Source of the DNA: an uncultured Verrucomicrobia subdivision 3 bacterium
Lineage (GTDB): Bacteria > Verrucomicrobiota > Verrucomicrobiia > Limisphaerales > UBA11358
Assembly (NCBI GenBank): GCA_903872345.1
Contig: CAIQKM010000055.1
Coordinates: 1-64,000, forward strand
Direction: 5' to 3'
DNA length: 64,000 nucleotides
Shown here: positions 1 to 64,000 of the stretch, piece after piece
Layout of the letters: the number at the start of each line of letters is the position of its first letter
Position numbering within the stretch: the first letter of the stretch is position 1
Position numbers and translations under genes: made by a program
Notes under the pieces: generated by a model
Databases searched by the model: none
Told to the model about the DNA's origin: nothing
The model's input: only the letters and a program-made list of their open reading frames with translations

Positions 1-140
1 ATTTTACAGATTTTAAGCCTCACGCTCTTCGAGAAAATGCCCATTTTACAGGCGCTTACTCAACAACCGCCCACTCCTCCGCCATCAGACATCACCGATC
101 ATCAATGTTTACTGGGGTTTTAAACCGGACAGTAGTGATA

Positions 141-1565
141 TCATATCGAGACTACTCGGTATTCCAGTGGAAGTGAGAATTGTTGGTGAAGTGTTTCGAT
201 GTAAAGGCGTTCCGTTGGTGATAGACGACACCGCCCAACGATGATCAGACGTACGGGAAGTTTCTGGGCGCGGTGCGGATGGAATGCGTATTCAAGTATC
301 TGGCCGAGGGCCTGCCGAATCACAACCCGAGGCTCCAGATCGGATTTTATTTCGTAAAGTATCAACTCGGTATTCGTGCGAACGCTGACATCAATAAAAT
401 CTTTTTCCAGAACTATTTTAGCAGCCGGAAATTCCTGCTTCAACTCGGCGAAAAGTCTGGCCTGCATGTGTGCGTGTTCCGGATTGCACTCAACTGGAGC
501 AATTGCACGCCGGAAGAGCTTCCGAACAACAGGTGCCAACTTTATGCCCTTTCGGTGACGTAAAGAATCGGTGGCGGTTTTTGGGTTCTGCTTCTCAACA
601 TCATATAACTGGTATCTGTTGAGAGACATGACAGGATCGTTAGGCTGAACAAAGTTTCCTGGCTTAGAGGGATAGATGTTTTCTAATCGGAATCTCACAT
701 TCAAAATGTGCTTTGCTTCGGGCGAATTTCCGAGAGCAGCGGCATTTCCGCCAACAGCCGCAATTTCCGCCTTCATGATTTTGAACCAGCCTTTTTTCTT
801 GAAGATTTTGAGTGCTGATTTCGCCTGCGAATCATTGAGACATTCGACCTCCTGAATGTTTGCGACATAACGGCGTTTTTTGTCCGGTTGAACTGTAAAC
901 AACGTTAAATCCACTGGTTTTTGTGCGGCTAACAGGCGGCGGCGACTTTTATTCGCTCCCTCCAGAAAAGCGTAACGCCAGCCGTCGATCTGCCACTCGG
1001 AGCGAAAAAGCCATTCCTCATGCCCAAACCCGTTCCGAGAATTGTAACTTGTGGCATTTTCAAGATTTTTGGCATCGCCGCTGGGCTGTCGCCAGTTTCT
1101 GGAATTGTATGAAATACGTGTAAGTTTTTGATTCAAGTTATCCTCCCGAAGCGTCGGTGCGGTTCCGGTCAAATCACTGACGCTCATTTGTCCAGTTATT
1201 TTGACATAGATGGATTTCTGTTTTCGGATTATTGATCCGAAGCGAAGCAGCACTTGGTCTTCATAGTCTTTAATCTTCCAAACTCGGGCTGTCGTATCGA
1301 GGGGCTGACAGAGAACCCCGAATCCCTGAGCACCATTTTCAATGGCCTCAATGTGTTCGAGTCGTTCGGCGTAACCGTTGGAATGATTGCCGACATTTCG
1401 TGGCCAAAGAATCTCAGCTTGGTTGCCGTCTTTGGACATTTGACTGTCCCAGACTCTTAAGAAGACCCGGTTTTTATGAGGGACGAATGCACCCCAAGAC
1501 CATTGGTTGTTTAGGAGTGGCGCGTGGAGTCTTTTACTAAAAAAGTCGGTCTGGTTCATTTTCAT
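141..1565 (-). CDS. Hypothetical protein with C-terminal PD-(D/E)XK-like nuclease motif
   Basis: 474 residues, not assigned to a family. The last 110 residues look like a restriction-endonuclease fold: an acidic helix around residues 365-380, then D392 in 'FIDVSV', then a strand carrying E405-I-K407 ('LILYEIKSD'). This is the D...ExK spacing of PD-(D/E)XK nucleases. The segment at residues 195-245, with the run 'DLTLFTVQPDKKRRYV', is beta-rich and could be a ligand-binding domain, but I cannot name it. The hexapeptide SYNSRN occurs twice, near residues 152 and 173. There is no signal peptide, so it is presumably cytoplasmic. The gene stands alone and is divergent from the metalloprotease gene at 1834. 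The nuclease assignment is inference from motif spacing; the ORF itself is solid. Confidence 0.75.
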   Translation of the reverse strand: MKMNQTDFFSKRLHAPLLNNQWSWGAFVPHKNRVFLRVWDSQMSKDGNQAEILWPRNVGNHSNGYAERLEHIEAIENGAQGFGVLCQPLDTTARVWKIKDYEDQVLLRFGSIIRKQKSIYVKITGQMSVSDLTGTAPTLREDNLNQKLTRISYNSRNWRQPSGDAKNLENATSYNSRNGFGHEEWLFRSEWQIDGWRYAFLEGANKSRRRLLAAQKPVDLTLFTVQPDKKRRYVANIQEVECLNDSQAKSALKIFKKKGWFKIMKAEIAAVGGNAAALGNSPEAKHILNVRFRLENIYPSKPGNFVQPNDPVMSLNRYQLYDVEKQNPKTATDSLRHRKGIKLAPVVRKLFRRAIAPVECNPEHAHMQARLFAELKQEFPAAKIVLEKDFIDVSVRTNTELILYEIKSDLEPRVVIRQALGQILEYAFHPHRAQKLPVRLIIVGRCRLSPTERLYIETLHQQFSLPLEYRVVSI

Positions 1566-1833
1566 TCAGCAAACCTTTCTCGAAATCCCGCTTTGAGAGT
1601 CCGTCTCGGCGTTTGGGTCGCTTCTCAGCATATCCCTTTCCCCCGGATGGACAAATTGGTTTTGCGCTTTTTCATGTTCAATTGCAAGCCGGATTTCCGG
1701 TCAGTGCCATTTTCTTTTGCGCGCCCGTATTCGTGCGCCTTCGTGAAATTCGTGTCCCACCCCTCCTCCGTTCATCGCACACCTCCGTCTGAAATTTGCT
1801 GCAACTCCCGCCGCCCCGCCTATAATTTCACCT

Positions 1834-2976
1834 GTGAGCGATGACGCCCAAGGCTTTGACGGCTACGTCTGCCATCCGCAATTCGGCAACGAGATGGTGC
1901 GGGGACGCTTTGTCATGGGCTGGGACGGTCTGCGCTTTGAATCGGAACAGGAACCTTACATTCTGCCGCTGGATCAGGTGGTGGTGGAGCTGGGTAATGA
2001 TGAAAATTGGATCGGCCTCGCCGACCGCCGGCAGCCGGGGCTGACATTTTTCGTGGCGCGGGACATTCTGGAGGAATCACGATTTATCGGGTCACTCACC
2101 ATCCGTCGGCAATTGGAACGGACACTGGGGCGGCGCGAATTGTTCCGGCGTCTGCGCGTGACGGTCGTCGCCCTGCTGGCGTTTGCGGGGCTGGCATGGA
2201 TCGGTTCGCTGGGGGCCGGCTGGGCGGTGCAGACCATTGTGAAAGGCATTTCCGTGGAGCGGGAGATTGCCTTCGGCGACGACAGTTTTAAGGAGGTCCA
2301 GGAGCACTTGGATTTTGTCAGCGACACCAATGCCGTTTTGCAGTTGCAGGCCGTGGCGGCACCGCTGCTCCCGTCCGTGCCGGCGCGGGGCATTCCCTTC
2401 AAATTTTACATCACTCCCGGGGAACCCAACGCTTTCGCCATGCCCGGCGGCCGGATTTTTGTAACAACCGGCCTGCTCGATCTGATGGACACGCCCGAGC
2501 AACTGGTCGGCGTGCTGGCGCATGAATCGGCGCACATTGCGCAGCGGCACATTTTTCAGCATATCATCTCCGGGCGGGGACCGATTTACCTGATACGTCT
2601 GCTGACCGGCAACCGCAATTCCATGTTGAATCTCATGGCGATTCCTTCGGAATTGCTGGTGTACGAAAGTTTTTCCCAACGCTACGAGAAAGAGGCGGAT
2701 GCCTATGGTTGGGACTATCTGGTGGCCGCCGGCATCAATCCGCACGGGATGATTGAGGCGTTGAAAAAACTGCGGGACTATCATGCCAAGTCCGGGGACG
2801 ACACCGGTCCCAAGCGGGGGGCCGCTTTCAGCAGTCATCCCGATTTGGACAAACGCATCGCCTGGCTCGAAGCCAAGTGGGCGGCGTTGCCGGATAAAAG
2901 TCATTTCATGACCCTCACCAATCAAGTGCCCAAGGTGGAAGAAAATCACAAGCTGATTGATCTGTTGCTCAAATAA
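1834..2976 (+). CDS. M48-family membrane metalloprotease
   Basis: 380 residues with a GTG start at 1834. The N-terminal 100 residues form a soluble domain, followed by one transmembrane helix at about residues 109-132. The peptidase domain contains the zinc motif H230-E-S-A-H234, and the 'YEKEADAYGWDYL' segment supplies the third zinc ligand (Glu) expected for M48 peptidases of the HtpX/Oma1/BepA group. The run 'AMPGGRIFVTTGLL' just before the zinc helix is also typical of that family. The likely role is quality control of membrane or envelope proteins. The first 100 residues differ from the standard HtpX layout, whose helices come first, and may bind a partner. It is a single gene, divergent from the preceding one, with a palindromic repeat 11 bp after its stop. 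Confidence 0.9.
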   Translation: MSDDAQGFDGYVCHPQFGNEMVRGRFVMGWDGLRFESEQEPYILPLDQVVVELGNDENWIGLADRRQPGLTFFVARDILEESRFIGSLTIRRQLERTLGRRELFRRLRVTVVALLAFAGLAWIGSLGAGWAVQTIVKGISVEREIAFGDDSFKEVQEHLDFVSDTNAVLQLQAVAAPLLPSVPARGIPFKFYITPGEPNAFAMPGGRIFVTTGLLDLMDTPEQLVGVLAHESAHIAQRHIFQHIISGRGPIYLIRLLTGNRNSMLNLMAIPSELLVYESFSQRYEKEADAYGWDYLVAAGINPHGMIEALKKLRDYHAKSGDDTGPKRGAAFSSHPDLDKRIAWLEAKWAALPDKSHFMTLTNQVPKVEENHKLIDLLLK

Positions 2977-2987
2977 CATTCTTCAGC

Positions 2988-3137
2988 GGCGGAGCGCGGC
3001 TGTCTCAGCCGCAGCGCGTGGACAAGCCGGGTGCGGTGGAGTTTGCTCGCACCGTGTTGGCGGAACGGCAAGGGTGTAAGAAGTTCAACGCGGCCAGGTC
3101 TGGCGGTACGCTGCGGCTGAGACAGCCGCGCTCCGCC
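2988..3137. repeat. 150-bp element with perfect 29-bp terminal inverted repeats
   Basis: The left arm (2988-3016) and right arm (3109-3137) are exact reverse complements over 29 bp. Each arm contains its own smaller palindrome (GCGGCTG...CAGCCGC), so each can fold by itself or pair with the other. The 92 bp between the arms holds no supported ORF. It lies between two convergent genes, 11 bp after one stop and 18 bp before the other. The form fits a MITE or REP/BIME-like element and could also act as a bidirectional terminator. Confidence 0.8.
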
Positions 3138-3155
3138 AATCGGTTCAGCCCTGGC

Positions 3156-4397
3156 TCAAGTGAACCAGCCGAGTTCGTATTTCTTCACCCGGTAGAGCAG
3201 GCCCAGCAGGCGGACTTCCACGGTGGTCAGATAGAGAAACAGGAAGCTGTTGAGCACCGTGGCGAAGAACCAGAAATGCGGGATGACGCTGAGGTAGCTG
3301 AGGCACAGCCGGCGGAGGATCAGGGCCGCCACCAGCAGCAGGATGGTGAATGCATATTCCTTCAGCACTTTGGTGATGGAGGGGATGACCAGCAGCGGAT
3401 TCACGGCGGCGAGAGTGTTGTACATGCCCACGGCGGTGAAGGCCATGGGAAAGTAAACGCAACTGAACAGCATCAGCGCCATGGTGGCCCAGCCCAGCCA
3501 GGCGTTGTCTTCCGTCGCTGTCAGCGTGGCGGCATAGATGGTCAGGAAGATGGATGGGCAGAAACAGACGAAGCACAGCCCCAGAAACCGGAAGAAAGGG
3601 GAGACCACATCGCTGACCACGTCGGTGATGTCCGGCCAGTCGGGCATCTTATCCTCGCCCATGGCGGAACTGGCCAGAATGCGCCAGAAATAGGCGGCCA
3701 GATAACCGCCGCTGAGAACGGTCAGGATGATGAGGGCGGTGAACCCGTAGATTAGCGCGTACCTCACAATGTAGGACGCGCCATCCACCAGCAGAAAGAA
3801 AATGGTGCCGGTGACGAGCAGGATCAGGCCGTCGCCGCGCAAGGGATACTTGAACGCGCCTTTGGCCAGGGTGCCAAAGGAAACCTCCTCTTCGTCCACG
3901 ACCAGCGGGGCGGTTTCCTGGCGCGTGCATTCCACGGCGCAGGTGCGGCAAAAGGTTTTGACCACGCCTCCGGAGTGCCGGGTGTTCACGCACATTTCGC
4001 AGAAGTTACCCTGGCATTGGGGGCAGAGAAACCGGGCCGGATTGTTGCGGTGAAATTTGCAGATGGCTTTGCTGATGACCGGCGTCGGCGCGGCGACGGG
4101 GGCGCTTTCTGGAATGAATTCGTAACCCAGCAGCACTTCGCCCAGTTGAATGCTCTGGCCGGGCACGAGCGCGGCTTCCTCCACGGGTTGGCCGTTGATA
4201 AAGGTGCCGCTGGTGGAGCCGAGGTCTTTCACCGTTACCGCCGTATCCATGACCAGCAACTGACAGTGATTGCCGGATACCGAAGGGTGGTTGATGACGA
4301 AATCATTATCCTCGTTGCGACCCAAGGTAATGATCCCCGTGGTTAACGGGATTTCCCAGGCATTGTCGGTGCCGGGATTGACGGTGAGGCGTCGCAT
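3156..4397 (-). CDS. FHA domain / zinc-cluster / multi-span membrane protein
   Basis: 413 residues in three parts. Residues 1-95 are a forkhead-associated domain ('ITLGRNEDNDFVI', 'SVSGNHC', 'STSGTFINGQ'), the fold that reads phosphothreonine. Residues 113-153 hold a cysteine/histidine cluster (C-x2-H, CPQC, C-x2-C, H, CRTC) resembling a B-box zinc finger. The rest is hydrophobic, with about five membrane helices and a Yip1-like look. The likely role is a membrane-anchored protein that docks onto a phosphorylated partner, but no kinase gene is nearby. It is encoded alone, facing the metalloprotease gene. Domain calls are from visible motifs; the partner and process are unknown. Confidence 0.85.
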   Translation of the reverse strand: MRRLTVNPGTDNAWEIPLTTGIITLGRNEDNDFVINHPSVSGNHCQLLVMDTAVTVKDLGSTSGTFINGQPVEEAALVPGQSIQLGEVLLGYEFIPESAPVAAPTPVISKAICKFHRNNPARFLCPQCQGNFCEMCVNTRHSGGVVKTFCRTCAVECTRQETAPLVVDEEEVSFGTLAKGAFKYPLRGDGLILLVTGTIFFLLVDGASYIVRYALIYGFTALIILTVLSGGYLAAYFWRILASSAMGEDKMPDWPDITDVVSDVVSPFFRFLGLCFVCFCPSIFLTIYAATLTATEDNAWLGWATMALMLFSCVYFPMAFTAVGMYNTLAAVNPLLVIPSITKVLKEYAFTILLLVAALILRRLCLSYLSVIPHFWFFATVLNSFLFLYLTTVEVRLLGLLYRVKKYELGWFT

Positions 4398-4494
4398 CCG
4401 CCTTTCATCTCAATTTGGGGCGATGGTGTCAAGCCAAGGGTGAGGGGGAATTTACGATTTACGATTGGGGGCATACTCGTACCGCACCCGAGAT

Positions 4495-4636
4495 GTAGCG
4501 GGCGGCAGCTTGCCGCCCGGGGAGAAGCGTGAAATTGCCCAGCCCCTGACGAATAATCAAACGCCGGTGCTGGCGGAGCCATTGCCGCCGGGCTGGAAGC
4601 GCCGGCTCCACGGCAGGCAAGGATGCCCGCCGCTAC
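4495..4636. repeat. Imperfect palindromic intergenic repeat
   Basis: The arms start with GTAGCGG at 4495-4520 and end with CCGCTAC at 4611-4636. The left arm itself contains the hairpin GGCGGCA-GC-TTGCCGCC. The arms match imperfectly. The element fills most of the gap between the FHA gene's start and the rhodanese gene's 3' end. It resembles the other GTAGC-type repeats in this window (22206-22282, 24806-24833). No coding sequence is supported inside it. Confidence 0.6.
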
Positions 4637-4639
4637 CCC

Positions 4640-5014
4640 TCACTGTCCCGTCTTTACCGCCCAGCCGGTGGCGACCAGACCTTTGTAGCCGCCGATGACG
4701 GAATACACCTGGCGGTAGCCCATCTTCTGGGCGGCCTCGCAGGTGAGGGCGGAGCGGAAGCCGCCGCCGCAGTACATGATGATCTCGGTTTTTTTGTCGG
4801 GATACATTTTCTCCAGATCGCGTTCAAAAATGCCTTTGCCCAAGTGCACGGCTTCGGCGGCGTGACCGGCGAGCCATTCGTGATCTTCGCGCACGTCCAT
4901 GAGGATGACCTTGGAATTGGCCACGAGCCGGGCACGGGCCTCGGCCACGCTGATTTCCGTGACGCTTTTTTTGGCTTCGGCCACCAACATGAGAAAACCG
5001 GGTGAATGATCCAT
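4640..5014 (-). CDS. Rhodanese-like domain protein
   Basis: 124 residues, a single rhodanese domain. 'VILMDVREDHEWLAGH' is the typical core strand and loop. The catalytic loop is C82-G-G-G-F-R-S, matching the CxxGxR pattern that holds the persulfide in sulfurtransferases. The segment 'AAQKMGYRQVYSVIGGYKG' is the usual C-terminal helix and strand. No signal peptide is evident, so it is probably cytoplasmic and transfers sulfur to thiol acceptors. The physiological acceptor cannot be read from the neighbours. It is a single gene, divergent from the oxidoreductase gene at 5307. Confidence 0.9.
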   Translation of the reverse strand: MDHSPGFLMLVAEAKKSVTEISVAEARARLVANSKVILMDVREDHEWLAGHAAEAVHLGKGIFERDLEKMYPDKKTEIIMYCGGGFRSALTCEAAQKMGYRQVYSVIGGYKGLVATGWAVKTGQ

Positions 5015-5306
5015 GGCATAAAATTAGATTCTGGCGGGGCCGGGTCAATGCAATTCATTGCGGCCGGGCCGGCGAGGGGCGCATCTTGACACCAACCCTT
5101 AGGCTAAATAGTTCAGCACCACCTCAACCCGGCCCCCATTTATCAATGGCGGAGAGGGAGATCGGCCGTCGTGTGACCGGTTGGCTGCCAGATCATGGTT
5201 ATGGATTGGGGGCAGTGGCAGGCAGGATGCGCCCGCCGGGATTCTTTGGCGAAATTTCTCATCGTTTTTGCCGGAACATTGCATTAGAGTCGCGGTTCCA
5301 CCCCTT

Positions 5307-6401
5307 ATGAAAATGTTTTTATCCGCCCTGCTCGGCGGGCTGTTGCTGGCGGGCTCGGTCGTTGCCCAGGAAACCAAACCGCCGGTGCGTTTCGCGATTG
5401 TCGGGCTCGCGCACGATCACGCCATGGGATTCATCCCCCGGCTGGCGGGGCGGACGGATGTGCAGTTGGTCGGCATTGTGGAAACGAACGCGGACCTGAT
5501 CGCTCGTTACTCCCGCCGATTCAGACTTGCTCCGGGTTTGTTTTACCCGAGCCTGGAAGATTTATTTGCCCGGACGAATATTCAAGCCGTGGCGACGTTT
5601 ACCAGTGTGTACGATCATGAAGCGGTGGTGGAAACCTGCGCCGCGCATGGGGTGGATGTGATGATGGAAAAACCGCTCGCCACGAATATGAAGCAGGCGC
5701 GCGCGATTGCGGCAGCGGCGAAGCAGAGCGGCATCCGGGTGTTTGTGAATTATGAAACCACCTGGTACGCCGGGAATCGGGCGGCCTATAAAATGGTGCA
5801 CGAGGAACATCAGATCGGTGACGTCGTCAAAATGGTGTTTCACGACGGTCATAACGGGCCGAAGGAAATCGGCTGCTCCACGAATTTTCTGGCCTGGCTG
5901 ACCGATCCCGTTCTGAACGGCGGCGGCGCGATCAACGATTTTGGCTGTTACGGCGCGGATATCGCCACGTGGTTCATGGACGGCCAGCGGCCGGTTTCCG
6001 TCTTTGCCAGCGCGTCGCATATCAAACCGGCGATTTATCCCAAGGTGGAGGATGATGCGACAATTGTGCTGACCTATCCCCAGGCGCAGGTGATTTTGCA
6101 ACCCTCCTGGAACTGGCCGTTTAATCGTAAAGACATGGAAATTTATGGTCAGACCGGTACGGTAATGGTGCCAAGGAATGATCTGTTGCGCGTGCATACG
6201 GCTTTCATCCCGGATGAAAAGGAAGTCGTACCGCCAGCGATTACCGGGCCCGGTGCGGACCCGCTGTCCTTTTTTGCAGCGGTGGTCCGGCGGGATATCG
6301 AACCCACGGGGCTGTCCTCGCTCGATGTCAACGTGACGGTGGTGGAGATTTTGGAGGCGGCGCATCGGTCGGTTGAGACCGGGCGGCGGGTGGATTTCTG
6401 A
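5307..6401 (+). CDS. Secreted GFO/IDH/MocA-family oxidoreductase
   Basis: 364 residues. I place the start at 5307, where the protein begins MKMFLSALLGGLLLAGSVVAQE, a good signal peptide; a longer in-frame reading back to 5181 would bury it. After the signal come 'FAIVGLAHDHAMG' (Rossmann NAD(P)-binding strand and loop), 'MMEKPLATNMKQA' (the EKP motif of GFO/IDH/MocA dehydrogenases) and 'GGGAINDFGCYGADIATWF' (substrate-domain GGG/D-x-G/H-region). The family acts on sugars, inositols and similar polyols. A signal peptide suggests periplasmic localisation, as seen for many verrucomicrobial and planctomycete members. The substrate is unknown. The pseudouridine synthase gene follows after 60 bp on the same strand. 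Confidence 0.88.
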   Translation: MKMFLSALLGGLLLAGSVVAQETKPPVRFAIVGLAHDHAMGFIPRLAGRTDVQLVGIVETNADLIARYSRRFRLAPGLFYPSLEDLFARTNIQAVATFTSVYDHEAVVETCAAHGVDVMMEKPLATNMKQARAIAAAAKQSGIRVFVNYETTWYAGNRAAYKMVHEEHQIGDVVKMVFHDGHNGPKEIGCSTNFLAWLTDPVLNGGGAINDFGCYGADIATWFMDGQRPVSVFASASHIKPAIYPKVEDDATIVLTYPQAQVILQPSWNWPFNRKDMEIYGQTGTVMVPRNDLLRVHTAFIPDEKEVVPPAITGPGADPLSFFAAVVRRDIEPTGLSSLDVNVTVVEILEAAHRSVETGRRVDF

Positions 6402-6461
6402 CCCCAAAAGTTTCCCCAATTCGGTTTTTGAGTTTGGCGCGGAATTCTGGCATCCTGCCGT

Positions 6462-7310
6462 ATGGCCAGGCCCAATTTCATTGAATTGCCCGATTGCGAC
6501 CCGATCCCCATCCTGTATGAGGACCGGTCGGTCTTGGCCATCGACAAGCCGCGCGGCTGGATGCTCGTGCCGCATTCCTGGCAGAAGACGGCGTGGAATC
6601 TCCAGGCCGCCATCGCCTCCTCCATGGCCGCCCGGGATTACTGGGCGCGCTCCCGGGGGCTGAAGTTTCTCCGCTTTATTCACCGGCTGGATGCGGACAC
6701 CAGCGGCATTCTGCTGTTTTGCAAAAGCATTGGCGCGGTGCAGGTGTTTGGCGACCTGTTTGAACAACGGCGCATGGAGAAGAAATACCTGGCCGTGACC
6801 GTGGGCGAACCGCGTGAAACCGAGTGGCTTTGCCAGTTCAAAATCGCGCAAGATCCCAAGCAGTTTGGCCGGATGAAGGTAGATTTTCGCAATGGCAAAA
6901 ATGCGGAAACTTATTTCAAAGTGCTGGCCCGGCGCGGAAAGTTCACGCTGATCGAGGCCCGGCCGGTGACCGGCCGCACGCATCAGATTCGCATTCACCT
7001 GGCGGAATCCGGCATTCCGATTGTGAGTGATGAACTCTATGGTCATTGCGAGTGGGGCCATGAATTGGGGCTGCGCGCCATCCGCCTGGGCTACACCGAT
7101 CCGTTTACCCGCCGGCGCGTGGATATTCGCGCGCCTACGGACAAGTTTCTGAATGAATACGGTTTCGGGGATGTGGCGTTGACGGACGGTCCGCCGGCGG
7201 CGCGGCGGCCGGCGGAAATGCTTCCGCCGGAGGATGAGCCCGAGTTGCCGGAAGAAACGGAGGGGGAGCGTTCGGAAGATGAAAATCTGCCGGATGATAA
7301 TCTGGGGTGA
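6462..7310 (+). CDS. RluA-family pseudouridine synthase
   Basis: 282 residues. The motif H74-R-L-D77 ('FIHRLDADTSGILLF') carries the catalytic aspartate of RluA-type pseudouridine synthases. 'RPVTGRTHQIRIHLAESGIPIVSDELYG' is the conserved C-terminal part of the active site. No S4 domain is visible at the N-terminus, so it is a short RluA/RluC-like form. The last 45 residues are acidic and low complexity and probably disordered. It isomerises uridine in rRNA or tRNA; the target site cannot be inferred. The upstream oxidoreductase gene may be co-transcribed. A strong hairpin follows at 7404. Confidence 0.9.
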   Translation: MARPNFIELPDCDPIPILYEDRSVLAIDKPRGWMLVPHSWQKTAWNLQAAIASSMAARDYWARSRGLKFLRFIHRLDADTSGILLFCKSIGAVQVFGDLFEQRRMEKKYLAVTVGEPRETEWLCQFKIAQDPKQFGRMKVDFRNGKNAETYFKVLARRGKFTLIEARPVTGRTHQIRIHLAESGIPIVSDELYGHCEWGHELGLRAIRLGYTDPFTRRRVDIRAPTDKFLNEYGFGDVALTDGPPAARRPAEMLPPEDEPELPEETEGERSEDENLPDDNLG

Positions 7311-7403
7311 AGCGGGGCGGTGAACCACGAATGGACACCAAGGGACACGAATTAAAAAAGCGCTGAGGCGTTTTTATCACATCGTAGTATTCGAGAAATA
7401 AAA

Positions 7404-7435
7404 ACGGCGTCACAACTCCGAAGCTGTGACGCCGT
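7404..7435 (-). terminator. Rho-independent terminator for the redoxin/DsbD operon
   Basis: An 11-bp perfect stem (7404-7414 with 7425-7435) has a 10-nt loop. On the minus strand it is followed by GTTTTTATTTC, the expected U-tract. It starts 22 bp after the stop of the minus-strand redoxin gene. The plus strand has no T-run after the stem, so it may only weakly stop transcripts from the pseudouridine synthase side. Confidence 0.85.
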
Positions 7436-7456
7436 AACCAACCGCAGTAAACTTAC

Positions 7457-8053
7457 TTAATCCGCGTAATGGACGCTGCAGCCGTAGGGGCGGGTTTGCT
7501 TGACGGTCACGGGTTTGCCGGCGAGGAGATCATCCACGGCGGCGTGGACGTAGTTTTTGGCGGCGCGGGGGTCGCCTTCGGGCGTGGGGTTGTTGTCGAG
7601 GGCGCCGGCGTAGGCGAGCGAACCATCGGCGGCGATCACGAACATGTGCGGCGTGGTTTTCATGCCGTAGAGATGACCGATGGTGCCGGCGTTGTCATCC
7701 AGCCAGGCGGTGGCGGCGAATTTCTGTTCGCTCCAGACTTTTTGGGCGGCGGCGGGTTTCAGGTAGCCGAAATTGTCCTTGGCGACGGAATCCACCACCA
7801 GCCAGACGACGCCTTTGGCGGCGAGTTCCGTCTGGAGTTCCTGCATGGCGCCGGTGCTGTAGTGATGGTGACAGAAGGGGCATTGTTCGTTGTAGGATTC
7901 GAGGACCACAATCTTGCCCTTGTAATCGGCGAGGTGAATGGTTTTGCCGGTGATATCCGTGCCGGTGAAGTCCGGGGCGGGTTGGCCAACGTCCAAGGCA
8001 AAAGCGGCCGTGGTGAGCACGAGGGCGGCGAACAAAGCGAGGGTCTTTTTCAT
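7457..8053 (-). CDS. Exported redoxin (AhpC/TSA thioredoxin-fold) protein
   Basis: 198 residues from the ATG at 8053 (MKKTLALFAALVLTTAAFA, a signal peptide); a longer start at 8074 adds seven residues before it. The body is a peroxiredoxin/thioredoxin fold: 'VGQPAPDFTGTDITGKTIHL', then 'NEQCPFCHHHYS' with a CPFC pair at the active site, then 'MKTTPHMFVIAADGSLAYAG' with the cis-proline region. The C-terminus has an additional cysteine ('YGCSVHYAD'). It probably works in periplasmic thiol redox chemistry. It lies 75 bp downstream of the DsbD-like gene on the same strand, and a terminator follows, so the two form a likely operon in which DsbD supplies electrons to the redoxin. The pairing is inferred from synteny. 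Confidence 0.87.
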   Translation of the reverse strand: MKKTLALFAALVLTTAAFALDVGQPAPDFTGTDITGKTIHLADYKGKIVVLESYNEQCPFCHHHYSTGAMQELQTELAAKGVVWLVVDSVAKDNFGYLKPAAAQKVWSEQKFAATAWLDDNAGTIGHLYGMKTTPHMFVIAADGSLAYAGALDNNPTPEGDPRAAKNYVHAAVDDLLAGKPVTVKQTRPYGCSVHYAD

Positions 8054-8128
8054 AACATTCATTGATCCAGTCATTGGTAACGGTAATACGTTACCATATA
8101 AGACGCGCCGGGGGGTAAAGAGTTCAAA

Positions 8129-10285
8129 TTATTTTGCGGCCTGATTGAGGGCGTCCAGCACGAGGCCGGGGGTGAGAATTTCCGGCAGAACAATGGCTGC
8201 CTGGTTGGTGGCGGCGGGGAAGACCAGCACCAGCGGCACGCCGGCGCGATGGTATTTGGCGAGCTCGGCGGTAATGGTTTCCGGGGTGTGGGTATAATCG
8301 CCCACCAAGGCGACGGCCCCGAGGCTGTTTAGTCTGGCGCGGACGGTGGGGATTTCGAGACTGGTCTTTTTATTCACCTGACAGGTGAGGCACCAATCGG
8401 CGGTGAAATCCACCAGCACCGGTTTTCCGGCGGCGCGGGCTTGTGCGACCGTGTCGGGACTCCAGGGTTGCCAATGGATTTCGTCGGGGGCTTGGAAATA
8501 AGCATAGGCACCAAAGCCGGTGACCAAGAGCAAGCTGACCAAGCCGGCGAGGGCACGGCGTTTGTTGCCGCGTTGGACGAATTCGCCCCATACCCATGCG
8601 GCGAGGGCCAGGGCAATCAGGAACAGGCCGAGGCGCAGGGTCCCGGTTTTGTCCAAGTCACCGGAGGCGAGCGTGAAGAGCCAGACGGCGGAACCAAGGA
8701 CGGGGAAGCCCATGGCGATCTTAAATTTTTCCATCCACGCGCCGGGCTTGGGGAGAAATTTCAACCAGGCCGGGTTCCAGCTTAACACCAGGTAAGGCGC
8801 GGCAAGACCGAGTCCCGAGGTGAGAAAAATCAGAATAATCATCGCCGGCGGCTGGGCAAAGGCGAAGCCCAGGGCATACCCCAGAAAAGGCGCGGTGCAG
8901 GGTGTGGCTAGCGCGGTGGCCAGCACGCCATTGAAGAGGGCGCCGGCGGCACCTTGCTTGGATGAAAGATTTCCGGCGACATCGGCGGCGTGATCCCCGA
9001 GGGTGACTTCAAAAAGGCCGAACAGATTCAGGGCGACCAGCGTTACCAGGATGGTGAGGCTGATAACAAACACCGGGCTGCCGAATTGCACGCCCCAGCC
9101 GACGAGATGGCCGGCGGATTTGAGTCCGATCACCACGGCGGCCAGCGCTAGGAAGGACAACAGCACGCCGATGGCATATATGCCACCTAGTGCCCGCACC
9201 CGGCGGGGATCGCTTTTGCCTTCGTTCACGAATCCCAGGATTTTCAGGGCGATGACTGGCAGTACGCAGGGCATGATGTTCAGGATAAACCCGCCGATGA
9301 AGGCGTAGAGCAAGATCAGCCCGAGCGGTTTTTCCGGGGCTGCGGGAGTGGCCGGAGTTACGGTGCCGGAAGTGGTGGCCGCCGCTGGCACGGTATCGGC
9401 CACGGGCAGGGTGATATCAAATCCGTTGCGCTGGCCGTTGCCTTCGATGACCACCAAGCCGCTAATCGTTTTGGGCCAGTCGCCGGAATATTTCTTTACG
9501 ACTTTGCGGAGGCGGAAACCGGACTGGTCCGTCAGGTTTTCGGTGGCGGACTGGATTTCGTAGGCATCATTGGCATCGGGGAAGAAGTCCACTTTTTCCA
9601 CCGGCAAAACATCCTTGGCAGTTTGCCGGCCGGTAATAATCAGGTTGCGTTGGTCACCGTTGGCCGGGGCTTCCCACCCGAGTGAGAATGAAAACAGGTT
9701 GTCGGTGCGCGCCAATTTTGCCTTGCCTGACTCAATCATTGCCGCTTCGGGCGAAGGTTTGCTTTCCGGGCCGACTGTCAGGGTGGCGGAAATGTCCTGT
9801 TTTGCGGGAATGCAGGTTTCTTTGCATTCCAGCCAGGCTACTTTGGCGGCCAGATTGAGCGGGCCAGGCGGCAGGTTGGTGGCCAAATGGAGCGGGACCA
9901 GCAATAAGGCGTCGCCTTGGTAGCCGTAAGTGGTAACTTCGACGGGGGGAAGTTTATGCGGGAGAGGCCATTGAATGGGATCGGCGGTCACGCCGGCGGG
10001 CAATTGCCATTGGATGGTGGTGGCGGTGCCGGCATCGCCGGGGTTCCGCCAGTAGGTGTGCCAGCCCGGGTCCATGGTGAGCTGCACGCCGGCCAGGATG
10101 GTGTCGCCGGGTTTCGCATCGGTAACCGGCAGCAATAGTTTTACTTGCGTGTGGTTGCCGCCGAGTCCGTCATCGAGCGAGCTTAAATTGAGCTGGGCGG
10201 TGGCACGACCGGCCCAAAATAGCGCCAGAACGGCGCAAAACAGGGTTGGCAGCCAGGTCAAACGGAGGTTGATCATCAATCGCAC
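8129..10285 (-). CDS. dsbD: DsbD-family thiol:disulfide interchange protein
   Basis: 718 residues, the usual three-part DsbD/ScsB plan. It has a signal peptide, then a periplasmic N-terminal domain with 'WLECKETCIPAK' (cysteine pair). A membrane domain of eight or so helices follows, with the two conserved cysteine sites 'MPCVLPV' and 'ATPCTAPF'. The C-terminal thioredoxin domain carries 'DFTADWCLTCQVNKK' (CxxC). The protein moves electrons from cytoplasmic thioredoxin across the inner membrane to periplasmic thiol proteins. An alternative start three codons in (10276) is possible. It is the first gene of a likely operon with the redoxin at 7457-8053. It is longer than E. coli DsbD (about 565 residues) because of the larger N-terminal region typical of ScsB-like forms. 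Confidence 0.92.
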   Translation of the reverse strand: MRLMINLRLTWLPTLFCAVLALFWAGRATAQLNLSSLDDGLGGNHTQVKLLLPVTDAKPGDTILAGVQLTMDPGWHTYWRNPGDAGTATTIQWQLPAGVTADPIQWPLPHKLPPVEVTTYGYQGDALLLVPLHLATNLPPGPLNLAAKVAWLECKETCIPAKQDISATLTVGPESKPSPEAAMIESGKAKLARTDNLFSFSLGWEAPANGDQRNLIITGRQTAKDVLPVEKVDFFPDANDAYEIQSATENLTDQSGFRLRKVVKKYSGDWPKTISGLVVIEGNGQRNGFDITLPVADTVPAAATTSGTVTPATPAAPEKPLGLILLYAFIGGFILNIMPCVLPVIALKILGFVNEGKSDPRRVRALGGIYAIGVLLSFLALAAVVIGLKSAGHLVGWGVQFGSPVFVISLTILVTLVALNLFGLFEVTLGDHAADVAGNLSSKQGAAGALFNGVLATALATPCTAPFLGYALGFAFAQPPAMIILIFLTSGLGLAAPYLVLSWNPAWLKFLPKPGAWMEKFKIAMGFPVLGSAVWLFTLASGDLDKTGTLRLGLFLIALALAAWVWGEFVQRGNKRRALAGLVSLLLVTGFGAYAYFQAPDEIHWQPWSPDTVAQARAAGKPVLVDFTADWCLTCQVNKKTSLEIPTVRARLNSLGAVALVGDYTHTPETITAELAKYHRAGVPLVLVFPAATNQAAIVLPEILTPGLVLDALNQAAK

Positions 10286-10414
10286 AGGGATTAGATGCCA
10301 AAACTGCTGTGGCGTTTGAAGTTATTTATGCGGGTAATTGCTTCCAGCCGACTTCCGACAAATTATTACTGGAAAACAACCCACCTTTGGGGCATTCTAT
10401 GCCACCTGAATTTT

Positions 10415-11704
10415 ATGGACGTAAAACTTCCCAAATTGGGCGAGGGCGCTGACTCCGGTGTGGTAGTCGGCATCTTTGTCAAAGAAGGCGATACCATCGC
10501 CAAAGACCAGGCCATCTTGGAACTGGAAAACGAGAAGGCGGTCGCTTCGATCCCTTCCACCGCCGCCGGTGTCGTGGAGAAAATCCACGTGAAAGCCGGT
10601 GACCGGATCAGCATTGGCCAGAAACTCCTGACGCTCGCCGGTGGCGCGGCTCCCGCCGCCCCGACCGCCGCGCCGACGGCCAAGCCCGCCGCCAAAAAGG
10701 CTCCGGCCAAGGCCGCGCCCGAACCGGAAGTCGAAGAAACGGTTGAGGATGCCGCCGAAGTCGAGGAGGAAGCCGACTCCTCCGTCGTGCCCGTGGCTTC
10801 GCCCTCCATCCGCAAGATGACGCGCGAACTGGGCATTAATCTGGCCAAGATCAAGGGCAGCGCCAACGGTGGTCGCATTGTTATTGGTGACGTTCGCGCC
10901 TATGTGCAGCGCCTGATCAAAGCCGCCGCCAAACCGGCGTCCGCGCCGGCCGCCGCCGCGCCGGCCAAACCCGTCGCCGTGCAGATTGATTTCTCCCAGT
11001 GGGGGCCGATTCTCAAGAAGCCGGTCACGCCGCTCCGCCAGGTCATCGCCCGCCGCATGTCCGAAAGCTGGCACGCGGTTCCGCGCGTCACGCAGTTCGA
11101 TGACATTGACTTCACCACCGTCGGGGCGTTGCGCAAGCAATATGCCGCCGCCTACGAGGCGAAGGGGGTAAAGCTTACGCTCACGCCGTTTGTGCTGAAG
11201 GCCGTGGCGGCGACGTTGAAGCAACATGCCATCTTCAATTCCAGCCTGGATGAAGTGGCGAACGAAGTGATCCTCAAGGAATACATCCACCTCGGCATTG
11301 CGGTGGATACGGATCAGGGCCTGATGGTGCCGGTCATTCGCGACGTGGACAAGAAGTCCATGCTCAACTTGGCCAAGGAACTGGAGCAGGTGGCGGCCAA
11401 GGCGCGCGACCGCAAGCTCACCGCCGAAGATATGAAGGGCGGCACGTTTACGATTTCCAACCAGGGCGCCATCGGGGGCGCGCATTTCACGCCCATCATC
11501 AACCTGCCGGAAGTGGCGATTCTCGGTCTCGGCCGCGGGGCGCTGAAGCCGGTGGTGCGCGACGGCAAGGTGGAAGTGCGGTTGCTCACGCCGGTGGCGT
11601 TGAGCTATGACCATCGCGTGATCGACGGCGGCACGGCCGCCCGGTTCACGGTGGACCTGGTCAAGGCGTTTGAAAACTTTGATGAAGCGGTGGTAAAAAT
11701 TTAA
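10415..11704 (+). CDS. Dihydrolipoamide acyltransferase, E2 subunit of a 2-oxoacid dehydrogenase
   Basis: 429 residues starting at 10415 (MDVKLPKLGEGADSGVV); an in-frame extension to 10295 does not fit the family. Residues 1-77 are a lipoyl domain with lipoyl-lysine K41 in 'ENEKA'. An Ala/Pro-rich linker follows, then the peripheral subunit-binding domain at about residues 128-165 ('ASPSIRKMTRELGI'). The C-terminal catalytic domain ends with H400-R-V-I-D404-G-G, the acyltransferase active site. It transfers acyl groups from lipoate to CoA in a pyruvate or related dehydrogenase complex. The E3 gene begins 5 bp after its stop. No E1 gene is in the window, so the substrate (pyruvate, branched-chain or other) is undecided. 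Confidence 0.93.
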   Translation: MDVKLPKLGEGADSGVVVGIFVKEGDTIAKDQAILELENEKAVASIPSTAAGVVEKIHVKAGDRISIGQKLLTLAGGAAPAAPTAAPTAKPAAKKAPAKAAPEPEVEETVEDAAEVEEEADSSVVPVASPSIRKMTRELGINLAKIKGSANGGRIVIGDVRAYVQRLIKAAAKPASAPAAAAPAKPVAVQIDFSQWGPILKKPVTPLRQVIARRMSESWHAVPRVTQFDDIDFTTVGALRKQYAAAYEAKGVKLTLTPFVLKAVAATLKQHAIFNSSLDEVANEVILKEYIHLGIAVDTDQGLMVPVIRDVDKKSMLNLAKELEQVAAKARDRKLTAEDMKGGTFTISNQGAIGGAHFTPIINLPEVAILGLGRGALKPVVRDGKVEVRLLTPVALSYDHRVIDGGTAARFTVDLVKAFENFDEAVVKI

Positions 11705-11709
11705 TTTGT

Positions 11710-13131
11710 ATGGATCCCATCAAGACTGAAATTGTTGTCGTCGGCGCCGGCCCCGGGGGCTATGCGGCGGCGTTTTATGCGGCGGACCTCGGCAAGAAGG
11801 TCATCCTCATCGAGCGGGACAAACGCCTTGGCGGCGTCTGCCTGAACCGCGGCTGCATCCCTTCCAAGGCGCTGCTGTACGCGAGCCACCAGATTGTGAA
11901 CGCCCGTGAATCCGCCCATCGCGGCATCACCTTTGCGGAACCCACCGTGGATGTGACCAAGCTGCGGACGTGGAAGGAATCCATTCTGGAAAAGCTCGCC
12001 GGCGGCGTCGGCACGCTGGCCAAGATGCGCGGCGTTCAGGTCATTCACGGTCGCGCCTATTTTGAAGGCTCCAACAAGCTGCGCGTGGAAACCGAGCACG
12101 GCCAGCAATTCGTGGAATACGACAAGGCGGTGCTCGCCGTCGGTTCATCCCCGGCCATTCCCAAGGCGTTTGACCTGGGCAATCCCCGCGTCATGACCTC
12201 CACCGGCGCGCTCGAAATCGAAGACATCCCAGAAACCCTGCTCATTGTCGGCGGCGGTTACATCGGCATGGAACTCGGTTTTGTTTACTCCGCGCTCGGC
12301 ACCAAGGTGACCGTCGTGGAAGCTATGGACGCCATCCTCGCCGGCGCGGATGCCGATCTGGCCCGCCCCGTGGTGGCCAATGCCAAAAAATCCTTCAAGG
12401 AAATCCGGCTCAAGGCCCGCGTCACCAAGATGGCCACGGTCGGCAAGCAGATCAAGGTGGACTCCGAGTACAACGGCCAGCAACTGAGCGAACTCTACGA
12501 CCGCGTGCTCGTCGCCGTCGGCCGCGTGCCGAACAGCTCCGACCTCGGCCTGGAGAACACCGGCGTGCAGCTCGATGAACGGGGTTACGTGAAGGTGAAT
12601 CATCACCAACAGACGGATGATCCGGCCATTTACGCCATCGGCGACATCGCCGGCGGCATCCTGCTCGCCCACAAGGCGCACAAAGAGGCGCGCATCGCCA
12701 TCGAAAACATTGATGGCGAAGACGTGGTGTTCGAAAACATCGTCATTCCCGCCGTGGTCTTCACGGATCCCGAGCTCGCGTGGTGCGGTGTGACCGAGGC
12801 CGAGGCCAAGGAAAAGGGCATCAAGTACGAAGTCGCCAAATTCCCGTGGTCGGCGTCCGGCCGCGCTTTGTCGTTTGACCGCACCGACGGTGTGACCAAG
12901 ATGCTGATTGATCCGGACACCGACCGGGTGCTCGGCGTGGGCATCTGCGGCGCCGGCGCCGGCGAACTCATCGCCGAAGCCACGCTGGCCATCGAGATGG
13001 GCGCCACCGCCGAAGACATCGCGCTGACGGTGCATGCGCATCCGACGCTTTCCGAAACGTTGATGGAATGCGCCGAGGTCTTCTACGGCCACGCGACACA
13101 TACCTTTACGAAGAAAAAACCGACGGAATAA
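11710..13131 (+). CDS. lpdA: Dihydrolipoyl dehydrogenase (E3)
   Basis: 473 residues. The N-terminal FAD-binding site is 'VVVGAGPGGYAAA'. The redox disulfide is C44-x4-C49 in 'GGVCLNRGCIPSK'. The NAD-binding site is 'LLIVGGGYIGMELG', and 'YAIGDIAGGILLAHKA' is the second FAD contact. The C-terminal dimer interface carries the H444-P-T-x2-E449 pair. It reoxidises the dihydrolipoyl group of E2 and reduces NAD+. It is co-transcribed with the E2 gene (5-bp gap) and followed by a terminator at 13155. Length and motifs are complete. Confidence 0.96.
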   Translation: MDPIKTEIVVVGAGPGGYAAAFYAADLGKKVILIERDKRLGGVCLNRGCIPSKALLYASHQIVNARESAHRGITFAEPTVDVTKLRTWKESILEKLAGGVGTLAKMRGVQVIHGRAYFEGSNKLRVETEHGQQFVEYDKAVLAVGSSPAIPKAFDLGNPRVMTSTGALEIEDIPETLLIVGGGYIGMELGFVYSALGTKVTVVEAMDAILAGADADLARPVVANAKKSFKEIRLKARVTKMATVGKQIKVDSEYNGQQLSELYDRVLVAVGRVPNSSDLGLENTGVQLDERGYVKVNHHQQTDDPAIYAIGDIAGGILLAHKAHKEARIAIENIDGEDVVFENIVIPAVVFTDPELAWCGVTEAEAKEKGIKYEVAKFPWSASGRALSFDRTDGVTKMLIDPDTDRVLGVGICGAGAGELIAEATLAIEMGATAEDIALTVHAHPTLSETLMECAEVFYGHATHTFTKKKPTE

Positions 13132-13154
13132 ATTCGGTTTAATCAGTTCAAACG

Positions 13155-13185
13155 CCACCGGCTGAAAAGTCGGTGGTTTTTTTTT
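13155..13185 (+). terminator. Rho-independent terminator after the E2-E3 operon
   Basis: CCACCGGCT-GAAA-AGTCGGTGG (9 pairs including one G-T) is followed by nine T residues. It lies 23 bp past the stop of the dihydrolipoyl dehydrogenase gene. Confidence 0.93.
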
Positions 13186-13374
13186 GCAGACATTGCTTCG
13201 GCAACTTTTCCCGCCGACCGGGTTGAAATATATGGGAGCAGGCGCGTATTTTATCCTCCTGGGTGCGTGCAAAATCCCGAAAATATGGTAAGGTTATCGT
13301 CATAATACCCGCTCATCCACCGAATAGCTCGGGTTATGGGGTGGCGGGCTGGTCCAGGCGGATTTGATACTAAT

Positions 13375-16125
13375 ATGGTGAACAATATGCATCTGAGGCG
13401 CTTGAGGCTGGTCTTTGGCGTTGTTGGCGTGTTTGTTTTCGCGGGGCTCGGTTTCGCCGCGGATGTTCCCAGGAAAACCTTGCACGGTCATGTGCCGCCG
13501 GCGGCGGCGAAGCTGGCCTCCTTCGGCGCATTGCCCGCCACCAACCGGCTGAGTCTGGCCATCGGCCTGCCGTTGCGCGATCCGGCCGGCCTGACCATTT
13601 TTCTGAGCCAGGTCTATGATCCGGCCAGCACCAATTACCATAGGTACCTGACCCCGGCGCAATTCACCGCCCGGTTTGGCCCAACCGAGGCGGATTATGC
13701 CGCCGTCCGGCAGTTCGCCGAAACCAACGGCTTGCTGGTCACGGCCACCCATGGCAACCGCCTGCTGCTGGATGTCAGCGGTTCCGTGGCGGACATTCAG
13801 CGCGCCTTTCACCTTAACCTGTTGCAGTATCATCATCCGACCGAGGCGCGGGATTTCTTCGCACCGGATGTCGAACCTTCCGTGGATGCCAGCCTGCCGG
13901 TGGCGGATATCAGCGGTTTGAACAATTACGCTTTGCCGCGCCCCAAAAGCCTGCGGCGGGATGCCGGCACCAATGCCGCCACCGCCTCCCCCCGGACCGG
14001 TTCCGGCAGTGGCGGCGCCTATATGGGGAATGATTTTCGGGCGGCGTATCTTCCCGGGGTTACCCTGACCGGAACCGGCCAGACCGTGGGACTGTTACAG
14101 TTTGACGGCTATTACCCGGCCGATATCACTGCCTATGAAACCGCCGCCGGTCTGCCGTCCGTGCCGATCAAAACCGTGCTGCTGGATGGCTACAATGGCA
14201 CTCCCACCACCGGTGCCAACAGCGGCAACGGCGAAGTTTCGCTGGATATTGAAATGGCCATCGCCATGGCCCCCGGCCTGTCCGGCATTATTCTGTTTGA
14301 AGGCAATCCCAACAATGTCATTCCCAACGATGTGCTGAACGCCATGGCGGCCAGCAACCAGGTGAAACAGCTCAGTTGCTCGTGGGGCTGGGGCGGCGGT
14401 CCCAGCTCGACCACGGATACCATTTTTCAGCAGATGGCCGCGCAGGGACAATCCTTCTTCTGTGCTTCCGGCGATAGTGACGCCTTTACCGTGGGGGCCG
14501 GTTCGGCGAATGGGGTGGATAATACGTCGCTCGCCAATGCGCCTGCCAGTTCGCCCTATATCACGATGGTCGGCGGCACCACGCTTACCACCACGGGGGC
14601 TGGCGGCAGTTGGTCGGGAGAGACCGTTTGGAACTGGGGTTTGCACAATGGCAGTTATGTGGGCAGCAGCGGCGGGGTCAGCTCTTATTACAGCATTCCG
14701 GCCTGGCAGGCGAATGTGAGCATGTCCGCCAATGGCGGCTCGACCAGCTACCGAAATATTCCGGATGTGGCGCTCACCGGCGACAACGTTTATGTCCTCT
14801 ATGGCAACGGCTCTTCCGGAACCTTTGGCGGCACCAGTTGCGCGACGCCGCTGTGGGCCGGGTTGACGGCCTTGCTCAATCAGCAGGCCGTGCTGGCCGG
14901 CAGGTCAGCCATGGGTTTTATCAATCCGGCCATTTACACCCTGGCCGGCAGCAGCCGTTATGCCGCCGCATTTCACGACATCACCACGGGCAACAATGTT
15001 TCGTCGTCCAGCCCGAATAACTATTATGCCGCGACCGGCTACGATCTCTGCACCGGCTGGGGTACGCCGGCCGGGCAAAGCTTGATTGACGCCCTCGCCG
15101 GGCCGCCGGATGCCCTCGGGGTGAGCCCCGCCACGGGCTTCACCGCCGTCGGCGCGGTGGGCGGGCCCTTTGCCAGCCATTTACAGTCTGTCGTACTGAC
15201 CAACCAAGGCAATGCCGCTCTGACCTGGTCCTTGATCAACACCTCAATCTGGCTGAATGCTTCCGCCATGGCGGGCGCGCTCGCCGCCGGCAATGCCACC
15301 AATCTGACCATCAATCTTTCCGCAGCGGCCGCCAGTCTGGATGCCGGCGTTTATGCCGCCAATATTGTGCTCTCCAACGAAGTTTCCCAAGCCGCCCAGA
15401 GCGTCGCTTTTAACCTGCGCATTGGCCAGTCGCTGGTGCAAAACGGCGGATTCGAAACCGGAGATTTCACCGGCTGGACCCTGGTGGGCGATGGTGTGGT
15501 CACCAGCCGGAGGCACGGCTCCACCATTTATGACGCCGTCGAAAGTTCGGCCAGTTATCCATTGGTGGTTCATTCCGGCAGCTACGGCGCGTTTCTGGGG
15601 GATAACAAGCTGGCCACTCTTTCCCAATCACTGGTTACCGTGCCGGGACAGAATTATTACCTCTCGTTCTGGCTGGATAACATCGCCACCGGCAGCGTTG
15701 AACAATTCGCCGTGCTCTGGAACACCAATGCCAGCGCGAGCAACTCGGTTTTTGCGTGGTCCAGTCCGCCGGCTTTCACCTGGACCAATCTGCAATTCAT
15801 CGTCACCGCCACCGGCACCAACACCACGCTGCGATTTGCCCTGGAAAATGATCCCAGCTACTTTGGCCTCGATGATGTCCGGGTCACGCCCATGCCGGCA
15901 ACCGTGTTTCGGACCGCCGCCCGGGTGACCAGCCAGTTTGCCCTGACTTGGGGAACCGCCACCGATCTCGTTTATCAGGTCCAATACAAAACCAACCTCT
16001 TGCAAGGCAATTGGCTGAACTGGGGCGCCCCCATCCTGGCCACCAACAGCGCCCTGACGATTTACGATGCCAACGATCCTTCGCCCAACGCCCAACGCTA
16101 TTACCGGCTGATCGTGTCTCCCTGA
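13375..16125 (+). CDS. Secreted S53 (sedolisin) peptidase with C-terminal add-on domains
   Basis: 916 residues from ATG 13375, which has AGGCGGA 13 nt upstream; 13387 is an alternative. After a signal peptide comes the pro-kumamolisin activation domain ('RLSLAIGLPLRD', 'YHRYLTPAQFTARFGP'). The catalytic domain has the S53 triad E287/D291 ('GEVSLDIEM') and S488 ('GGTSCATP'), with oxyanion D367 ('ASGDSDA') and the calcium-site segment 'DLCTGWGTPAG'. C-terminal to it are an Ig/BACON-like segment, a carbohydrate-binding-like module ('NGGFETGDFTGW') and a tail ending 'YYRLIVSP'. This should be an acid-acting serine-carboxyl endopeptidase secreted for protein degradation. It is the first of two tandem paralogues. 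Confidence 0.93.
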   Translation: MVNNMHLRRLRLVFGVVGVFVFAGLGFAADVPRKTLHGHVPPAAAKLASFGALPATNRLSLAIGLPLRDPAGLTIFLSQVYDPASTNYHRYLTPAQFTARFGPTEADYAAVRQFAETNGLLVTATHGNRLLLDVSGSVADIQRAFHLNLLQYHHPTEARDFFAPDVEPSVDASLPVADISGLNNYALPRPKSLRRDAGTNAATASPRTGSGSGGAYMGNDFRAAYLPGVTLTGTGQTVGLLQFDGYYPADITAYETAAGLPSVPIKTVLLDGYNGTPTTGANSGNGEVSLDIEMAIAMAPGLSGIILFEGNPNNVIPNDVLNAMAASNQVKQLSCSWGWGGGPSSTTDTIFQQMAAQGQSFFCASGDSDAFTVGAGSANGVDNTSLANAPASSPYITMVGGTTLTTTGAGGSWSGETVWNWGLHNGSYVGSSGGVSSYYSIPAWQANVSMSANGGSTSYRNIPDVALTGDNVYVLYGNGSSGTFGGTSCATPLWAGLTALLNQQAVLAGRSAMGFINPAIYTLAGSSRYAAAFHDITTGNNVSSSSPNNYYAATGYDLCTGWGTPAGQSLIDALAGPPDALGVSPATGFTAVGAVGGPFASHLQSVVLTNQGNAALTWSLINTSIWLNASAMAGALAAGNATNLTINLSAAAASLDAGVYAANIVLSNEVSQAAQSVAFNLRIGQSLVQNGGFETGDFTGWTLVGDGVVTSRRHGSTIYDAVESSASYPLVVHSGSYGAFLGDNKLATLSQSLVTVPGQNYYLSFWLDNIATGSVEQFAVLWNTNASASNSVFAWSSPPAFTWTNLQFIVTATGTNTTLRFALENDPSYFGLDDVRVTPMPATVFRTAARVTSQFALTWGTATDLVYQVQYKTNLLQGNWLNWGAPILATNSALTIYDANDPSPNAQRYYRLIVSP

Positions 16126-16267
16126 TTAAAACGCTTATATCAAATTAGTTGCGGATTTTCAGGTGATGTGTATTTTCCTGCATTCCGTTGGTGCAAAACT
16201 TCCGGGAAGTGATATTTTTTGAACATTAGCACATACGATGCTGAGGTTTGCACGGGTGATTTTTGGT

Positions 16268-19057
16268 ATGCCAAAATGTTTGCGATTAAAACAAGCCGGG
16301 TGTTGGATGGTCACCCTCGGCTTGTTGGCATGCTTTTTACCCGGGTATGCGGCGGAACCGGCGCTAAAAAAACTGCGTGGTCATGTGCCGGCGGCAGTGG
16401 CAAAACTGGCCGCTTTCGGCCGGTTGTCGGCTACCAACCGACTGAGCTTGGCCATCGGACTCCCGCTGCATGATAAGGCCGGTTTGACCAACTTTCTGGC
16501 CGGACTCTACAACCCGGCCAGTCCGGATTACCACCATTACCTGTCGCCCGCCCAATTTGCAGAACGATTTGGTCCCTCGGCGACGGATTATGCCACGGTG
16601 GCCCGCTTTGCCGAAACCAATGGCTTAACCATTACCGCTACGCACGGCAATCGTCTCTTGCTGGACGTGAGTGGTTCCGCCGCCGATATTGAGCGGACCT
16701 TTCAGGTTAACCTGCTGAAATATCACCATCCTTCCGAAGCCCGCGATTTCTTTGCGCCGGACACCGAACCTTCGGTGAGCGCGGGTTTGCCGGTGGCGGA
16801 TATCAGCGGCTTGAGTGATTACGGGCGGCCCCGCCCGATGAGTTTGCGCCGGTATGCTGGCAGCGGCGCCGGACTTTCACCGCACAACGGTTCGGCCGCC
16901 GGGGGAGCCTATATGGGCAAGGATTTTCGCGCCGCTTACCTGCCGGGTGTCACCCTCACCGGCAGCGGTCAGATGATCGGGATGGTCCAGTTTGACGGCT
17001 ATTATCCGGCGGATATCAAGGCATACGAAACGGCCGCCGGTTTGCCGGTCGTGCCCATTCAAACCGTGTTGTTGGATGGTTTCAACGGCGTCCCCACGCC
17101 GGGAACCAACAGCGGCAACGGTGAGGTTTCGTTGGATATTGAAATGGCCGTCTCCATGGCCCCCGGGCTGGCCGGCATTGTTTTGTTTGAAGGAAATCCC
17201 AATTACGTCCTGCCCAATGACATTCTGAACACCATGGTGGCGAGCAACTCGATCAAGCAATTTTGCTGTTCCTGGGGCTGGGGCGGGGGACCCTCGGATA
17301 CTACGGACGCCATCTTCCAGCAGATGGCCGCCCAAGGTCAGTCATTCTTTACGTCATCTGGCGATAACGATGCCTATACCGTCGGCGATGATTCGACCAA
17401 CGGTCTGGATAATGCGGCGGTCGGGGGCACACCGGCCAGTTCGCCTTATGTGACCACCGTGGGGGGAACCACCCTGACCACCGGCGCCGGCGGGGCTTGG
17501 ACGGGCGAAACGGCATGGAACTGGGGGTTGCGCAATGGCAGTTATGTCGGCACCGGCGGCGGCTTCAGTTCTTATTATGAAATCCCCGACTGGCAGGCGG
17601 GCGTGGATATGTCCACGAATGGCGGCTCATCCAGCGGTCGCAACATTCCGGATGTGGCCATGGTGGCGGACAATATTTACGTTTACTACGGCAACGGTTC
17701 ATCCAATTCTTTTGGCGGCACAAGTTGCGCCACGCCGTTGTGGGCGGGGCTGGCGGCGCTGATCAATCAGCAGACCATGGGGTACGGCCGTCCGCCGGTC
17801 GGTTTTTTTAATCCGGCCATTTATCAGTTGGGGAGCAGTAATCTGTATGCCGCCGCCTTCCACGATATCACCAGCGGCAGCAATGCGTGGCCGGCGAGTC
17901 CAGGGGCGTATTATGCCGTGCCCGGCTATGATTTGTGTACCGGTTGGGGCACGCCCGCCGGTCAAGGCCTGATCAATGCCATCGCCGGTCTGCCGGATGT
18001 CATGGGCGTCAGCCCGCTTACCGGGTTTGCCGCAGCGGGGCCGGTGGCCGGGCCGTTTGTTAACGGGTCGCAACAGTTTGTTGTCACTAACCAAGGTGCC
18101 CAGCAGATCAAGTGGTCCATCATCAATACCTCGGCTTGGCTCTATGTATCATCCCTACCGTTGGCGGCACCGGTAAACATACCGGGCGGGTCGGAATCCT
18201 TGACCGATGATCCATTGGCGGGTGGCAAGACGGACACCTTCACGGTCAGCGTGTCCTCCGGGGCGGCCGGTTTGGACGCGGGATACTATAATGCCAACGT
18301 GCTGGTTTCAAATGCGGTTTCCCGGTCGGTCATCAGCCTCGGATTTACCCTGCAAATTGGCCAGTCGCTGGTGCAAAACGGCGGATTTGAAACCGGGGAT
18401 TTTACCGGCTGGACGTTTACCGGCGATACCACGGTGTTTCGCCGGGGAAAATTTACACTGTATGACGACGTGGTGGCGGGGGTGGTTTATCCCCAGGCGG
18501 CGCATTCGGGAAATTTTGGCGCCTATTTGGGCGACAACAAACCGGCCACGCTGACGCAATCCCTCACTACCGTGCCGGGCCAAAAATATTACCTGTCTTT
18601 CTGGCTGGGCAATACCGACACCACCGGGGTGGGACAATTTTCCGTGCTTTGGAATACCAATAGCGCTGCGAGCAATGCGGTGCTAACCCTGACCCATCCG
18701 CCGGCATTTGACTGGGTCAATGAACAATTTTTGCTGACGGCCACCGGCACCAATACCACGCTGGAATTTGTGGCACAGGACTTCCCGAATTACTTCGGGC
18801 TGGATGATGTGCAGGTGACGCCGGTGCCGCAGGCCGAATTCCGGTCTGCCGTTCGCTCCGCCAGCAGTTTTCAGCTCAGTTGGGGGGCGGCCACCAACCT
18901 GGTCTATCAGGTGCAATATAAAACCAACCTGTGCCAGACCAATTGGTTGAATTGGGGGGATCCCATCACGGCCACCAGCAGCGCGTTGAGCATATTGGAC
19001 GCCAGCGATCCGGCGACCAATGCGCAGCGTTTTTACCGGCTGATTGTGTCGCCGTAA
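16268..19057 (+). CDS. Secreted S53 (sedolisin) peptidase, tandem paralogue
   Basis: 929 residues from ATG 16268, which gives a standard signal peptide (MPKCLRLKQAGCWMVTLGLL); an earlier ATG at 16238 lacks a ribosome-binding site. The layout is the same as the gene before it: activation domain, catalytic E286/D290 ('GEVSLDIEM'), D366 ('SSGDNDA'), S486 ('GGTSCATP'), calcium segment 'DLCTGWGTPAG', then the Ig-like, NGGFETGDFTGW and tail domains. Much of the sequence matches its neighbour, but it carries a roughly 20-residue insert in the Ig-like segment ('GGSESLTDDPLAGGK'). The two genes are separated by about 140 bp. They are most likely a local duplication that has since diverged. Confidence 0.92.
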   Translation: MPKCLRLKQAGCWMVTLGLLACFLPGYAAEPALKKLRGHVPAAVAKLAAFGRLSATNRLSLAIGLPLHDKAGLTNFLAGLYNPASPDYHHYLSPAQFAERFGPSATDYATVARFAETNGLTITATHGNRLLLDVSGSAADIERTFQVNLLKYHHPSEARDFFAPDTEPSVSAGLPVADISGLSDYGRPRPMSLRRYAGSGAGLSPHNGSAAGGAYMGKDFRAAYLPGVTLTGSGQMIGMVQFDGYYPADIKAYETAAGLPVVPIQTVLLDGFNGVPTPGTNSGNGEVSLDIEMAVSMAPGLAGIVLFEGNPNYVLPNDILNTMVASNSIKQFCCSWGWGGGPSDTTDAIFQQMAAQGQSFFTSSGDNDAYTVGDDSTNGLDNAAVGGTPASSPYVTTVGGTTLTTGAGGAWTGETAWNWGLRNGSYVGTGGGFSSYYEIPDWQAGVDMSTNGGSSSGRNIPDVAMVADNIYVYYGNGSSNSFGGTSCATPLWAGLAALINQQTMGYGRPPVGFFNPAIYQLGSSNLYAAAFHDITSGSNAWPASPGAYYAVPGYDLCTGWGTPAGQGLINAIAGLPDVMGVSPLTGFAAAGPVAGPFVNGSQQFVVTNQGAQQIKWSIINTSAWLYVSSLPLAAPVNIPGGSESLTDDPLAGGKTDTFTVSVSSGAAGLDAGYYNANVLVSNAVSRSVISLGFTLQIGQSLVQNGGFETGDFTGWTFTGDTTVFRRGKFTLYDDVVAGVVYPQAAHSGNFGAYLGDNKPATLTQSLTTVPGQKYYLSFWLGNTDTTGVGQFSVLWNTNSAASNAVLTLTHPPAFDWVNEQFLLTATGTNTTLEFVAQDFPNYFGLDDVQVTPVPQAEFRSAVRSASSFQLSWGAATNLVYQVQYKTNLCQTNWLNWGDPITATSSALSILDASDPATNAQRFYRLIVSP

Positions 19058-19253
19058 CCGTTTGATTTTTCGCCTCAAACGGATGATTCCGCGCCCATGG
19101 CTTCGGCAGGAAAACCTTGCCTGCTGAAAAACTGGAAAATTCGCGTAACGTCCCGCCAAAAACGTTGCTGAGTACCTTGAAGGGCCGGGGTGTCCGGCGC
19201 CGGGTGCGGTGGAATCAATCGGCAACAAACCTGTGAATACGGTTGCGGAAATG

Positions 19254-19736
19254 TCAGTCGGCGGCGGTTTTTTTGGCCTCGTCCTTTTTCATCGGGCCGA
19301 AATTGCCGCTCTCGCAACATTCCACGAAGCCTTCGGTGACCGATTTCAACTCCTCCCAGCGGGCGCGGATTTCCGCCGCTTCCGCCTTGGTAATCTGGTT
19401 GTCGGCGGCGGCATTGGCCACCACGTGCAGCAGTTCCGCAAACTCCTGCACGATCTGGTTCGTGGCCGGAATCAGAAAGCCGGGGTGGGGGACGTTTTTG
19501 GGATTGGGAATGTAAAAGCCGCCCGCCCGCTGGCAGAGCCACTGGATGAGCCGGTGATCGCCGGTGCTCTGGAACAGCGCGTCCACCCGGTCGAGCGGAT
19601 TGTCCACGCCGCTGCCCCGGTCGTCGGGCGGCTGCGTCCATTTGTAAATCATGGAAGTGGAGAGTTCCAGGTCGGCGGAAACTTGCTTGGGTGTTTTCTG
19701 TTCAAACACCTCGCGGAGCAGTTCGTAGGATTCCAT
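19254..19736 (-). CDS. Small HTH protein resembling phage CII-type regulators
   Basis: 160 residues from ATG 19736; a longer in-frame reading to 19916 adds a 60-residue stretch with no domain character. Residues 4-35 form a helix-turn-helix ('LREVFEQKTPKQVSADLELSTSMIYKWTQPP'-like), followed by helices. The C-terminus is lysine-rich and probably flexible. It resembles the phage-derived CII/CP76-type regulator found as a lone chromosomal gene, but I cannot confirm the family. It stands alone, facing the second S53 gene. DNA binding is inferred from the HTH; its target is unknown. Confidence 0.75.
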   Translation of the reverse strand: MESYELLREVFEQKTPKQVSADLELSTSMIYKWTQPPDDRGSGVDNPLDRVDALFQSTGDHRLIQWLCQRAGGFYIPNPKNVPHPGFLIPATNQIVQEFAELLHVVANAAADNQITKAEAAEIRARWEELKSVTEGFVECCESGNFGPMKKDEAKKTAAD

Positions 19737-19943
19737 GGCGCGACAATGCGCAATTGCCGCCGACTTGGCAAGCGGGAAGCGCAGTTCCGATTTTCCCCGG
19801 AAATTGTAAGTGCAAGCCGGTTGGAAATCGGGTTTGATGAGGGGCATGAAGCCGTTGGCCAAACGCCGATTTTGCCTTACCGCTTGCTTTGTCGGCGGGT
19901 TTGGTGCTCTAATCATGTTACGAAATCAACATAGAGCAGGCTT

Positions 19944-20492
19944 ATGATAATCTATACAATTTGTCTCGTGGTTGGTTTGGTGTTCACTCTGCTGAGTGTG
20001 CTCATCGGCCATTTTGGCGGCGGCGGCGAACACGTGGCGGGTAGCGGCGGTCATGCCGAGGCCGGGGCGGATGCCAGCGACATGCCGGGCATCTCCATTT
20101 TCAGTCCCACCATCATGGCCTCATTTGTTACGGCCTTTGGCAGTTTTGGCCTGATCTTTTCCCAGTTTACCCTCACCCGCCCGCAATTTATTAGCGCACC
20201 CCTTTCCCTGGTCAGCGCCGGCGTGGTGGCCGGGGTCTTGTACAAGTTTTTGGCGCTGGTGTTTCGCCACACGCAAAGCTCCAGCGAATCGCACGTGGCC
20301 AATCTGGCCGGCACGGAGGCCAGCGTGGTGAGTCCGATCCCGGAAAATGGCGTGGGTGAAATCGCCTACGTGGTCGGCGGCACCCGCTACACCGCCCCGG
20401 CCCGCATGGAAGATGGCCAGGCCCGCATGAACGGCCAGGTCGTCAAGATCACGCGGGTCGTCGGCACCCAGTTTTACGTCAGTGCAAATTAG
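19944..20492 (+). CDS. NfeD/YqiJ-like membrane protein
   Basis: 182 residues. There is an N-terminal membrane helix (1-24), a Gly/Ala-rich loop, two further helices (about 55-75 and 83-104), and a soluble C-terminal domain of about 60 residues. That domain ('LAGTEASVVSPIPENGVGEIAYVVGG...') has the small beta-barrel pattern of NfeD/YqiJ OB-fold domains. These proteins are encoded next to flotillins and are thought to help organise membrane microdomains. The flotillin gene begins 24 bp downstream on the same strand, which supports the assignment. Confidence 0.83.
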   Translation: MIIYTICLVVGLVFTLLSVLIGHFGGGGEHVAGSGGHAEAGADASDMPGISIFSPTIMASFVTAFGSFGLIFSQFTLTRPQFISAPLSLVSAGVVAGVLYKFLALVFRHTQSSSESHVANLAGTEASVVSPIPENGVGEIAYVVGGTRYTAPARMEDGQARMNGQVVKITRVVGTQFYVSAN

Positions 20493-20516
20493 TTTGAAAT
20501 TCATCCACTAAACATT

Positions 20517-22043
20517 ATGCAACTCCCCCTCGCTCCCTTGCTGGCCCAGATGAGTCTGGTTCAGGGCGGTATTACCACCATCGCCACGATTGTTGTCGCC
20601 ATTGTGTTATTCCTGCTGGTGTACATGGTCTTCAGCCGTTACACCAAGGTCGGCCCGAATCAGGTGCTGATCGTGTCCGGTCGCAAGCACAAGTTGGAGG
20701 ACGGCTCCATGGTCGGCTTCCGCATTGTGAAAGGCGGCGGCACGTTCGTGATGCCGGTCTTCGAAAAGGTGGACATCCTGTCGCTCGAACTGTTGACCAT
20801 TGACGTGCAGACGCCGGAAGTTTACACGAGCAAAGGCGTGCCGGTGAAAGTGGATGGCGTGGCCCAGATCAAGGTGAAGGGCGACGACGTTTCCATCAGC
20901 ACCGCCGCCGAACAGTTTCTGGGCAAGGCCACCGACGAGGTGCGCAACATTGCCACCCAGACGCTGGAAGGTCACTTGCGCGCCATTCTTGGCACCATGA
21001 CGGTGGAGGAAATTTACCAGAACCGCGATGCCTTCGCCTCCAAGGTCCAGGAAGTCGCCGCCGGCGACATGGCGAACATGGGGCTACAGATCGTCAGCTT
21101 CACCATCCGCGACATCCGCGATACGCAGGGCTATCTCGACGCCCTCGGCAAGCCGCGCATCGCCCAGGTGAAACGCGATGCGCAGATCGCGCAGGCCGAG
21201 GCCGACCGCGATGCGATCATCCGTTCCGCCCAAGCCAATCAGGCCGGTCAGGAAGCCAAGTTTCTCGCGGACACCAAGGTGGCCGAAGCGCAGCGGGATT
21301 ATCAATCCAACGTGGCCCAATACCAGGCCGCCGTGAACCAGAAGAAGGCCGAGGCGGATCTCGCCTACGATTTGCAGAAGTTCAAAACCAACCAGTTGGT
21401 GAAGGCCGAAGAAGTGCAGGTGCAGATCATCGAGAAGCAGAAAAACATCGAGCTGCAACAGCAGGAAATCCAGCGCAAACAGCGCGAGCTCGAAGCCACG
21501 GTGCAACGTCCCGCCGATGCCGAACGCTATCGCGTCGAAACGCTGGCCAACGCCCGGAAATTCCAGTTGGAAACCGAGGCGGCAGGTTCCGCTTCCGCCA
21601 CCAAGGCCAACGGTTTTGCCGCCGCCGATGTGCAGAAGGCCACCGGCGTGGCCGAGGCCGAAGCCAACAAGGCGCGCGGTCTCGCCGAGGCGGCCGTCAT
21701 TGAGGCGCAGGGCAAAGCCACCGCCGAGGCGATGAGCCTGAAGGCGGAAAGCTTCAAGCAATACAACGAGGCCGCCGTGATCGAAATGATCGTGCGCATC
21801 CTGCCCGAGGTCGCCGGCAAGATCAGCGAACCGCTGGCCAAGACCGAGAAGATCGTCATCATCAATTCCGGCAACGGTCCCGGCGGCGGCGCCAGCAAAC
21901 TGACCGGCGATGTCACGCAAATCATCAGCCAGTTGCCGCCGGTGATCGAAAGTCTCACCGGTGTCAAATTCGAGAAATTGCTCGAACAGGTGCCCATGCT
22001 CAGAAAAGCGATGGGCAAGGACGATACCGAAACCAAAGCGTAA
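20517..22043 (+). CDS. Flotillin-like SPFH-domain protein
   Basis: 508 residues. A single N-terminal membrane helix (about 19-40) precedes an SPFH/band-7 domain (about 45-225, '[15 protein letters not shown]', '[16 protein letters not shown]'). A long Ala/Glu-rich coiled coil follows (about 225-420, '[20 protein letters not shown]'), then a C-terminal domain ('[16 protein letters not shown]'). This matches YqiK/flotillin architecture and length. It scaffolds membrane microdomains. It is paired with the NfeD-like gene immediately upstream, the conserved two-gene arrangement of bacterial flotillins. Confidence 0.93.
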
Positions 22044-22386
22044 CGGGACCGGACATCGCGCCGCGATGCTCCGGCCGCATAAACCATCAACCAAGGATTA
22101 TTTATGGGCTGGGGCAGAATGATGTTAATGGGGTGCGCGCTACCGAGTGACGGAGCGCGGGCTTCCGCCGGTTGCCAGGGCAACCTGGTTGCGACTCCTC
22201 GGGTTGTAGCAGCCGACGTCAGGAGGCTCAAATATTACTGGGAACGCTCCTTTATTTGAAGCCTCCTTACGTCGGCTGCTACTTCTTAAAGTGCCGCCAC
22301 GGCCGACGACCAATCCAAACTAAATTTCCGTTAACCTAAAACCCGGCAGACCCAACCATCAAACCAATAAACGAAAGGAAACCCCT
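22044..22386. other. Non-coding gap between flotillin and the PLDc_N genes
   Basis: 343 bp with no supported gene. It holds a hairpin just after the flotillin stop (CCGGACATCGCG...CGCGATGCTCCGG, about 22051-22076, no T-run), a short GGTTGCC/GGCAACC palindrome near 22160-22190, and the 77-bp palindromic repeat at 22206-22282. The last 15 bp (AACGAAAGGAAACCCCT) contains the ribosome-binding site of the next gene. Confidence 0.7.
22206..22282. repeat. 77-bp GTAGCAGCCGACGT-type palindromic repeat
   Basis: The left arm 22206-22233 and right arm 22254-22282 are reverse complements over about 28 bp with two differences (a C/A mismatch and one extra base). Both outer ends are GTAGC/GCTAC. A 20-bp loop separates the arms. 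The shape is that of a REP or small MITE dispersed in intergenic DNA. It shares the GTAGC end with the repeats at 4495-4636 and 24806-24833. Confidence 0.75.
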
Positions 22387-22605
22387 ATGCTCGCCTTCTT
22401 CCCCTTGTTTTTTGTCTTTCCGTTCCTGCTTTTTCCGTTCCTGCTGCTCGCGTTTGCATTCTGGATCTGGATGCTCATTTCCGCCATCCAGAACCGGGGT
22501 GTCAGCGAAGGGGAAAAAGTCGCCTGGGTGCTGGTGGTGCTCTTCACGCACTGTCTGGGCGCTTTCATTTACTTTTTGGTCGGCTATCCGAAGCGCAACG
22601 GCTGA
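22387..22605 (+). CDS. Small PLDc_N-type membrane protein
   Basis: 72 residues with two hydrophobic helices (about 2-30 and 41-65). The pattern 'FAFWIWMLISAIQN....EGEKVAWVLVVLF......YFLVGYPKR' matches the PLDc_N domain, the N-terminal membrane module of cardiolipin synthases, here as a stand-alone protein. The ribosome-binding site is AAAGGAAA. It is the first of three paralogues in 1.5 kb (also 23291 and 23542). Its function is unknown; placement after NfeD and flotillin suggests a membrane-organisation theme. Confidence 0.85.
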   Translation: MLAFFPLFFVFPFLLFPFLLLAFAFWIWMLISAIQNRGVSEGEKVAWVLVVLFTHCLGAFIYFLVGYPKRNG

Positions 22606-22614
22606 CCCAACTTT

Positions 22615-23244
22615 ATGTGCGCCCTGGCCACCATCCTGCACGTTCCGGCTTCCTTCGCCGGTCTGGCCCAATTTAGCAGTCCGGGCTTTTCCTCCGGGCC
22701 GCCGGCCATCTTCATGTTCTTTTTCGTGGCGATCTTTATCGTCGTCATCGTCGGGATTTTGTTCACGGTGGGCAAGGGGGTCGTGGAGTGGACGGACAAC
22801 AATCAGCAACCTGTGCTGACCGTGGCGGCCAAAGTCGTGACCAAACGCACCCAGACACGGGTGGATTCCTCGCCCAATACCATGGGGGGCAACGATACCG
22901 CCACTTTCAATTCGGGGCGAACCACCAGTTCCACCAGCTACTTTGCCACCTTTGAATTTAGCTCCGGCGACCGCAAGGAATTCAAACTTTCCGCGCACGA
23001 ATACGGTTTGCTGGCCGAACACGACGCGGGCAATCTGACTTTTCAGGGCACGCGTTATCAGGGGTTTCAGCGCGCCAATGCGCCGGCGGCCGCTCCGGTT
23101 GAACCGGCGGAACCGGCCGTTCCTATCGCTCCCACGCTGGCGGGGGAACCGGCGTTCTGTCCGTTTTGCGGGGTGGAAGTGACGGCCGCCTTTAAATTTT
23201 GTCCCAAATGTGGTAAACCTCAGCCGGAATATGTTGAAAGCTGA
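22615..23244 (+). CDS. DUF2500-like membrane protein with C-terminal zinc ribbon
   Basis: 209 residues. There is an N-terminal membrane helix (about 28-55), then a domain with 'LTVAAKVVTKRTQT' and 'YFATFEFSSGDRKEFKLSAHEYGLLAEHDAGNLTFQGTRYQGF', the signature of DUF2500 proteins. A zinc ribbon of two CxxC pairs closes the protein ('FCPFCGVEV...FKFCPKCGK'). The zinc ribbon is an addition to the usual DUF2500 layout. It starts 9 bp after the first PLDc_N gene and is followed by a second, so the group is probably one transcription unit. Role unknown. Confidence 0.85.
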   Translation: MCALATILHVPASFAGLAQFSSPGFSSGPPAIFMFFFVAIFIVVIVGILFTVGKGVVEWTDNNQQPVLTVAAKVVTKRTQTRVDSSPNTMGGNDTATFNSGRTTSSTSYFATFEFSSGDRKEFKLSAHEYGLLAEHDAGNLTFQGTRYQGFQRANAPAAAPVEPAEPAVPIAPTLAGEPAFCPFCGVEVTAAFKFCPKCGKPQPEYVES

Positions 23245-23290
23245 AAACACACCCTGCACACCCTGAATCACAACCAGCCAAAGGATCTAT

Positions 23291-23515
23291 ATGTTTGCAA
23301 TTATCGGATTTTTATTTCTCCTGTTTTTTGTCCTGCCCATTCTCATGGCCTTGTTTGCGTTCTGGATCTGGATGCTCATCTCCGCGATCCAGAACAAGGG
23401 GTTGACCGAGGGCGAAAAAGTGGCCTGGGTGCTGGTCGTGCTGTTCCTGCACTGGCTCGGCGCGCTTGTCTATTTTGTGGTCGGCCATCCCAGGCGGAAG
23501 ACGCCATTAACCTGA
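23291..23515 (+). CDS. Small PLDc_N-type membrane protein, second copy
   Basis: 74 residues, closely similar to the protein at 22387-22605: 'FAFWIWMLISAIQNKGLTEGEKVAWVLVVLF' differs at only a few positions, while the N-terminal helix differs more. It has two membrane helices and a short basic C-terminus. The ribosome-binding site is AAAGGA, 7 nt upstream. A recent duplication flanking the DUF2500-like gene is the simplest explanation. Confidence 0.85.
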   Translation: MFAIIGFLFLLFFVLPILMALFAFWIWMLISAIQNKGLTEGEKVAWVLVVLFLHWLGALVYFVVGHPRRKTPLT

Positions 23516-23541
23516 GCGTTTGCGATATCACCAACCAAGCC

Positions 23542-23829
23542 ATGCTGGCCGAATTCAATTTATTTATACCGTTGTTGGGCACTTTGTTTTTGTGCCTTGC
23601 ATTGGTTTGGTTGTATGCCTTGGTGGATTGCCTGCGCCGTGATGATTTCAGTACGCGCGAGCGTATTGCTTGGGCGATTGTTATTTTATGTGCCAATTAT
23701 TTGGGATTAATCGCTTACTATGCGTTTTGTAATCGAGAGAAGAGGCAGCTATCCAGGCGCTTTCCCAAAGCCCTTGACCCGGTAACCGGGAAACCTGAAG
23801 ACCATGAAACTTTTCGAAGCCATCATTGA
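23542..23829 (+). CDS. Small PLDc_N-related membrane protein, third copy
   Basis: 95 residues. It keeps the pattern of the other two (W-x-Y-A-L-V-D-C-L...R-E-R-I-A-W-A-I-V-I-L...L-I-A-Y-Y) but is far more diverged and has a longer polar C-terminus of about 25 residues. Its 3' end overlaps the start of the carbonic anhydrase gene by 26 bp in another frame. The overlap suggests translational coupling. Confidence 0.78.
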   Translation: MLAEFNLFIPLLGTLFLCLALVWLYALVDCLRRDDFSTRERIAWAIVILCANYLGLIAYYAFCNREKRQLSRRFPKALDPVTGKPEDHETFRSHH

Positions 23830-24673
23830 TGCGAATCATCGCGCCGTGGCCGGTGATGCCAGCGCCGGGTTGCACCCGTCCGAATATGCGGACTCACTGC
23901 CGGTCATCGCGCTTACGTGCATTGACCCGCGCCTGAACGCCTTTTTCCCCAACGTGCTGGCGCTGCCTGCCGAGCAGTTTATCTGGCTGCGCAACGCCGG
24001 CAACATCATCACCAGTCCCCTCAGCAGCACCATGCGCTCGCTGGCGCTGGCGTGTGCGGTCAAAGGCGGCCGTGAGATCGCCATCATTGGCCACACCGAT
24101 TGTCAGGTGGCCAAGATGACCGCCAGCGTGTTGCTCGACCGTTTCAAGGATCTGGGCATAGACCGGCACAAGTTGCCGTCCAATCTCAGCGAATTTTTCG
24201 GCGTGTTCGGCAGCGAGCGTCAAAACCTCATCAAAGCTTGCGACTTTGTGCGCGGGAGCCCGTTGATCGGTCCCAAAATACCGGTACACGGTTTGTTGCT
24301 GGATATCGAAACCGGCAAGCTGGAATGGGTTGTGAATGGCTACGAAACCTGGGCGAACAGCGCGCTGCCGCCGGAGCCGGCCGGCGGTTTTCCGGAACTG
24401 GGGGTGCTGGGCGGATTCAAGGATTTCGTCATGGGCGAGATGAAGTTTCCCCATGGTAAAATCGGCGACTCCGCCGCCAACATTGGGGAAGGCGCGGCCC
24501 CGTTGCCGCCCCCGAACCCGCCCACGGCGTTGACTCCGCCCCGCCCGGTACCGCCTCCGGTTGTTCCGGGCCAGTCCCCGCTGCCGCCCATTCAACCGGC
24601 CGCTCCGGGCCGACGGTTGAAAGTCCCGCTCCCGCCGCCCATCCGGCCCGGGTCCAATTTTCGGCGGGGTTAA
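23804..24673 (+). CDS. Beta-class carbonic anhydrase with proline-rich tail
   Basis: 289 residues. The zinc site is complete for a beta-carbonic anhydrase: C39-x-D41-x-R43 ('LTCIDPR') and H97-x2-C100 ('IIGHTDC'). 'RNAGNIIT' is the usual active-site loop. The enzyme interconverts CO2 and bicarbonate. Residues about 225-289 are an extra tail rich in proline and glycine, with no domain, probably disordered or a protein-interaction segment. No signal peptide, so cytoplasmic. It overlaps the preceding small membrane-protein gene by 26 bp. Confidence 0.92.
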   Translation: MKLFEAIIDANHRAVAGDASAGLHPSEYADSLPVIALTCIDPRLNAFFPNVLALPAEQFIWLRNAGNIITSPLSSTMRSLALACAVKGGREIAIIGHTDCQVAKMTASVLLDRFKDLGIDRHKLPSNLSEFFGVFGSERQNLIKACDFVRGSPLIGPKIPVHGLLLDIETGKLEWVVNGYETWANSALPPEPAGGFPELGVLGGFKDFVMGEMKFPHGKIGDSAANIGEGAAPLPPPNPPTALTPPRPVPPPVVPGQSPLPPIQPAAPGRRLKVPLPPPIRPGSNFRRG

Positions 24674-24805
24674 AATTCGAAACCGAATTGGCAGGACAAA
24701 ACGGCGGATTCAGACCGGCACCAAGCATGACGCGCAAGTGCCGGTTCCTCTCAATTACCTGGCGAATTAAGTCTGAAAAAGTCTAAGCAAGGTGCGGTTG
24801 ATCAG

Positions 24806-24833
24806 GTAGCGCAGGCTTTCTAGTCTGCGCTAC
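24806..24833. terminator. GTAGC-type hairpin between convergent genes
   Basis: GTAGCGCAG (24806-24814) and CTGCGCTAC (24825-24833) are perfect complements around a 10-nt loop. It lies between the carbonic anhydrase stop and the 3' end of the lyase-like gene. No T-run follows on either strand, so it is a REP-like repeat that may double as a weak bidirectional terminator. Confidence 0.55.
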
Positions 24834-24858
24834 ATCCCCGGCGGCGGTTCTACCGCCC

Positions 24859-27800
24859 TCATCGCTTCAGCCGGTAAAAGTGCGCGCCGCTGTTGGTGGC
24901 CGTCGTATCGGTGAATTGCAATGTTCCGTAGCCATTCGCCGTAGCGGTGCCGACGTTTACCCAATTCGTTGACCCCAGGCTGGTGCTGGTTTGCACCTGA
25001 TACGGCAGCAACTGTCCGCCCTGGCCGGTGAGTTGTACATTGCCATTGAGGTTGGCGATGGCCACCCATTTGGCGGCGGCGGTGTAGGCTGGCCGCGCGG
25101 CATTATCAAAGGCCAGCAGGCCGGCGCTGTCCGCTGTCAGTTGCGTGCCGGGTGTCACGGTTACCTGAACCAGACCGGCATTGGTCTGCACCGTTACTGC
25201 GTAGCGGGCATTGGGAGTCAGCCCGGTCACATAATGATTCGTCACTCCTGCCGGCGCGGTGTAACTCACGCTGGTAAAATTGTTGCCGAGCACATTCACC
25301 GGGAAGAGGACTTCCGCCCCATGCACCGCCACGCCTTCGAAGGCATTCCCGCCGCTGCTTTGCACGTAGGCAGTGGTGTCCGCCGTCACCCCGGCATCGG
25401 CGCCTTGCAGCACATGCAGGAAGCGAATGTCCGTCGGATTGTTGGTGTTTTCAATGGCCAGCCGGTAATTGCAAGGTTCGCCTTCCGCCACCGTGGTGAT
25501 GGCATTGGAAAGCGAATAAACACTGACCGCGCCATTTGCCGGCAAAATGGAATTGATGACCAGTTGCTGCCCGCTGGGCATGGTTTCGGTGAGGACCGAG
25601 CCGCCGCCGGTACGGGCGGTCACCACCGGTACGGCGGGCATGCACAAATTGAACCGCTTGAACAGGCCGGCGTTCGCGGACGTGGCACGGTCGTACACGA
25701 TGAGATGATCCGGCTTGATCCAAAGCAGCGAGCGGTTGGCCTGCGATATGTTCGTGACGTTGTATTCCGGCGACCAGACATCCGGGCGGTTGTAGAGCGG
25801 GGTCATGTCGCCATAGGCGTAAACATAATTCGTGCCTGTGCTGGCATAAGCCGCGGGATCGCCGGCGTTTTCGGCCAGCTGCCATTGGCTGCCCGTCTCC
25901 CACAGGCCGGCCTCATACCAGCCGAGGTTGGGGGTGCCGGCGGTGCAATAGTTTTGCAGCGCCAGCGTGTTATGCATGTAGCTGCACTGGCCATAGTCAT
26001 TGGCATCGTAGCCGGTGAATTCCTTAGTTAAAAATTCGCCTTTGCGGAAAAACTGGAACATGCCGCCATCGGCATCCTCGTGGTTGATGGAGATCCAACT
26101 GCAACGCCAGTGCAGCATCGAGCGGTTGGTGCTCCAGTCGCTTTGCGCCAGAATCATGCCTTGCGAGGCGTCATAAAAGAGTGTCGGCAGGGTGGGACGG
26201 GGATCGGGCGGATCGTTGAGCTGCGCCGGGTTCAAGGTGAGAAAGTACAGAATGCCTTTTTCAAACGACTCGTTGGCACCCCACGACGTGCCGGCGCGGC
26301 TGATTAAATTAGCATAACCGCCCTCGGGTACATCCATGGCGAGCCACCGGGTTTTGGCCAGGCGATTCGTGTTGCCGAGCTCCGCATCCAGCAGTTGCAG
26401 CGGCCCGAAGACAGATGAAAAGTCGGGATCCGTGTATAGCCGCAGCGTGTCGCCATAGGCAAACATCTGGTAGGCCGTTGGGAGGTAGGATTCAATGAAA
26501 TGCGGTTCCGGGGTCAGCACGCTCAGCCAGGCATCACAGAAGCGGTCCCATACCGGCGCATAGGCAAGTTTGCATTGGGGTCCGGAATAATTGGTATTCA
26601 AGAAGCCGGCCGTTTGCAGCGCCAGCAACTGGCTGACGATCCCCGCCATGGAGGCGCCGTAGAGCATTCCTTCCGGCGGCATGCCACCGCTGCATTTTCC
26701 GAAATTGGCGCCAAAGCCCGGCAGACCGTAATCTGCCGCCACCTGATCGCCTTCGCCGAACATGGCGTATTCCTGATACAGCCACGCGCCGTTGACGATA
26801 TTGATGTAGGAGCGGAGCGAATTGGTCGGCGCCGCCACGGGCAGGGCGGGATTGAAGGCCGGATCGTCCGACGGATCAATGGCCAGCGACATCAGGGTCA
26901 TCATGCGGGCGTGGCCGATGTAATAATTGTTGGCGGCCAGCCGATAGGCGGCGTTGTTTGGCAGGAGTTGGGTGGGATCGTTATAGACGTCCGGCACCGG
27001 CGAGTCGCCCCCGGCGGTTTCGGCATGGCGGCACGCTTCGCACCAGGAGGCAAAACCATCACGGATGGTCCGTTTGTCCGCCGCGCTGAACACGGGCTGG
27101 CCATTCGTGCCAATGGCGTTGTAAATCCAGTCCACCGCCAGCGGCAGCAGTTTGAGCGATTCATTCGCCCGGTTGTAGGTGGCGAAGCCCGGATCGCGAA
27201 AGGGCGCGCCTGCCAGCGGTCCCAGCGCGGCCTGCGTCATCGCCACGCGAATCAACGCCGCCGCCCGTTGCGCGTACACCGCCCGGGCGTTTACATCCGG
27301 GTCCACCAGGGAGAACAGCGCCAGGATGATCGCGTCTTCCTCGGTGATCAAACCGGTGTATCCCTGTGAATCGCCGAGGTCGGGATAATTGGTGTTTTGC
27401 ACTCCGCCGGGGAAGTATTGCGTATCATAATCCACCATGGCATTGGTCAGATAATTCCGGACCGCCATATAAATGGGATTTGTGGCCGTCGCCCAACTGC
27501 GCAGACGCGGCAGGTCGTTCGTGGTGATCCACAGCCGCGGATGGCTGCTCACCGGATACGGAATTGAGGCGAGGTAGGAGTTGGTGGACTGGTAATTGGC
27601 CGCCACCGTAACATCCTGCGTCGGCATCAGCAGGGTCGTATTGGTGGCCAGTATGCTCGCGACTGAATAACCGCTCCAGCCGGTGAAAACTTTTCCCGAA
27701 GGCGGACTGTTGGCGGTGATGTCCACCACGGTGCCGGGCGCGTAGTTGCCGCCGCCGGTGCCGTTGACGACCGTCAGATTAAAAGTCGTGGCGAGCTGGT

Positions 27801-29784
27801 AATTGGCAATGACGGTCACATCATTGTCCGGCATGGTCAGCATGGTGCTGGTGACTCCGGAATTCGCCACGACAAACCCGCTCCAGCCGGCAAAGCTTTC
27901 CCCGACCGGCGCCGCCGTGGCGGTGACGGTCACCACCGATCCGGCCGCATAATATCCACTGCCGCTGCCATTCACCACCGTCAGTAAAAACACCGTCGGC
28001 ACCGGCAGATTCGTGTAGGTGGCCGTGACCGTGATATTGCTGGCCGGCATGGTGACCGTGGTGCCGACCGAGCCAGGGTTCAGTTGCGGATAACCGTTCC
28101 ATCCTGCAAATAGCTGGCCAAACGGGGCGTTGCTGGCGGTGATGGGCACTGTCGCATTGGTCGGATAGCTGCCGCTGCCGTAGCCATTGCTGACCGTGAG
28201 CGAGTATAACGGTCCGGTATAGTTCGTGGCAGTTCCTTCAAAAGCCCCCAGATCCAGCCCCAGCCCATTCACGGCCCTTACTTGACCGTTGGTGGGATAA
28301 ACATATTCCAAGGTCGGGCTGTTGGGCGAAGTCTGCACCCCCGCCGCCTGCGGTCCCGCCCGGTCGATGGCCGGCGAGGAAGACAGCAGATGAAAATTGG
28401 TCGCGGTCAGACTCGTGAACCCCGGATTGTTCAGTCCATTTTTGTCACCGTAAACCAGTTGGTTCGTGCCGGTGACCGTGCCGAAGAAATTCGTGGAACC
28501 GTAGGGGAGCGAAATGATCCCGGTGCCGGGGCTCATCCAGTTGGTGCCCAGATTGATGGTGCTGTCGTCTGAAATCATCAGCGACAGCAGCGAAGGCGTG
28601 CCGCCGGTGGTGAAGGGCAGGGTGGCAAAAAGATTGTTCCGGCAATCGAGCGTGTCGTGCACATTCCAAGTGGTTACTTCGTCATGAGTGGGCAACTGGA
28701 ACAGATCTGTGAAATACCGGCTGGAACGGTCGGCATAATTCACCACGGTATTGTTGTAGAAATATAATGTGCCGTTCCGGGGTTGACCCTGGATGCCCTG
28801 CGAATCGTAAATGAACATCTCCAACGCGGAACTTTCCGGCGTGTTCACAAACACGTTGCCATACACATAATTGGTTCGGTAGGCCGGGTCGGTGTCGATG
28901 ATGCCGATGCCGCCCTGGGTCTGGAGAAACCAAAACGCCAGGCCGCCGGTGTTTTCGATCACTTGATTGTAGCGCAGGATCGTGCCTGAAGAGCGGTCCT
29001 TGATCTGATCGCCATCGGCGTCGGCGCGGAGCGGTCCGATCAGGTTGTATTGCAACACCACGCCCCTGGCCTCGGTGTTGAGATTGTCGCCGCCGTAATT
29101 GCCCGGATAGCCGTTGTCATGAATCCGGCAATGTTCCACCAGCACATCGGCGGACAGTTCGTTGAGGTCGCCGTTGAGCGAGGAACAGAAGAAGCCGTTG
29201 CCTGAATTGTTCAATTCACAGCCGCGAATGATCAGGTGCTGGGCGTATTCCACGTAGATGGCGGCCGCCGTGCTGTCGAAATTTGTCGCCGTGCCGTCGG
29301 ATTGCGTGAGCGCATTGGTCGGATCGGCATTCTGCACGTGCAAATTCTGGATCACGATCCAGGAGGGAATGTAACCGTAGGGCCGGTTGGCCGCGCGGCT
29401 CACGACCAGCACGCCTTCGAGGTTCAGGGCGATATTGTTCCAAGGGGCGTTGGTGGCGGTCACGGCATTGTGGCCGTCCAGCGTGGGCAGCGCGCCGGTG
29501 GCCGGATCGGGCACGCCGTTGATGGTGATGGGCGCGTTGGAAACCCCGCTGTTCGAGAGCAGGACGACTTCGTGGTAACCTCCCGGCTGATAGTGGATGT
29601 TAACGGTGTCGCCCGGATTCAGCCCGGCCCACGGAATGGAACTGAGATTGGTGTAGGTTTGTCCCGGCCCGGCCTCAAACGTGGCGGCCGCAGTGGAAAG
29701 GGCAATGAGCCCGCCGCCGGCCATTAGCATGACGGCCCATAGCAGCCGGACGGCAGTGTTCCCGAGCGAATGATGTTGATGCAT
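24859..29784 (-). CDS. Secreted beta-helix / InlB-type repeat / heparinase-like lyase protein
   Basis: 1641 residues with a signal peptide (about 1-34). Residues about 35-530 read as a right-handed parallel beta-helix of the pectate-lyase type ('IVIQNLHVQNAD', 'HLIIRGCELNNSGNGF', 'VLVEHCRIHDNGY', 'GVVLQYNLIG'). Three divergent InlB B-repeat units follow at about 530-745 ('LTVVNGSGSGYYAAGSVV', 'FAGWSG', 'MTMPDNDVTV'-type). Residues about 750-1530 start with 'SHPRLWITTNDLPRLRSW' and contain 'SWISINHEDADGG', consistent with a heparinase II/III or alginate-lyase fold. A tail ('YQVQTSTSLGSTNWV...HFYRLKR') ends it. It probably degrades an acidic polysaccharide outside the cell or in the periplasm; the substrate is unknown. 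No other carbohydrate-active genes are adjacent. Confidence 0.88.
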   Translation of the reverse strand: MHQHHSLGNTAVRLLWAVMLMAGGGLIALSTAAATFEAGPGQTYTNLSSIPWAGLNPGDTVNIHYQPGGYHEVVLLSNSGVSNAPITINGVPDPATGALPTLDGHNAVTATNAPWNNIALNLEGVLVVSRAANRPYGYIPSWIVIQNLHVQNADPTNALTQSDGTATNFDSTAAAIYVEYAQHLIIRGCELNNSGNGFFCSSLNGDLNELSADVLVEHCRIHDNGYPGNYGGDNLNTEARGVVLQYNLIGPLRADADGDQIKDRSSGTILRYNQVIENTGGLAFWFLQTQGGIGIIDTDPAYRTNYVYGNVFVNTPESSALEMFIYDSQGIQGQPRNGTLYFYNNTVVNYADRSSRYFTDLFQLPTHDEVTTWNVHDTLDCRNNLFATLPFTTGGTPSLLSLMISDDSTINLGTNWMSPGTGIISLPYGSTNFFGTVTGTNQLVYGDKNGLNNPGFTSLTATNFHLLSSSPAIDRAGPQAAGVQTSPNSPTLEYVYPTNGQVRAVNGLGLDLGAFEGTATNYTGPLYSLTVSNGYGSGSYPTNATVPITASNAPFGQLFAGWNGYPQLNPGSVGTTVTMPASNITVTATYTNLPVPTVFLLTVVNGSGSGYYAAGSVVTVTATAAPVGESFAGWSGFVVANSGVTSTMLTMPDNDVTVIANYQLATTFNLTVVNGTGGGNYAPGTVVDITANSPPSGKVFTGWSGYSVASILATNTTLLMPTQDVTVAANYQSTNSYLASIPYPVSSHPRLWITTNDLPRLRSWATATNPIYMAVRNYLTNAMVDYDTQYFPGGVQNTNYPDLGDSQGYTGLITEEDAIILALFSLVDPDVNARAVYAQRAAALIRVAMTQAALGPLAGAPFRDPGFATYNRANESLKLLPLAVDWIYNAIGTNGQPVFSAADKRTIRDGFASWCEACRHAETAGGDSPVPDVYNDPTQLLPNNAAYRLAANNYYIGHARMMTLMSLAIDPSDDPAFNPALPVAAPTNSLRSYINIVNGAWLYQEYAMFGEGDQVAADYGLPGFGANFGKCSGGMPPEGMLYGASMAGIVSQLLALQTAGFLNTNYSGPQCKLAYAPVWDRFCDAWLSVLTPEPHFIESYLPTAYQMFAYGDTLRLYTDPDFSSVFGPLQLLDAELGNTNRLAKTRWLAMDVPEGGYANLISRAGTSWGANESFEKGILYFLTLNPAQLNDPPDPRPTLPTLFYDASQGMILAQSDWSTNRSMLHWRCSWISINHEDADGGMFQFFRKGEFLTKEFTGYDANDYGQCSYMHNTLALQNYCTAGTPNLGWYEAGLWETGSQWQLAENAGDPAAYASTGTNYVYAYGDMTPLYNRPDVWSPEYNVTNISQANRSLLWIKPDHLIVYDRATSANAGLFKRFNLCMPAVPVVTARTGGGSVLTETMPSGQQLVINSILPANGAVSVYSLSNAITTVAEGEPCNYRLAIENTNNPTDIRFLHVLQGADAGVTADTTAYVQSSGGNAFEGVAVHGAEVLFPVNVLGNNFTSVSYTAPAGVTNHYVTGLTPNARYAVTVQTNAGLVQVTVTPGTQLTADSAGLLAFDNAARPAYTAAAKWVAIANLNGNVQLTGQGGQLLPYQVQTSTSLGSTNWVNVGTATANGYGTLQFTDTTATNSGAHFYRLKR

Positions 29785-30336
29785 AAAATTCGCCGGCTGG
29801 ACTGGCTGGTTGAAAGCTCGCAGACCTTGATTGTTGCTTGTGGAGGCCTTCCCGTCGCCGACCCATGTAAGGTAGCCCGGTTTAAGTTTTCTTCAACCAA
29901 ATCTTATTCCCCGAAGGCGCAGTTTGTGAACAACCGAATGGCTTGGAATTGGCCGGATTTGGGCGCTAATTGCCCGCTGGCGGATGGAGGAATATCCTTC
30001 GGGCCCCGTCGTTCCGGAACAATTTTGGACCTGAATGAAGATTTCCCATTGAAAACCGGCGCGGTCCTGATAATATCCACCCTCCAATGGTTCGGGGCGT
30101 AGCGTAGCCCGGCTAGCGCGCTTGCTTGGGGTGTGAGTTTGGACTTCTGGCCTCACTTGGCCAAATTGAGAATCCCATTGCCTGCCAGTCGAATAGTGCG
30201 TTTTTCCTTTCCTTAAATATGGCCCGCTTTTGCCCCGTTTGGCCCCGAAAAACACCAACCAGTATCAGATGGCGGTATCAGATTTATCGGCTTGGTAGAG
30301 CACTTGTCTTTCATGTAACAACCTTGGCGAAGCATC
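29785..30336. other. Non-coding boundary region left of the mobile element
   Basis: 552 bp with no ORF I can support. It lies between the last chromosomal-looking gene and the first gene of the mobilisation block, so the left end of the element is probably here. I see a short direct repeat GTATCAGAT (about 30256 and 30271) and a tRNA-like fragment near 30293-30325 that does not fold. No insertion-site repeat can be confirmed, because the other end lies outside the window. Confidence 0.5.
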
Positions 30337-32028
30337 CTACTTGAAGAGGGAAATTCCGCCGCGCTTTGGAGCGTTGGCGATGTTCGTTGCCAGAAGATTG
30401 AAGTTATCCATGAAGGACTGGCGGTCGTTTTCGATTCTCGTCAATTGAACCGCCAGTTGTCCAATGAGTGGTTGGGGATCGGATTGTAAATTTGTGACAT
30501 ACCCCTGAACAACATTGGCTGTCTTTTTCAGGAAATCATCCTCCTTCGTGGTCATGTCTGCGAGAGTGGCCCGCATTTCTTCGTTAATCTCGCCGGTGGA
30601 TTTGCGGTAGGAATATGAAAGCTTGGCAATCTTGTTGGTGTTGTCATTCAGCTTGGTCAGGCAGTTGGATTTGAAAGTTGCAACCTGGGCGAGTTCATTG
30701 TCCAGCGTCGTCTTGATTTGTTCGATGACCTGGTTTCGTTCCTTGATTCTTTGTTCCTCCTGCGCTTGAAGCCGCTGTGCCTCCAGCCGCTTTTGTTCGT
30801 CCAATTTGGCTCGCTCTTTGGCGGCGGCGGCAGTGGCGGATTCCTCCTGTTTGGCGCGATCCGCAGCAGCGACATCCTGTTCCGACAGGGCGGCAGGGGT
30901 GGCCACCGGCGGCGAAGTGGAAACAACGGCAACCACCGGAGTTTTGGCCTGTGGCGGGCGAACGACTGCCTGGGCTGCCGCCGGATTCGCCGGTGGGGGC
31001 GAAGGGGCAGACTCGGCCACCGGCTGGCTCCGGTCAGAGTAGAGCGATTTCACAAGGGGGACACCCCAATGCCGGATGGCCAGCGCCAGCAAGATGGCTC
31101 CAATCAGGTATAAAAGTCGTTTCCGACCAATGAACTGGCAAAGATCCCGCAGGATCTTCCATAACTGCCCAGCCCATGGCTTTGCCTCTTCGGCCCATTG
31201 ACTGAGCGGATCGGGCAGATTGGCGGTTTTTGCATTCAAAGATGACGCAGCAGGCGCAGCGGCGACATCTGGCACGGAGAAGGTGCCGGCCACGACACGG
31301 GCCACCTTTTCCCGGTGTTCCCCTTTGAAGTGCCGCGGCAGAGGGCAGTAAATGCCGTCGGTGACCATCGGGGCAGGGCCTTTGGCCATGGTGCGTTGCA
31401 GATATTCCGCTTCCACCTGGCCATCCATGATGTCCAGATAGCGGTTATATAGGGATTGCTGCCGTTGCTGTTCCAAGTAATCGCTGAATATGCGGGAGAT
31501 AAGGAAAAAAGCGGCAAATAGGGCGGCATGCAGTTCATACAATCCGAACACAACCAATGCCGTGATGATCCAGTCCCTAGCCGGGTTTTCGGAACCGAAC
31601 CAACTTTCCCCCCGCGACATGGAATGCCAGCGGATGCCCTTCTTCTGCCTTTCCCTGGCGGCGGAAACATTGGCACCAGCCAGAATTAAGAACGCCACCT
31701 CAATCAAGCCGCCCATCGTTTCCGTATAGGCGACCGCCGTTCGCGCGTCAAATTCTCCGGCCCCGGCAAACAATTTGTTCAATACCCCAACGCCACCCCA
31801 GATCATCAAAGCCAAAACGCCGTTGGCAAAGGTGAAATATCGTTCACCCATGTTCTTGCGGAAAAACGGTTCGGTGGCGATGGCGGCGGGCTTGAATAGG
31901 ATTGACGCGAGGACGCCCAACAACTTCATATCGAAATTGAGCATCCTGGTGTCGAGCGTTTCAGAGAGTTTGTCGAAGGCGGAAGACCGGCCGGAGTCGG
32001 GAGAGTTGGGAGAGTTGTCGTTGCTCAT
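30337..32028 (-). CDS. Membrane/coiled-coil protein coupled to the T4CP-like ATPase
   Basis: 563 residues, not recognised as a named family. Hydrophobic helices lie at about residues 67-90, 105-122, 153-180 and 303-322. An Ala/Pro-rich stretch (about 335-385) and a long charged coiled coil (about 385-480, 'AAAAKERAKLDEQKRLEAQ') follow, with a further helical region to the C-terminus. Its start codon overlaps the stop of the coupling-protein ATPase gene (ATGA, 32025-32028), so the two are translationally coupled. The ATPase lacks membrane helices; this protein may be its inner-membrane anchor. That is inference from gene order and topology. Confidence 0.8.
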   Translation of the reverse strand: MSNDNSPNSPDSGRSSAFDKLSETLDTRMLNFDMKLLGVLASILFKPAAIATEPFFRKNMGERYFTFANGVLALMIWGGVGVLNKLFAGAGEFDARTAVAYTETMGGLIEVAFLILAGANVSAARERQKKGIRWHSMSRGESWFGSENPARDWIITALVVFGLYELHAALFAAFFLISRIFSDYLEQQRQQSLYNRYLDIMDGQVEAEYLQRTMAKGPAPMVTDGIYCPLPRHFKGEHREKVARVVAGTFSVPDVAAAPAASSLNAKTANLPDPLSQWAEEAKPWAGQLWKILRDLCQFIGRKRLLYLIGAILLALAIRHWGVPLVKSLYSDRSQPVAESAPSPPPANPAAAQAVVRPPQAKTPVVAVVSTSPPVATPAALSEQDVAAADRAKQEESATAAAAKERAKLDEQKRLEAQRLQAQEEQRIKERNQVIEQIKTTLDNELAQVATFKSNCLTKLNDNTNKIAKLSYSYRKSTGEINEEMRATLADMTTKEDDFLKKTANVVQGYVTNLQSDPQPLIGQLAVQLTRIENDRQSFMDNFNLLATNIANAPKRGGISLFK

Positions 32029-34517
32029 AAGTGCTGGTTTTGTTGAAAGGAGATTTTGAGAAAATGATTGCCGTCATCGGCGACCAGCCCCATCCAAGTG
32101 ATGTAGGCGTCCACCATGAAATTGTAATCCGGCCCGCCGGTTCGCAAATCATTGAACTCCTCCGGGCGAACGGCATCCTCCCAATGTTCGACGGTGGACA
32201 CCGTGGTGCGACCGGGCGGATCAATACTCTGCCGCATGGCGTCGAAGAACTCCTTGGGCTGCGGTTCCGGGCCTTTGGAAATGGAGAGTCGTTGGTTGAT
32301 GACCTTGCCAAACTGGTCGGCGGCCCAGCGATTGGAGGTGGTATCCGAATTGTTATGAAAGACCTTGGTGTTCAGATTGCCGAAGACCGTCATGGTCGCC
32401 GACTCGCCGTCCCGCCCGAATTCCTTGTAGAAGCTGTGCAGGTTTTGGGTGAGGATAACGCGGCAGACGCGGGCGCTGCGGGCGGTGTTCTGGAAATGGT
32501 GGTCGTGCTGGGAGAAAAAGTGCTGCGCCTCATCCTCCCACAGAAAGACCGGGCGGCAGGCGGGATTGTTCGCGCGTTTCTGGCGTTCGAGGGCCACCTG
32601 AAACAGATACTTCCACGCGCTCTGCACCATCAGCCCCGCGTGTTGAAATTCCTTCAAGGGCAAATCCAGCACCACGATTTTTCCACCCATGACGCTTTCG
32701 GGGGTGAGGTTGGTTTCGGAGGAGATCAGAGCGGGGATGTCCCGGCCCCGGAATGTGTCAAACATGGCATACACCCCGAGTGTGACCGAAGTTCGGGTTC
32801 GGGACGACAGGCCGGGGTAAATGGTCAGCCAGTATTGGGACGCCCGGTTGAATATACGCTTGTCCTCCGGGGAGACGGCGGCTTTTTTAGCCTTCTGATA
32901 AATGCCGCCAAAGGTGGGCACTTTTAGCCATTCCTCCTCGGTCTGGGGGATGCTGTCGGTGGGCGCTGCGGCGACAAAATCCGCCAGCCGGTCAAAGGTG
33001 ATGCCGCCGCCGGCCAGCAGGAACAGATCGAAGGTGGCGTTGAGCAACTGGTCACCCGCCGATTCCCAAAACTGTTCGCTGGCGGACGTACCCTTGTTGC
33101 GGGCTAAAATGACGAGCAGATTCCGGCAGAAGGTGGTCAAGTTTTCGGACAACGCCCCGCCCCTCCCCGGATGCTGGGCTTCATACGCCAGGAGATTGAG
33201 TTTCCAATTTCCACCCCGCTGCACGACCACCAAGTCATTTTCCCGTCCACACAGGGCACACAGTCGCCGCCAGTATTCCGCCTCCCCGGACTTGACCGTG
33301 AGCACCAACCCGCCAAACCCGGCCCGCAAAAAGGCTTCGGCAAAAGTGGTGCCGCTGCCGGTGGTCTTCCCACTGCCCGTCCTGCCCAAGATCAGAATCC
33401 CCTCAAAGGCGCTCTTCAACGTCCACGCATGGACGGACTCATCGTCGGGCAACTCTACCAAAGGAGCTTCATCCGGCCAGTTTCCATTCGCCGGGGAGAC
33501 CACGAACAATTCCGGAGCGATGGGGGTGGGTTCCGGGGCCTCCGGTTCGGGGGCAGCCTCGGGATCGGGTTGGTTGTCCGGTTTGGCCTCCTCCTCGTCG
33601 GCTGGCTTGGCGGGCCGGGCCTTTTCTTTGGCGGGTGGCGCGGATGGTGGCGGCGGGGCATCGGGCTTTGGAGCCGGGCTTGGGCGATGCCGTAAAGCGT
33701 CCAGTGCCTTGCCAAATTCATCCGCAAGAAATTTGGACAGCTTGAATGCCTCCGCCTGGGGGGCTGGCTCCGGTTGAACCGACGGTTCTTTCCGTGGCGG
33801 GGGTCGGACGGCGGTTTCGGGCAACAGTTCCGGCTGCCGGGGTTGCTGGGCGGGCGAAGCCGGTGGCGGGGGAATGGGTGGCCCCGTCGCCGGCGGCGGC
33901 GGCTGGCGTGAAGGCTCAAGTTTGTACGCCTCGCGGATGCGCCGACCAAAATCGCGAAGTTTGGCGGGATCATCCACCCGCACCCCGTTGATGTAAATCT
34001 GGACGCATTCACCGGGGAGGTAATGGTGATTGATTTCAAACCGGCGTTCATTGTCCTCCCCGCCGTCCAGATTCCGGCCTTGAAAGACGCTTTGAATGCA
34101 CCGATCCGGCGCGGCTTTGCCGACATCCTCGGAAAACAGGTCATAGATGGCCCCGGTGTTCCGTTTCAGGGCGTCGCCCAAGGTCGCCGCCAGGCTTCTT
34201 CTTCGGGCGCCGGCGAAATGGAAGTCCTGCTCCCGGCCCTCCAAAGCCGCGCATTTGTATTCCAAAAAAAGGAGGGAAAACGCCATGGGGGTTCGGCCCC
34301 AGTTGAAACTGTGATCCCGGTCACGCTGCCGGATAAGTGCGGGCCGGGCGCATCGCGCATGGGCGAGAAACTCCGCCGAGTTCAATTCGGGTTTCGGCCC
34401 GTCCACGAACCGAAGGGTCAGGCACCGCCCCAAACGCCCGGCTTCCGAGACGGGGGTGCCGCCGGCGATCAGTTCGGTCGCGCTCAAAGACTGGGATGAT
34501 TTATTCGCCTTACCCAT
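32025..34517 (-). CDS. Type IV coupling protein-like ATPase (TraD/TraG/VirD4-like)
   Basis: 830 residues. An N-terminal domain of about 200 residues has no clear family, then a proline-rich linker (about 205-335). The ATPase domain has Walker A G378-R-T-G-S-G-K-T ('ILGRTGSGKTTGSG') and Walker B at about 657-665 ('VFLWEDEAQHFF'). 'VILTQNLHSFYKEFG' is in the place of the sensor/Q motif of VirD4-type proteins. These ATPases bring relaxase-DNA complexes to the conjugation channel. Unlike TraD/VirD4 there are no N-terminal membrane helices. The overlapping downstream gene encodes a membrane protein. The MobF relaxase lies 640 bp away in the opposite direction. Confidence 0.85.
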   Translation of the reverse strand: MGKANKSSQSLSATELIAGGTPVSEAGRLGRCLTLRFVDGPKPELNSAEFLAHARCARPALIRQRDRDHSFNWGRTPMAFSLLFLEYKCAALEGREQDFHFAGARRRSLAATLGDALKRNTGAIYDLFSEDVGKAAPDRCIQSVFQGRNLDGGEDNERRFEINHHYLPGECVQIYINGVRVDDPAKLRDFGRRIREAYKLEPSRQPPPPATGPPIPPPPASPAQQPRQPELLPETAVRPPPRKEPSVQPEPAPQAEAFKLSKFLADEFGKALDALRHRPSPAPKPDAPPPPSAPPAKEKARPAKPADEEEAKPDNQPDPEAAPEPEAPEPTPIAPELFVVSPANGNWPDEAPLVELPDDESVHAWTLKSAFEGILILGRTGSGKTTGSGTTFAEAFLRAGFGGLVLTVKSGEAEYWRRLCALCGRENDLVVVQRGGNWKLNLLAYEAQHPGRGGALSENLTTFCRNLLVILARNKGTSASEQFWESAGDQLLNATFDLFLLAGGGITFDRLADFVAAAPTDSIPQTEEEWLKVPTFGGIYQKAKKAAVSPEDKRIFNRASQYWLTIYPGLSSRTRTSVTLGVYAMFDTFRGRDIPALISSETNLTPESVMGGKIVVLDLPLKEFQHAGLMVQSAWKYLFQVALERQKRANNPACRPVFLWEDEAQHFFSQHDHHFQNTARSARVCRVILTQNLHSFYKEFGRDGESATMTVFGNLNTKVFHNNSDTTSNRWAADQFGKVINQRLSISKGPEPQPKEFFDAMRQSIDPPGRTTVSTVEHWEDAVRPEEFNDLRTGGPDYNFMVDAYITWMGLVADDGNHFLKISFQQNQHL

Positions 34518-34598
34518 AACCAGACGAAATTCATGTATAAAACCGGCCGATTCAAAACCACACCTTTTTTGCTTTTCCCCTTACATTTCAGTGGTTTC

Positions 34599-34675
34599 GC
34601 AGTTTTCCCCGCAGTTTTCCCCCGCACGGGCCGAAGTTTGACCGGGCATCCTTTTGGGCACGGTTTTGCGAAAAC
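34599..34675. promoter_or_regulatory. Direct repeats and palindrome in the divergent control region
   Basis: Between the coupling-protein and excisionase-like genes, GCAGTTTTCCCC occurs twice back to back (34599-34610 and 34611-34622), with a related TTTTCCCC at 34573-34580. GTTTTGCGAAAAC (34663-34675) is a near-perfect palindrome 45 bp before the excisionase-like start. These look like protein-binding sites for divergent regulation or excision. The bound protein is not known. Confidence 0.4.
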
Positions 34676-34719
34676 AGGCGCGCGTGACGCAATGAAGCTC
34701 CGCAAAACAAACCAAAAAT

Positions 34720-34959
34720 ATGAACACAAACATTGAAACGACGACCAACGGAACCGGTAAAACCGCCGCCATGGAACCCGTGTTGTACGACATCCACCAG
34801 GCCGCTCAAGTCCTCAATATGAGCACCAAGACCATCCGGCGGCTGCTGGCCCGCCGGAAACTGACCAGTTGCAAGGTGCTGCGGAAAGTGCTGATTCCCC
34901 GCGAACAGATCACGGCCTTTCTCAAGGCCACCTGCGACAAGCCGGATTTTCAACTTTGA
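34720..34959 (+). CDS. Excisionase-like helix-turn-helix protein
   Basis: 79 residues. After an 18-residue polar start it carries a single winged HTH of the excisionase/MerR-like type: 'LYDIHQAAQVLNMSTKTIRRLLARRKLTSCKVLRKVLIPREQITAFLK'. This is the usual 'DVxxAAxxLxVSxxTIRRLxxxGxL...' pattern with the DNA-contacting RR pair. Such proteins act as excision directionality factors or as repressors/activators in mobile elements. It lies between the coupling-protein and relaxase genes, on the relaxase strand. No integrase is in the window, so the excision role is only inferred. Confidence 0.85.
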   Translation: MNTNIETTTNGTGKTAAMEPVLYDIHQAAQVLNMSTKTIRRLLARRKLTSCKVLRKVLIPREQITAFLKATCDKPDFQL

Positions 34960-34996
34960 GCCTGATTCCCATGACTTTAAATGCGGCATTTTCCGG

Positions 34997-35015
34997 CCCT
35001 GTGCTGTGCACAGGG
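34997..35015. promoter_or_regulatory. Inverted repeat upstream of the relaxase gene (oriT or operator candidate)
   Basis: CCCTGTGC (34997-35004) and GCACAGGG (35008-35015) are perfect complements with a 3-nt spacer. It lies 144 bp before the relaxase start, in the gap after the excisionase-like gene. MobF relaxases usually act on an oriT with an inverted repeat near the relaxase gene, so this is a candidate. An autoregulatory operator is equally possible. Confidence 0.35.
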
Positions 35016-35158
35016 GATATGTCTGACTCGTTTATTGGCTCAGTTTTTGCCCAGAACTATTGACGGTCTCAAGTTGGGTGGTTGGATGGTTCTGGCAACC
35101 GGTCGGACATTGGCATTGCCAAAAAACTCAAAAGCTCAAAGAACAGGAAAGGTTCATC

Positions 35159-38110
35159 ATGCACACGTTTAACACCCATACCTCCATCAAAGACTTAAAG
35201 AAGTACTTTTTTGAGATCAACTCATTGGAGTTATATTATGGTGAAGGACAAGAATTCACGGGCAACTGGCATGGGCAAACCGCTGAACGCCTCGGCCTCC
35301 GGGGCCGGGTGGACAGCGAGAGTTTCGCCCGGCTCTGCGAAAACCTGCACCCGCAAACCGGCGAACCCTTGACCCCGATCACCCGAACCGGGCGGCGGAT
35401 CGCTCAAGATCACGCCTTTGGCGTCCCCAAGTCAGTCTCCCTGGCCTATGCCTATACCGGGGACGAGCGGCTCCTGCAAGCCGTCCGGGCGGCGGGCGAC
35501 AAGGTGCTCAACAAAATGGAAACCATGATGGCCACACGGGTGCGGACAGACGGGCGGGATTTTGACCGGCCCACGGGCAATCTGGCGGCCTCGGAACACG
35601 TCCACCTGACCGCCCGGCCCGTCAACGGATTCCCCGATCCGCACGTCCATGTCCATCTGCTGGTCTTTAACGTTACCTTCGACCCGGTGGAAGAACGGTT
35701 CAAGGCGGCACAGATGGCCACCGTGGTGGACAACACCGTCCTGCTGGACAAGGTGTTTTTGGACGCGCTGGCGGGTGAATTGAAAAAGCTGGGGATACAA
35801 CTGACGCCGACGGAAAAGGCGTATGAGATTGCCGGATTCGAGCGTCCGCTGGTCGAACGGTTCAGCCGCCGGACGAAGGAAATCGAGGAAACGGCGGCGC
35901 GCCTGGGAATTACCGACCCGGTGCAAAAAGCCCAACTGGGCGCCATGACGCGTGAGGACAAGGCCAAACACCTGCCGATTGAGGAATTGAGACATTATTG
36001 GTTCGACGGCCTAACCAAAGCCGAGAAAGCCCCTTTGGAAGCTATTGCAGCGGTTTTACGGCGGTCCAGGGCGGCGGAGTTTAGCCAGCAACTGGTCCGG
36101 ACGCCGGACATGCTCGAACTGGAAGCCGCCGCAGCGGAAAAAACCTCCGACCTGCTGGGCCGGGGTAAAGCGGCCCAAAATGCGGGCGAAACCCGGCGGC
36201 AGTCCATCAACGACCTGACCCAGCCGAAGCCGACGACCGCAGACCCGGTCGTGACGGTGACGGAACATGACCGGCGGGCGGCGGCATTCGCCCTCCGGCA
36301 CGTTTTCGAGCGGCAAAGCGTGGCGACGCTCAATCATCTGCAAGCCGAGACGCTCAATGGTTGGAACTGCGGCTTGGCGACGCTGGCGGGAGCCAGTAAG
36401 GCATTGGATGAAATGCCGCTCTTGCGAAAGGAAATCAAAGGCCGGATGTATGTCTCGACGCGGGAGGTGCTGGCGGAGGAAAACTGGCTGATCGGATGCT
36501 GCCAGCGGCAACAATGGAAATTAGAGCCGCTGAATTCGTCTTGGCAGATTGCGGACGAAAAACTGAATGTCCAGCAGCGCGCCGCCGTGCGGCACGTCCT
36601 CAGCTCGCGGGACGGGATCACCGGAATCGCCGGCAAGGCGGGCACGGGCAAAACCACCCTGCTGCATGAAGTCCGGCGGGGCGTCGAGGCGGGCGGGTAC
36701 AAATTCCTGCCGCTGGCACCCTCGTCGGAAGCCTCGCGCGAGACAATGCGTCAGGAAGGGTTCAAAAACGCCGAAACCATCGCCAAACTTCTGGTCAGCC
36801 AGAAGCTGCAAACAGAGTCACGAGGGGCGGTATGGCTGGTGGATGAGGCCGGGATGCTCTCGACCCGCCAAGCCAAAGAGTTGTTCAAGCTGGCGGAGAA
36901 ACTGAAAGCGCGGGTGGTGCTGGTGGGAGACACCGGCCAGCATCATGCCGTCGAACGCGGCCAGGCGTTTGATTTGCTGCAAAAATTCGGGGACTTGGGC
37001 GTCGTGCAGGTCACGGAAATCCAGCGGCAGGCGGGACAGTATAAACACGTCGTGGAACTGGTGGCCGCCGGCCAGGTGGACGAGGCGTTTGCCCTGATGG
37101 ATCAGTTGGGCTGGATTCATGAAATGACCGTGGAACAACGGCAAAGCGTGCTGGCCAAGGATTACATCAATGCCATCGAAGCGGGTAAAACGGCCCTGGT
37201 GGTGGCACCGACGAGGGCGGAATGTGCCGAGGTGACGGCGGGCATCCGCCAAGAATTGCGGGAGCGGGGCAAGCTCAAAGGCGGCGCCGCGTGGGAGGTT
37301 CTGAAAGACCTGTCGTGGACGGAGGCGCAGAAGAGCGATTGGGGGCATTACCAGCCCGGCCAAGTTGTGCGGTTCAACAAGCACGTGAAGGGGTTTGCCC
37401 TGGGCGAGCGCGTGGAAGTGCTCGGGGCCGACGGCGGCGCGGTGCGGGTACGCAGCCGGGGGGAGTTCAAGGACAAGATCAAGCTGCTGCCCCTCCGTGA
37501 GCCGGAGAAATTTAACGTGTATGAGCGTGATAAAATCGAAATCAGCGAAGGCGAACGCATCCGCACCCGGATCAACACCCGGACTGCGGACGGCCACCGG
37601 GTGAGCAACGGAAACCTGTACACGGTGGATTACATTGACCATCAACAGCGGTTGGTGCTGACCAATGGCTGGAAGCTCAACCCGGATTTCTCACACTTGG
37701 AACACGGGTACACCATAACGTCGCACGGGGCGCAATCCAAGACGGTGGATTGCGTGTTCGTGGCGCAAACGGCGAAATTCTCGGCACATGCCAGCGACTT
37801 GGCGCAATTTTATGTGGCCATCTCGCGGGGCCGAACCGAAGGCCGCCTGTATTGCGACAGCAAAGAGGCGGTTCGGGAAATGGTGGCGGTGGCGCGCGAA
37901 CGGCCAATGGCGATGGAATTGCTGAACGAAAGCCAGGATGAAAGACAAGCGGCGGAGATCCGGGTCGAGCCGCCGATGCGACTGGCGGAGGCGCTGGGGC
38001 AGACCGCAGAAATCAACACCCCGGAACTGGAAACCAAGGTGCTGGCCATGCGGTATCGGCAACCGGAGGCCGAGCGGGAAGAGCCGGAATTGGAATGGGA
38101 AATGGAATAG
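35159..38110 (+). CDS. MobF-family conjugative relaxase-helicase (TrwC/TraI-like)
   Basis: 983 residues from ATG 35159, preceded by AGGAAAGG. The N-terminal TrwC relaxase domain shows the tyrosine pair Y26-Y27 ('LELYYGEGQEFTGNW') and the metal-binding histidines H149 ('HLTAR'), H164 and H166 ('DPHVHVHLLVFN'). The C-terminal half is a RecD-like SF1 helicase: Walker A 'GKAGTGKTT' (residues 492-500), 'AVWLVDEAGMLSTRQ' (Walker B) and 'VLVGDTGQHHAVERG'. It nicks oriT, stays bound to the 5' end and unwinds the transferred strand. It is a little shorter than F TraI or TrwC (966-1756 residues), but both domains are complete. The excisionase-like gene precedes it on the same strand. Confidence 0.95.
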   Translation: MHTFNTHTSIKDLKKYFFEINSLELYYGEGQEFTGNWHGQTAERLGLRGRVDSESFARLCENLHPQTGEPLTPITRTGRRIAQDHAFGVPKSVSLAYAYTGDERLLQAVRAAGDKVLNKMETMMATRVRTDGRDFDRPTGNLAASEHVHLTARPVNGFPDPHVHVHLLVFNVTFDPVEERFKAAQMATVVDNTVLLDKVFLDALAGELKKLGIQLTPTEKAYEIAGFERPLVERFSRRTKEIEETAARLGITDPVQKAQLGAMTREDKAKHLPIEELRHYWFDGLTKAEKAPLEAIAAVLRRSRAAEFSQQLVRTPDMLELEAAAAEKTSDLLGRGKAAQNAGETRRQSINDLTQPKPTTADPVVTVTEHDRRAAAFALRHVFERQSVATLNHLQAETLNGWNCGLATLAGASKALDEMPLLRKEIKGRMYVSTREVLAEENWLIGCCQRQQWKLEPLNSSWQIADEKLNVQQRAAVRHVLSSRDGITGIAGKAGTGKTTLLHEVRRGVEAGGYKFLPLAPSSEASRETMRQEGFKNAETIAKLLVSQKLQTESRGAVWLVDEAGMLSTRQAKELFKLAEKLKARVVLVGDTGQHHAVERGQAFDLLQKFGDLGVVQVTEIQRQAGQYKHVVELVAAGQVDEAFALMDQLGWIHEMTVEQRQSVLAKDYINAIEAGKTALVVAPTRAECAEVTAGIRQELRERGKLKGGAAWEVLKDLSWTEAQKSDWGHYQPGQVVRFNKHVKGFALGERVEVLGADGGAVRVRSRGEFKDKIKLLPLREPEKFNVYERDKIEISEGERIRTRINTRTADGHRVSNGNLYTVDYIDHQQRLVLTNGWKLNPDFSHLEHGYTITSHGAQSKTVDCVFVAQTAKFSAHASDLAQFYVAISRGRTEGRLYCDSKEAVREMVAVARERPMAMELLNESQDERQAAEIRVEPPMRLAEALGQTAEINTPELETKVLAMRYRQPEAEREEPELEWEME

Positions 38111-38185
38111 CCGGAGAATGCCCTCCCCGCTTTTCCATGACGCCCCAGCCGGCGAAGCCGTCCGGACTTTCAGACTGCCAGACGT

Positions 38186-38524
38186 TCACCGGCCGGGCCG
38201 GTAGAACGTCTGGCGTTCAAACCAGTCGGCCAGCAACCGGGACAGCAATTCGCTGAAATCCTCCTTGTCGGCATTCACGCGCTCTTGGTTCGCCAGCCGC
38301 AAGGCAACGGTGGCGTGGGTGTGCAATTGCCGGGGAATGTAGGCCGTCACCTGCCGGAAATTGGGGTCACGCTTTTTCCCCTTCCCTCCGGGCCTGCCCA
38401 TCGCCGGGGCCGGCGGCTCTGGCGGACGTTGCGCCGGTGGCATGGCGGCGGGTTCTTCGCCGGTCGGCTTCTGCCGGGCCTGCAATATCGCCGCAAACTG
38501 GTTTTTTGCGCCCGTGGATTTCAT
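38186..38524 (-). CDS. Putative ribbon-helix-helix partner of ParA
   Basis: 112 residues. The first 50 are flexible and Pro/Lys-rich ('MGRPGGKGKKRDP'). Residues 56-103 have the strand-helix-helix pattern of a ribbon-helix-helix DNA-binding protein ('FRQVTAYIPRQLHTHATVAL' then 'DFSELLSRLLADWF'). Its start overlaps the parA stop by 4 bp (38521-38524). A small basic protein immediately downstream of parA with a disordered N-terminus is the ParG/ParB arrangement of small partition systems. The family is inferred from pattern and position. Confidence 0.8.
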   Translation of the reverse strand: MKSTGAKNQFAAILQARQKPTGEEPAAMPPAQRPPEPPAPAMGRPGGKGKKRDPNFRQVTAYIPRQLHTHATVALRLANQERVNADKEDFSELLSRLLADWFERQTFYRPGR

Positions 38525-39138
38525 TGTGCGGCCCCCCTTCCCGCTTGGCTGAAAATCTCCCCGACAATGGCGGCATAATCAGACCATGCCGCCGCCGCGT
38601 AATCGTCCGCCACGTCTTTAACCAGCACACCCGTCAGTGCCGCCTTTTGATAGGCTTTGTACCGGCGGATGTCCGTGGCAAAGACCGGCAAATCCGCTTT
38701 CTCCAACGTCTGCCGGACAAAGACGCCGTCGGTCGCCGGTTTGGGCGGCACGATGGTCAGCAACACTTTGAACTGTTTCGCGCCAAGCTGCCTCAACGAG
38801 TCGGTGAAGGAAAACAGCGTGTCGAGGGAAAGCGCGTCGGGTGTCAGCGGGATAATTAACAGGTCGCAACCGCCAGCCAGGATTTCCAAATCCTCATGGC
38901 TTGGCCGTGCCTGGGTGTCAAAGACGATGTGGGCGAAGTCGCGCGAGAATTTGACCGCCTGCCGTTCGTCGCACACTTCAAACGGAAAGCCTTTCCGTTT
39001 GTGCCAGTTCAAGGCGCTGCGGTTGGGGTCGCCGTCCACCAGCAGGGTTTTGGCGTCGGCCCCCAACAGCGCGGCGATATGCACGGCGCTGGTGGTCTTT
39101 GCCTGTCCGCCTTTCAATGAAGCCACGGTAATAATCAT
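38521..39138 (-). CDS. parA: ParA-family partition ATPase
   Basis: 205 residues from ATG 39138, where it begins MIITVASLKGGQAKTTSAVH; a longer reading to 39234 adds a non-homologous leader. The deviant Walker A is K9-G-G-Q-A-K14-T-T. 'TLLVDGDPNRSALNW' (Walker A') and 'HIVFDTQARPSHEDL' (Walker B region) follow. The size fits the small ParA type lacking an N-terminal HTH, as in ParF-ParG systems. It should position or segregate the element's DNA. The downstream RHH-like gene overlaps by 4 bp. Repeats upstream at 39161-39350 are candidate partition sites or operators. Confidence 0.93.
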   Translation of the reverse strand: MIITVASLKGGQAKTTSAVHIAALLGADAKTLLVDGDPNRSALNWHKRKGFPFEVCDERQAVKFSRDFAHIVFDTQARPSHEDLEILAGGCDLLIIPLTPDALSLDTLFSFTDSLRQLGAKQFKVLLTIVPPKPATDGVFVRQTLEKADLPVFATDIRRYKAYQKAALTGVLVKDVADDYAAAAWSDYAAIVGEIFSQAGRGAAQ

Positions 39139-39160
39139 AGGATTGAAGTTTTGGAATTTT

Positions 39161-39350
39161 GGAAGTTCGGAAGTCTGACGGTGTGGAAGTTTGAAAAGGC
39201 GGACGGCTGAATTTTCAGCCGTCCAGCCTTCCACAATTCCAGCCTTGGAGAATTCTGGATGGCTGTCAACACCAACCGCGCCACGGGGTCAGATGTCTGG
39301 ATGGTTGGAAGTCTGGAAGTCTGGCGCGGCGGACTTCTGAAAGTTTGGAC
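39161..39350. promoter_or_regulatory. GGAAGTYTG repeat array upstream of parA (partition-site candidate)
   Basis: Variants of GGAAGTYTG occur near 39161, 39169, 39184, 39307 and 39315, with GAAAGTTTGGA near 39338 and an inverted GGACTTCTG near 39331. A perfect 10-bp hairpin with a 4-nt loop lies at 39201-39224. In ParF/ParG-type systems, short degenerate repeats upstream of the operon are bound by the RHH protein and serve as operator and centromere. The repeats are visible; the function is inferred. Confidence 0.5.
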
Positions 39351-39357
39351 GATCAAC

Positions 39358-39618
39358 TTACTGTAGATGCACCCATTGCAAAACCTGCTGGCTGAAATTC
39401 TGCCAGAGGTTTTGCAGTTGTGCGGGAGTCTGCCAAGCAACGACCGCAAGAACAACAATGGTGCCGCCGGTGAAAAGAATACCCGGCCATGACGGGGTTT
39501 CGGCGGAATCGTCCTCCGTCGGGTTGGGGTCGCGGGAAACGATGATCGGTTCCTGGCAAACAATCTGGATGTTGGTTGCCGGGGTTGGGGGTGGTTGGGG
39601 GGATTTGGATTTTGCCAT
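39358..39618 (-). CDS. Small membrane protein of the mobile element
   Basis: 86 residues from ATG 39618 (MAKSKSPQPPPTPATNIQIV). The first 47 residues are polar and proline-rich. One membrane helix follows ('SWPGILFTGGTIVVLAVVAW', about 48-66) and then a Gln-rich amphipathic end. No family is recognised. It lies upstream of parA on the same strand, with the putative partition repeats between them. A fragment of the duplicated leader (39870-39902) lies 250 bp upstream. The TATATATA just before the start is AT-rich relative to its surroundings. Confidence 0.6.
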   Translation of the reverse strand: MAKSKSPQPPPTPATNIQIVCQEPIIVSRDPNPTEDDSAETPSWPGILFTGGTIVVLAVVAWQTPAQLQNLWQNFSQQVLQWVHLQ

Positions 39619-39869
39619 ATATATATGCCTCCAATGGCGAGCGTAGGACGATGTTGCGCCGGGGTCAACCCCGGCCGGTTGGAATACCCCCGCCGCAAAG
39701 CGGCGGGTCTGGGCCGCCGCCGGCATGGGCGGGAACGCCCGTTTCCGCCATGCCGGGGGGCCGGGTTTTGATGAAATCAAAACACCGGCACCGGCGCGAA
39801 TGCGCCAGCGGCGGTGGGGGCGCTGATGGGTCTGCGCTGTCGTCCTGCGCCCAAAAGCCTGCGTGTCAG

Positions 39870-39902
39870 GGCGGCCAGCGGGGGTTCCCTTTAGGGTACG
39901 CG
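39870..39902 (-). repeat. 33-bp leader core, copy 1
   Basis: GGCGGCCAGCGGGGGTTCCC followed by TTTAGGGTACGCG, read on the plus strand. The same 33 bp recurs at 41501-41533 (identical) and at 43580-43612 (one change). Around this copy the flanking leader sequence is only weakly preserved. The centre CCCTTTAGGG is a perfect 10-bp palindrome. Confidence 0.85.
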
Positions 39903-40240
39903 CCCGGTCCCCTGACGAAAGCGGGCTGGCAGGACGATAGAGCCAAGACCGGAAGCGCGCAAAAGACCGTGAACAACACGCCAACGAACGCGCCACTTTC
40001 CCGCCTTGTGGCGTGACAATCCTGAACGCGGAGCGGCAAATCTGAAACGCGCCGGGGAGCGAAGCGGCGGGCGCGAGCGCACGGCATCAAGTCCGGCATG
40101 GGCAAAAAGCCCGCGCAAGGACTTGACCTGCCGCATTGTCGGAACGGTGATTTGTGCGCGAGCGGGGGCCGAATTACCAAGGTGAGGATGTCGTGGACAT
40201 CCGAACGGTAGAATCGGGGGCGCGGGATTGGGCAGACAAA

Positions 40241-40314
40241 AGCCCCCAGCCGTTGGGGCTGGGAGCCGTTGTCACTTTGGCGGGCTTCCGGCTATGCGCC
40301 CGCCCGCCAAATTT
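40241..40314 (-). ncRNA. Two-hairpin 3' element, copy 1 (after the methyltransferase)
   Basis: Read on the minus strand, hairpin 1 pairs TTTGGCGGGC with GCCCGCCAAA (10 of 10 pairs), with an inner GGC-GCATA-GCC stem-loop. A short linker GTGACAACGG follows. Hairpin 2 pairs CCCAGCC with GGCTGGG and is followed by GGCTTTTGT. The first base of hairpin 1 is adjacent to the TAA stop. The second hairpin with its T-run can act as a terminator. The first hairpin, conserved in three copies, is not needed for termination. Homologous copies are at 41851-41920 and 46461-46532. Confidence 0.7.
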
Positions 40315-41106
40315 TTAGTTTCTAACGAGGGTCGCCATGTGTGAAAACAGGGTCTTTCGGGTGGCGGGAAGGTTGCGCACGATGGCAGTTGTCAGGTGGT
40401 GGGGCAGGTTTTCAAAACGTGCCCGGATGGTTTCACAATGGGTGTCGTCCTTTTCAATCAGAAGGCAACGGCGTCGGCATTGCAAGGCCGCAACGCCGGT
40501 GCTGCCTGAACCTGCGAACGGGTCCAGGACAATCCCTTCACGGGGCGCGTATGCCTCGATCAATGGCGTGAGGGCCGACACCGGCTTTTGCGTCGGGTGC
40601 AATTTGTTGCCGGTGTATTTCCACGGCAAAACATCCGGGGGCGGATTTTTCGGGGGCAGGGGATTGCCTTTGGCTAACAAGTAAGCCTGTTCGTGGCGCA
40701 TTTGACTGTGCCGAACGAGCGAGGCGTAACCCTTCACCCAAACGAAATGCCCGATGGGCTGAAAGCCGCATTCCTTCCAAGCGGACAAAAATCGCTCCGC
40801 TTTGCTCCAGCCGTAGAAACTGACGCAATAGGAATTGGGCTTTAACACGCGGAACAACTCGGCGAAGGCGGGAAAGAGCCAGCGCGAATTATCGTCGTTC
40901 TGGATGGTCCTGCCGGTGCGGTCTTTGTAGGCCACAAGATAAGGCGGATCGGTCAAAACAAAGTCCGCGGATTCGGCGCGGAGTTCGCGTAGTTGTTGGA
41001 CGCAATCGCCATGAATGAGGCGGCTGCGCGGGGTGATGGAAACGGCCTGTTCCGGCTGGTGAATTGCCCCCAAAAAGAGGCGGTTATGGCTGGTGTCTGT
41101 GTTCAT
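40315..41106 (-). CDS. DNA methyltransferase (N4-cytosine/N6-adenine, DPPY type)
   Basis: 263 residues. The catalytic motif D53-P-P-Y56 ('FVLTDPPYLVAY') comes first and the AdoMet-binding motif D195-P-F-A-G-S-G ('VLDPFAGSGSTG') comes last, the beta-class order. 'KLHPTQKP' (169-176) is also typical. It methylates an exocyclic amino group of A or C in a specific site; the site is unknown. No restriction partner is adjacent, so it is probably a solitary methylase protecting the element. Its N-terminal 25 residues are a polar leader loosely similar to those of neighbouring proteins. It is 18 bp after the 101-residue membrane protein gene. Confidence 0.93.
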   Translation of the reverse strand: MNTDTSHNRLFLGAIHQPEQAVSITPRSRLIHGDCVQQLRELRAESADFVLTDPPYLVAYKDRTGRTIQNDDNSRWLFPAFAELFRVLKPNSYCVSFYGWSKAERFLSAWKECGFQPIGHFVWVKGYASLVRHSQMRHEQAYLLAKGNPLPPKNPPPDVLPWKYTGNKLHPTQKPVSALTPLIEAYAPREGIVLDPFAGSGSTGVAALQCRRRCLLIEKDDTHCETIRARFENLPHHLTTAIVRNLPATRKTLFSHMATLVRN

Positions 41107-41124
41107 GGTGTCTGTGTCAGAGGG

Positions 41125-41430
41125 TTATGGTTGGCGGGTTTCCAGTTTATAAATCGCCTGTTTGATTTCCGGGCGCACGGTGAACAGTTCGCACCCTATC
41201 CACGAGAGGGCGAATACCAAGAGGATGACGCCCGCCACATAGTTGAACCTTTCCAAGTCAAATAAGGCGAACGGGTCTTGCCAAAGGTCGTAAGACGGGC
41301 TTTTAACTGCGCGGTTTGCTTCTGGTTGCGGCGTGGTGCGGGTGCCGCGTTTGTTGTCTGGAACGGTCTGCTCGGGATGGGCAGTTGTCCCTGACGGGGT
41401 GAGGTGATGACTGTTTTTGTCGTTGTTCAT
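41125..41430 (-). CDS. Small membrane protein with duplicated N-terminus
   Basis: 101 residues from ATG 41430. The first 26 residues (starting MNNDKNSHHLTPSGTTAHPE) are identical to those of the 134-residue protein at 43106-43510, because both genes start inside a duplicated DNA leader. A polar stretch and one membrane helix ('VAGVILLVFALSWIGCELF', about 66-84) follow, then a short cytoplasmic or periplasmic end. No family is recognised. The methyltransferase gene follows after 18 bp and is probably co-transcribed. Confidence 0.75.
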   Translation of the reverse strand: MNNDKNSHHLTPSGTTAHPEQTVPDNKRGTRTTPQPEANRAVKSPSYDLWQDPFALFDLERFNYVAGVILLVFALSWIGCELFTVRPEIKQAIYKLETRQP

Positions 41431-41770
41431 ATTTGTGTTTGCGACTTGATGTCGCTCGGTTTGGTGTAGTCGCCCTTCACGAAATAGGCCCGCGAGCGAT
41501 GGCGGCCAGCGGGGGTTCCCTTTAGGGTACGCGTCGGCCCCGGAGCGAACAGCGGGCCAGTGAGGGCGACGAAGCCACAACCGGAGACATCAGCAAACGG
41601 AAATGTGAGAGACAAAAAGGCAGCGGGTAGCCCGTAGGGAACTGCCCGCAGCGGTCGGTAACTCGGCGCGCAGCGTACTCTTGTTGCGGGGTTGCGCGGA
41701 TAGCGCAAGCTGGAAAAATCAGCGCCGCCCCCTGGGCATGGGAGGGGGCGAGCATCGGGGTGGGCGGGCG
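41351..41770 (-). repeat. Leader duplication, copy A
   Basis: About 420 bp matching 43431-43851 in the same orientation over almost all its length, with one poorly matching stretch near 41685-41705. It covers the 5' flank of the 101-residue gene plus its first 26 codons, then diverges abruptly. It includes the 33-bp core at 41501-41533, located 71 bp before the ATG (70 bp in copy B). It must supply the promoter and ribosome-binding site for this unit; the promoter itself is not evident to me. Confidence 0.92.
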
Positions 41771-41934
41771 ATGCTTGGATTCCAAAGGCCCGTGGCCTTT
41801 GGCGCGGGTCTGGGCCGGCGTGAGGTCCAGCCGGTGGCGGGCAAACCAAAACCCCCAGTTTGCAAGGCTGGGGGCTGTATGGTTTGGCGGGGTCTGCGGC
41901 TATTCGCCTGCCCGCCAAAATTCACGCATGGCGG
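41431..41934. other. Non-coding gap: leader copy A plus two-hairpin element
   Basis: 504 bp. From right to left it holds the two-hairpin element of the upstream operon (41851-41920), a perfect 9-bp hairpin CCAAAGGCC-CGT-GGCCTTTGG (41782-41802), and the non-coding part of leader copy A (to 41431). Reading frames through it are fragments of no recognisable protein, and the corresponding frames in the other leader copy are broken. Confidence 0.65.
41851..41920 (-). ncRNA. Two-hairpin 3' element, copy 2
   Basis: On the minus strand: TTTTGGCGGG pairs with CCCGCCAAA, with an inner GGC-GAATA-GCC stem-loop. After the linker CCATACAG, hairpin 2 pairs CCCCCAG with CTGGGGG and is followed by TTTTGGTTT. 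It begins 15 bp after the TGA of the 225-residue gene. The GAATA loop and the arm sequence match copy 3, while the hairpin 2 stem differs in sequence but keeps pairing. Confidence 0.7.
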
Positions 41935-42612
41935 TCACATGCCGGGCAAACCGAGTTGCGCAATTTCCGACGTGTTCGCATGGCCGGGCAAGGGGCGGGA
42001 CAGTTTCCCAAGCTCGGCCAGCATTTCGGGCTGTGTTTTGGGAAATGAATCCCGCGACAATTCCCGATCAATGGCCGTCTTGAGACCATCCGAATTCCGG
42101 TCATCATTACGGAAATTTACCAGCATTTCCTGATATGTTTTGCCGGAAACGAAATATCCGCCATAGGCGTATTTCCGGCGCAACAGGCTGATTTCCTCAT
42201 CCACCGTGAGCGGGCGGGAGGAAAACGTGACTTTCGGGCCAAGCGTGAACGTTTGCCTGTCGTATATCACGGTTTCACCTTCATACGAATAGGGCTTTTT
42301 GCCGGTTCCCTTGCAATGCTCCGGCAAAAGCAAGGGGTAGCAATGCACGGAATATTCCGTGCCGCCCATGTTGGTGAATCGCTGCCCGTCATGCACGAAC
42401 GTCAATATTTTTGGACGTTTATCGGCGGAATAGGCGGCGGTGATGTCGCCCTCGGTGTCACCCCAAAGATCCCATGCGAGCCGGGACGGTTCGACGATGA
42501 TTTCTTCCGGCCATGCCCGTGTGGCGGTGAAATCTTGGGGCAGGGACAAACACAGGTTGTCAGGCTGCGTTTGTTCTGCGGGGTGATTTTGATGGGTTGG
42601 GTTGGTGTCCAT
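41935..42612 (-). CDS. Hypothetical protein of the duplicated-leader operon
   Basis: 225 residues from ATG 42612 (MDTNPTHQNHPAEQTQPDN); a longer reading to 42687 has no ribosome-binding site and overlaps the preceding gene. The first 20 residues are polar and resemble the leaders of its neighbours. The rest is a soluble alpha/beta protein with no family I recognise. Notable segments are 'LAWDLWGDTEGDITAAYS', 'GTEYSVHCYPLLLPEH' and a helical C-terminus. It is the last of three genes separated by 5-bp gaps (134-, 160- and 225-residue proteins) and is followed by a two-hairpin element. Confidence 0.75.
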   Translation of the reverse strand: MDTNPTHQNHPAEQTQPDNLCLSLPQDFTATRAWPEEIIVEPSRLAWDLWGDTEGDITAAYSADKRPKILTFVHDGQRFTNMGGTEYSVHCYPLLLPEHCKGTGKKPYSYEGETVIYDRQTFTLGPKVTFSSRPLTVDEEISLLRRKYAYGGYFVSGKTYQEMLVNFRNDDRNSDGLKTAIDRELSRDSFPKTQPEMLAELGKLSRPLPGHANTSEIAQLGLPGM

Positions 42613-42617
42613 GATGT

Positions 42618-43100
42618 TTATACCTCCCCCGTTGGCATCATTATGGTTATGGATGGCGATGGGTCGTCCAAGTCCAGCGCACCACAAACCGAAAGCAGGG
42701 AAACCTGCTTGGGGCTGCGGTTGTTATTGCGGACATAAAGCTGGAATGACAGACGATCTTGTCCGGGTCGGGATGCCTTTATGGCACAATGGAGCATGTA
42801 GAGGACATCCCATAGCCGCCCCGCCTCGTCCTGACATTCGACGCCTTCCGGCACCTTGACATAGCTGTTAAAAACGGTATCCGTCATAAAGACTGGAATC
42901 CGAAAGCCCGCTTCCTTGGCGACGGTGGAGACATCCACTTGGCAGCCGTCTGCCAATGCCTGCTTGCGCGTGTAGGCGTATATGACCGGGCCGAAGTCTG
43001 CCGCCCCGGCGGGCGGCGGACTTTGCGGCTGCGGGTTGTTGCCGGAATTTTCGTGCGGATTCTCCGGCGGGGTGGGTTGGTGGTTCTGATTTGTTTTCAT
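42618..43100 (-). CDS. DUF6573-like protein
   Basis: 160 residues. After a 35-residue polar, Pro/Asn-rich start it contains 'VIYAYTRKQALADGCQVDVSTVAKEAGF' and 'PVFMTDTVF', followed by 'GRLWDVLYMLHCAIKAS' and 'LSFQLYVRNNN'. This series is the signature of DUF6573-type proteins, common in plasmids and integrative elements of many phyla and of unknown function. It is the middle gene of a three-gene operon, with 5 bp to each neighbour. No catalytic residues can be named. Confidence 0.82.
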   Translation of the reverse strand: MKTNQNHQPTPPENPHENSGNNPQPQSPPPAGAADFGPVIYAYTRKQALADGCQVDVSTVAKEAGFRIPVFMTDTVFNSYVKVPEGVECQDEAGRLWDVLYMLHCAIKASRPGQDRLSFQLYVRNNNRSPKQVSLLSVCGALDLDDPSPSITIMMPTGEV

Positions 43101-43105
43101 GGCGG

Positions 43106-43510
43106 TTATTGTTGTTCGTTTTCAATTTCGTCATCAAATTCCTCATGCTGGCGAACGAGAATTTCGACCAATCGTTCCTGCGGGGCGGCAACCTCGGTGA
43201 TGATAAATCCGAATATTTGATCAACCCCGACTACATTGTTGGAGATGATTGAGTAGAGGTCATCTTCGCAAACGACAGACCATGTTTGGCTCAAAGGAAA
43301 TGAGCGGATCATTTCCAATTCGACGCCGTCCGGGCGGAACAATGTCCCATGAAAATGTGCGTCGGTGAACGGGTTTTTGATGGGGCGGAATTTCTCGCGC
43401 CATTCTTTGTAAGAGAGGCGCTTCGCCGGGTTGTTGTCTGGAACGGTCTGCTCGGGATGGGCAGTTGTCCCTGACGGGGTGAGGTGATGACTGTTTTTGT
43501 CGTTGTTCAT
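43106..43510 (-). CDS. Hypothetical protein with duplicated N-terminus
   Basis: 134 residues from ATG 43510. The first 26 residues are identical to those of the 101-residue protein at 41125-41430; after 'HPEQTVPDN' the two diverge completely. The remainder is soluble ('SYKEWREKFRPIKNPFTDAHFHGTLFRPDGVELEMI', described here in two parts by its Arg/Phe-rich start and acidic end) and ends in a Glu/Gln-rich helix ('HEEFDDEIENEQQ'). No family is recognised. It is the first gene of the operon with the DUF6573-like and 225-residue genes. Confidence 0.75.
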   Translation of the reverse strand: MNNDKNSHHLTPSGTTAHPEQTVPDNNPAKRLSYKEWREKFRPIKNPFTDAHFHGTLFRPDGVELEMIRSFPLSQTWSVVCEDDLYSIISNNVVGVDQIFGFIITEVAAPQERLVEILVRQHEEFDDEIENEQQ

Positions 43511-43851
43511 ATTTGTGTTTGCGACGGGATGTCGCTCGGTTTGGTGTAGTCGCCCTTCACGAAAAGGCCCGCAAGCGATGGCGGCCAGCGGGGGTTCCCT
43601 CTAGGGTACGCGTCGGCCCCGGAGCGAACAGCGGGCCAGTGAGGGCGACGAAGCCACAACCGGAGACATCAGCAAACGGAAATGAAGGAGACAAAAAGGC
43701 AGGGGCAGCCCGTAGGGAACTGCCCGTAGCGGTCGGTGACTCGACGCGCAGCGTTTCAAAATTGTGTGAGTTTGCGCGGATAGCGCAAGCTGGAAAAATC
43801 AGCGCCGCCCCCTGGGTGTGGGAGGGGGCAAGCATTGGGGGTGGGCGGGTG
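43431..43851 (-). repeat. Leader duplication, copy B
   Basis: The counterpart of 41351-41770. It spans the 5' flank and first 26 codons of the 134-residue gene. The 33-bp core is at 43580-43612 with one substitution relative to the other copies. Small indels relative to copy A lie near 43565 and 43685-43695, and a divergent stretch lies near 43755-43770. The shared region ends at the GGTGGGCGGG just before the pseudopilin gene's terminator-like hairpin. Confidence 0.92.
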
Positions 43852-43925
43852 GGGGACAGGAAAGCCCCGGTTTATGCCGGGGCTTGGCGGGGAAAGGGAG
43901 CGCGACCGTTTCCGGTGGCCCGGTG
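43511..43925. other. Non-coding gap: leader copy B and the pseudopilin 3' region
   Basis: 415 bp made almost entirely of leader copy B (to 43851), followed by the hairpin at 43862-43885 and 40 bp before the pseudopilin stop. No gene is supported in it. Confidence 0.65.
43862..43885 (-). terminator. Terminator-like hairpin after the pseudopilin gene
   Basis: AAGCCCCGG (43862-43870) and CCGGGGCTT (43877-43885) pair perfectly with a 6-nt loop. On the minus strand the stem is followed only by TCC, so the U-tract is weak. It lies 41 bp past the stop. The TTGGCGGGG next to it (43884-43892) resembles half of hairpin 1 of the two-hairpin motif and may be a decayed copy. Confidence 0.55.
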
Positions 43926-45302
43926 TCAGTTACCCGGATTGTTGTTGCTGTCGGCGGTGTTGGTGTCCGTAAAGATGTAATCGGAGCCGGACTGCGCGCC
44001 GGAGAGGTTGTCTGCGGAATAATCCCCGCTGACACTGATTGAGGCGACATTCTCCTGGGTTGGGTCGGGGGTGAGGGTGAACGACTGGCCGGGAGCCAGA
44101 GTATCGTTGCCCGGAGTCACCGGGGGATTGAGTGCCACGGCAGCGGCGGTCACCACTGCCGGCGGCGCGACATACGGCTGGCCATAGTTGTTATTGATGT
44201 CCGCCGGATTGGTTACCGTGGCGATGACGGTCAGAGCCTCCGTCGTATTGCCGCCCCAAGCCCCGGCGTCCAGCGTGGCTTCCAGCGGAACGGTCAGCAA
44301 CAGACCCGACAGCGAACCGCCGGAGGGGTTTTTCAATCCGGTCACGCTGCCGTCAAAACCGTCACTGCCGAGACTGGCCGCCATGGTCAACGCCGTGCTG
44401 CCACCGGAGTTTCCGCCGAAGGTGGCGGTCAGGGCAATGTCCCCGGACTGAAGGTCGGTGAGATTGTTCCGGTAGGCGAAGACATACACCTTGCCGTAGG
44501 TCGCGGAAGTGTAATCCGCGAAGGTGAATGCTCCCGGCGCGGCATGGTCGGGAGCGGTCAGATTGCCGTAGGCAATGGCAAAGGTGATGCCGGGCAGACT
44601 GACCGGCGCGGGAGCCGACGCCGGGGCCGACGCCGGGCCGGGGATGATGCTGGTGTCTTCATCCCACAGATAACTGTTCTTGCTGGCATACTTGCTGCCG
44701 GTAAGGTTGGAAAAGGCGGCTCCCGAAGTGGCTCCGGCCCCGGTGCCGGAGAGCACCTGCGCCTGATTGATGACCATGGCGCGGGAGGCCAGTTGATTGA
44801 ACTGGCCGCCCTCGTTGGAACCGCCATTGACGGCGATGAAACCGGGCGCCGCCTCTTCCGGCGTGGCCGGGGTCACGACGGCCGGCACGCCGCTCACGCT
44901 GAAAACAATTCTCGGTTTGCCGTTGTAAGCGGCATTGGGCGGCGATCCGTAGTTGGTGTAATCGGCGTAACCATACGGCACAATGACCTCCGTTGCCGGC
45001 AGCGGATTGCCCACGGTGCCTTTCTGCGTTTCCGAGGCGCTGTTTAACCGCCCCTGCAACAGTTGGGTCAGGGCCAGGGCCTTGATGTAGGATGGTGCGC
45101 CGGCGTTCAGGATGGCCAGTAGGTTGCCGCCGCTCATGTGCAGTTCGCTCAACACCTGGTTGAGTTCGGCCTGGTTCTTTTGTTGCGCCACCGCCGTGGC
45201 GCTGTTTTGGATGCCGTTATAGACATTGAGGACGACCGCTACAATGATGCCGACCACGGTCAGCGTGACCAACATTTCCGACAGGGAAAACGCCTTTTTC
45301 AT
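43926..45302 (-). CDS. Type IV pilin/pseudopilin-like protein with large C-terminal part
   Basis: 458 residues. The N-terminus MKKAFSLSEMLVTLTVVGII is a prepilin signal: short basic leader, then F/S-L-S-E-M-L-V-T-L, with the Glu five residues into the mature helix as in type IV pilins and pseudopilins. A long hydrophobic helix follows. The rest is a beta-rich, Ala/Gly/Thr-rich domain, with a segment 'DTLAPGQSFTLTPDP' near the end. It is much longer than major pilins (about 150 residues). No pilus assembly genes are nearby, so it must use a chromosomal system. The PEP-CTERM gene starts divergently about 150 bp away. Confidence 0.85.
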   Translation of the reverse strand: MKKAFSLSEMLVTLTVVGIIVAVVLNVYNGIQNSATAVAQQKNQAELNQVLSELHMSGGNLLAILNAGAPSYIKALALTQLLQGRLNSASETQKGTVGNPLPATEVIVPYGYADYTNYGSPPNAAYNGKPRIVFSVSGVPAVVTPATPEEAAPGFIAVNGGSNEGGQFNQLASRAMVINQAQVLSGTGAGATSGAAFSNLTGSKYASKNSYLWDEDTSIIPGPASAPASAPAPVSLPGITFAIAYGNLTAPDHAAPGAFTFADYTSATYGKVYVFAYRNNLTDLQSGDIALTATFGGNSGGSTALTMAASLGSDGFDGSVTGLKNPSGGSLSGLLLTVPLEATLDAGAWGGNTTEALTVIATVTNPADINNNYGQPYVAPPAVVTAAAVALNPPVTPGNDTLAPGQSFTLTPDPTQENVASISVSGDYSADNLSGAQSGSDYIFTDTNTADSNNNPGN

Positions 45303-45454
45303 ATTTTGCCCCTACGGCCAATCCGGCGGCAATCTTTAGAGTTTCCGGGATTGTAAAAAACGGCATTCATCCATCTGGATAATAACAACTTGGTATTAAG
45401 CGGCCTGAATGGTGTTGACCCGGCGGGGCAAACCGTTTGAAGATCATCTGTCGT

Positions 45455-46147
45455 ATGAGGAAATTATCCCCCCGTTTGGCCGGATTGGCCGCCGGTGTGC
45501 TCGTGGCGGGCGCCGGTCTGCAACCCGTCGCGACGAAAGCCCAGGGCTGGGTTGACGTCCGGTTCAGCGGCACGGTCAATCAACTGTTCGGCAACGGCAG
45601 CGGCGTCACCAACGGTTCGGCCGTCAGCGGTCATGTGCTGCTGAATCCCTATGCGGCCCTGCTGCTGGCCGGGAACGGTTCGACCACTGCCGCCTCGGAA
45701 TATGGCCTGGCCGATGCCGTGGTGAGCGTCACCATCAACGGGAACACCACCAATCTGACGGGCGTCATGGCGGCGGTGGCTGACAACGTGACGGATTTGA
45801 GCGGGCGGAACCTGCCCGCTGACAGTCTGCTGCTGTCTTGGGGTGTGGACAATCTGGACGGGCTGGTGATCTATTATCCCGGCGGCACCATCACCAACAG
45901 TTCATCCGCCAGTCTGGCGGCTTTGATTGACAGCGGCCTGCGCGGCTGTCTGCCTTATCCAAACGACGCCACGTTTGCCGCCGCCTCGGACGCCAGTTTT
46001 AACGGTGTTCAAGGCGGCTTGCTCACCTATTCGGCGCAGGCCGCCCCCGAGCCGTCGGCTTGGGGGTTGGGCGTGCTGGGTGCGGCGGGTTGGGCCGGTC
46101 TGCGCCGGTTCCGCCGCCCGGTGGCGACCGGCCCGGTTCTCCGTTAG
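45455..46147 (+). CDS. PEP-CTERM sorting-domain protein
   Basis: 230 residues from ATG 45455 (MRKLSPRLAGLAAGVLVAGA, signal peptide); 45437 is an alternative start six codons earlier. The body is beta-rich with a possible single domain. The C-terminus is a PEP-CTERM signal: 'APEPSAWGLGVLGAAGWAGLRRFRR', with the P-E-P motif, a membrane helix and an Arg-rich end. Such proteins are processed by exosortase and kept at or exported through the envelope. The exosortase must be elsewhere. The gene lies inside the mobile element and is divergent from the pseudopilin gene. Confidence 0.87.
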   Translation: MRKLSPRLAGLAAGVLVAGAGLQPVATKAQGWVDVRFSGTVNQLFGNGSGVTNGSAVSGHVLLNPYAALLLAGNGSTTAASEYGLADAVVSVTINGNTTNLTGVMAAVADNVTDLSGRNLPADSLLLSWGVDNLDGLVIYYPGGTITNSSSASLAALIDSGLRGCLPYPNDATFAAASDASFNGVQGGLLTYSAQAAPEPSAWGLGVLGAAGWAGLRRFRRPVATGPVLR

Positions 46148-46386
46148 GGAAGCCGGGTAACGGATTTGATTTTGAAAAGGTGCGGAGCCAAGGGCGGGGT
46201 GCTGGCCTGTTTCAGCCGGACGGCCATGCGGGCCGCCTCGGCATCGGAGCGGGCGCGGAGGATGGTGCAACCCTGCGTCTGATAGGTGAAGCGAAACAGG
46301 TAATTGCCGAAGGGAGCGGCCCGGTGAACGTGGCGGCGGCGCGTCGTTCGCCGGACGTGGCGGGTGGATTTGTGGTTGGTTTTCAT
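46144..46386 (-). CDS. Small basic hypothetical protein
   Basis: 80 residues. The first 25 are strongly basic ('MKTNHKSTRHVRRTTRRRHV'). The rest has 'NYLFRFTYQTQGCTILRARSDAEAARMAVRLKQ', a strand-strand-helix pattern reminiscent of small alpha/beta sandwich proteins. Its last 4 bp overlap the end of the PEP-CTERM gene tail to tail. The ribosome-binding site is poor. Similar codon use to neighbours and the ordered second half make it plausible, but it could be a chance reading frame. Confidence 0.5.
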   Translation of the reverse strand: MKTNHKSTRHVRRTTRRRHVHRAAPFGNYLFRFTYQTQGCTILRARSDAEAARMAVRLKQASTPPLAPHLFKIKSVTRLP

Positions 46387-46460
46387 GGTGAGGAAAGCAG
46401 CCCGTGTTACGACCGTAAACGGGGGCCGTGGGGGAGGTCAACGGCGGATTAGCAACACCA

Positions 46461-46532
46461 ACCCCCCGGCCTTGAAGGCCGGGGGCCGTTGTCGTTTGGC
46501 GGGCTGGGGAGCTATTCGCTCACCCGTCAAAA
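46461..46532 (-). ncRNA. Two-hairpin 3' element, copy 3
   Basis: On the minus strand: TTTGACGGGT pairs with GCCCGCCAAA (one A-C mismatch, one T-G pair), with an inner GAGC-GAATA-GCTC stem-loop. After CGACAACGG, hairpin 2 pairs CCCCCGGCC with GGCCGGGGG around TTCAA and is followed by GTTGGTGTT. It lies 66 bp after the stop of the XRE regulator gene. The inner stem's AGC/GCT in place of GGC/GCC is a compensatory change relative to copies 1 and 2. Confidence 0.68.
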
Positions 46533-46599
46533 AAGTTCAACTTTGGGCGGGCGGTTCCTCGAACGTGGTGCCAAGGATGTAATCGGCGGATTTCTGTGG

Positions 46600-46887
46600 C
46601 TAACCGGACGGCTTGCGTTTGCGGGCGAGCGACAGTTTGATTTTATCCTGCCACGCCTTGTCCGGTTCCGGCAATCCGTCAAACAGACGGTTTGGGCTGA
46701 CGCCCAAAGCCTGGCTGATTTTGAAGAAGGTGATTACCGAGCAGAGATACTTGCCGTTTTCAATATAGCTGACGGTTTGCCAGTGGACTCCCGCCAGTTC
46801 GGCCACGCATTCCTGCGTCAGATTGGCATTGAGCCGGGCGGTTTTCACCGACTGGCCGATGCGTTTCAACATTTGGCGGTCTGTCAT
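46600..46887 (-). CDS. XRE/Cro-C1-type transcriptional regulator
   Basis: 95 residues. A single HTH_3 domain (about 8-63): 'IGQSVKTARLNANLTQECVAELAGVHWQTVSYIENGKYL'. The Q-x4-A...V-x-x-Q-T-V-S-Y-I-E-N-G pattern is textbook for the Xre family. The C-terminus is basic (KIKLSLARKRKPSG) and may be flexible. It is divergent from the large secreted repeat protein at 47010, with 122 bp between the starts, so it may regulate that gene or itself. A two-hairpin element lies 66 bp downstream. Confidence 0.9.
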   Translation of the reverse strand: MTDRQMLKRIGQSVKTARLNANLTQECVAELAGVHWQTVSYIENGKYLCSVITFFKISQALGVSPNRLFDGLPEPDKAWQDKIKLSLARKRKPSG

Positions 46888-47009
46888 CCGCCTTAAAAAG
46901 CAGGTTTAATTGCCTATTGACATCGAGCATATTCGATGCTAATCCGTGCGTCCGGGGATTGGCCCGGCCCGGCCGGGCGGAAGCCGCGGTGGCGACGGAA
47001 TGAATTATC

Positions 47010-50000
47010 ATGAAAACCTGCTGGAAAACACTGTTTCGGGCGTTGCCTTTGGCGGCGCTGTTCGGCCTGTCGGGCGGTCAGGCGCACGCGCAAACCGCCG
47101 ATCAACATTTCTTCTGGACTGTCACCGGAACAGGAACGGAAACTTGGTACACTGACGACTTGTATTACCACGCCGTTTCTTTGAGCGGAAACGCCTCCGT
47201 ATCCTGGACTCCTCCGCTCGGTGGCACTGCAACCTACTCGGGAGAACTGGGACCCTCCTATCCCAGCGGTTCCGTTGACTGTGGTGTCGGCAATGTTTTC
47301 GACCGTTATGCCTATTGGGCGAATAATGGACTCGGTGGAACGGTTGAAATCGGAACCTCGGGAAATTTCAGCGGCAGTTTTAGCACCACCAGCGGTCATA
47401 CTTATTCCATATATTCTGTCACGAGCAGTGGGTCTGTTCAACTGACAGTCAATTTCCCCGACCATTACCAAGAGGATCCGCACACGGCAACCCGGACTGC
47501 TTCGGAAACCGGCAACAACTCGGTGAGTGTCACGGACGGCCAGAAAAACGTCGTCGGCTTTTATGCACCGCCCCAACCGCAGAACGGCGGTGCCATGTCT
47601 GGGGTGACCTATTCGCTGAGTTGGACCAATCCCAACGTGGCCCTGTTCTTTTCCGATACCGAAACCACCACCACCTTGAATCCCAACGCCGACATCATCG
47701 CCGTCACGGTGCTGCCGGGAGCCATCGCCAGCCTGTGGACGACCACGAACTATGCCGTCAGCGGCAACACCGTTACCATAGGCAACGCGTGGTCGGCGGC
47801 CTCCGGGGCGACGGGATATGAGTTTGTCTCGGCGAAATATGCCAACGGGGTCTGGCTGCCGCCCGTAACCAATTTTGTCGCGGACACGAGTTTTCTGGAC
47901 ACCGGGATCATACCAGGCACCCCTTGCGAATACTACGTTGTGGCCACCAACAGCATCGGGTTGGGGCCGGTCTCGGCCACCAACTGGCCCAACGCCGTTT
48001 GGCCGCCGCAGGTTCCCGGCCCCATTGCCACCACGGCGTATTATGCGGTGGCCGCCGGGGACTCGGTGATGGCCTTTTCGTGGACGGCGGCCACCAATGC
48101 GGACGGTTACGAGGCGGTGCTGGCGCATTACGTCAATGGCAGCTATTGGCAGGCGCCCGTCACAAATTACCTGGGCGAAACCGGCATCACCTACAGCAAT
48201 CTGATGCCGGGCGACCCGTATGAATTTTATGTCGTGGCCACCAACACATCCGGGGCCGGTCTGCCTTCGGTCATTGACTGGCCGATCGCCCCGCCGCACG
48301 TTCCGGGCCAACCCGGCTACATCGTGACGGCCTCCAACTACGCGGTGAATGCCAGCAACGTGACCATGAGCTTTTCCTGGCCCGCCGCCGTGGGGATGAG
48401 CGGCTACCTGAGTTCATACGAGGCGGTTTTCGGCGAATACCTCAACGGTGCCTGGCAGCCGTTGACGACCAACTGCACGGCTGGTACCAATATCACCATT
48501 GCGGGGATCACACCGGGAGCGCCGGTTGAATTTTATGTCGTGGCCACCAACGATGCCGGCCCCGGTCCGGCGGCGGTCACCAACTGGCCGGTGGCGGTCT
48601 ATGGGATATTGCAGATACCAAGCCTGTGGACTACGACCAATTATCTGGCCACCTCCAACAGCGCGACCATTGGCAACGCTTGGACGGCGGCTTCGGGGGC
48701 GTCGGGGTATGAATTTATTTCCAGCCGGTACGTTCAGGGTGTCTGGCAGCCGCCGGTCACAAATTATCTGGCGGGCACGAGTTGTCTGGATACGGGCATC
48801 GGGCCGGGGACACCCTGCGAGTATTACGTCGTCGCCACCAACGCCAATGGAGCCGGCCCCGCCTCCCTGACCAACTGGCAGGTTGCCGCAAGTCTTCCGG
48901 CAGCCGTACCTTTGATATGGACAACCACAAATTACATGGCCAGTCCCGGCAGCGTGACCATCGGCAATGCTTGGTCACCCGCTCAAGGGGCAACCAATTA
49001 TCAAATCATCTTCGATGAGAATCTTAGTGGAGCATGGCAGACAAATATCGTCTTTGGGACCAGTTTTTTAGAGACGGGAATACCGCCCGGAACGGTATGC
49101 AGGTATTACGTGGTGTCGGTGAATAGTCGTGGCTGGCTTGCTTCTTCGCCTTCTGCCACCAACTTTGCGGTGGCCGCTCCGGCAGCCGTTCCCTTTTTAT
49201 GGACAACCACAAATTACATGACCAGTACCGGTAGCGCGACCATCAACAATGTGTGGTCGTCAGCGAAAGGGGCTACAAGCTATCAATTGATCTCCGATAA
49301 GAATCTTAGCGGAGTCTGGCAGACAAATACGGTGAGTGGCACCAGTTTTTTGGACACGCCAATAAGCCCCGGAATATTGTGCAGGTATTATGTGGTGTCC
49401 ATTAACAGCCAGGGGTGGCCTGCTTCTTCTCCTTCCGCTACCAACTGGCAAGTTGCCGTTGGGCCTTACCTCGGCCTGCCGCAAACGATTCCGGGGCATA
49501 TTCAAGTTCAAGACTATGATTTAGGCGGAAATGGTTGGGCGTATTACGATACCGATTCGACCAATCACGGCGACTTCCGAACGTCGGAGGGCGTGGAATT
49601 GAGTGATTCTGAAATCGCCTTCACCGGTTATTACCACATATTTTACACTGGCCCCGGAGAGTGGGTTGATTACACCGTCAATGTCACCCACTCCGGCCTG
49701 TATTCGATCATCTTGTCAGCGGGCAAAATTGACGGCGCAAGCACAAATCATATTGAGATTGACGGCATCAATGTTACGGGGCCGTTGATAATTGCCAATA
49801 CCGGCAGTTGGAATTATCAGTTGTTAAAAACGGACCGAATATATCTGTCGAGCGGTCAGCACGTTTTGCGCCTGGCCATGGACGGCTGCGGCCCGGATTG
49901 GGGCAATGGCAATTTCAACGACATCAACGTGGTGGCGGATGAACCGCAAATACAGACCAGCGCCGCCAGTCTGGGCGTTCATTCGAATCGCTTCGGGTTC

Positions 50001-50171
50001 ACGATAACCGGACTGTCAAATCAGATTGTGATTGTCGAGGGTTGCACAAATCTGGCCGCCCCCAATTGGGTTTCGTTGCAAACAAACACGCTGGGAACAA
50101 ACGCCCTGTACTTTGGCGACTCGGCTTGGACAAATTACAGGAGCCGATTTTATCGCGTGGTTACTCCATGA
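47010..50171 (+). CDS. Large secreted repeat protein with CBM6-like module
   Basis: 1053 residues with a signal peptide (MKTCWKTLFRALPLAALFGL...AHA). Residues about 30-235 form a unique beta-rich head. From about 238 to 830 there are six roughly 100-residue FN3-like repeats, most starting 'LWTTTNY' and containing 'TIGNAW', 'FLDTGI.PGT.C.YYVVATN' or 'PYEFYVVATN'. Residues about 835-965 resemble a CBM6-type sugar-binding module ('TIPGHIQVQDYDLGGNGWAY', 'GPGEWVDYTVNV'). The end carries the tail 'VEGCTNLAAPNWV...FYRVVTP'. It probably adheres to polysaccharide; no enzyme domain is evident. It is cargo within the mobile element. Confidence 0.87.
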   Translation: MKTCWKTLFRALPLAALFGLSGGQAHAQTADQHFFWTVTGTGTETWYTDDLYYHAVSLSGNASVSWTPPLGGTATYSGELGPSYPSGSVDCGVGNVFDRYAYWANNGLGGTVEIGTSGNFSGSFSTTSGHTYSIYSVTSSGSVQLTVNFPDHYQEDPHTATRTASETGNNSVSVTDGQKNVVGFYAPPQPQNGGAMSGVTYSLSWTNPNVALFFSDTETTTTLNPNADIIAVTVLPGAIASLWTTTNYAVSGNTVTIGNAWSAASGATGYEFVSAKYANGVWLPPVTNFVADTSFLDTGIIPGTPCEYYVVATNSIGLGPVSATNWPNAVWPPQVPGPIATTAYYAVAAGDSVMAFSWTAATNADGYEAVLAHYVNGSYWQAPVTNYLGETGITYSNLMPGDPYEFYVVATNTSGAGLPSVIDWPIAPPHVPGQPGYIVTASNYAVNASNVTMSFSWPAAVGMSGYLSSYEAVFGEYLNGAWQPLTTNCTAGTNITIAGITPGAPVEFYVVATNDAGPGPAAVTNWPVAVYGILQIPSLWTTTNYLATSNSATIGNAWTAASGASGYEFISSRYVQGVWQPPVTNYLAGTSCLDTGIGPGTPCEYYVVATNANGAGPASLTNWQVAASLPAAVPLIWTTTNYMASPGSVTIGNAWSPAQGATNYQIIFDENLSGAWQTNIVFGTSFLETGIPPGTVCRYYVVSVNSRGWLASSPSATNFAVAAPAAVPFLWTTTNYMTSTGSATINNVWSSAKGATSYQLISDKNLSGVWQTNTVSGTSFLDTPISPGILCRYYVVSINSQGWPASSPSATNWQVAVGPYLGLPQTIPGHIQVQDYDLGGNGWAYYDTDSTNHGDFRTSEGVELSDSEIAFTGYYHIFYTGPGEWVDYTVNVTHSGLYSIILSAGKIDGASTNHIEIDGINVTGPLIIANTGSWNYQLLKTDRIYLSSGQHVLRLAMDGCGPDWGNGNFNDINVVADEPQIQTSAASLGVHSNRFGFTITGLSNQIVIVEGCTNLAAPNWVSLQTNTLGTNALYFGDSAWTNYRSRFYRVVTP

Positions 50172-50264
50172 ACGCTGAGTTTTACAGGCCGCGCCCTTGA
50201 ACATGGAGTTGGCTGTCTTTGGACTGCCAATGGACAAACTCGGCGGCTGGCTGTGATTTGGCAA

Positions 50265-53200
50265 TCAGGACAGGGCAGAACCCGGCTCATCGTCATTGGC
50301 GAGGTCAATAGCCGACGCGCAAGATTCAGCCTCAAGTTGGTTGGGAGCCTGCCCTTTGGTCAGGTCAAGTTCGTCCTCAATCTCCTGCTGCCGACGCGCC
50401 AGCGAGGCCAGGCGTTCGGCGTATTCAAACGGCGTTTCGACTTGGGCCTGTGTGTCCGCGAGGCGCTTGCGGGAGTCGGTGATATTCAGGGCGAGATTCG
50501 CGGCGGTCTCATCGAGGTGTTGGATGGTGTGTTCGAGCGAGCGAATCGTCCCCAGTGCGCTGTCGGTGACGTTGGCGGCATAAGCACCCGCGCCTTTGAG
50601 CACAATCTCGGGGCCGCGAAACAGATTGTCCTTCACGAAAAGGCCGAACCCGGCGATGCTGCCGACCTGTCGTTCGGCTTGCGAACCGCGAATGCGCCCG
50701 GCATGGCGGATGAGCAATTCACCGGCGATGCCCCGGTCGCGGATCTCCTGACCGTCAATGGCCGCCACGAAGTTGTCTCCGCTGGTGTCCCGGCGGGTGG
50801 CAAGGTCGCGCCGCGCCGCCTCGTGCCGGCGTTCCATCACCGGAATTTCATCCGTGAGATGGCGGATGCGGCTCCGCAGTTTGAACCGAGTTCCCTCGTG
50901 TTCGCAGTGCAGTCGGCCCAGGCGGGTCAACTCCGCATCCACGCGGGCCTTTTCGATCACGAGGGGATTGCCGGAGGCTATGGCTTTGACTTCGGCGTAT
51001 GTGAGGGCCGCCCCGTCAATGTCCTCGATGCGGCGGAGGTCGTTCTCACCCGTCATCACCTGGCCGATGAACCGGGCCTTCGTTTCGAGGGTCTGCCACA
51101 TGTAGGCGTCGAAGGACTGCTCGGTGACGTAACGAAAGACCTGCACCTCGGGGTTGGTGTTGCCCTGGCGAAGAATGCGGCCTTCGCGCTGCTCCACATC
51201 GGCGGGACGCCACGGGGCGTCCAAATGATGCAACGCGATCAGGCGTTCCTGAACATTCGCTCCCGTGCCCATTTTCTGCGTGCTGCCAAAGAGAATGCGA
51301 ACCTTCCCGGCCCGGACATCGCGGAACAATTGCAGCTTGGCGGCGTCGCTGTCGTGATCCTGAATGAACTGAATTTCGGATGACGGTACACCGTGCGCGA
51401 TGAGTTTGTCGCGCATGTCCTCATAGACGGAAAAACCCCGGCCACCGGTCGGGATGGACAGATCGCAAAAGACAAGCTGGGCAGAGCGTTGGTGGGCGGT
51501 GTCGCGCCAAATGCGTTCGACCAGGGCGACGGCTTGGTTGACCTTGCTGGCCGGGTGATCGGGGAGGGAAGGATCGTGCAACCGCAGGTCGAGCGCTGCT
51601 TTGCGTCCGTCAGTGGTGACCAGCAGCATATTGTCCTCGCGCGGATCAACCCGACCGGTCTTCAATGCCTCCGCCCGTTGTACCAACGATTCGACGATCT
51701 TCGCCAGTTCCGGGGAACAAGGCGCGCTGATCACCGACGGCTTGCCGCCACGCAGTTCCGGCACAGGGAGTCGGAGCATGTCACGGGTCTGAATGTCAGC
51801 CACCTGCCGGAACTGCTGCATGAGTTCGGGGACATTGATGAAGCGGGCAAACCGGGTGTTCAGGCGGTAGCCGGAGCCGTCCGGGGCAAGTTCCATCGCG
51901 GTGACCGGTTCGCCAAAGGTGGCCGCCCACGAATCAAAATGATCCAGCTTGAGCGCCTTGAGGGCGGACATCTGGAGATACCGCTGCATGGTGAACATCT
52001 CCGCCACACTGTTGGCAATAGGCGTGCCAGTGGCAAAAACCACCCCGCCGCCGGCATTCTGGCGTTGGATGTGGTGTACCTTGAGAAACATGTCGAACGC
52101 CCGCTGCGAAGCGGTCTGGGGCAGACCGGCGATGCGCGTCATCTTGGAAACATAAAATAGGTTCTTGAAATAGTGGGCCTCGTCCACGAACAATCTATCT
52201 ACGCCCAATTCCTCGAACGTCAGTCCGTCGTCCTTGTGCTCGACGGCGGCGAGTTCCTTGAGCTTGCCTTCGAGTCGTTTCTTGGCCCGTTCCAGCATCT
52301 TGATGATGCGGGAATTGTGCTCCTGCTGCTGTTGCTCGATGGCGAGGGACAGTTCCCGCATCTCGCCCTTGATGAACTCCTCCTGTGCCGCGCGCGAAAT
52401 TGGAATCTTCTCGAAGCCGGAATGCGTCATGATAACCGCGTCCCAATTGCCGGTGGCAATGCGGCTGGTAAGCGTCTTGCGTTTGTCCTTCGCAAAGTCG
52501 TCCTTGGTGGCCACGAGGATGTTTGCGCCGGGATAAAGAGTAAGCAACTCAGAGGAGAATTGCCCCAGCATGTGGTTGGGCACGGCAAAGAGCGGTTTGC
52601 GGGCTAGGCCGAGGCGTTTCAATTCCATCGCGGCGGCGACCATCGTGAAGGTCTTCCCGGCACCGACGACATGCGCCAGCAGGCAATTCGGGGTTTGGAG
52701 GATGCGCCAGACCGCAGCCCGCTGGTGGGGATGCAGATTGATGGCGGAACTGACGCCCGGCAGGCGGAGGTGATCGCCGTTGAACGAACGCAGGCGCACA
52801 TTGTTGAACTCGTCGTTGTATTTGCGGGCAAGTCGTTCCCGGCGGTCGTCGTCCTGCCAGACCCACTGTTTGAACCGCTCCTTGATCTTCTCCTGCTTGT
52901 CGCGGGCGGCCTCAGTGGCCGGGGCATTGATGACCTCGCGGTCAGTCTTGGGGTCATGGTCATAGACGGTGGGGGTGCGGAGATTCAGGGCATCATCGAG
53001 CAAATCGAGCGCGCTCCGGTGCTCGGTGCCCCATTCGGTGGTATTGGCGACGCTGGCGCGGACACCGTAGCCGCCCTGAACCGTCCACAGTCCAAGCTGG
53101 GGGGCGTGGCTCACGGAAATGCCCTGTTCACCGAGTAACTCCACGGCAAACCGGCTGATGTCCTCGGCGGGAATCCATGCGCTGCCAAGCCGCGCGTCAA

Positions 53201-55298
53201 TCTCCGTAGCTGGCAAGTCCGCAGGCTGCACCTGCCTGAGCGCATCCACATTGGGCCGGAATTGTTTGTCCGCCAGGGCGGCCGCCTCCGCCACGGCGAG
53301 CTTGGCCCGGACATTGCCCGAAAGATACTCGTCGTCGGTTTCCCATAGATCGGTCTGCGGATTGAGATAAATGGTGCCTTTGAGGTCGGACAGGAATTCC
53401 TTGGGCTGGCGGTGAAGTAATTGTGAAAGAAGGCCCAAGTCCACTCGTCCACGTTCACCGAGCGTGACCAATAGGGCATCTTGGGCGGTGCTGACCTTGG
53501 GTGGCGCCCGGCCCGGTTGGACGGTGCGTTCCCGAAAAATGGCGGCTTTGGTCGCGCGGCGCGTGTCAGGGTCGTAATGTTCCAACGAAAGCAAGAGCGG
53601 CAAATCCGGGTCGCCCCGGAAGGCGGCGGTGTTGGCGCGTTCCGAGACCGGACCGTGCGTGGCGGCAAACCGGTCGTAAGTCCGGTTGAGTTGCTCGCGC
53701 GTGGCCTGAATTTGGTCTTCCTCCATGCCCTCAACCTGCGCGTGCAAGCAACGCCGGACGGCATCCCGAAGACGGATCATGCCCCGAATACGCCCGGCCC
53801 GCGCCGAGGACAAACCATGGAGGAGCTGCACCTCGTCGCCTTCGCGGATGCCGATGCGGTCGTTCACCAGCGTGTAGGCGTTGGGTTTGACGTGCTCCGG
53901 GGCGGGAAAGGTGTGGGCGAGCGAAGCGTTATTAACCGGGACGGCCTGTGCCCGGAAAACATCGGATGGCAGCCGGGCGACGGCCCGGGCCAGGCTTTCT
54001 TCCAGCGGAACGCCGTTGCCCACCAGCGTCGGCTCGGGGCGGGCATACATTCTGCTTTCCAACCGCATTTCCCCGAGCATCATTTCGGGGTGGGCGGCAT
54101 AGTATTCATTAACGGGGATGGCTTCACCGGCGGAGTTGGTGATCTCGACCACTTCCCGCCAAGCCGAACCGGAAGGCAGTTCGCCGGGCAGACGCTTGCG
54201 AAGCATGACAATGTCGGTGGTCACTTCCGTGTTAGCGTTTTTCTTGAAGGCATCATTCGGCAACCGGATGGCACCGACGAGGTCTGCCTGCTGCGATAGA
54301 TATTCGCGCAGCGTGGTATCGTTTTTATCCAGCGTACCTTTGGAGGTGATGAACAGGATCAGGCCGCCGGGGCGCACTTTATCCAGCGTCGCGGCGAAAA
54401 AATAATCGTGGATGAGAAAATTCCAGCCCTTGAAGCGCGGGTCGAACGGTTTGTAATCGCCAAAGGGGACGTTGCCGATGGCCACGTCGAAACCGCCGTC
54501 GGGCAGGACGGAATCCTCGAAGGGCTTGTGCCGAATATCAGCGTCGGGATAAAGCAGTTTGGCCAACCGTGCCGTGACCGAATCAATCTCGATCCCGGTG
54601 ATCCGCGAGCGGGCGTGCAGGTCGTCGGGCATGAGACCGATGAAATGTCCCAAGCCCAGCGCCGGTTCGAGCACCCGGCCCTGGGAGAATCCGAGCCGGC
54701 GCAGGGCGTCATACATGGCGCTGACCACGCCAGGCGCGGTGTAATGGGCATTGAGCGTGGTGGCGCGGGCGGACTCCAGTTCCTCCGGCGTGAGCAGTTG
54801 CTCCAACCGCTGCCGCTCCGCCGCCCAAGCGTCATTCCCGGAATCGAAGACCTGGGGCAAGCCACCCCAGCCGACATACCGGATCAGCGCGCGTTTTTCC
54901 GCCGGGGTGGGACGGCGGTCGTCGGTTTCAATGCACTTGAGCAATTCAAGGGCAGTCAGGTTGTCCCGGCACTTGGCCCTGGGCGAGCCGGAGCCAAGGC
55001 GATCCGCCCCGGTGATGCGGTAGTTGTGCTGATTGCGTGACGGCTCAGGTTCGATTGCCGCCGCGCTTGTCGAAGGTATTTGCGGTAGCGGTTCCGGCCT
55101 GGGCGGCTCGCCGGTCGGCGATGCCGGCGCGTCCGCATTGGCCGGACGAATGACGGGGCCGCTCCACAGCACGAACGCCGGCTGCGGAATCCGGCCAAGG
55201 AGTGTGGACGCGGCAAGCGCCTCTTGCGTTCCTGACGCAGGGGTTGCGGTGGCGGAGAAATCGAGGGTGAGTTGTTGCCCGAGGCGGGCGGAGGTCAT
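50265..55298 (-). CDS. DarB-like fused N6-adenine methylase and SNF2-type helicase
   Basis: 1677 residues. After a disordered start, residues about 180-420 are a methyltransferase with 'NAHYTAP' (183-189), 'VLEPALGLGHFIG' (209-221, AdoMet binding) and G-N276-V-P-F279 ('AIGNVPFGDY', catalytic NPPF variant). A long middle part follows. The SF2 helicase domain has Walker A 'VVGAGKT' (about 877-883), D1039-E-A-H ('RLFVDEAHYFKNL') and motif VI ('QREGRILRQGN', about 1369-1379). The C-terminus is helical. This is the layout of phage P1 DarB and related plasmid proteins, which protect incoming DNA from restriction. It is the largest gene of the element. The role is by analogy. Confidence 0.87.
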   Translation of the reverse strand: MTSARLGQQLTLDFSATATPASGTQEALAASTLLGRIPQPAFVLWSGPVIRPANADAPASPTGEPPRPEPLPQIPSTSAAAIEPEPSRNQHNYRITGADRLGSGSPRAKCRDNLTALELLKCIETDDRRPTPAEKRALIRYVGWGGLPQVFDSGNDAWAAERQRLEQLLTPEELESARATTLNAHYTAPGVVSAMYDALRRLGFSQGRVLEPALGLGHFIGLMPDDLHARSRITGIEIDSVTARLAKLLYPDADIRHKPFEDSVLPDGGFDVAIGNVPFGDYKPFDPRFKGWNFLIHDYFFAATLDKVRPGGLILFITSKGTLDKNDTTLREYLSQQADLVGAIRLPNDAFKKNANTEVTTDIVMLRKRLPGELPSGSAWREVVEITNSAGEAIPVNEYYAAHPEMMLGEMRLESRMYARPEPTLVGNGVPLEESLARAVARLPSDVFRAQAVPVNNASLAHTFPAPEHVKPNAYTLVNDRIGIREGDEVQLLHGLSSARAGRIRGMIRLRDAVRRCLHAQVEGMEEDQIQATREQLNRTYDRFAATHGPVSERANTAAFRGDPDLPLLLSLEHYDPDTRRATKAAIFRERTVQPGRAPPKVSTAQDALLVTLGERGRVDLGLLSQLLHRQPKEFLSDLKGTIYLNPQTDLWETDDEYLSGNVRAKLAVAEAAALADKQFRPNVDALRQVQPADLPATEIDARLGSAWIPAEDISRFAVELLGEQGISVSHAPQLGLWTVQGGYGVRASVANTTEWGTEHRSALDLLDDALNLRTPTVYDHDPKTDREVINAPATEAARDKQEKIKERFKQWVWQDDDRRERLARKYNDEFNNVRLRSFNGDHLRLPGVSSAINLHPHQRAAVWRILQTPNCLLAHVVGAGKTFTMVAAAMELKRLGLARKPLFAVPNHMLGQFSSELLTLYPGANILVATKDDFAKDKRKTLTSRIATGNWDAVIMTHSGFEKIPISRAAQEEFIKGEMRELSLAIEQQQQEHNSRIIKMLERAKKRLEGKLKELAAVEHKDDGLTFEELGVDRLFVDEAHYFKNLFYVSKMTRIAGLPQTASQRAFDMFLKVHHIQRQNAGGGVVFATGTPIANSVAEMFTMQRYLQMSALKALKLDHFDSWAATFGEPVTAMELAPDGSGYRLNTRFARFINVPELMQQFRQVADIQTRDMLRLPVPELRGGKPSVISAPCSPELAKIVESLVQRAEALKTGRVDPREDNMLLVTTDGRKAALDLRLHDPSLPDHPASKVNQAVALVERIWRDTAHQRSAQLVFCDLSIPTGGRGFSVYEDMRDKLIAHGVPSSEIQFIQDHDSDAAKLQLFRDVRAGKVRILFGSTQKMGTGANVQERLIALHHLDAPWRPADVEQREGRILRQGNTNPEVQVFRYVTEQSFDAYMWQTLETKARFIGQVMTGENDLRRIEDIDGAALTYAEVKAIASGNPLVIEKARVDAELTRLGRLHCEHEGTRFKLRSRIRHLTDEIPVMERRHEAARRDLATRRDTSGDNFVAAIDGQEIRDRGIAGELLIRHAGRIRGSQAERQVGSIAGFGLFVKDNLFRGPEIVLKGAGAYAANVTDSALGTIRSLEHTIQHLDETAANLALNITDSRKRLADTQAQVETPFEYAERLASLARRQQEIEDELDLTKGQAPNQLEAESCASAIDLANDDEPGSALS

Positions 55299-55554
55299 GG
55301 GCGTCCGAGGCTGCCCATTTATTCAATGAGAAGATGGGCCGGGAAGGCAAGCCGGAATCGTGTTGCGATGGACTCCATTATTGGCCGCCCGTCGCGGCGG
55401 CGGAGAGCGACAGAAGCCCATGTCTAACATTTGACCGCGCGTTTCGCGCAATGCCAAGCCGACACCCTAAAAAGCGCTTTGCCGGATTTCAAAGGATCGG
55501 CCCGGTCGAGTCGTGGGGTAAGTCGTTCGTCTGCCAACCATGGCCTTTTGGCCT

Positions 55555-55824
55555 TTACACGCAAGGGTGTGCCTGTTGTTGCCTTTGTTCAACAATCCAC
55601 CGGAGGGCTTCGTTGGCGACGAATCCGACGGTCAACAGGTCATCGCGTCCGAAGGCATCGGAGGATTTCCACTCCTCACCGTCGCGGTAGCTGCGCTCGA
55701 AGGTGGTGTTGAAACGCGGCCCTTTGTCGGTCTCGTTGCGCCAGATGGAGGCACGAATTCCGCCAACGCGGATTTCATGCACGGGTTTGGTCGGGGCGGG
55801 TTTTTTGCTGGGTGTTTGCGGCAT
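55555..55824 (-). CDS. Small conserved mobile-element protein
   Basis: 89 residues from ATG 55824, preceded by GGAGAGG 8 nt upstream. 'VHEIRVGGIRASIWRNETDKGPRFNTTFERSYRDGEEWKSSDAFGRDDLL', given here only as its key pattern (E-I-R-x-G-x-I-x-A-x-I-W-x-N...F-x-x-x-x-x-R-x-Y-R-D-G-x-x-W), is a pattern I know from many small accessory proteins of plasmids and integrative elements. It looks like a small beta-sheet plus a helix. No function is known. It lies between the rep-like gene and the DarB-like gene on the same strand. Confidence 0.8.
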   Translation of the reverse strand: MPQTPSKKPAPTKPVHEIRVGGIRASIWRNETDKGPRFNTTFERSYRDGEEWKSSDAFGRDDLLTVGFVANEALRWIVEQRQQQAHPCV

Positions 55825-56030
55825 GCTTGTTCCTCTCCAGCATTCCAAAACGTCAGCGGCGCGGACGCAACGCCAAAATAATGGGCAAGGATTGCCGGTT
55901 TAATTTTTCCTGAATTCTAAAACATTCCCCAATGGGAAATTCATTCTGGGAATCATTGTTGGGAGGCTGGCTGCCCATGCGCGGAAAATGCTGCCAAACA
56001 GACGGATGCAAAACTATTACGCAACTGGCG

Positions 56031-56114
56031 TTCTTTAGCCGTCCAAACAACGGGTCGGGGTTTCCTTAACTGTCCAAACCATGGGCGGGGGATTTCTTTA
56101 ATCATCCAAAGCAT
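56031..56114. repeat. Iteron-like direct repeats next to the rep-like gene
   Basis: Three direct repeats with 31- and 32-bp spacing start at 56031, 56062 and 56094. Each begins TTCYTTAAYYRTCCAAA or a close variant; the first two continue with a G-rich GGGYSGGGG segment and the third stops short at 56114. They lie 3 bp from the 3' end of the replication-initiator-like gene. The adjacent stretch 55900-55980 also has short inverted elements (TTCCCC...GGGAA). The repeats are visible; function as an origin is inferred. Confidence 0.65.
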
Positions 56115-56116
56115 AT

Positions 56117-57340
56117 CTACCGGTTTGGTGGGGTGGCGATTGCTTCCATCAGCCGATAAATCAACCGTGCGGTGGGGTTCTTGCGGGCCTTGCGGCCTTC
56201 CAGTTCGTCGTTTTTTGCCTCGGCCAAAATTGTTACAAACCGGGCCTCTTTCAAGATGGCTTTGGCCTGCTCAAAAAACGGGAGATTTTTTTCCACCTCG
56301 ACGCCCGCCCTGGCCAGCAGTTCCAACTCGTAATCGGAGAGTGGGCGGATGCCCGATAAAACGTGATCCCAATGCGCCGGCACGCGTCCGCTCTTTTGAT
56401 ACGCGGCAAAGACTTTCGGGCTGCCTCCGCCGGTTTTTGGTTTGGCGGCACTTCGCTCAACCCAGGATTGGAGTTTCCAGTCTTCCCCATCGGTGGTTTC
56501 CGCCAGCCGCACGCGAAAAATTCCCGAAAGGGTTTCCAAACCATCCAACTGCTGCAATACAGGCCGGGCATTTTGGGTGAACAGTTCCGCCCGCTTGGAT
56601 TTATGCCGGGGCACATGGGCCGACACCTGCTGCAACAGATTGGTCAGATTGATCTCAAAGGGGTCTTCCTCGGTGTGATGGTGCGCCCGGCTGGGAATGT
56701 ACAGATAGATGGCTTGGGCGAGGGGAGAAGTGATGGAGCTGAACACGTCGAGGTTCAAGTCCTGCAATTCCCGGAAATTCGCCAGCAGCCCGGCAAACTC
56801 CGGGGAAAGGACGCAGCCGTTGAACCACATTTCCTTCTGGCCGGACAGGGCCAACTGGGCATCGCAGCGCCGGGGCGGCCGTTTTTCTATGTCAATCCGC
56901 TCGATGAGGCGGAATTCACGGTCAATGTTCGTCCGGATGTCCGTAATCCGAATATAGGAATCCATGAGGTCATGGAGCAGCTTTTTGATGTCCCTGGCAT
57001 AGCGTCCGCCGTTGCTGTTGGCGTAACGGATGCAGAGTTCGTTGAAGGAAAATTTGACCAGGCGGCTGCTGTGGTCATGTTGACGGCGGAAATACAGCAG
57101 CGAAAAGATGATTCGCGCATGGCGCACATCCAAGGCGGGCGGATGCCGGTCGCCGCCCATCGGATGAAAACCGCCGATGACATACCGGTGGTTGCCTACA
57201 ATGACTTCGCGGGAACCGGTTTGCGGCGCAGCCGCGAAAATGGGCGCGAGAAAATACTCTTTGGGAGCGGAGACAAAGACCGGACGGCGAATCACCAGAC
57301 CAAACCGCCGAGCCATTAAACTGTCATCCGTCGCCTCCAT
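56117..57340 (-). CDS. Plasmid replication-initiator-like protein
   Basis: 407 residues (an alternative start is M9). The segments 'HARIIFSLLYFRRQHDHSSRLVKFSFNELCIRYANSNGGRYARDIKKLLHDLMDSYIRI' (residues about 73-130), and later 'LDVFSSITSPLAQAIYLYIPSRAH' and 'LTNLLQQVSAHVPRHKSKRAELFTQ', read as two winged-helix units, the plan of RepA/RepE-type initiators. No catalytic motif is seen. The iteron-like repeats at its 3' end, ParA and an addiction-type toxin nearby support a replication role. The family name cannot be settled by eye. It is divergent from the SymE-like gene at 57471. Confidence 0.7.
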   Translation of the reverse strand: MEATDDSLMARRFGLVIRRPVFVSAPKEYFLAPIFAAAPQTGSREVIVGNHRYVIGGFHPMGGDRHPPALDVRHARIIFSLLYFRRQHDHSSRLVKFSFNELCIRYANSNGGRYARDIKKLLHDLMDSYIRITDIRTNIDREFRLIERIDIEKRPPRRCDAQLALSGQKEMWFNGCVLSPEFAGLLANFRELQDLNLDVFSSITSPLAQAIYLYIPSRAHHHTEEDPFEINLTNLLQQVSAHVPRHKSKRAELFTQNARPVLQQLDGLETLSGIFRVRLAETTDGEDWKLQSWVERSAAKPKTGGGSPKVFAAYQKSGRVPAHWDHVLSGIRPLSDYELELLARAGVEVEKNLPFFEQAKAILKEARFVTILAEAKNDELEGRKARKNPTARLIYRLMEAIATPPNR

Positions 57341-57470
57341 CTGGCATCGTTTTTAAAACAAATGTGCCGGCGAAGGCAATCCCAGAATCCCAGAATGATT
57401 TGAAACAACGGTGTTGACAGGGGTCCGAAACTGTAATGGGATGGCTTTTCCGCGCTATCGGAACTTCCCC

Positions 57471-57743
57471 ATGATCTCCGAATATCTTCCAAACGATGCC
57501 ACGCCATGCGTGTCACACCGTACCTTGAAAATCGAGGAGGAAGGAGATTTTTCAGAAAAGCGGATCAAGCCGAAAATCCGGCTCATGGGCCGCTGGCTCG
57601 AAAAGGCGGGATTTCCCCCGGGCGGCCGGGTTCAGGTTATATGCCGTGCCCCTGGGATTATCGAGCTTCGCATTCCCGATGCGCTGAATTCGAGCGAAGT
57701 GAAACAAAGCGATTGGGAACAGTCAGACCTTGCCTTGGGGTAA
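57471..57743 (+). CDS. SymE-like toxin
   Basis: 90 residues from ATG 57471; an earlier ATG at 57411 adds 20 residues before the conserved part. Residues 34-69 carry the SymE domain: 'KPKIRLMGRWLEKAGFPPGGRVQVI' in short, with the K-I-R-L-x-G-x-W-L-x-x-A-G-F pattern and a following I-I-E-L strand. SymE of E. coli is an SOS-induced toxin with an AbrB-like fold, controlled by an antisense RNA. Here TTGACA at 57414-57419 may be its -35 box. A direct repeat CCCAGAAT (about 57381-57397) precedes it. The antisense partner is not identifiable by eye. Confidence 0.8.
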   Translation: MISEYLPNDATPCVSHRTLKIEEEGDFSEKRIKPKIRLMGRWLEKAGFPPGGRVQVICRAPGIIELRIPDALNSSEVKQSDWEQSDLALG

Positions 57744-57831
57744 GGCGTGGCTGGGGCTGTTAAACACTACAGGTAGGGGCTTGCATTATACATAACTTAT
57801 GTTGTGCGGGCGGCAGGAGAAGGGTGAAAAT

Positions 57832-58236
57832 TCAATTACTTTGGGCGGTTGTCACGACAACTTTTTGCCTGACGTCCGCCGGTTTGCCGTCGGCCAAAAC
57901 CAATCGGGTGAACGAGACTTTTGCAGTGAGGTTCGTGGTGGTGAATGGCTGGGGACTGGTGATGACAAAATTGAAGTTGTTGGTGGCACCCGGTTCAAGA
58001 CCGGTGCGGTTCCGGCCGATGATCCATCTGGTGGACTGGCCAACCATCTTGCCCTGGGCGTCCAGCAGGAAGCAGACAGCACGGGCGGATTCAATTTTTT
58101 CGGGCAGTCCGTTTTTTATCGCCAGTTTCACGACAGCCTTCTGGCCGACAATCTTTGCTGGCGAAACCGCAACCACAAGCTGTGCCATTGCGAATAATGG
58201 GCAGAACAATATCGCGATTAAAACGAAGTGTTTCAT
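57832..58236 (-). CDS. Small secreted hypothetical protein
   Basis: 134 residues from ATG 58236, which gives a signal peptide (MKHFVLIAILFCPLFAMAQL); the longer reading to 58359 buries it. The mature part is a single beta-sandwich-like domain ('VVKLAIKNGLPEKIESARAV', 'TNNFNFVITSPQPF'). No family is recognised, though the pattern is that of small Ig-like secreted domains. It lies between the SymE-like gene (convergent) and the Rhs/immunity pair on the same strand as the latter, about 340 bp from the immunity candidate. Confidence 0.65.
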   Translation of the reverse strand: MKHFVLIAILFCPLFAMAQLVVAVSPAKIVGQKAVVKLAIKNGLPEKIESARAVCFLLDAQGKMVGQSTRWIIGRNRTGLEPGATNNFNFVITSPQPFTTTNLTAKVSFTRLVLADGKPADVRQKVVVTTAQSN

Positions 58237-58580
58237 GGAGTTGAATGTTGGCAATTCGGCCATTGTGGACGGTCTAAATACGGCTATTCTTCGCGCTGAC
58301 ATAGCTGGTGTGGTCGCATCCCTGACTGAAAGCGAACCGGACGTGCTGGGGTGAAACAAACCCGCAAACCACGGCCTTGGTCAACCAGGACAGCACTCCG
58401 AGGCGGGCATGGTGTTGGGATGTTAAGTTGGATGTAGGCGAGCTTTTTCATCGTTCGTAGCCGAGAAGCCACGCCAGCGTTTTTTTCTTGGCATCGCGCG
58501 TGCTTTGGTTGGCGTGTGAAGTTCACAACCCGTTACTCTGCGGAATGGATCAATCAACGCATGTTCGCTGGCGTTGTTCA
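58237..58580. other. Non-coding gap upstream of the secreted protein gene
   Basis: 344 bp between the immunity candidate's 3' end and the secreted-protein gene's start. I see no supported ORF, hairpin terminator or repeat. Promoter elements for the secreted-protein gene are expected here but none stands out. Confidence 0.6.
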
Positions 58581-58817
58581 TCAATAGTCAGATGGCCCTT
58601 CAACATGTTCACCCAATGAACGAATTGCTTGCGCGGCATGTTCCGCCACTTGACGGCTAGGAAATTCGTATGTCAGACAAATCGCTTGCGATGCATGACC
58701 TTCGGGCAGTTCCTTAAAACTTAAAACGCCGCCCAGTTTAACAGCCTCGTTTGAAACGCGTGCTTCGCGGGTTAAATCCTCTGGCACTTTATAATAAAAT
58801 TCTAATATTACGCTCAT
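58581..58817 (-). CDS. Candidate immunity protein for the Rhs toxin
   Basis: 78 residues, no signal peptide, mildly acidic. It has an alternating strand-helix pattern ('SVILEFYYKVPEDL', 'EGHASQAICLTYEFPSRQVAEHAAQAIRS'). No family is recognised. The gene begins 6 bp after the stop of the Rhs gene on the same strand. Rhs and other polymorphic toxins are followed by a small gene for a specific inhibitor, so position and size make this the immunity candidate. Confidence 0.72.
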   Translation of the reverse strand: MSVILEFYYKVPEDLTREARVSNEAVKLGGVLSFKELPEGHASQAICLTYEFPSRQVAEHAAQAIRSLGEHVEGPSDY

Positions 58818-58823
58818 AAAATC

Positions 58824-61800
58824 TCATTGTGATGATTCGGGGAAGAAAATATGTCCCCAACTTCCGCCGGTTCCTTTTTTGCCAGTAGTCCAATTGGCAT
58901 ATTTTATATGGGGCAAGTAGTTGCCAACCTCTGGCTCGGCTGGTTGAACCTGAAACCAATTTTTTACACCAGCCGGAGGACTGGCATAAGGTTGGCCAGC
59001 GACAGCTTCTGGTAACTCGACTGCATCTGGCATAGCTTGTTGAATCATTGCACGCGCCTCTTCCAACGAGGAAGTCATTATATCAAATTTTCCCGGGGCG
59101 GCAATGCCGGCTATAGCGCGCCGAAATTCGTTGTTTAGCATTGCGCCAGGCCCCATGCCAGCAATTTGTCCGTTCGGCATGAGTTCACCCGGAACGAATG
59201 TATCCTTTACGGCCACAAAAGCGGGCATGCGAACAGTGGGCAGTTGTATTCCTTTGGCAAAGTTGAAACCGCCATAAGCAAAGGCTGCCGAGTTGATAAA
59301 ACTCACGGTCGCGCCACCGGCGGAGTTCATGCGCTGTTGGTAATTCAAGTTGTTGCCCAACGAATAGGGATTCAACGAAAGGCCGTAACCGGCTTCGTAG
59401 CCGCCAGCAAACGCTCCCCATAACGGGTTGATCGTCGCATTGGCCGCATTGAACGCATTGCCGTCTTGAACCTGCAAGTTCGCATGGTAAAGGTTGGCTA
59501 GTGCCTGACTATTCGCATTGAGGCTGTCAATGAAAGGCTGGGCACGCTCCGCGCCCATGTCTGCCTGTTTGGTATTACCCATCAACCGCATCATGCCCGC
59601 ATATTGGACTTGCGAATTCGCCCCCATGGCGGAACCGATTTCCTTCATGACGGATTTCGCATCACTGGCCAGGTTGTTGTAAACCGCTTTGCTAAACAGG
59701 CCGTTCGGGTCGAAGTAGTCAGCCGGGTCGCCCCCGCAGAAGCTGTATCCGTTGGGGTCGCCATCGTTCCACATGGGGTCATAGGTAAGCCACTGGCCGG
59801 AAACAGGGTCATAGTCGCGCATTCCAAGGTGGTAATAACCGGTCACGTCCACCTCCCGTCCGTGCCAGACGGCCGATTTTGTGAAGTCCACGCCGTTGCC
59901 GAAGGCCACCGGAGTGTAACCGGGCACGGAACCATAGGCCGCCTGCCGTGCCAGCGTCCAGGAGGCCACGCCGTTCGTCACCTCGGCCAGCACGTTGCCC
60001 CGCGCATCGCTGATGTTGGGATTGAACGTATTGATGTACGGCGACACGCCTTCAAAGCCGCCTGTGCCATTAAGTCCGCCAAACACCCCGTTGGCATCCG
60101 GCCCGTACAGTTTCCAGACAGTCTGGATGCTGGGCGATGTCCCCGCTTGCAGGAATTCGGTTTCGGGCGCGGAACTGAGCGTCAACCCCAGTTCAAGGAA
60201 CTGCGCCTGCGGGTCATAATACGAATTGAGCGTCTGCGGCGGAACTGTTGACGGCACTCCGTTTGAAACGAGGGTGGTGATAGTGGCGATCCGCCGGTCT
60301 AATCCGTCATACACCGCCGACCAGTTGAAACCGTAATTGTTGGTGTTACGCATCATCACCAGCCGCAACCGGCCCTTGGCGTCATACGAAAGGAACTGGG
60401 TGCGATTGGTTGAGCCGCTGGCATTGCGGTAAACGCGGTTGGTGACGTTTCCGCTAAAGTCGTAGGAATCGAACGTGACCTGATTCGTGATCGAATTCGT
60501 GAAAGTGTTGGTTGCCCAAGCGGTGTAAAAACCGCTGGGATGCAACGCGCTTACTTTCAACTGGTGCATCCCCTGCGATAGTTCGATGAACGTGCGCCAC
60601 TGCATGTTGTTGGTGCCGACATCCAGAATTTGAATCGGCTGGTTGTCCAGCCAGGCGGACAGCGTGGATTGGCCGTTGACGTTGCCGTAAGCCAGAAACC
60701 CGATGGCGTTGTTCGTCTCGGTGTTGACGCGGGAGAACGCGTCGGGAATGCCGCTCCACCACAGGCCGAAGCTGGCACCGATCGGGCCATCGGTTGTTAA
60801 CGCGCCGGGGCCGCCCGCCACGCCACGGTCATAGACAAAGGAGTTCGTCCAGGTGGTGCTGGCATTGAGGTTCAACTGCTCCTGCGTCAGACGGCGGCTC
60901 AAATTCGCATACGCATAGACGCGGTTATCGGTGAAATCCCCCCGCACCAAAGTATGGTTGGTTAACAGTCCGTCCCCCGACCATGCCAGCGTTTCGCCTA
61001 ATTGCGGCAGGGTGTTAACCGTGGTGGCGATGGTTAACGGACGGCCTTCGCCGTCGCGCGAAGTGACGGCCGTGTTCCGGCCATGCACCAGGCGGTTGGT
61101 CAGCAATCCGGCGGTGTTATAGCTGTACGTTCCGTTGGCGGTGGGGTTGCTGGCGTAGATGAGCGAGCCATCGGCCTGCCAGGCGTAGCCATAGCTTGCG
61201 CCGCCGACATTCAAAGCGCTGCGCCGTCCGGTGGCATCCCAACTCTGACTGGCACCGTAGGAGAAGGCGCCGCCATTGACCGATTCGGTCGCCATCTGGC
61301 CATACGGGTCAAACGTGCGCTGCACCGATGTCGTCGGGCCGGTGTTGGTGCTGGCGAATTGCTCGGAATAGTTGGTGACGTAACCGCGAGGATCATATTG
61401 CCAGGCGGTGGTGAGGTTCTGTTCCGGGAGCAGGCCGGTGGCGGCCTGGCTGGTGACGCGGAACCGGTCGTCGTAGGAATACGCGTTCGTGGTGAGGCGT
61501 CCGTCAATCCGGGTTTGGAGCAGGCCGGCGAACGGGCTGCCCCCGGCGAAGTAGGCATAGGCGTTGGTGCGGGTGCCGGAGGTGCCGCTCACCAGCCAGT
61601 CTTTCAGCTTCTGCCCGGCATTGTTGTAGGATGCCAGCATTTGCACGTTTGGCGCAGTGCCGGGCAGCGTGCGGTTGGTGAGATTGCCCATGGCGTCATA
61701 CGCGTAGGTGGTGAAAGCGTTGTCCCGGTCATATTTGGCAACCAATCGGTTTAGTCCGTCATACGCGAAGGTGGCGGTAGTCCAGGTGGTGATGGTTCCG

Positions 61801-64000
61801 CCGGCGGACGAGTCATGCTGTTGGACAACCAGGTTTCCGGCGAGGTCGTACTGGTTCAAATTGAACTCGCTTACGCCCGGCGACGGATAGGCGATAGAGA
61901 GAACGTTCTGCCCGTCGTTGTCGGCGTACACGGTGTTGACGATTGCGCCGCTGCCCGCGCCGTTGGTAACGGTGACGCTGGAAAAATCGGGCGCGTAGGC
62001 CAGAGAGCTTTGGCGGATGAGTGCGCCGGTTGCGCCGAACAGCTTCGTTTGGGTCACGCGCCCGAGGGCGTCGAACCATGACACGGCGGCTTCTCCCGCC
62101 GCGTTGATGTTGGTGGTCACCAAACCGGCGGCGTCATAGAAATTGGTGCCGGCCTGTTGCAACACATTGGTGACATACGAAAGCGGCCCGCCCGGATTGA
62201 TCCCTTGCGGCAGGACGCTGACCGTGACGATGGCCGGGCCGGCGGTGGCCTTGACCCGGTTCAAACCGTCATAAACAGTGGTGAAAGCGTTGCCGCCCTC
62301 GTCCACCCGCCGGATGACATTCCCGCGCCGGTCCAGCCGGACGGAGTTGGTCGCCTCCGGCGTGCCGGCGGCGGAATAGAAGACATGGGTAATGATGCGG
62401 TTGGCATCATCATACGTTGTCTGCCAGTACGCGCCGTTGGACTGAACTTCGCGCTTGATGCGGCCATCCAAGTAATACCGCCAGGCATTGGTCGAACCGT
62501 CCGGGTAAACGCTTAACTTCGGAAGCCCGTTGGTCGTGTACAGGTTGGTGGTGACGCCGCCCAGCGCATTGGTGTAATACGCCACCAGGCCGCCGGGTTC
62601 GTAGGCAAACCCCTCGCTGCTCAAAAGCGTGGTGCCGTTGGTGTCGAGGTGCTGCCGCTGGACGAGCTGGCCTAGGGCATCCCACCGGTTGGTGGTCATC
62701 GCCCCGCGCGGGTCAACGGTGAGCAACAGGTTGCCGAACTTGTCGAATTGGCAGGAGGTTTGGGCGTAGAGATTGTTACCGGCGGGCGCTTCCAAGCCGG
62801 TGCCGTCCGCCTTGGCCTCCGCCCGCCAGCGGATGTCCGTCGTCAGCCTTCCGGCTCCGTCGTAATCATGCCACTGGTAATCCGCCGGGTTGGAACGCGG
62901 GCCTTGATACCATTGCAGCTCGCCGTTCTCGTTGTAATAGGCGAATTCCGAAAACATCGGCACGGACTGGCCGGCGGCGAACACTTCGTGGCCGGTCGGA
63001 CGCCGCATGGCGTCAAAGCTGAATTCCGAAGTCTGGCCGGCGGCATCCGTCCGCTGGATGACATCGCCCTGGTCGTCACAGGTGAAATAATTCGTCACCG
63101 CCGGGTCGCCGGTGCCGGTGAACTGCACGGACTGCGTCAGGTAGCCCCGTCCGTCAAAGCTCCATTGATTGGTCGCGGCATCCGGCGAATTGACGGCAAT
63201 AATTTCCTGTTGAAGCACGCCCAAGGCCACGTTCGTCAGCGTGAGATTCCCATTCACGACCACGTTGGTCACGTTGCCGTAGGCAAACTGGTTCGTTGCC
63301 GTCGGGGTGCCGCCGGGGGCGAAGATCACATATTGCGGCAGGTAGGGATACTGCGGGTGATACGCGGTCTGCACCGAATTGCCCGCCGGGTCGGTGATTT
63401 GCACGGGCAGGTTGTTGGCATTGTAGCTTGCCGTGTTGGTGGCGTATTGCAGGGTGCCGTCGCCGGTGAGGTCGCCCCATGAATAGGCGTTGGTCAGGTT
63501 CCCATGGCTGTCGTATTGGTACTGCGTCCACAGGCCGCGCTTGTCTCGCGTCTGATACAGGCTGCGCGGATAGCCGGGCGCGGTCGCGTTGTCGGCATAC
63601 CAGGTTTGGATGACCTTCTGGCCAAGCTGATCCGTGTTGGTCGTGACCATGCTGTTGGTGTAGTCGTACCGGCAGGTGTTGCCGTTGACATCCTGGATGA
63701 CGGTGTAGCCGCTGACGAAGTTCGTGTAGGAATTGGTGATGCTGAAATTGTTCGCGTAGGTGAAGATGGCGTTGGTGTACAGATTCAAATCCGTGCCCAC
63801 GGTGGCCAACTGGTTGGTGACCCGCCGTTGACTGTCATAGATGTTTTCCAGGACGCGCCCGTCCGGCTTGAATTCCTCGACCAGCAGGTGGGTGGAATCC
63901 ACATACGTCGTGCCGCTGTTGGTGTACTGCGTGTGCTGATATTCGTACGTCTCCTCCGAGCCGTCCGGGCGCACTGCCAAAACGAGGTCGCCGAAATCGT
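58824..64000 (-). CDS. Rhs/YD-repeat polymorphic toxin, 5' end cut by the window edge
   Basis: At least 1724 residues; the frame stays open to 64000, so the N-terminus is missing. Tandem YD repeats ('YDGLNRLVAKYDRDNAFTTY', 'YDAMGNLTNRTLPG' and many like them) run through the first 1350 residues, forming the toxin-enclosing shell. The Rhs core box is at about 1375-1420: 'YHLGMRDYDPVSGQWLTYDP...NGYSFCGGDPADYFDPNGL'. The roughly 300 residues after it are the variable tip, ending 'PHIKYANWTTGKKGTGGSWGHIFFP', the likely toxin domain. I cannot name the toxin fold. The candidate immunity gene follows after 6 bp. Confidence 0.93.
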   Translation of the reverse strand, partial: DFGDLVLAVRPDGSEETYEYQHTQYTNSGTTYVDSTHLLVEEFKPDGRVLENIYDSQRRVTNQLATVGTDLNLYTNAIFTYANNFSITNSYTNFVSGYTVIQDVNGNTCRYDYTNSMVTTNTDQLGQKVIQTWYADNATAPGYPRSLYQTRDKRGLWTQYQYDSHGNLTNAYSWGDLTGDGTLQYATNTASYNANNLPVQITDPAGNSVQTAYHPQYPYLPQYVIFAPGGTPTATNQFAYGNVTNVVVNGNLTLTNVALGVLQQEIIAVNSPDAATNQWSFDGRGYLTQSVQFTGTGDPAVTNYFTCDDQGDVIQRTDAAGQTSEFSFDAMRRPTGHEVFAAGQSVPMFSEFAYYNENGELQWYQGPRSNPADYQWHDYDGAGRLTTDIRWRAEAKADGTGLEAPAGNNLYAQTSCQFDKFGNLLLTVDPRGAMTTNRWDALGQLVQRQHLDTNGTTLLSSEGFAYEPGGLVAYYTNALGGVTTNLYTTNGLPKLSVYPDGSTNAWRYYLDGRIKREVQSNGAYWQTTYDDANRIITHVFYSAAGTPEATNSVRLDRRGNVIRRVDEGGNAFTTVYDGLNRVKATAGPAIVTVSVLPQGINPGGPLSYVTNVLQQAGTNFYDAAGLVTTNINAAGEAAVSWFDALGRVTQTKLFGATGALIRQSSLAYAPDFSSVTVTNGAGSGAIVNTVYADNDGQNVLSIAYPSPGVSEFNLNQYDLAGNLVVQQHDSSAGGTITTWTTATFAYDGLNRLVAKYDRDNAFTTYAYDAMGNLTNRTLPGTAPNVQMLASYNNAGQKLKDWLVSGTSGTRTNAYAYFAGGSPFAGLLQTRIDGRLTTNAYSYDDRFRVTSQAATGLLPEQNLTTAWQYDPRGYVTNYSEQFASTNTGPTTSVQRTFDPYGQMATESVNGGAFSYGASQSWDATGRRSALNVGGASYGYAWQADGSLIYASNPTANGTYSYNTAGLLTNRLVHGRNTAVTSRDGEGRPLTIATTVNTLPQLGETLAWSGDGLLTNHTLVRGDFTDNRVYAYANLSRRLTQEQLNLNASTTWTNSFVYDRGVAGGPGALTTDGPIGASFGLWWSGIPDAFSRVNTETNNAIGFLAYGNVNGQSTLSAWLDNQPIQILDVGTNNMQWRTFIELSQGMHQLKVSALHPSGFYTAWATNTFTNSITNQVTFDSYDFSGNVTNRVYRNASGSTNRTQFLSYDAKGRLRLVMMRNTNNYGFNWSAVYDGLDRRIATITTLVSNGVPSTVPPQTLNSYYDPQAQFLELGLTLSSAPETEFLQAGTSPSIQTVWKLYGPDANGVFGGLNGTGGFEGVSPYINTFNPNISDARGNVLAEVTNGVASWTLARQAAYGSVPGYTPVAFGNGVDFTKSAVWHGREVDVTGYYHLGMRDYDPVSGQWLTYDPMWNDGDPNGYSFCGGDPADYFDPNGLFSKAVYNNLASDAKSVMKEIGSAMGANSQVQYAGMMRLMGNTKQADMGAERAQPFIDSLNANSQALANLYHANLQVQDGNAFNAANATINPLWGAFAGGYEAGYGLSLNPYSLGNNLNYQQRMNSAGGATVSFINSAAFAYGGFNFAKGIQLPTVRMPAFVAVKDTFVPGELMPNGQIAGMGPGAMLNNEFRRAIAGIAAPGKFDIMTSSLEEARAMIQQAMPDAVELPEAVAGQPYASPPAGVKNWFQVQPAEPEVGNYLPHIKYANWTTGKKGTGGSWGHIFFPESSQ

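Follow-up and report, generated by a model that had tools for sequence, protein, structure and literature searches.

Three copies of a two-hairpin module of about 75 nt stand just 3' of genes in a MobF conjugative element of an uncultured Verrucomicrobia subdivision 3 bacterium, and they raise the question of whether such a module only ends transcripts or whether its conserved first hairpin adds something to that end. The window, i.e., the whole stretch of DNA analysed, comprises 64,000 nt of contig C55, and the genome to which it belongs is represented by a 6.5-Mb assembly.

Position and layout of the module

All three copies are on the minus strand, as the first-pass annotation had placed them: copy 1 at 40238..40312, copy 2 at 41847..41920, and copy 3 at 46458..46532. 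The whole-element covariance model R1 gives them 82.4, 75.2, and 80.6 bits, respectively, each copy being itself among the source sequences of R1. The genes that precede them, also on the minus strand, encode a DNA methyltransferase (40315..41106; Pfam N6_N4_Mtase; NCBIfam PRK13699, 263 bits against a cut-off of 244), a protein of 225 aa without assigned function (41935..42612), and an HTH regulator (46600..46887; Pfam HTH_3). In the orientation of the gene, the aligned module starts 2, 14, and 67 nt after the stop codon in copies 1, 2, and 3; the location directly 3' of stop codons had been described correctly, and the gaps of 0, 15, and 66 bp given with it are hereby amended.

Local alignment of the three copy pairs yields scores of 54, 55, and 51, far above the best scores of 31, 29, and 27 among 1000 dinucleotide shuffles per pair (0/1000 reach the observed value in any pair) and above the best scores of 24, 26, and 27 against other 150-nt windows (1704 per copy). 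The three-copy module is clearly non-chance. A pattern for its 5' half, allowing up to two mismatches, did not discriminate (14 sites in the window, 10.75 expected). The likeness ends at the module edges, and the flanks are unrelated in six comparisons of 300 nt, the lowest shuffle counts being 8/200 (copies 2 and 3, downstream) and 24/200 (copies 1 and 2, upstream), which bears out the description of a discrete structured element behind mobile-element genes.

The copies share an order of hairpin 1 (TTTGRCGGG…GC-GMATA-GC…CCCGCCAAA), linker, and GC-rich hairpin 2, and they fold in this way in all cases. Hairpin 1 lies at 40276..40311 (loop GCATA), 41883..41919 (loop GAATA), and 46495..46531 (loop GAATA), minus strand, each located by pattern match and fold. 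Its predicted stem has about 13 pairs, ten in the outer and three in the inner part, which are separated by an asymmetric internal loop, and the terminal loop, by sequence, is of the form G-N-R-(N)-A closed by C-G in 3/3 copies. The reported replacement of GGC/GCC by AGC/GCT in the inner stem of copy 3 is borne out by pair comparison. Hairpin 2 follows at 40241..40267 (tail TTTTGTC), 41852..41874 (tail TTTTGG), and 46463..46485 (poor tail GTTGGTGTT), again on the minus strand. Folding of the minus strand gives minimum free energy z-scores of -5.5, -3.6, and -3.8 for copies 1, 2, and 3; for the plus strand the values are -5.0, -2.6, and -4.0. What is established comprises the module and its position, the predicted fold, and the likeness of the copies as a unit.

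Hairpin 2 and the ends of transcription units

The stem of hairpin 2 is GC-rich, with 7–11 pairs, and continues, in copies 1 and 2, into a tail rich in T; it has the GC-rich hairpin and T-rich tract of an intrinsic terminator, the tail of copy 3 being weak, and the capacity to terminate ascribed to it earlier holds as a prediction. Copies 1 and 3 were retrieved by the terminator scan and confirmed by fold, whereas copy 2, recognised by sequence and fold, was missed by the scan although GGGGGTTTTGG is present. Among the 26 terminator-like stems listed between 36 and 50.4 kb, most G-C pairs are found in hairpin 2 of copy 3 (nine) and copy 1 (eight); the total shows no clear excess over shuffles (20.0, sd 4.7). 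In R1 alignments from a phylum sample, the linker and hairpin 2 resemble generic terminators.

Here it is proposed that the copies are probably a dispersed module for transcription-unit ends of the MobF element, consisting of a terminator and an accessory 3' hairpin. Hairpin 2, set between A/T-rich arms, would be the intrinsic terminator that parts a gene unit from what follows, and the GNR(U)A-capped hairpin 1 would serve as an accessory within the 3' untranslated region, most likely blocking 3'-to-5' decay of the transcript or backing up termination. This reading is favoured by the position of 3/3 copies, which begin 2–67 nt past a stop codon and have the orientation of the gene, by the likeness of the copies inside the module but not outside it, by the lower variation of paired positions, by the G-C pairs of hairpin 2 in copies 3 and 1, by the generic terminators among the phylum-sample alignments, and by the terminator that closes a homologous gene on contig C45. 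Against it are the absence of copy 2 hairpin 2 from the scan list, the poor T tract of copy 3, and the fact that a stabilising role needs neither a conserved loop nor a conserved outer-stem sequence. We infer that the units are transcribed, that they terminate at hairpin 2, and that hairpin 1 has a stabilising role.

It also counts against this reading that a unit can end without hairpin 1: on C45, another contig of this genome, a homologue of the 225-aa gene (48% identity, residues 75–224) is closed by a plain hairpin-plus-T terminator without it, and a plain hairpin at 43862–43885, likewise without hairpin 1, follows the pilin-like gene 43926–45302.

Conservation of hairpin 1

In the three-copy alignment, whose register was set by hand with the structure in view, 10/44 paired columns are variable, against 21/28 unpaired columns outside the loop and 1/5 columns of the loop. 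A constraint on hairpin 1 is supported in part: pairs and loop vary less than other positions, as the earlier emphasis on its conservation would have it. Not every pair is kept, and its outer stem is interrupted by an A.C pair in copy 3 and a C.C pair in copy 2. The second stem was said to change while still pairing, and it does fold in each copy, with a C.A mismatch in hairpin 2 of copy 2. Two-sided changes occur in 2/22 pairs, and 46/500 shuffles do as much; covariation is weak, without statistically meaningful support, and the description of the element as covarying was overstated.

These figures bear on a rival explanation, in which an ordinary terminator, hairpin 2, is accompanied by a passenger, hairpin 1, that was once useful, was spread around the element by recombination, and is functionless now. 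The confinement of the copies to three sites on a single contig of the genome agrees with it, as does the paucity of two-sided changes. Even so, this explanation is unlikely, as the lower variation of pairs and loop, in the hand-registered alignment, is unlike passive decay.

In sequence, the C-G[A/C]AUA-G loop of hairpin 1 agrees with a GNRA-like pentaloop whose U is looped out. A survey of such loops describes looped-out bases that are touched by proteins, e.g., by the N peptide in P22 boxB and by Cas6 in a crRNA whose loop reads C-GAGUA-G (PMC12550061). Hairpin 1 might accordingly be read as an RNA handle for an element- or host-encoded RNA-binding protein that would modulate termination or decay, boxB-like in its working. 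A frame of 80 aa (46386–46144) with an arginine-rich N-terminus starts 71 nt after copy 3 and would be a candidate of that kind; however, it has only weak matches, in 3/195 other genomes (E 0.0015–0.005), at places where the frames look unrelated by eye. The genome, which is 94.6% complete, has 0 matches to the FinO/ProQ domain (PF04352), i.e., the protein required for a FinO/ProQ-bound terminator RNA of the FinP type was not found in it. Such a handle is improbable.

Search for relatives

None of 4227 Rfam families (release 15) reached its gathering threshold over the window, and the permissive search gave six sub-threshold matches at 40150–42050 and eight at 46400–46600, all well under gathering scores, in agreement with the statement that no known class is recognised. 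The exact hairpin-1 pattern has three sites in the genome, all on C55, and among 59 relatives, this genome included, it matched here only. R1 at E<=10 gave 10 matches in the genome, the three copies and seven weak ones. Among the latter, one draws its support from the terminator half (L007, contig C152), two belong to a dispersed repeat (L009 and L012, contig C144), three come from the region of the copies, as its other strand or as pieces of it, and one was re-scored (L013, contig C200).

Across the order, R1 at E<=0.01 matched 2/320 genomes, the present one and G133, whose match (L014) is without the GNATA loop; it follows a frame that we take to be PEP-CTERM-like. The phylum sample had R1 matches at E<=0.05 in 8/387 genomes, the present one included; 13/14 non-own loci were re-searched, and 10 of the 25 non-own alignments, which were read, cover mainly the linker and hairpin 2 with T-rich tails, as generic terminators do.

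The hairpin-1 model R2 at E<=0.5 matched 57/313 genomes, the present one included, with 70 non-own matches listed, of which 19 were examined (14 fetched loci and five in genome G076). For the fetched loci, sequences and frames were examined and 10 of 20 alignments read; each of them lies, in one reading frame or another, within a stretch of 84 or more codons free of stops, which is weak evidence in GC-rich DNA. Hairpin 2 followed, by eye, 0/19 of the examined matches, and the best of these (G019, 33 bits) pairs well in its outer stem but carries a different loop. The five matches in G076, of the same order, belong to a dispersed palindromic repeat whose core TGTTGGCGGG...CCCGCCAAC has its outer stem in common with hairpin 1, and a similar repeat occurs in G144 (L100). 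The kinship of this repeat with hairpin 1 is unproven, because the outer stem was the model's own selection. A tandem-hairpin scan over C55 was too noisy to use, and a loop-class control over the same contig had few sites.

A pattern scan of 84,980 genomes returned eight loci, where about seven were estimated by chance, and none has a hairpin 2 by eye; one of them (L015) is inside a 382-codon frame, and another (L018) has flanking frames that are presumably ribosomal L7/L12 and RNA polymerase beta. Viral contigs gave 0 matches to the strict hairpin-1 pattern and 22 to a looser one, including two near-identical loci (L073 and L085) that are the nearest look-alike (R1 E 0.079), with a weak hairpin that has the loop GCAUA and overlaps a stop codon, and a strong terminator hairpin directly after. 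They may conceivably be related but are not counted as a relative, because the core was pattern-selected, the outer stem is different, and the score is poor. Distant blastn searches gave partial matches in plasmids (14 records for copy 3 and four for copy 1) and in phages (103 records for copy 2, judged from the best 20); the best match, in Roseomonas plasmids (E 6e-4), covers the linker and hairpin 2. As judged by sequence comparison, no convincing relative was recognised outside the MobF element in the genome, viral, and plasmid searches made, and the many homologues expected 3' of mobile-element genes did not appear. The earlier proposal had staked itself on homologues and on covariation; neither a convincing homologue nor supported covariation came out of the searches made, and the element is still clearly non-chance.

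The same searches bear on a distinctly improbable origin as a repetitive extragenic palindrome or a small non-autonomous hairpin transposon, moved, e.g., by a Y1 (HUH) transposase. The unrelated flanks of the copies, the five Y1_Tnp matches in the genome (four above the cut-off), and the dispersed repeats of G076 and G144 point in this direction. REP families usually have many copies, though, and here there are three in 6.5 Mb; all five Y1_Tnp matches are off C55, and the G076/G144 repeat differs in its loop, is enclosed, in its complete form, by a much longer inverted repeat, and has, by eye, no hairpin 2.

Genetic context on the conjugative element

Repeated hairpin-forming leaders stand before some units of the MobF element. 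One (41351..41768, minus strand) starts 78 nt downstream of copy 2 and reaches into the next gene, and it is 93% identical to the leader (43431..43849, minus strand) of the unit that has copy 2 at its end; a part-copy (39857..39953, minus strand; 78% over 100 nt) lies downstream of copy 1. As single-stranded DNA, their folds have z-scores of -4.2 (41436–41600), -3.0 (43516–43680), and -1.8 (39790–40010; 11/200 shuffles as low). Besides the module itself, the data hint at a plasmid-type leading region in which hairpin leaders recur. The 225-aa gene has relatives in 8/313 genomes of the order, the present one included; 13 matches outside the window were listed, and at the nine loci fetched the module is absent from the 3' ends by eye and by R1. 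No relatives of this gene were found in plasmids, nor of it or the methyltransferase in viral contigs.

In such a setting, hairpin 1 might be a first example of a protein-bound RNA handle of the entry genes of the conjugative element, fused to terminators at the 3' ends of several units, although this is a long shot. The binder could be an element- or host-encoded antiterminator, a decay blocker, or a Cas6-type protein with the hairpin as its target, and early genes would be expressed or protected together soon after transfer. If hairpin 1 exceeds the needs of a terminator, it would be a reusable RNA part placed on several units by a conjugative element, and, if true, this would offer a route to ask how entering DNA coordinates its transcript ends.

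A very improbable suggestion is that hairpin 1 is an RNA anti-CRISPR-like solitary repeat, which would mimic a CRISPR repeat hairpin and titrate a Cas6-type protein on entry. The crRNA loop in PDB 6LNB is of the same pentaloop class and is closed by C-G as well, and the MobF element carries a methyltransferase of plasmid type; CRISPR-repeat mimics are described on viruses and plasmids (PMC10651486), and such methyltransferases are enriched in leading regions (PMC11541004). Nevertheless, the copies have no CRISPR-DR match in Rfam, Csy4 (the type I-F endonuclease) is found in 0/97 relatives, and the ten-pair outer stem is judged unlike a CRISPR repeat. R2 gave no array-like match set in 313 genomes, with stricter filters and 21 candidates scored for each, and G076, the sole genome with five R2 matches, is not an array. 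The published screen for solitary repeats demands that a candidate be 90% identical or more to a CRISPR repeat already known (PMC10651486).

An integron attC-like recombination site, the sense in which the module might mark cassette ends, is scarcely credible although three gene units are each followed by one structured site, as the attC consensus motifs RYYYAAC and GTTRRRY do not occur as a pair on one strand at any of the 3/3 sites, with 80 nt searched on each side.

With three copies within one genome, the claim stays modest, and, as the evidence stands, the favoured terminator with its accessory hairpin is a well-delimited but rare terminator module.

Comparison with known systems

Solitary repeat units, or RNA anti-CRISPRs (PMC10651486), are structured RNA-like units that stand singly on a mobile element, as does the module, which differs from them in the missing CRISPR-DR and Csy4 matches given above. 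Only the setting is like that of the Frpo/ssi single-stranded promoters of plasmid leading regions (PMC11541004), with a methyltransferase unit behind a hairpin-forming leader; the module, however, is at the 3' ends of units and is judged short for a promoter duplex. The boxB RNA and crRNA pentaloops, the latter with the loop residues C50 G51 A52 G53 U54 A55 G56 in PDB 6LNB, are G-N-R-U-A closed by C-G, like that of hairpin 1 (PMC12550061), whereas in hairpin 1 the inner stem, of three pairs, sits on an asymmetric internal loop, and the outer stem has ten pairs. With REP and other extragenic palindromes, including 3' mRNA-stabilising hairpins, the module shares an imperfect repeated hairpin in 3' intergenic positions, but it consists of three copies in one mobile element, with a terminator-like hairpin fused to each. 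Rho-independent (intrinsic) terminators have, as hairpin 2 does, a GC-rich stem just 3' of a gene and, as in copies 1 and 2, a tail rich in T; the module departs from them in the poor T tract of copy 3 and in the conserved hairpin 1 that stands ahead of the terminator.

Structure and similarity of the three copies

The window contains three copies of a module of ~75 nt, all on the minus strand and each 3' of a stop codon. The gene that precedes copy 1 (40312-40238) encodes a DNA methyltransferase, the one before copy 2 (41920-41847) a 225-aa protein of unknown function, and the one before copy 3 (46532-46458) an HTH regulator. In each copy, the outer stem of hairpin 1, TTTGRCGGG paired with CCCGCCAAA, encloses an asymmetric internal loop, a three-pair inner stem and a GMATA loop; on the 3' side, a short linker leads into hairpin 2, which is GC-rich. 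Single-strand folding of the copies was better than that of shuffles on both strands, as is expected of inverted repeats. Pairwise local scores among the copies (54, 55 and 51) exceeded all 1000 dinucleotide shuffles per pair and all 1704 other 150-nt windows per copy, and the 300-nt flanks had no comparable similarity in six comparisons, the strongest of which (downstream of copies 2 and 3) was equalled by 8 of 200 shuffles; this points to a discrete unit that was copied or moved. The two-hairpin element 3' of genes described in the first-pass annotation is present in its three minus-strand copies, with similarity beyond shuffles, and is a real, well-delimited and rare module.

In the register used, which was set manually in knowledge of the structure and so biases the counts toward structure, 10 of 44 paired columns were variable; among unpaired columns other than those of the loop, 21 of 28 were (Fisher p = 2e-5), and of the five loop columns one was (p = 0.03 against the other unpaired columns). 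The element had also been called covarying; two of the 22 pairs change on both sides (13-23 and 54-67 in alignment A4 of the three copies), a number matched by 46 of 500 column shuffles and falling to zero when partners are slid by 1-3 columns, and three sequences are too few to establish covariation. G-U pairs on the minus strand (1, 0 and 1 in copies 1, 2 and 3) and A-C pairs, whose plus-strand counterpart is G-U (0, 1 and 1), leave the strand undecided; gene orientation favours the minus strand.

Distribution and look-alikes

The three copies are those of the module's own genome. The many homologues that had been expected did not appear: no convincing further copy was found in the order with a model of the whole module built from the three copies (R1, 320 genomes) or, among 19 examined of 70 non-own matches, with a model of hairpin 1 alone (R2, 313 genomes), and no copy in a phylum sample of 387 genomes, stricter filters being applied in searches of more than 40 genomes. 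The exact hairpin-1 pattern had eight chance-like loci in 84,980 species genomes; the patterns hold the outer-stem sequence constant, and relatives with altered stems would escape. Plasmids and phages gave nothing beyond partial matches by blastn. Of the phylum-wide non-own R1 matches, the 10 alignments read out of 25 rest mainly on the linker and hairpin 2, which points to a generic nature of this half.

This negative is not clean, because of two look-alikes. A dispersed palindromic repeat of two other genomes of the order, G076 (five matches) and G144, has the outer stem TTGGCGGG/CCCGCCAA in common with hairpin 1 (loci L100 1230-1268 and, in G076, L110-L114; AGAGATGACATGAGTTGTTGGCGGG...CCCGCCAACAACTCATGTCATCTCT where complete); its loop differs and hairpin 2 is absent, and it was not counted as a relative. 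The closest look-alike of the module found is in two near-identical viral contigs (L085 1105-1200, and L073), where a hairpin with a GCAUA loop lies over a stop codon with a strong terminator hairpin immediately behind; the former is weak and the R1 E-value is 0.079, and it was not counted either. Separately, another contig of the own genome (C144; loci L009 and L012, near 1420-1590) has two copies of a dispersed ctcgccctcatcccggcc...gagagggttgggtgagggagag repeat in opposite orientation, ~15 kb apart.

The module had not been recognised as a known RNA class, and the Rfam search gave no match. Partial tests against REP-type families, attC sites, FinO/ProQ-bound RNAs and type I-F repeat mimics did not place it in any of them, and in a literature search of titles and abstract openings, which does not prove absence from print, no module of this kind was described. 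The sequence family is novel within the scope searched; its likely main function is ordinary.

Genomic setting

The first part of the 109-kb contig has chromosome-type genes, such as a 2-oxoacid dehydrogenase acyltransferase. Further along are a TraG/D-type coupling protein, a TrwC/MobF relaxase, a ParA-type ATPase and an SNF2/helicase protein, and the contig also has a Rep3-type initiator scoring at its cut-off; the copies thus lie in a conjugative element, integrated or co-assembled. The methyltransferase upstream of copy 1 (NCBIfam PRK13699, 263 bits versus a cut-off of 244) has matches in at least 5000 plasmid records, and 47 among the matches listed cover at least 80% of the query. Methyltransferases are reported among the genes enriched in plasmid leading regions, where single-stranded promoters that form hairpins are reported too (PMC11541004), and a conjugation-linked methyltransferase has been placed behind such a promoter (PMC7736820).

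Ahead of gene units, on the minus strand, are two leader repeats, 93% identical to each other (41351-41768 and 43431-43849), and a part-copy (39857-39953), whose single-stranded DNA folds are long imperfect hairpins (z -4.2, -3.0 and -1.8, respectively). At the repeats, the promoter scan lists nothing sigma-70-like on the minus strand; they are candidates for single-stranded promoters of the Frpo/ssi kind in a leading region that is itself putative. Repeats of 220 and 300 nt, spaced 1.7-3.6 kb, on a same-genus contig with a relative of the 225-aa gene (L056 15373-19706) recall the leader repeats, with no similarity to them by blastn.

Other minus-strand genes of the element include a DUF6573 protein (42618-43100) in the unit of copy 2 and a frame (43926-45302) with a plain hairpin behind it (43862-43885) and a prepilin-type N-terminal methylation motif slightly below the Pfam cut-off. 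An 80-aa frame with an arginine-rich N-terminus (46144-46386, minus), 71 nt 3' of copy 3, matched no family of Pfam, NCBIfam or PADLOC.

Proposed function and comparison with known loops

The terminator ability claimed for hairpin 2 holds up in that it is best read as a predicted intrinsic terminator, which would end transcription of the unit; its tail is T-rich in copies 1 and 2 and poor in copy 3, and the terminator scan does not list hairpin 2 of copy 2. Ending a unit does not need hairpin 1: a homologous gene on another contig of the genome (C45), 48% identical across two thirds of the length, has a plain terminator. Hairpin 1 is thus taken to be an accessory 3' hairpin, in the simplest case one that would block decay, and the whole element is most likely a terminator module that carries this hairpin as an accessory. 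That hairpin 1 is instead an anti-CRISPR element, a reading compared with criteria presented in PMC10651486, is a long shot.

The fixed loop and outer-stem sequence of the accessory hairpin leave room for a conceivable binder. The loop C-GNAUA-G fits the type of GNRA-like pentaloops with a looped-out fourth base, as a likeness rather than a membership. As described in PMC12550061, the U of the C-GAGUA-G loop of a Cas6-bound crRNA (PDB 6LNB) is looped out and contacts Cas6, and the P22 boxB loop contacts the N peptide.
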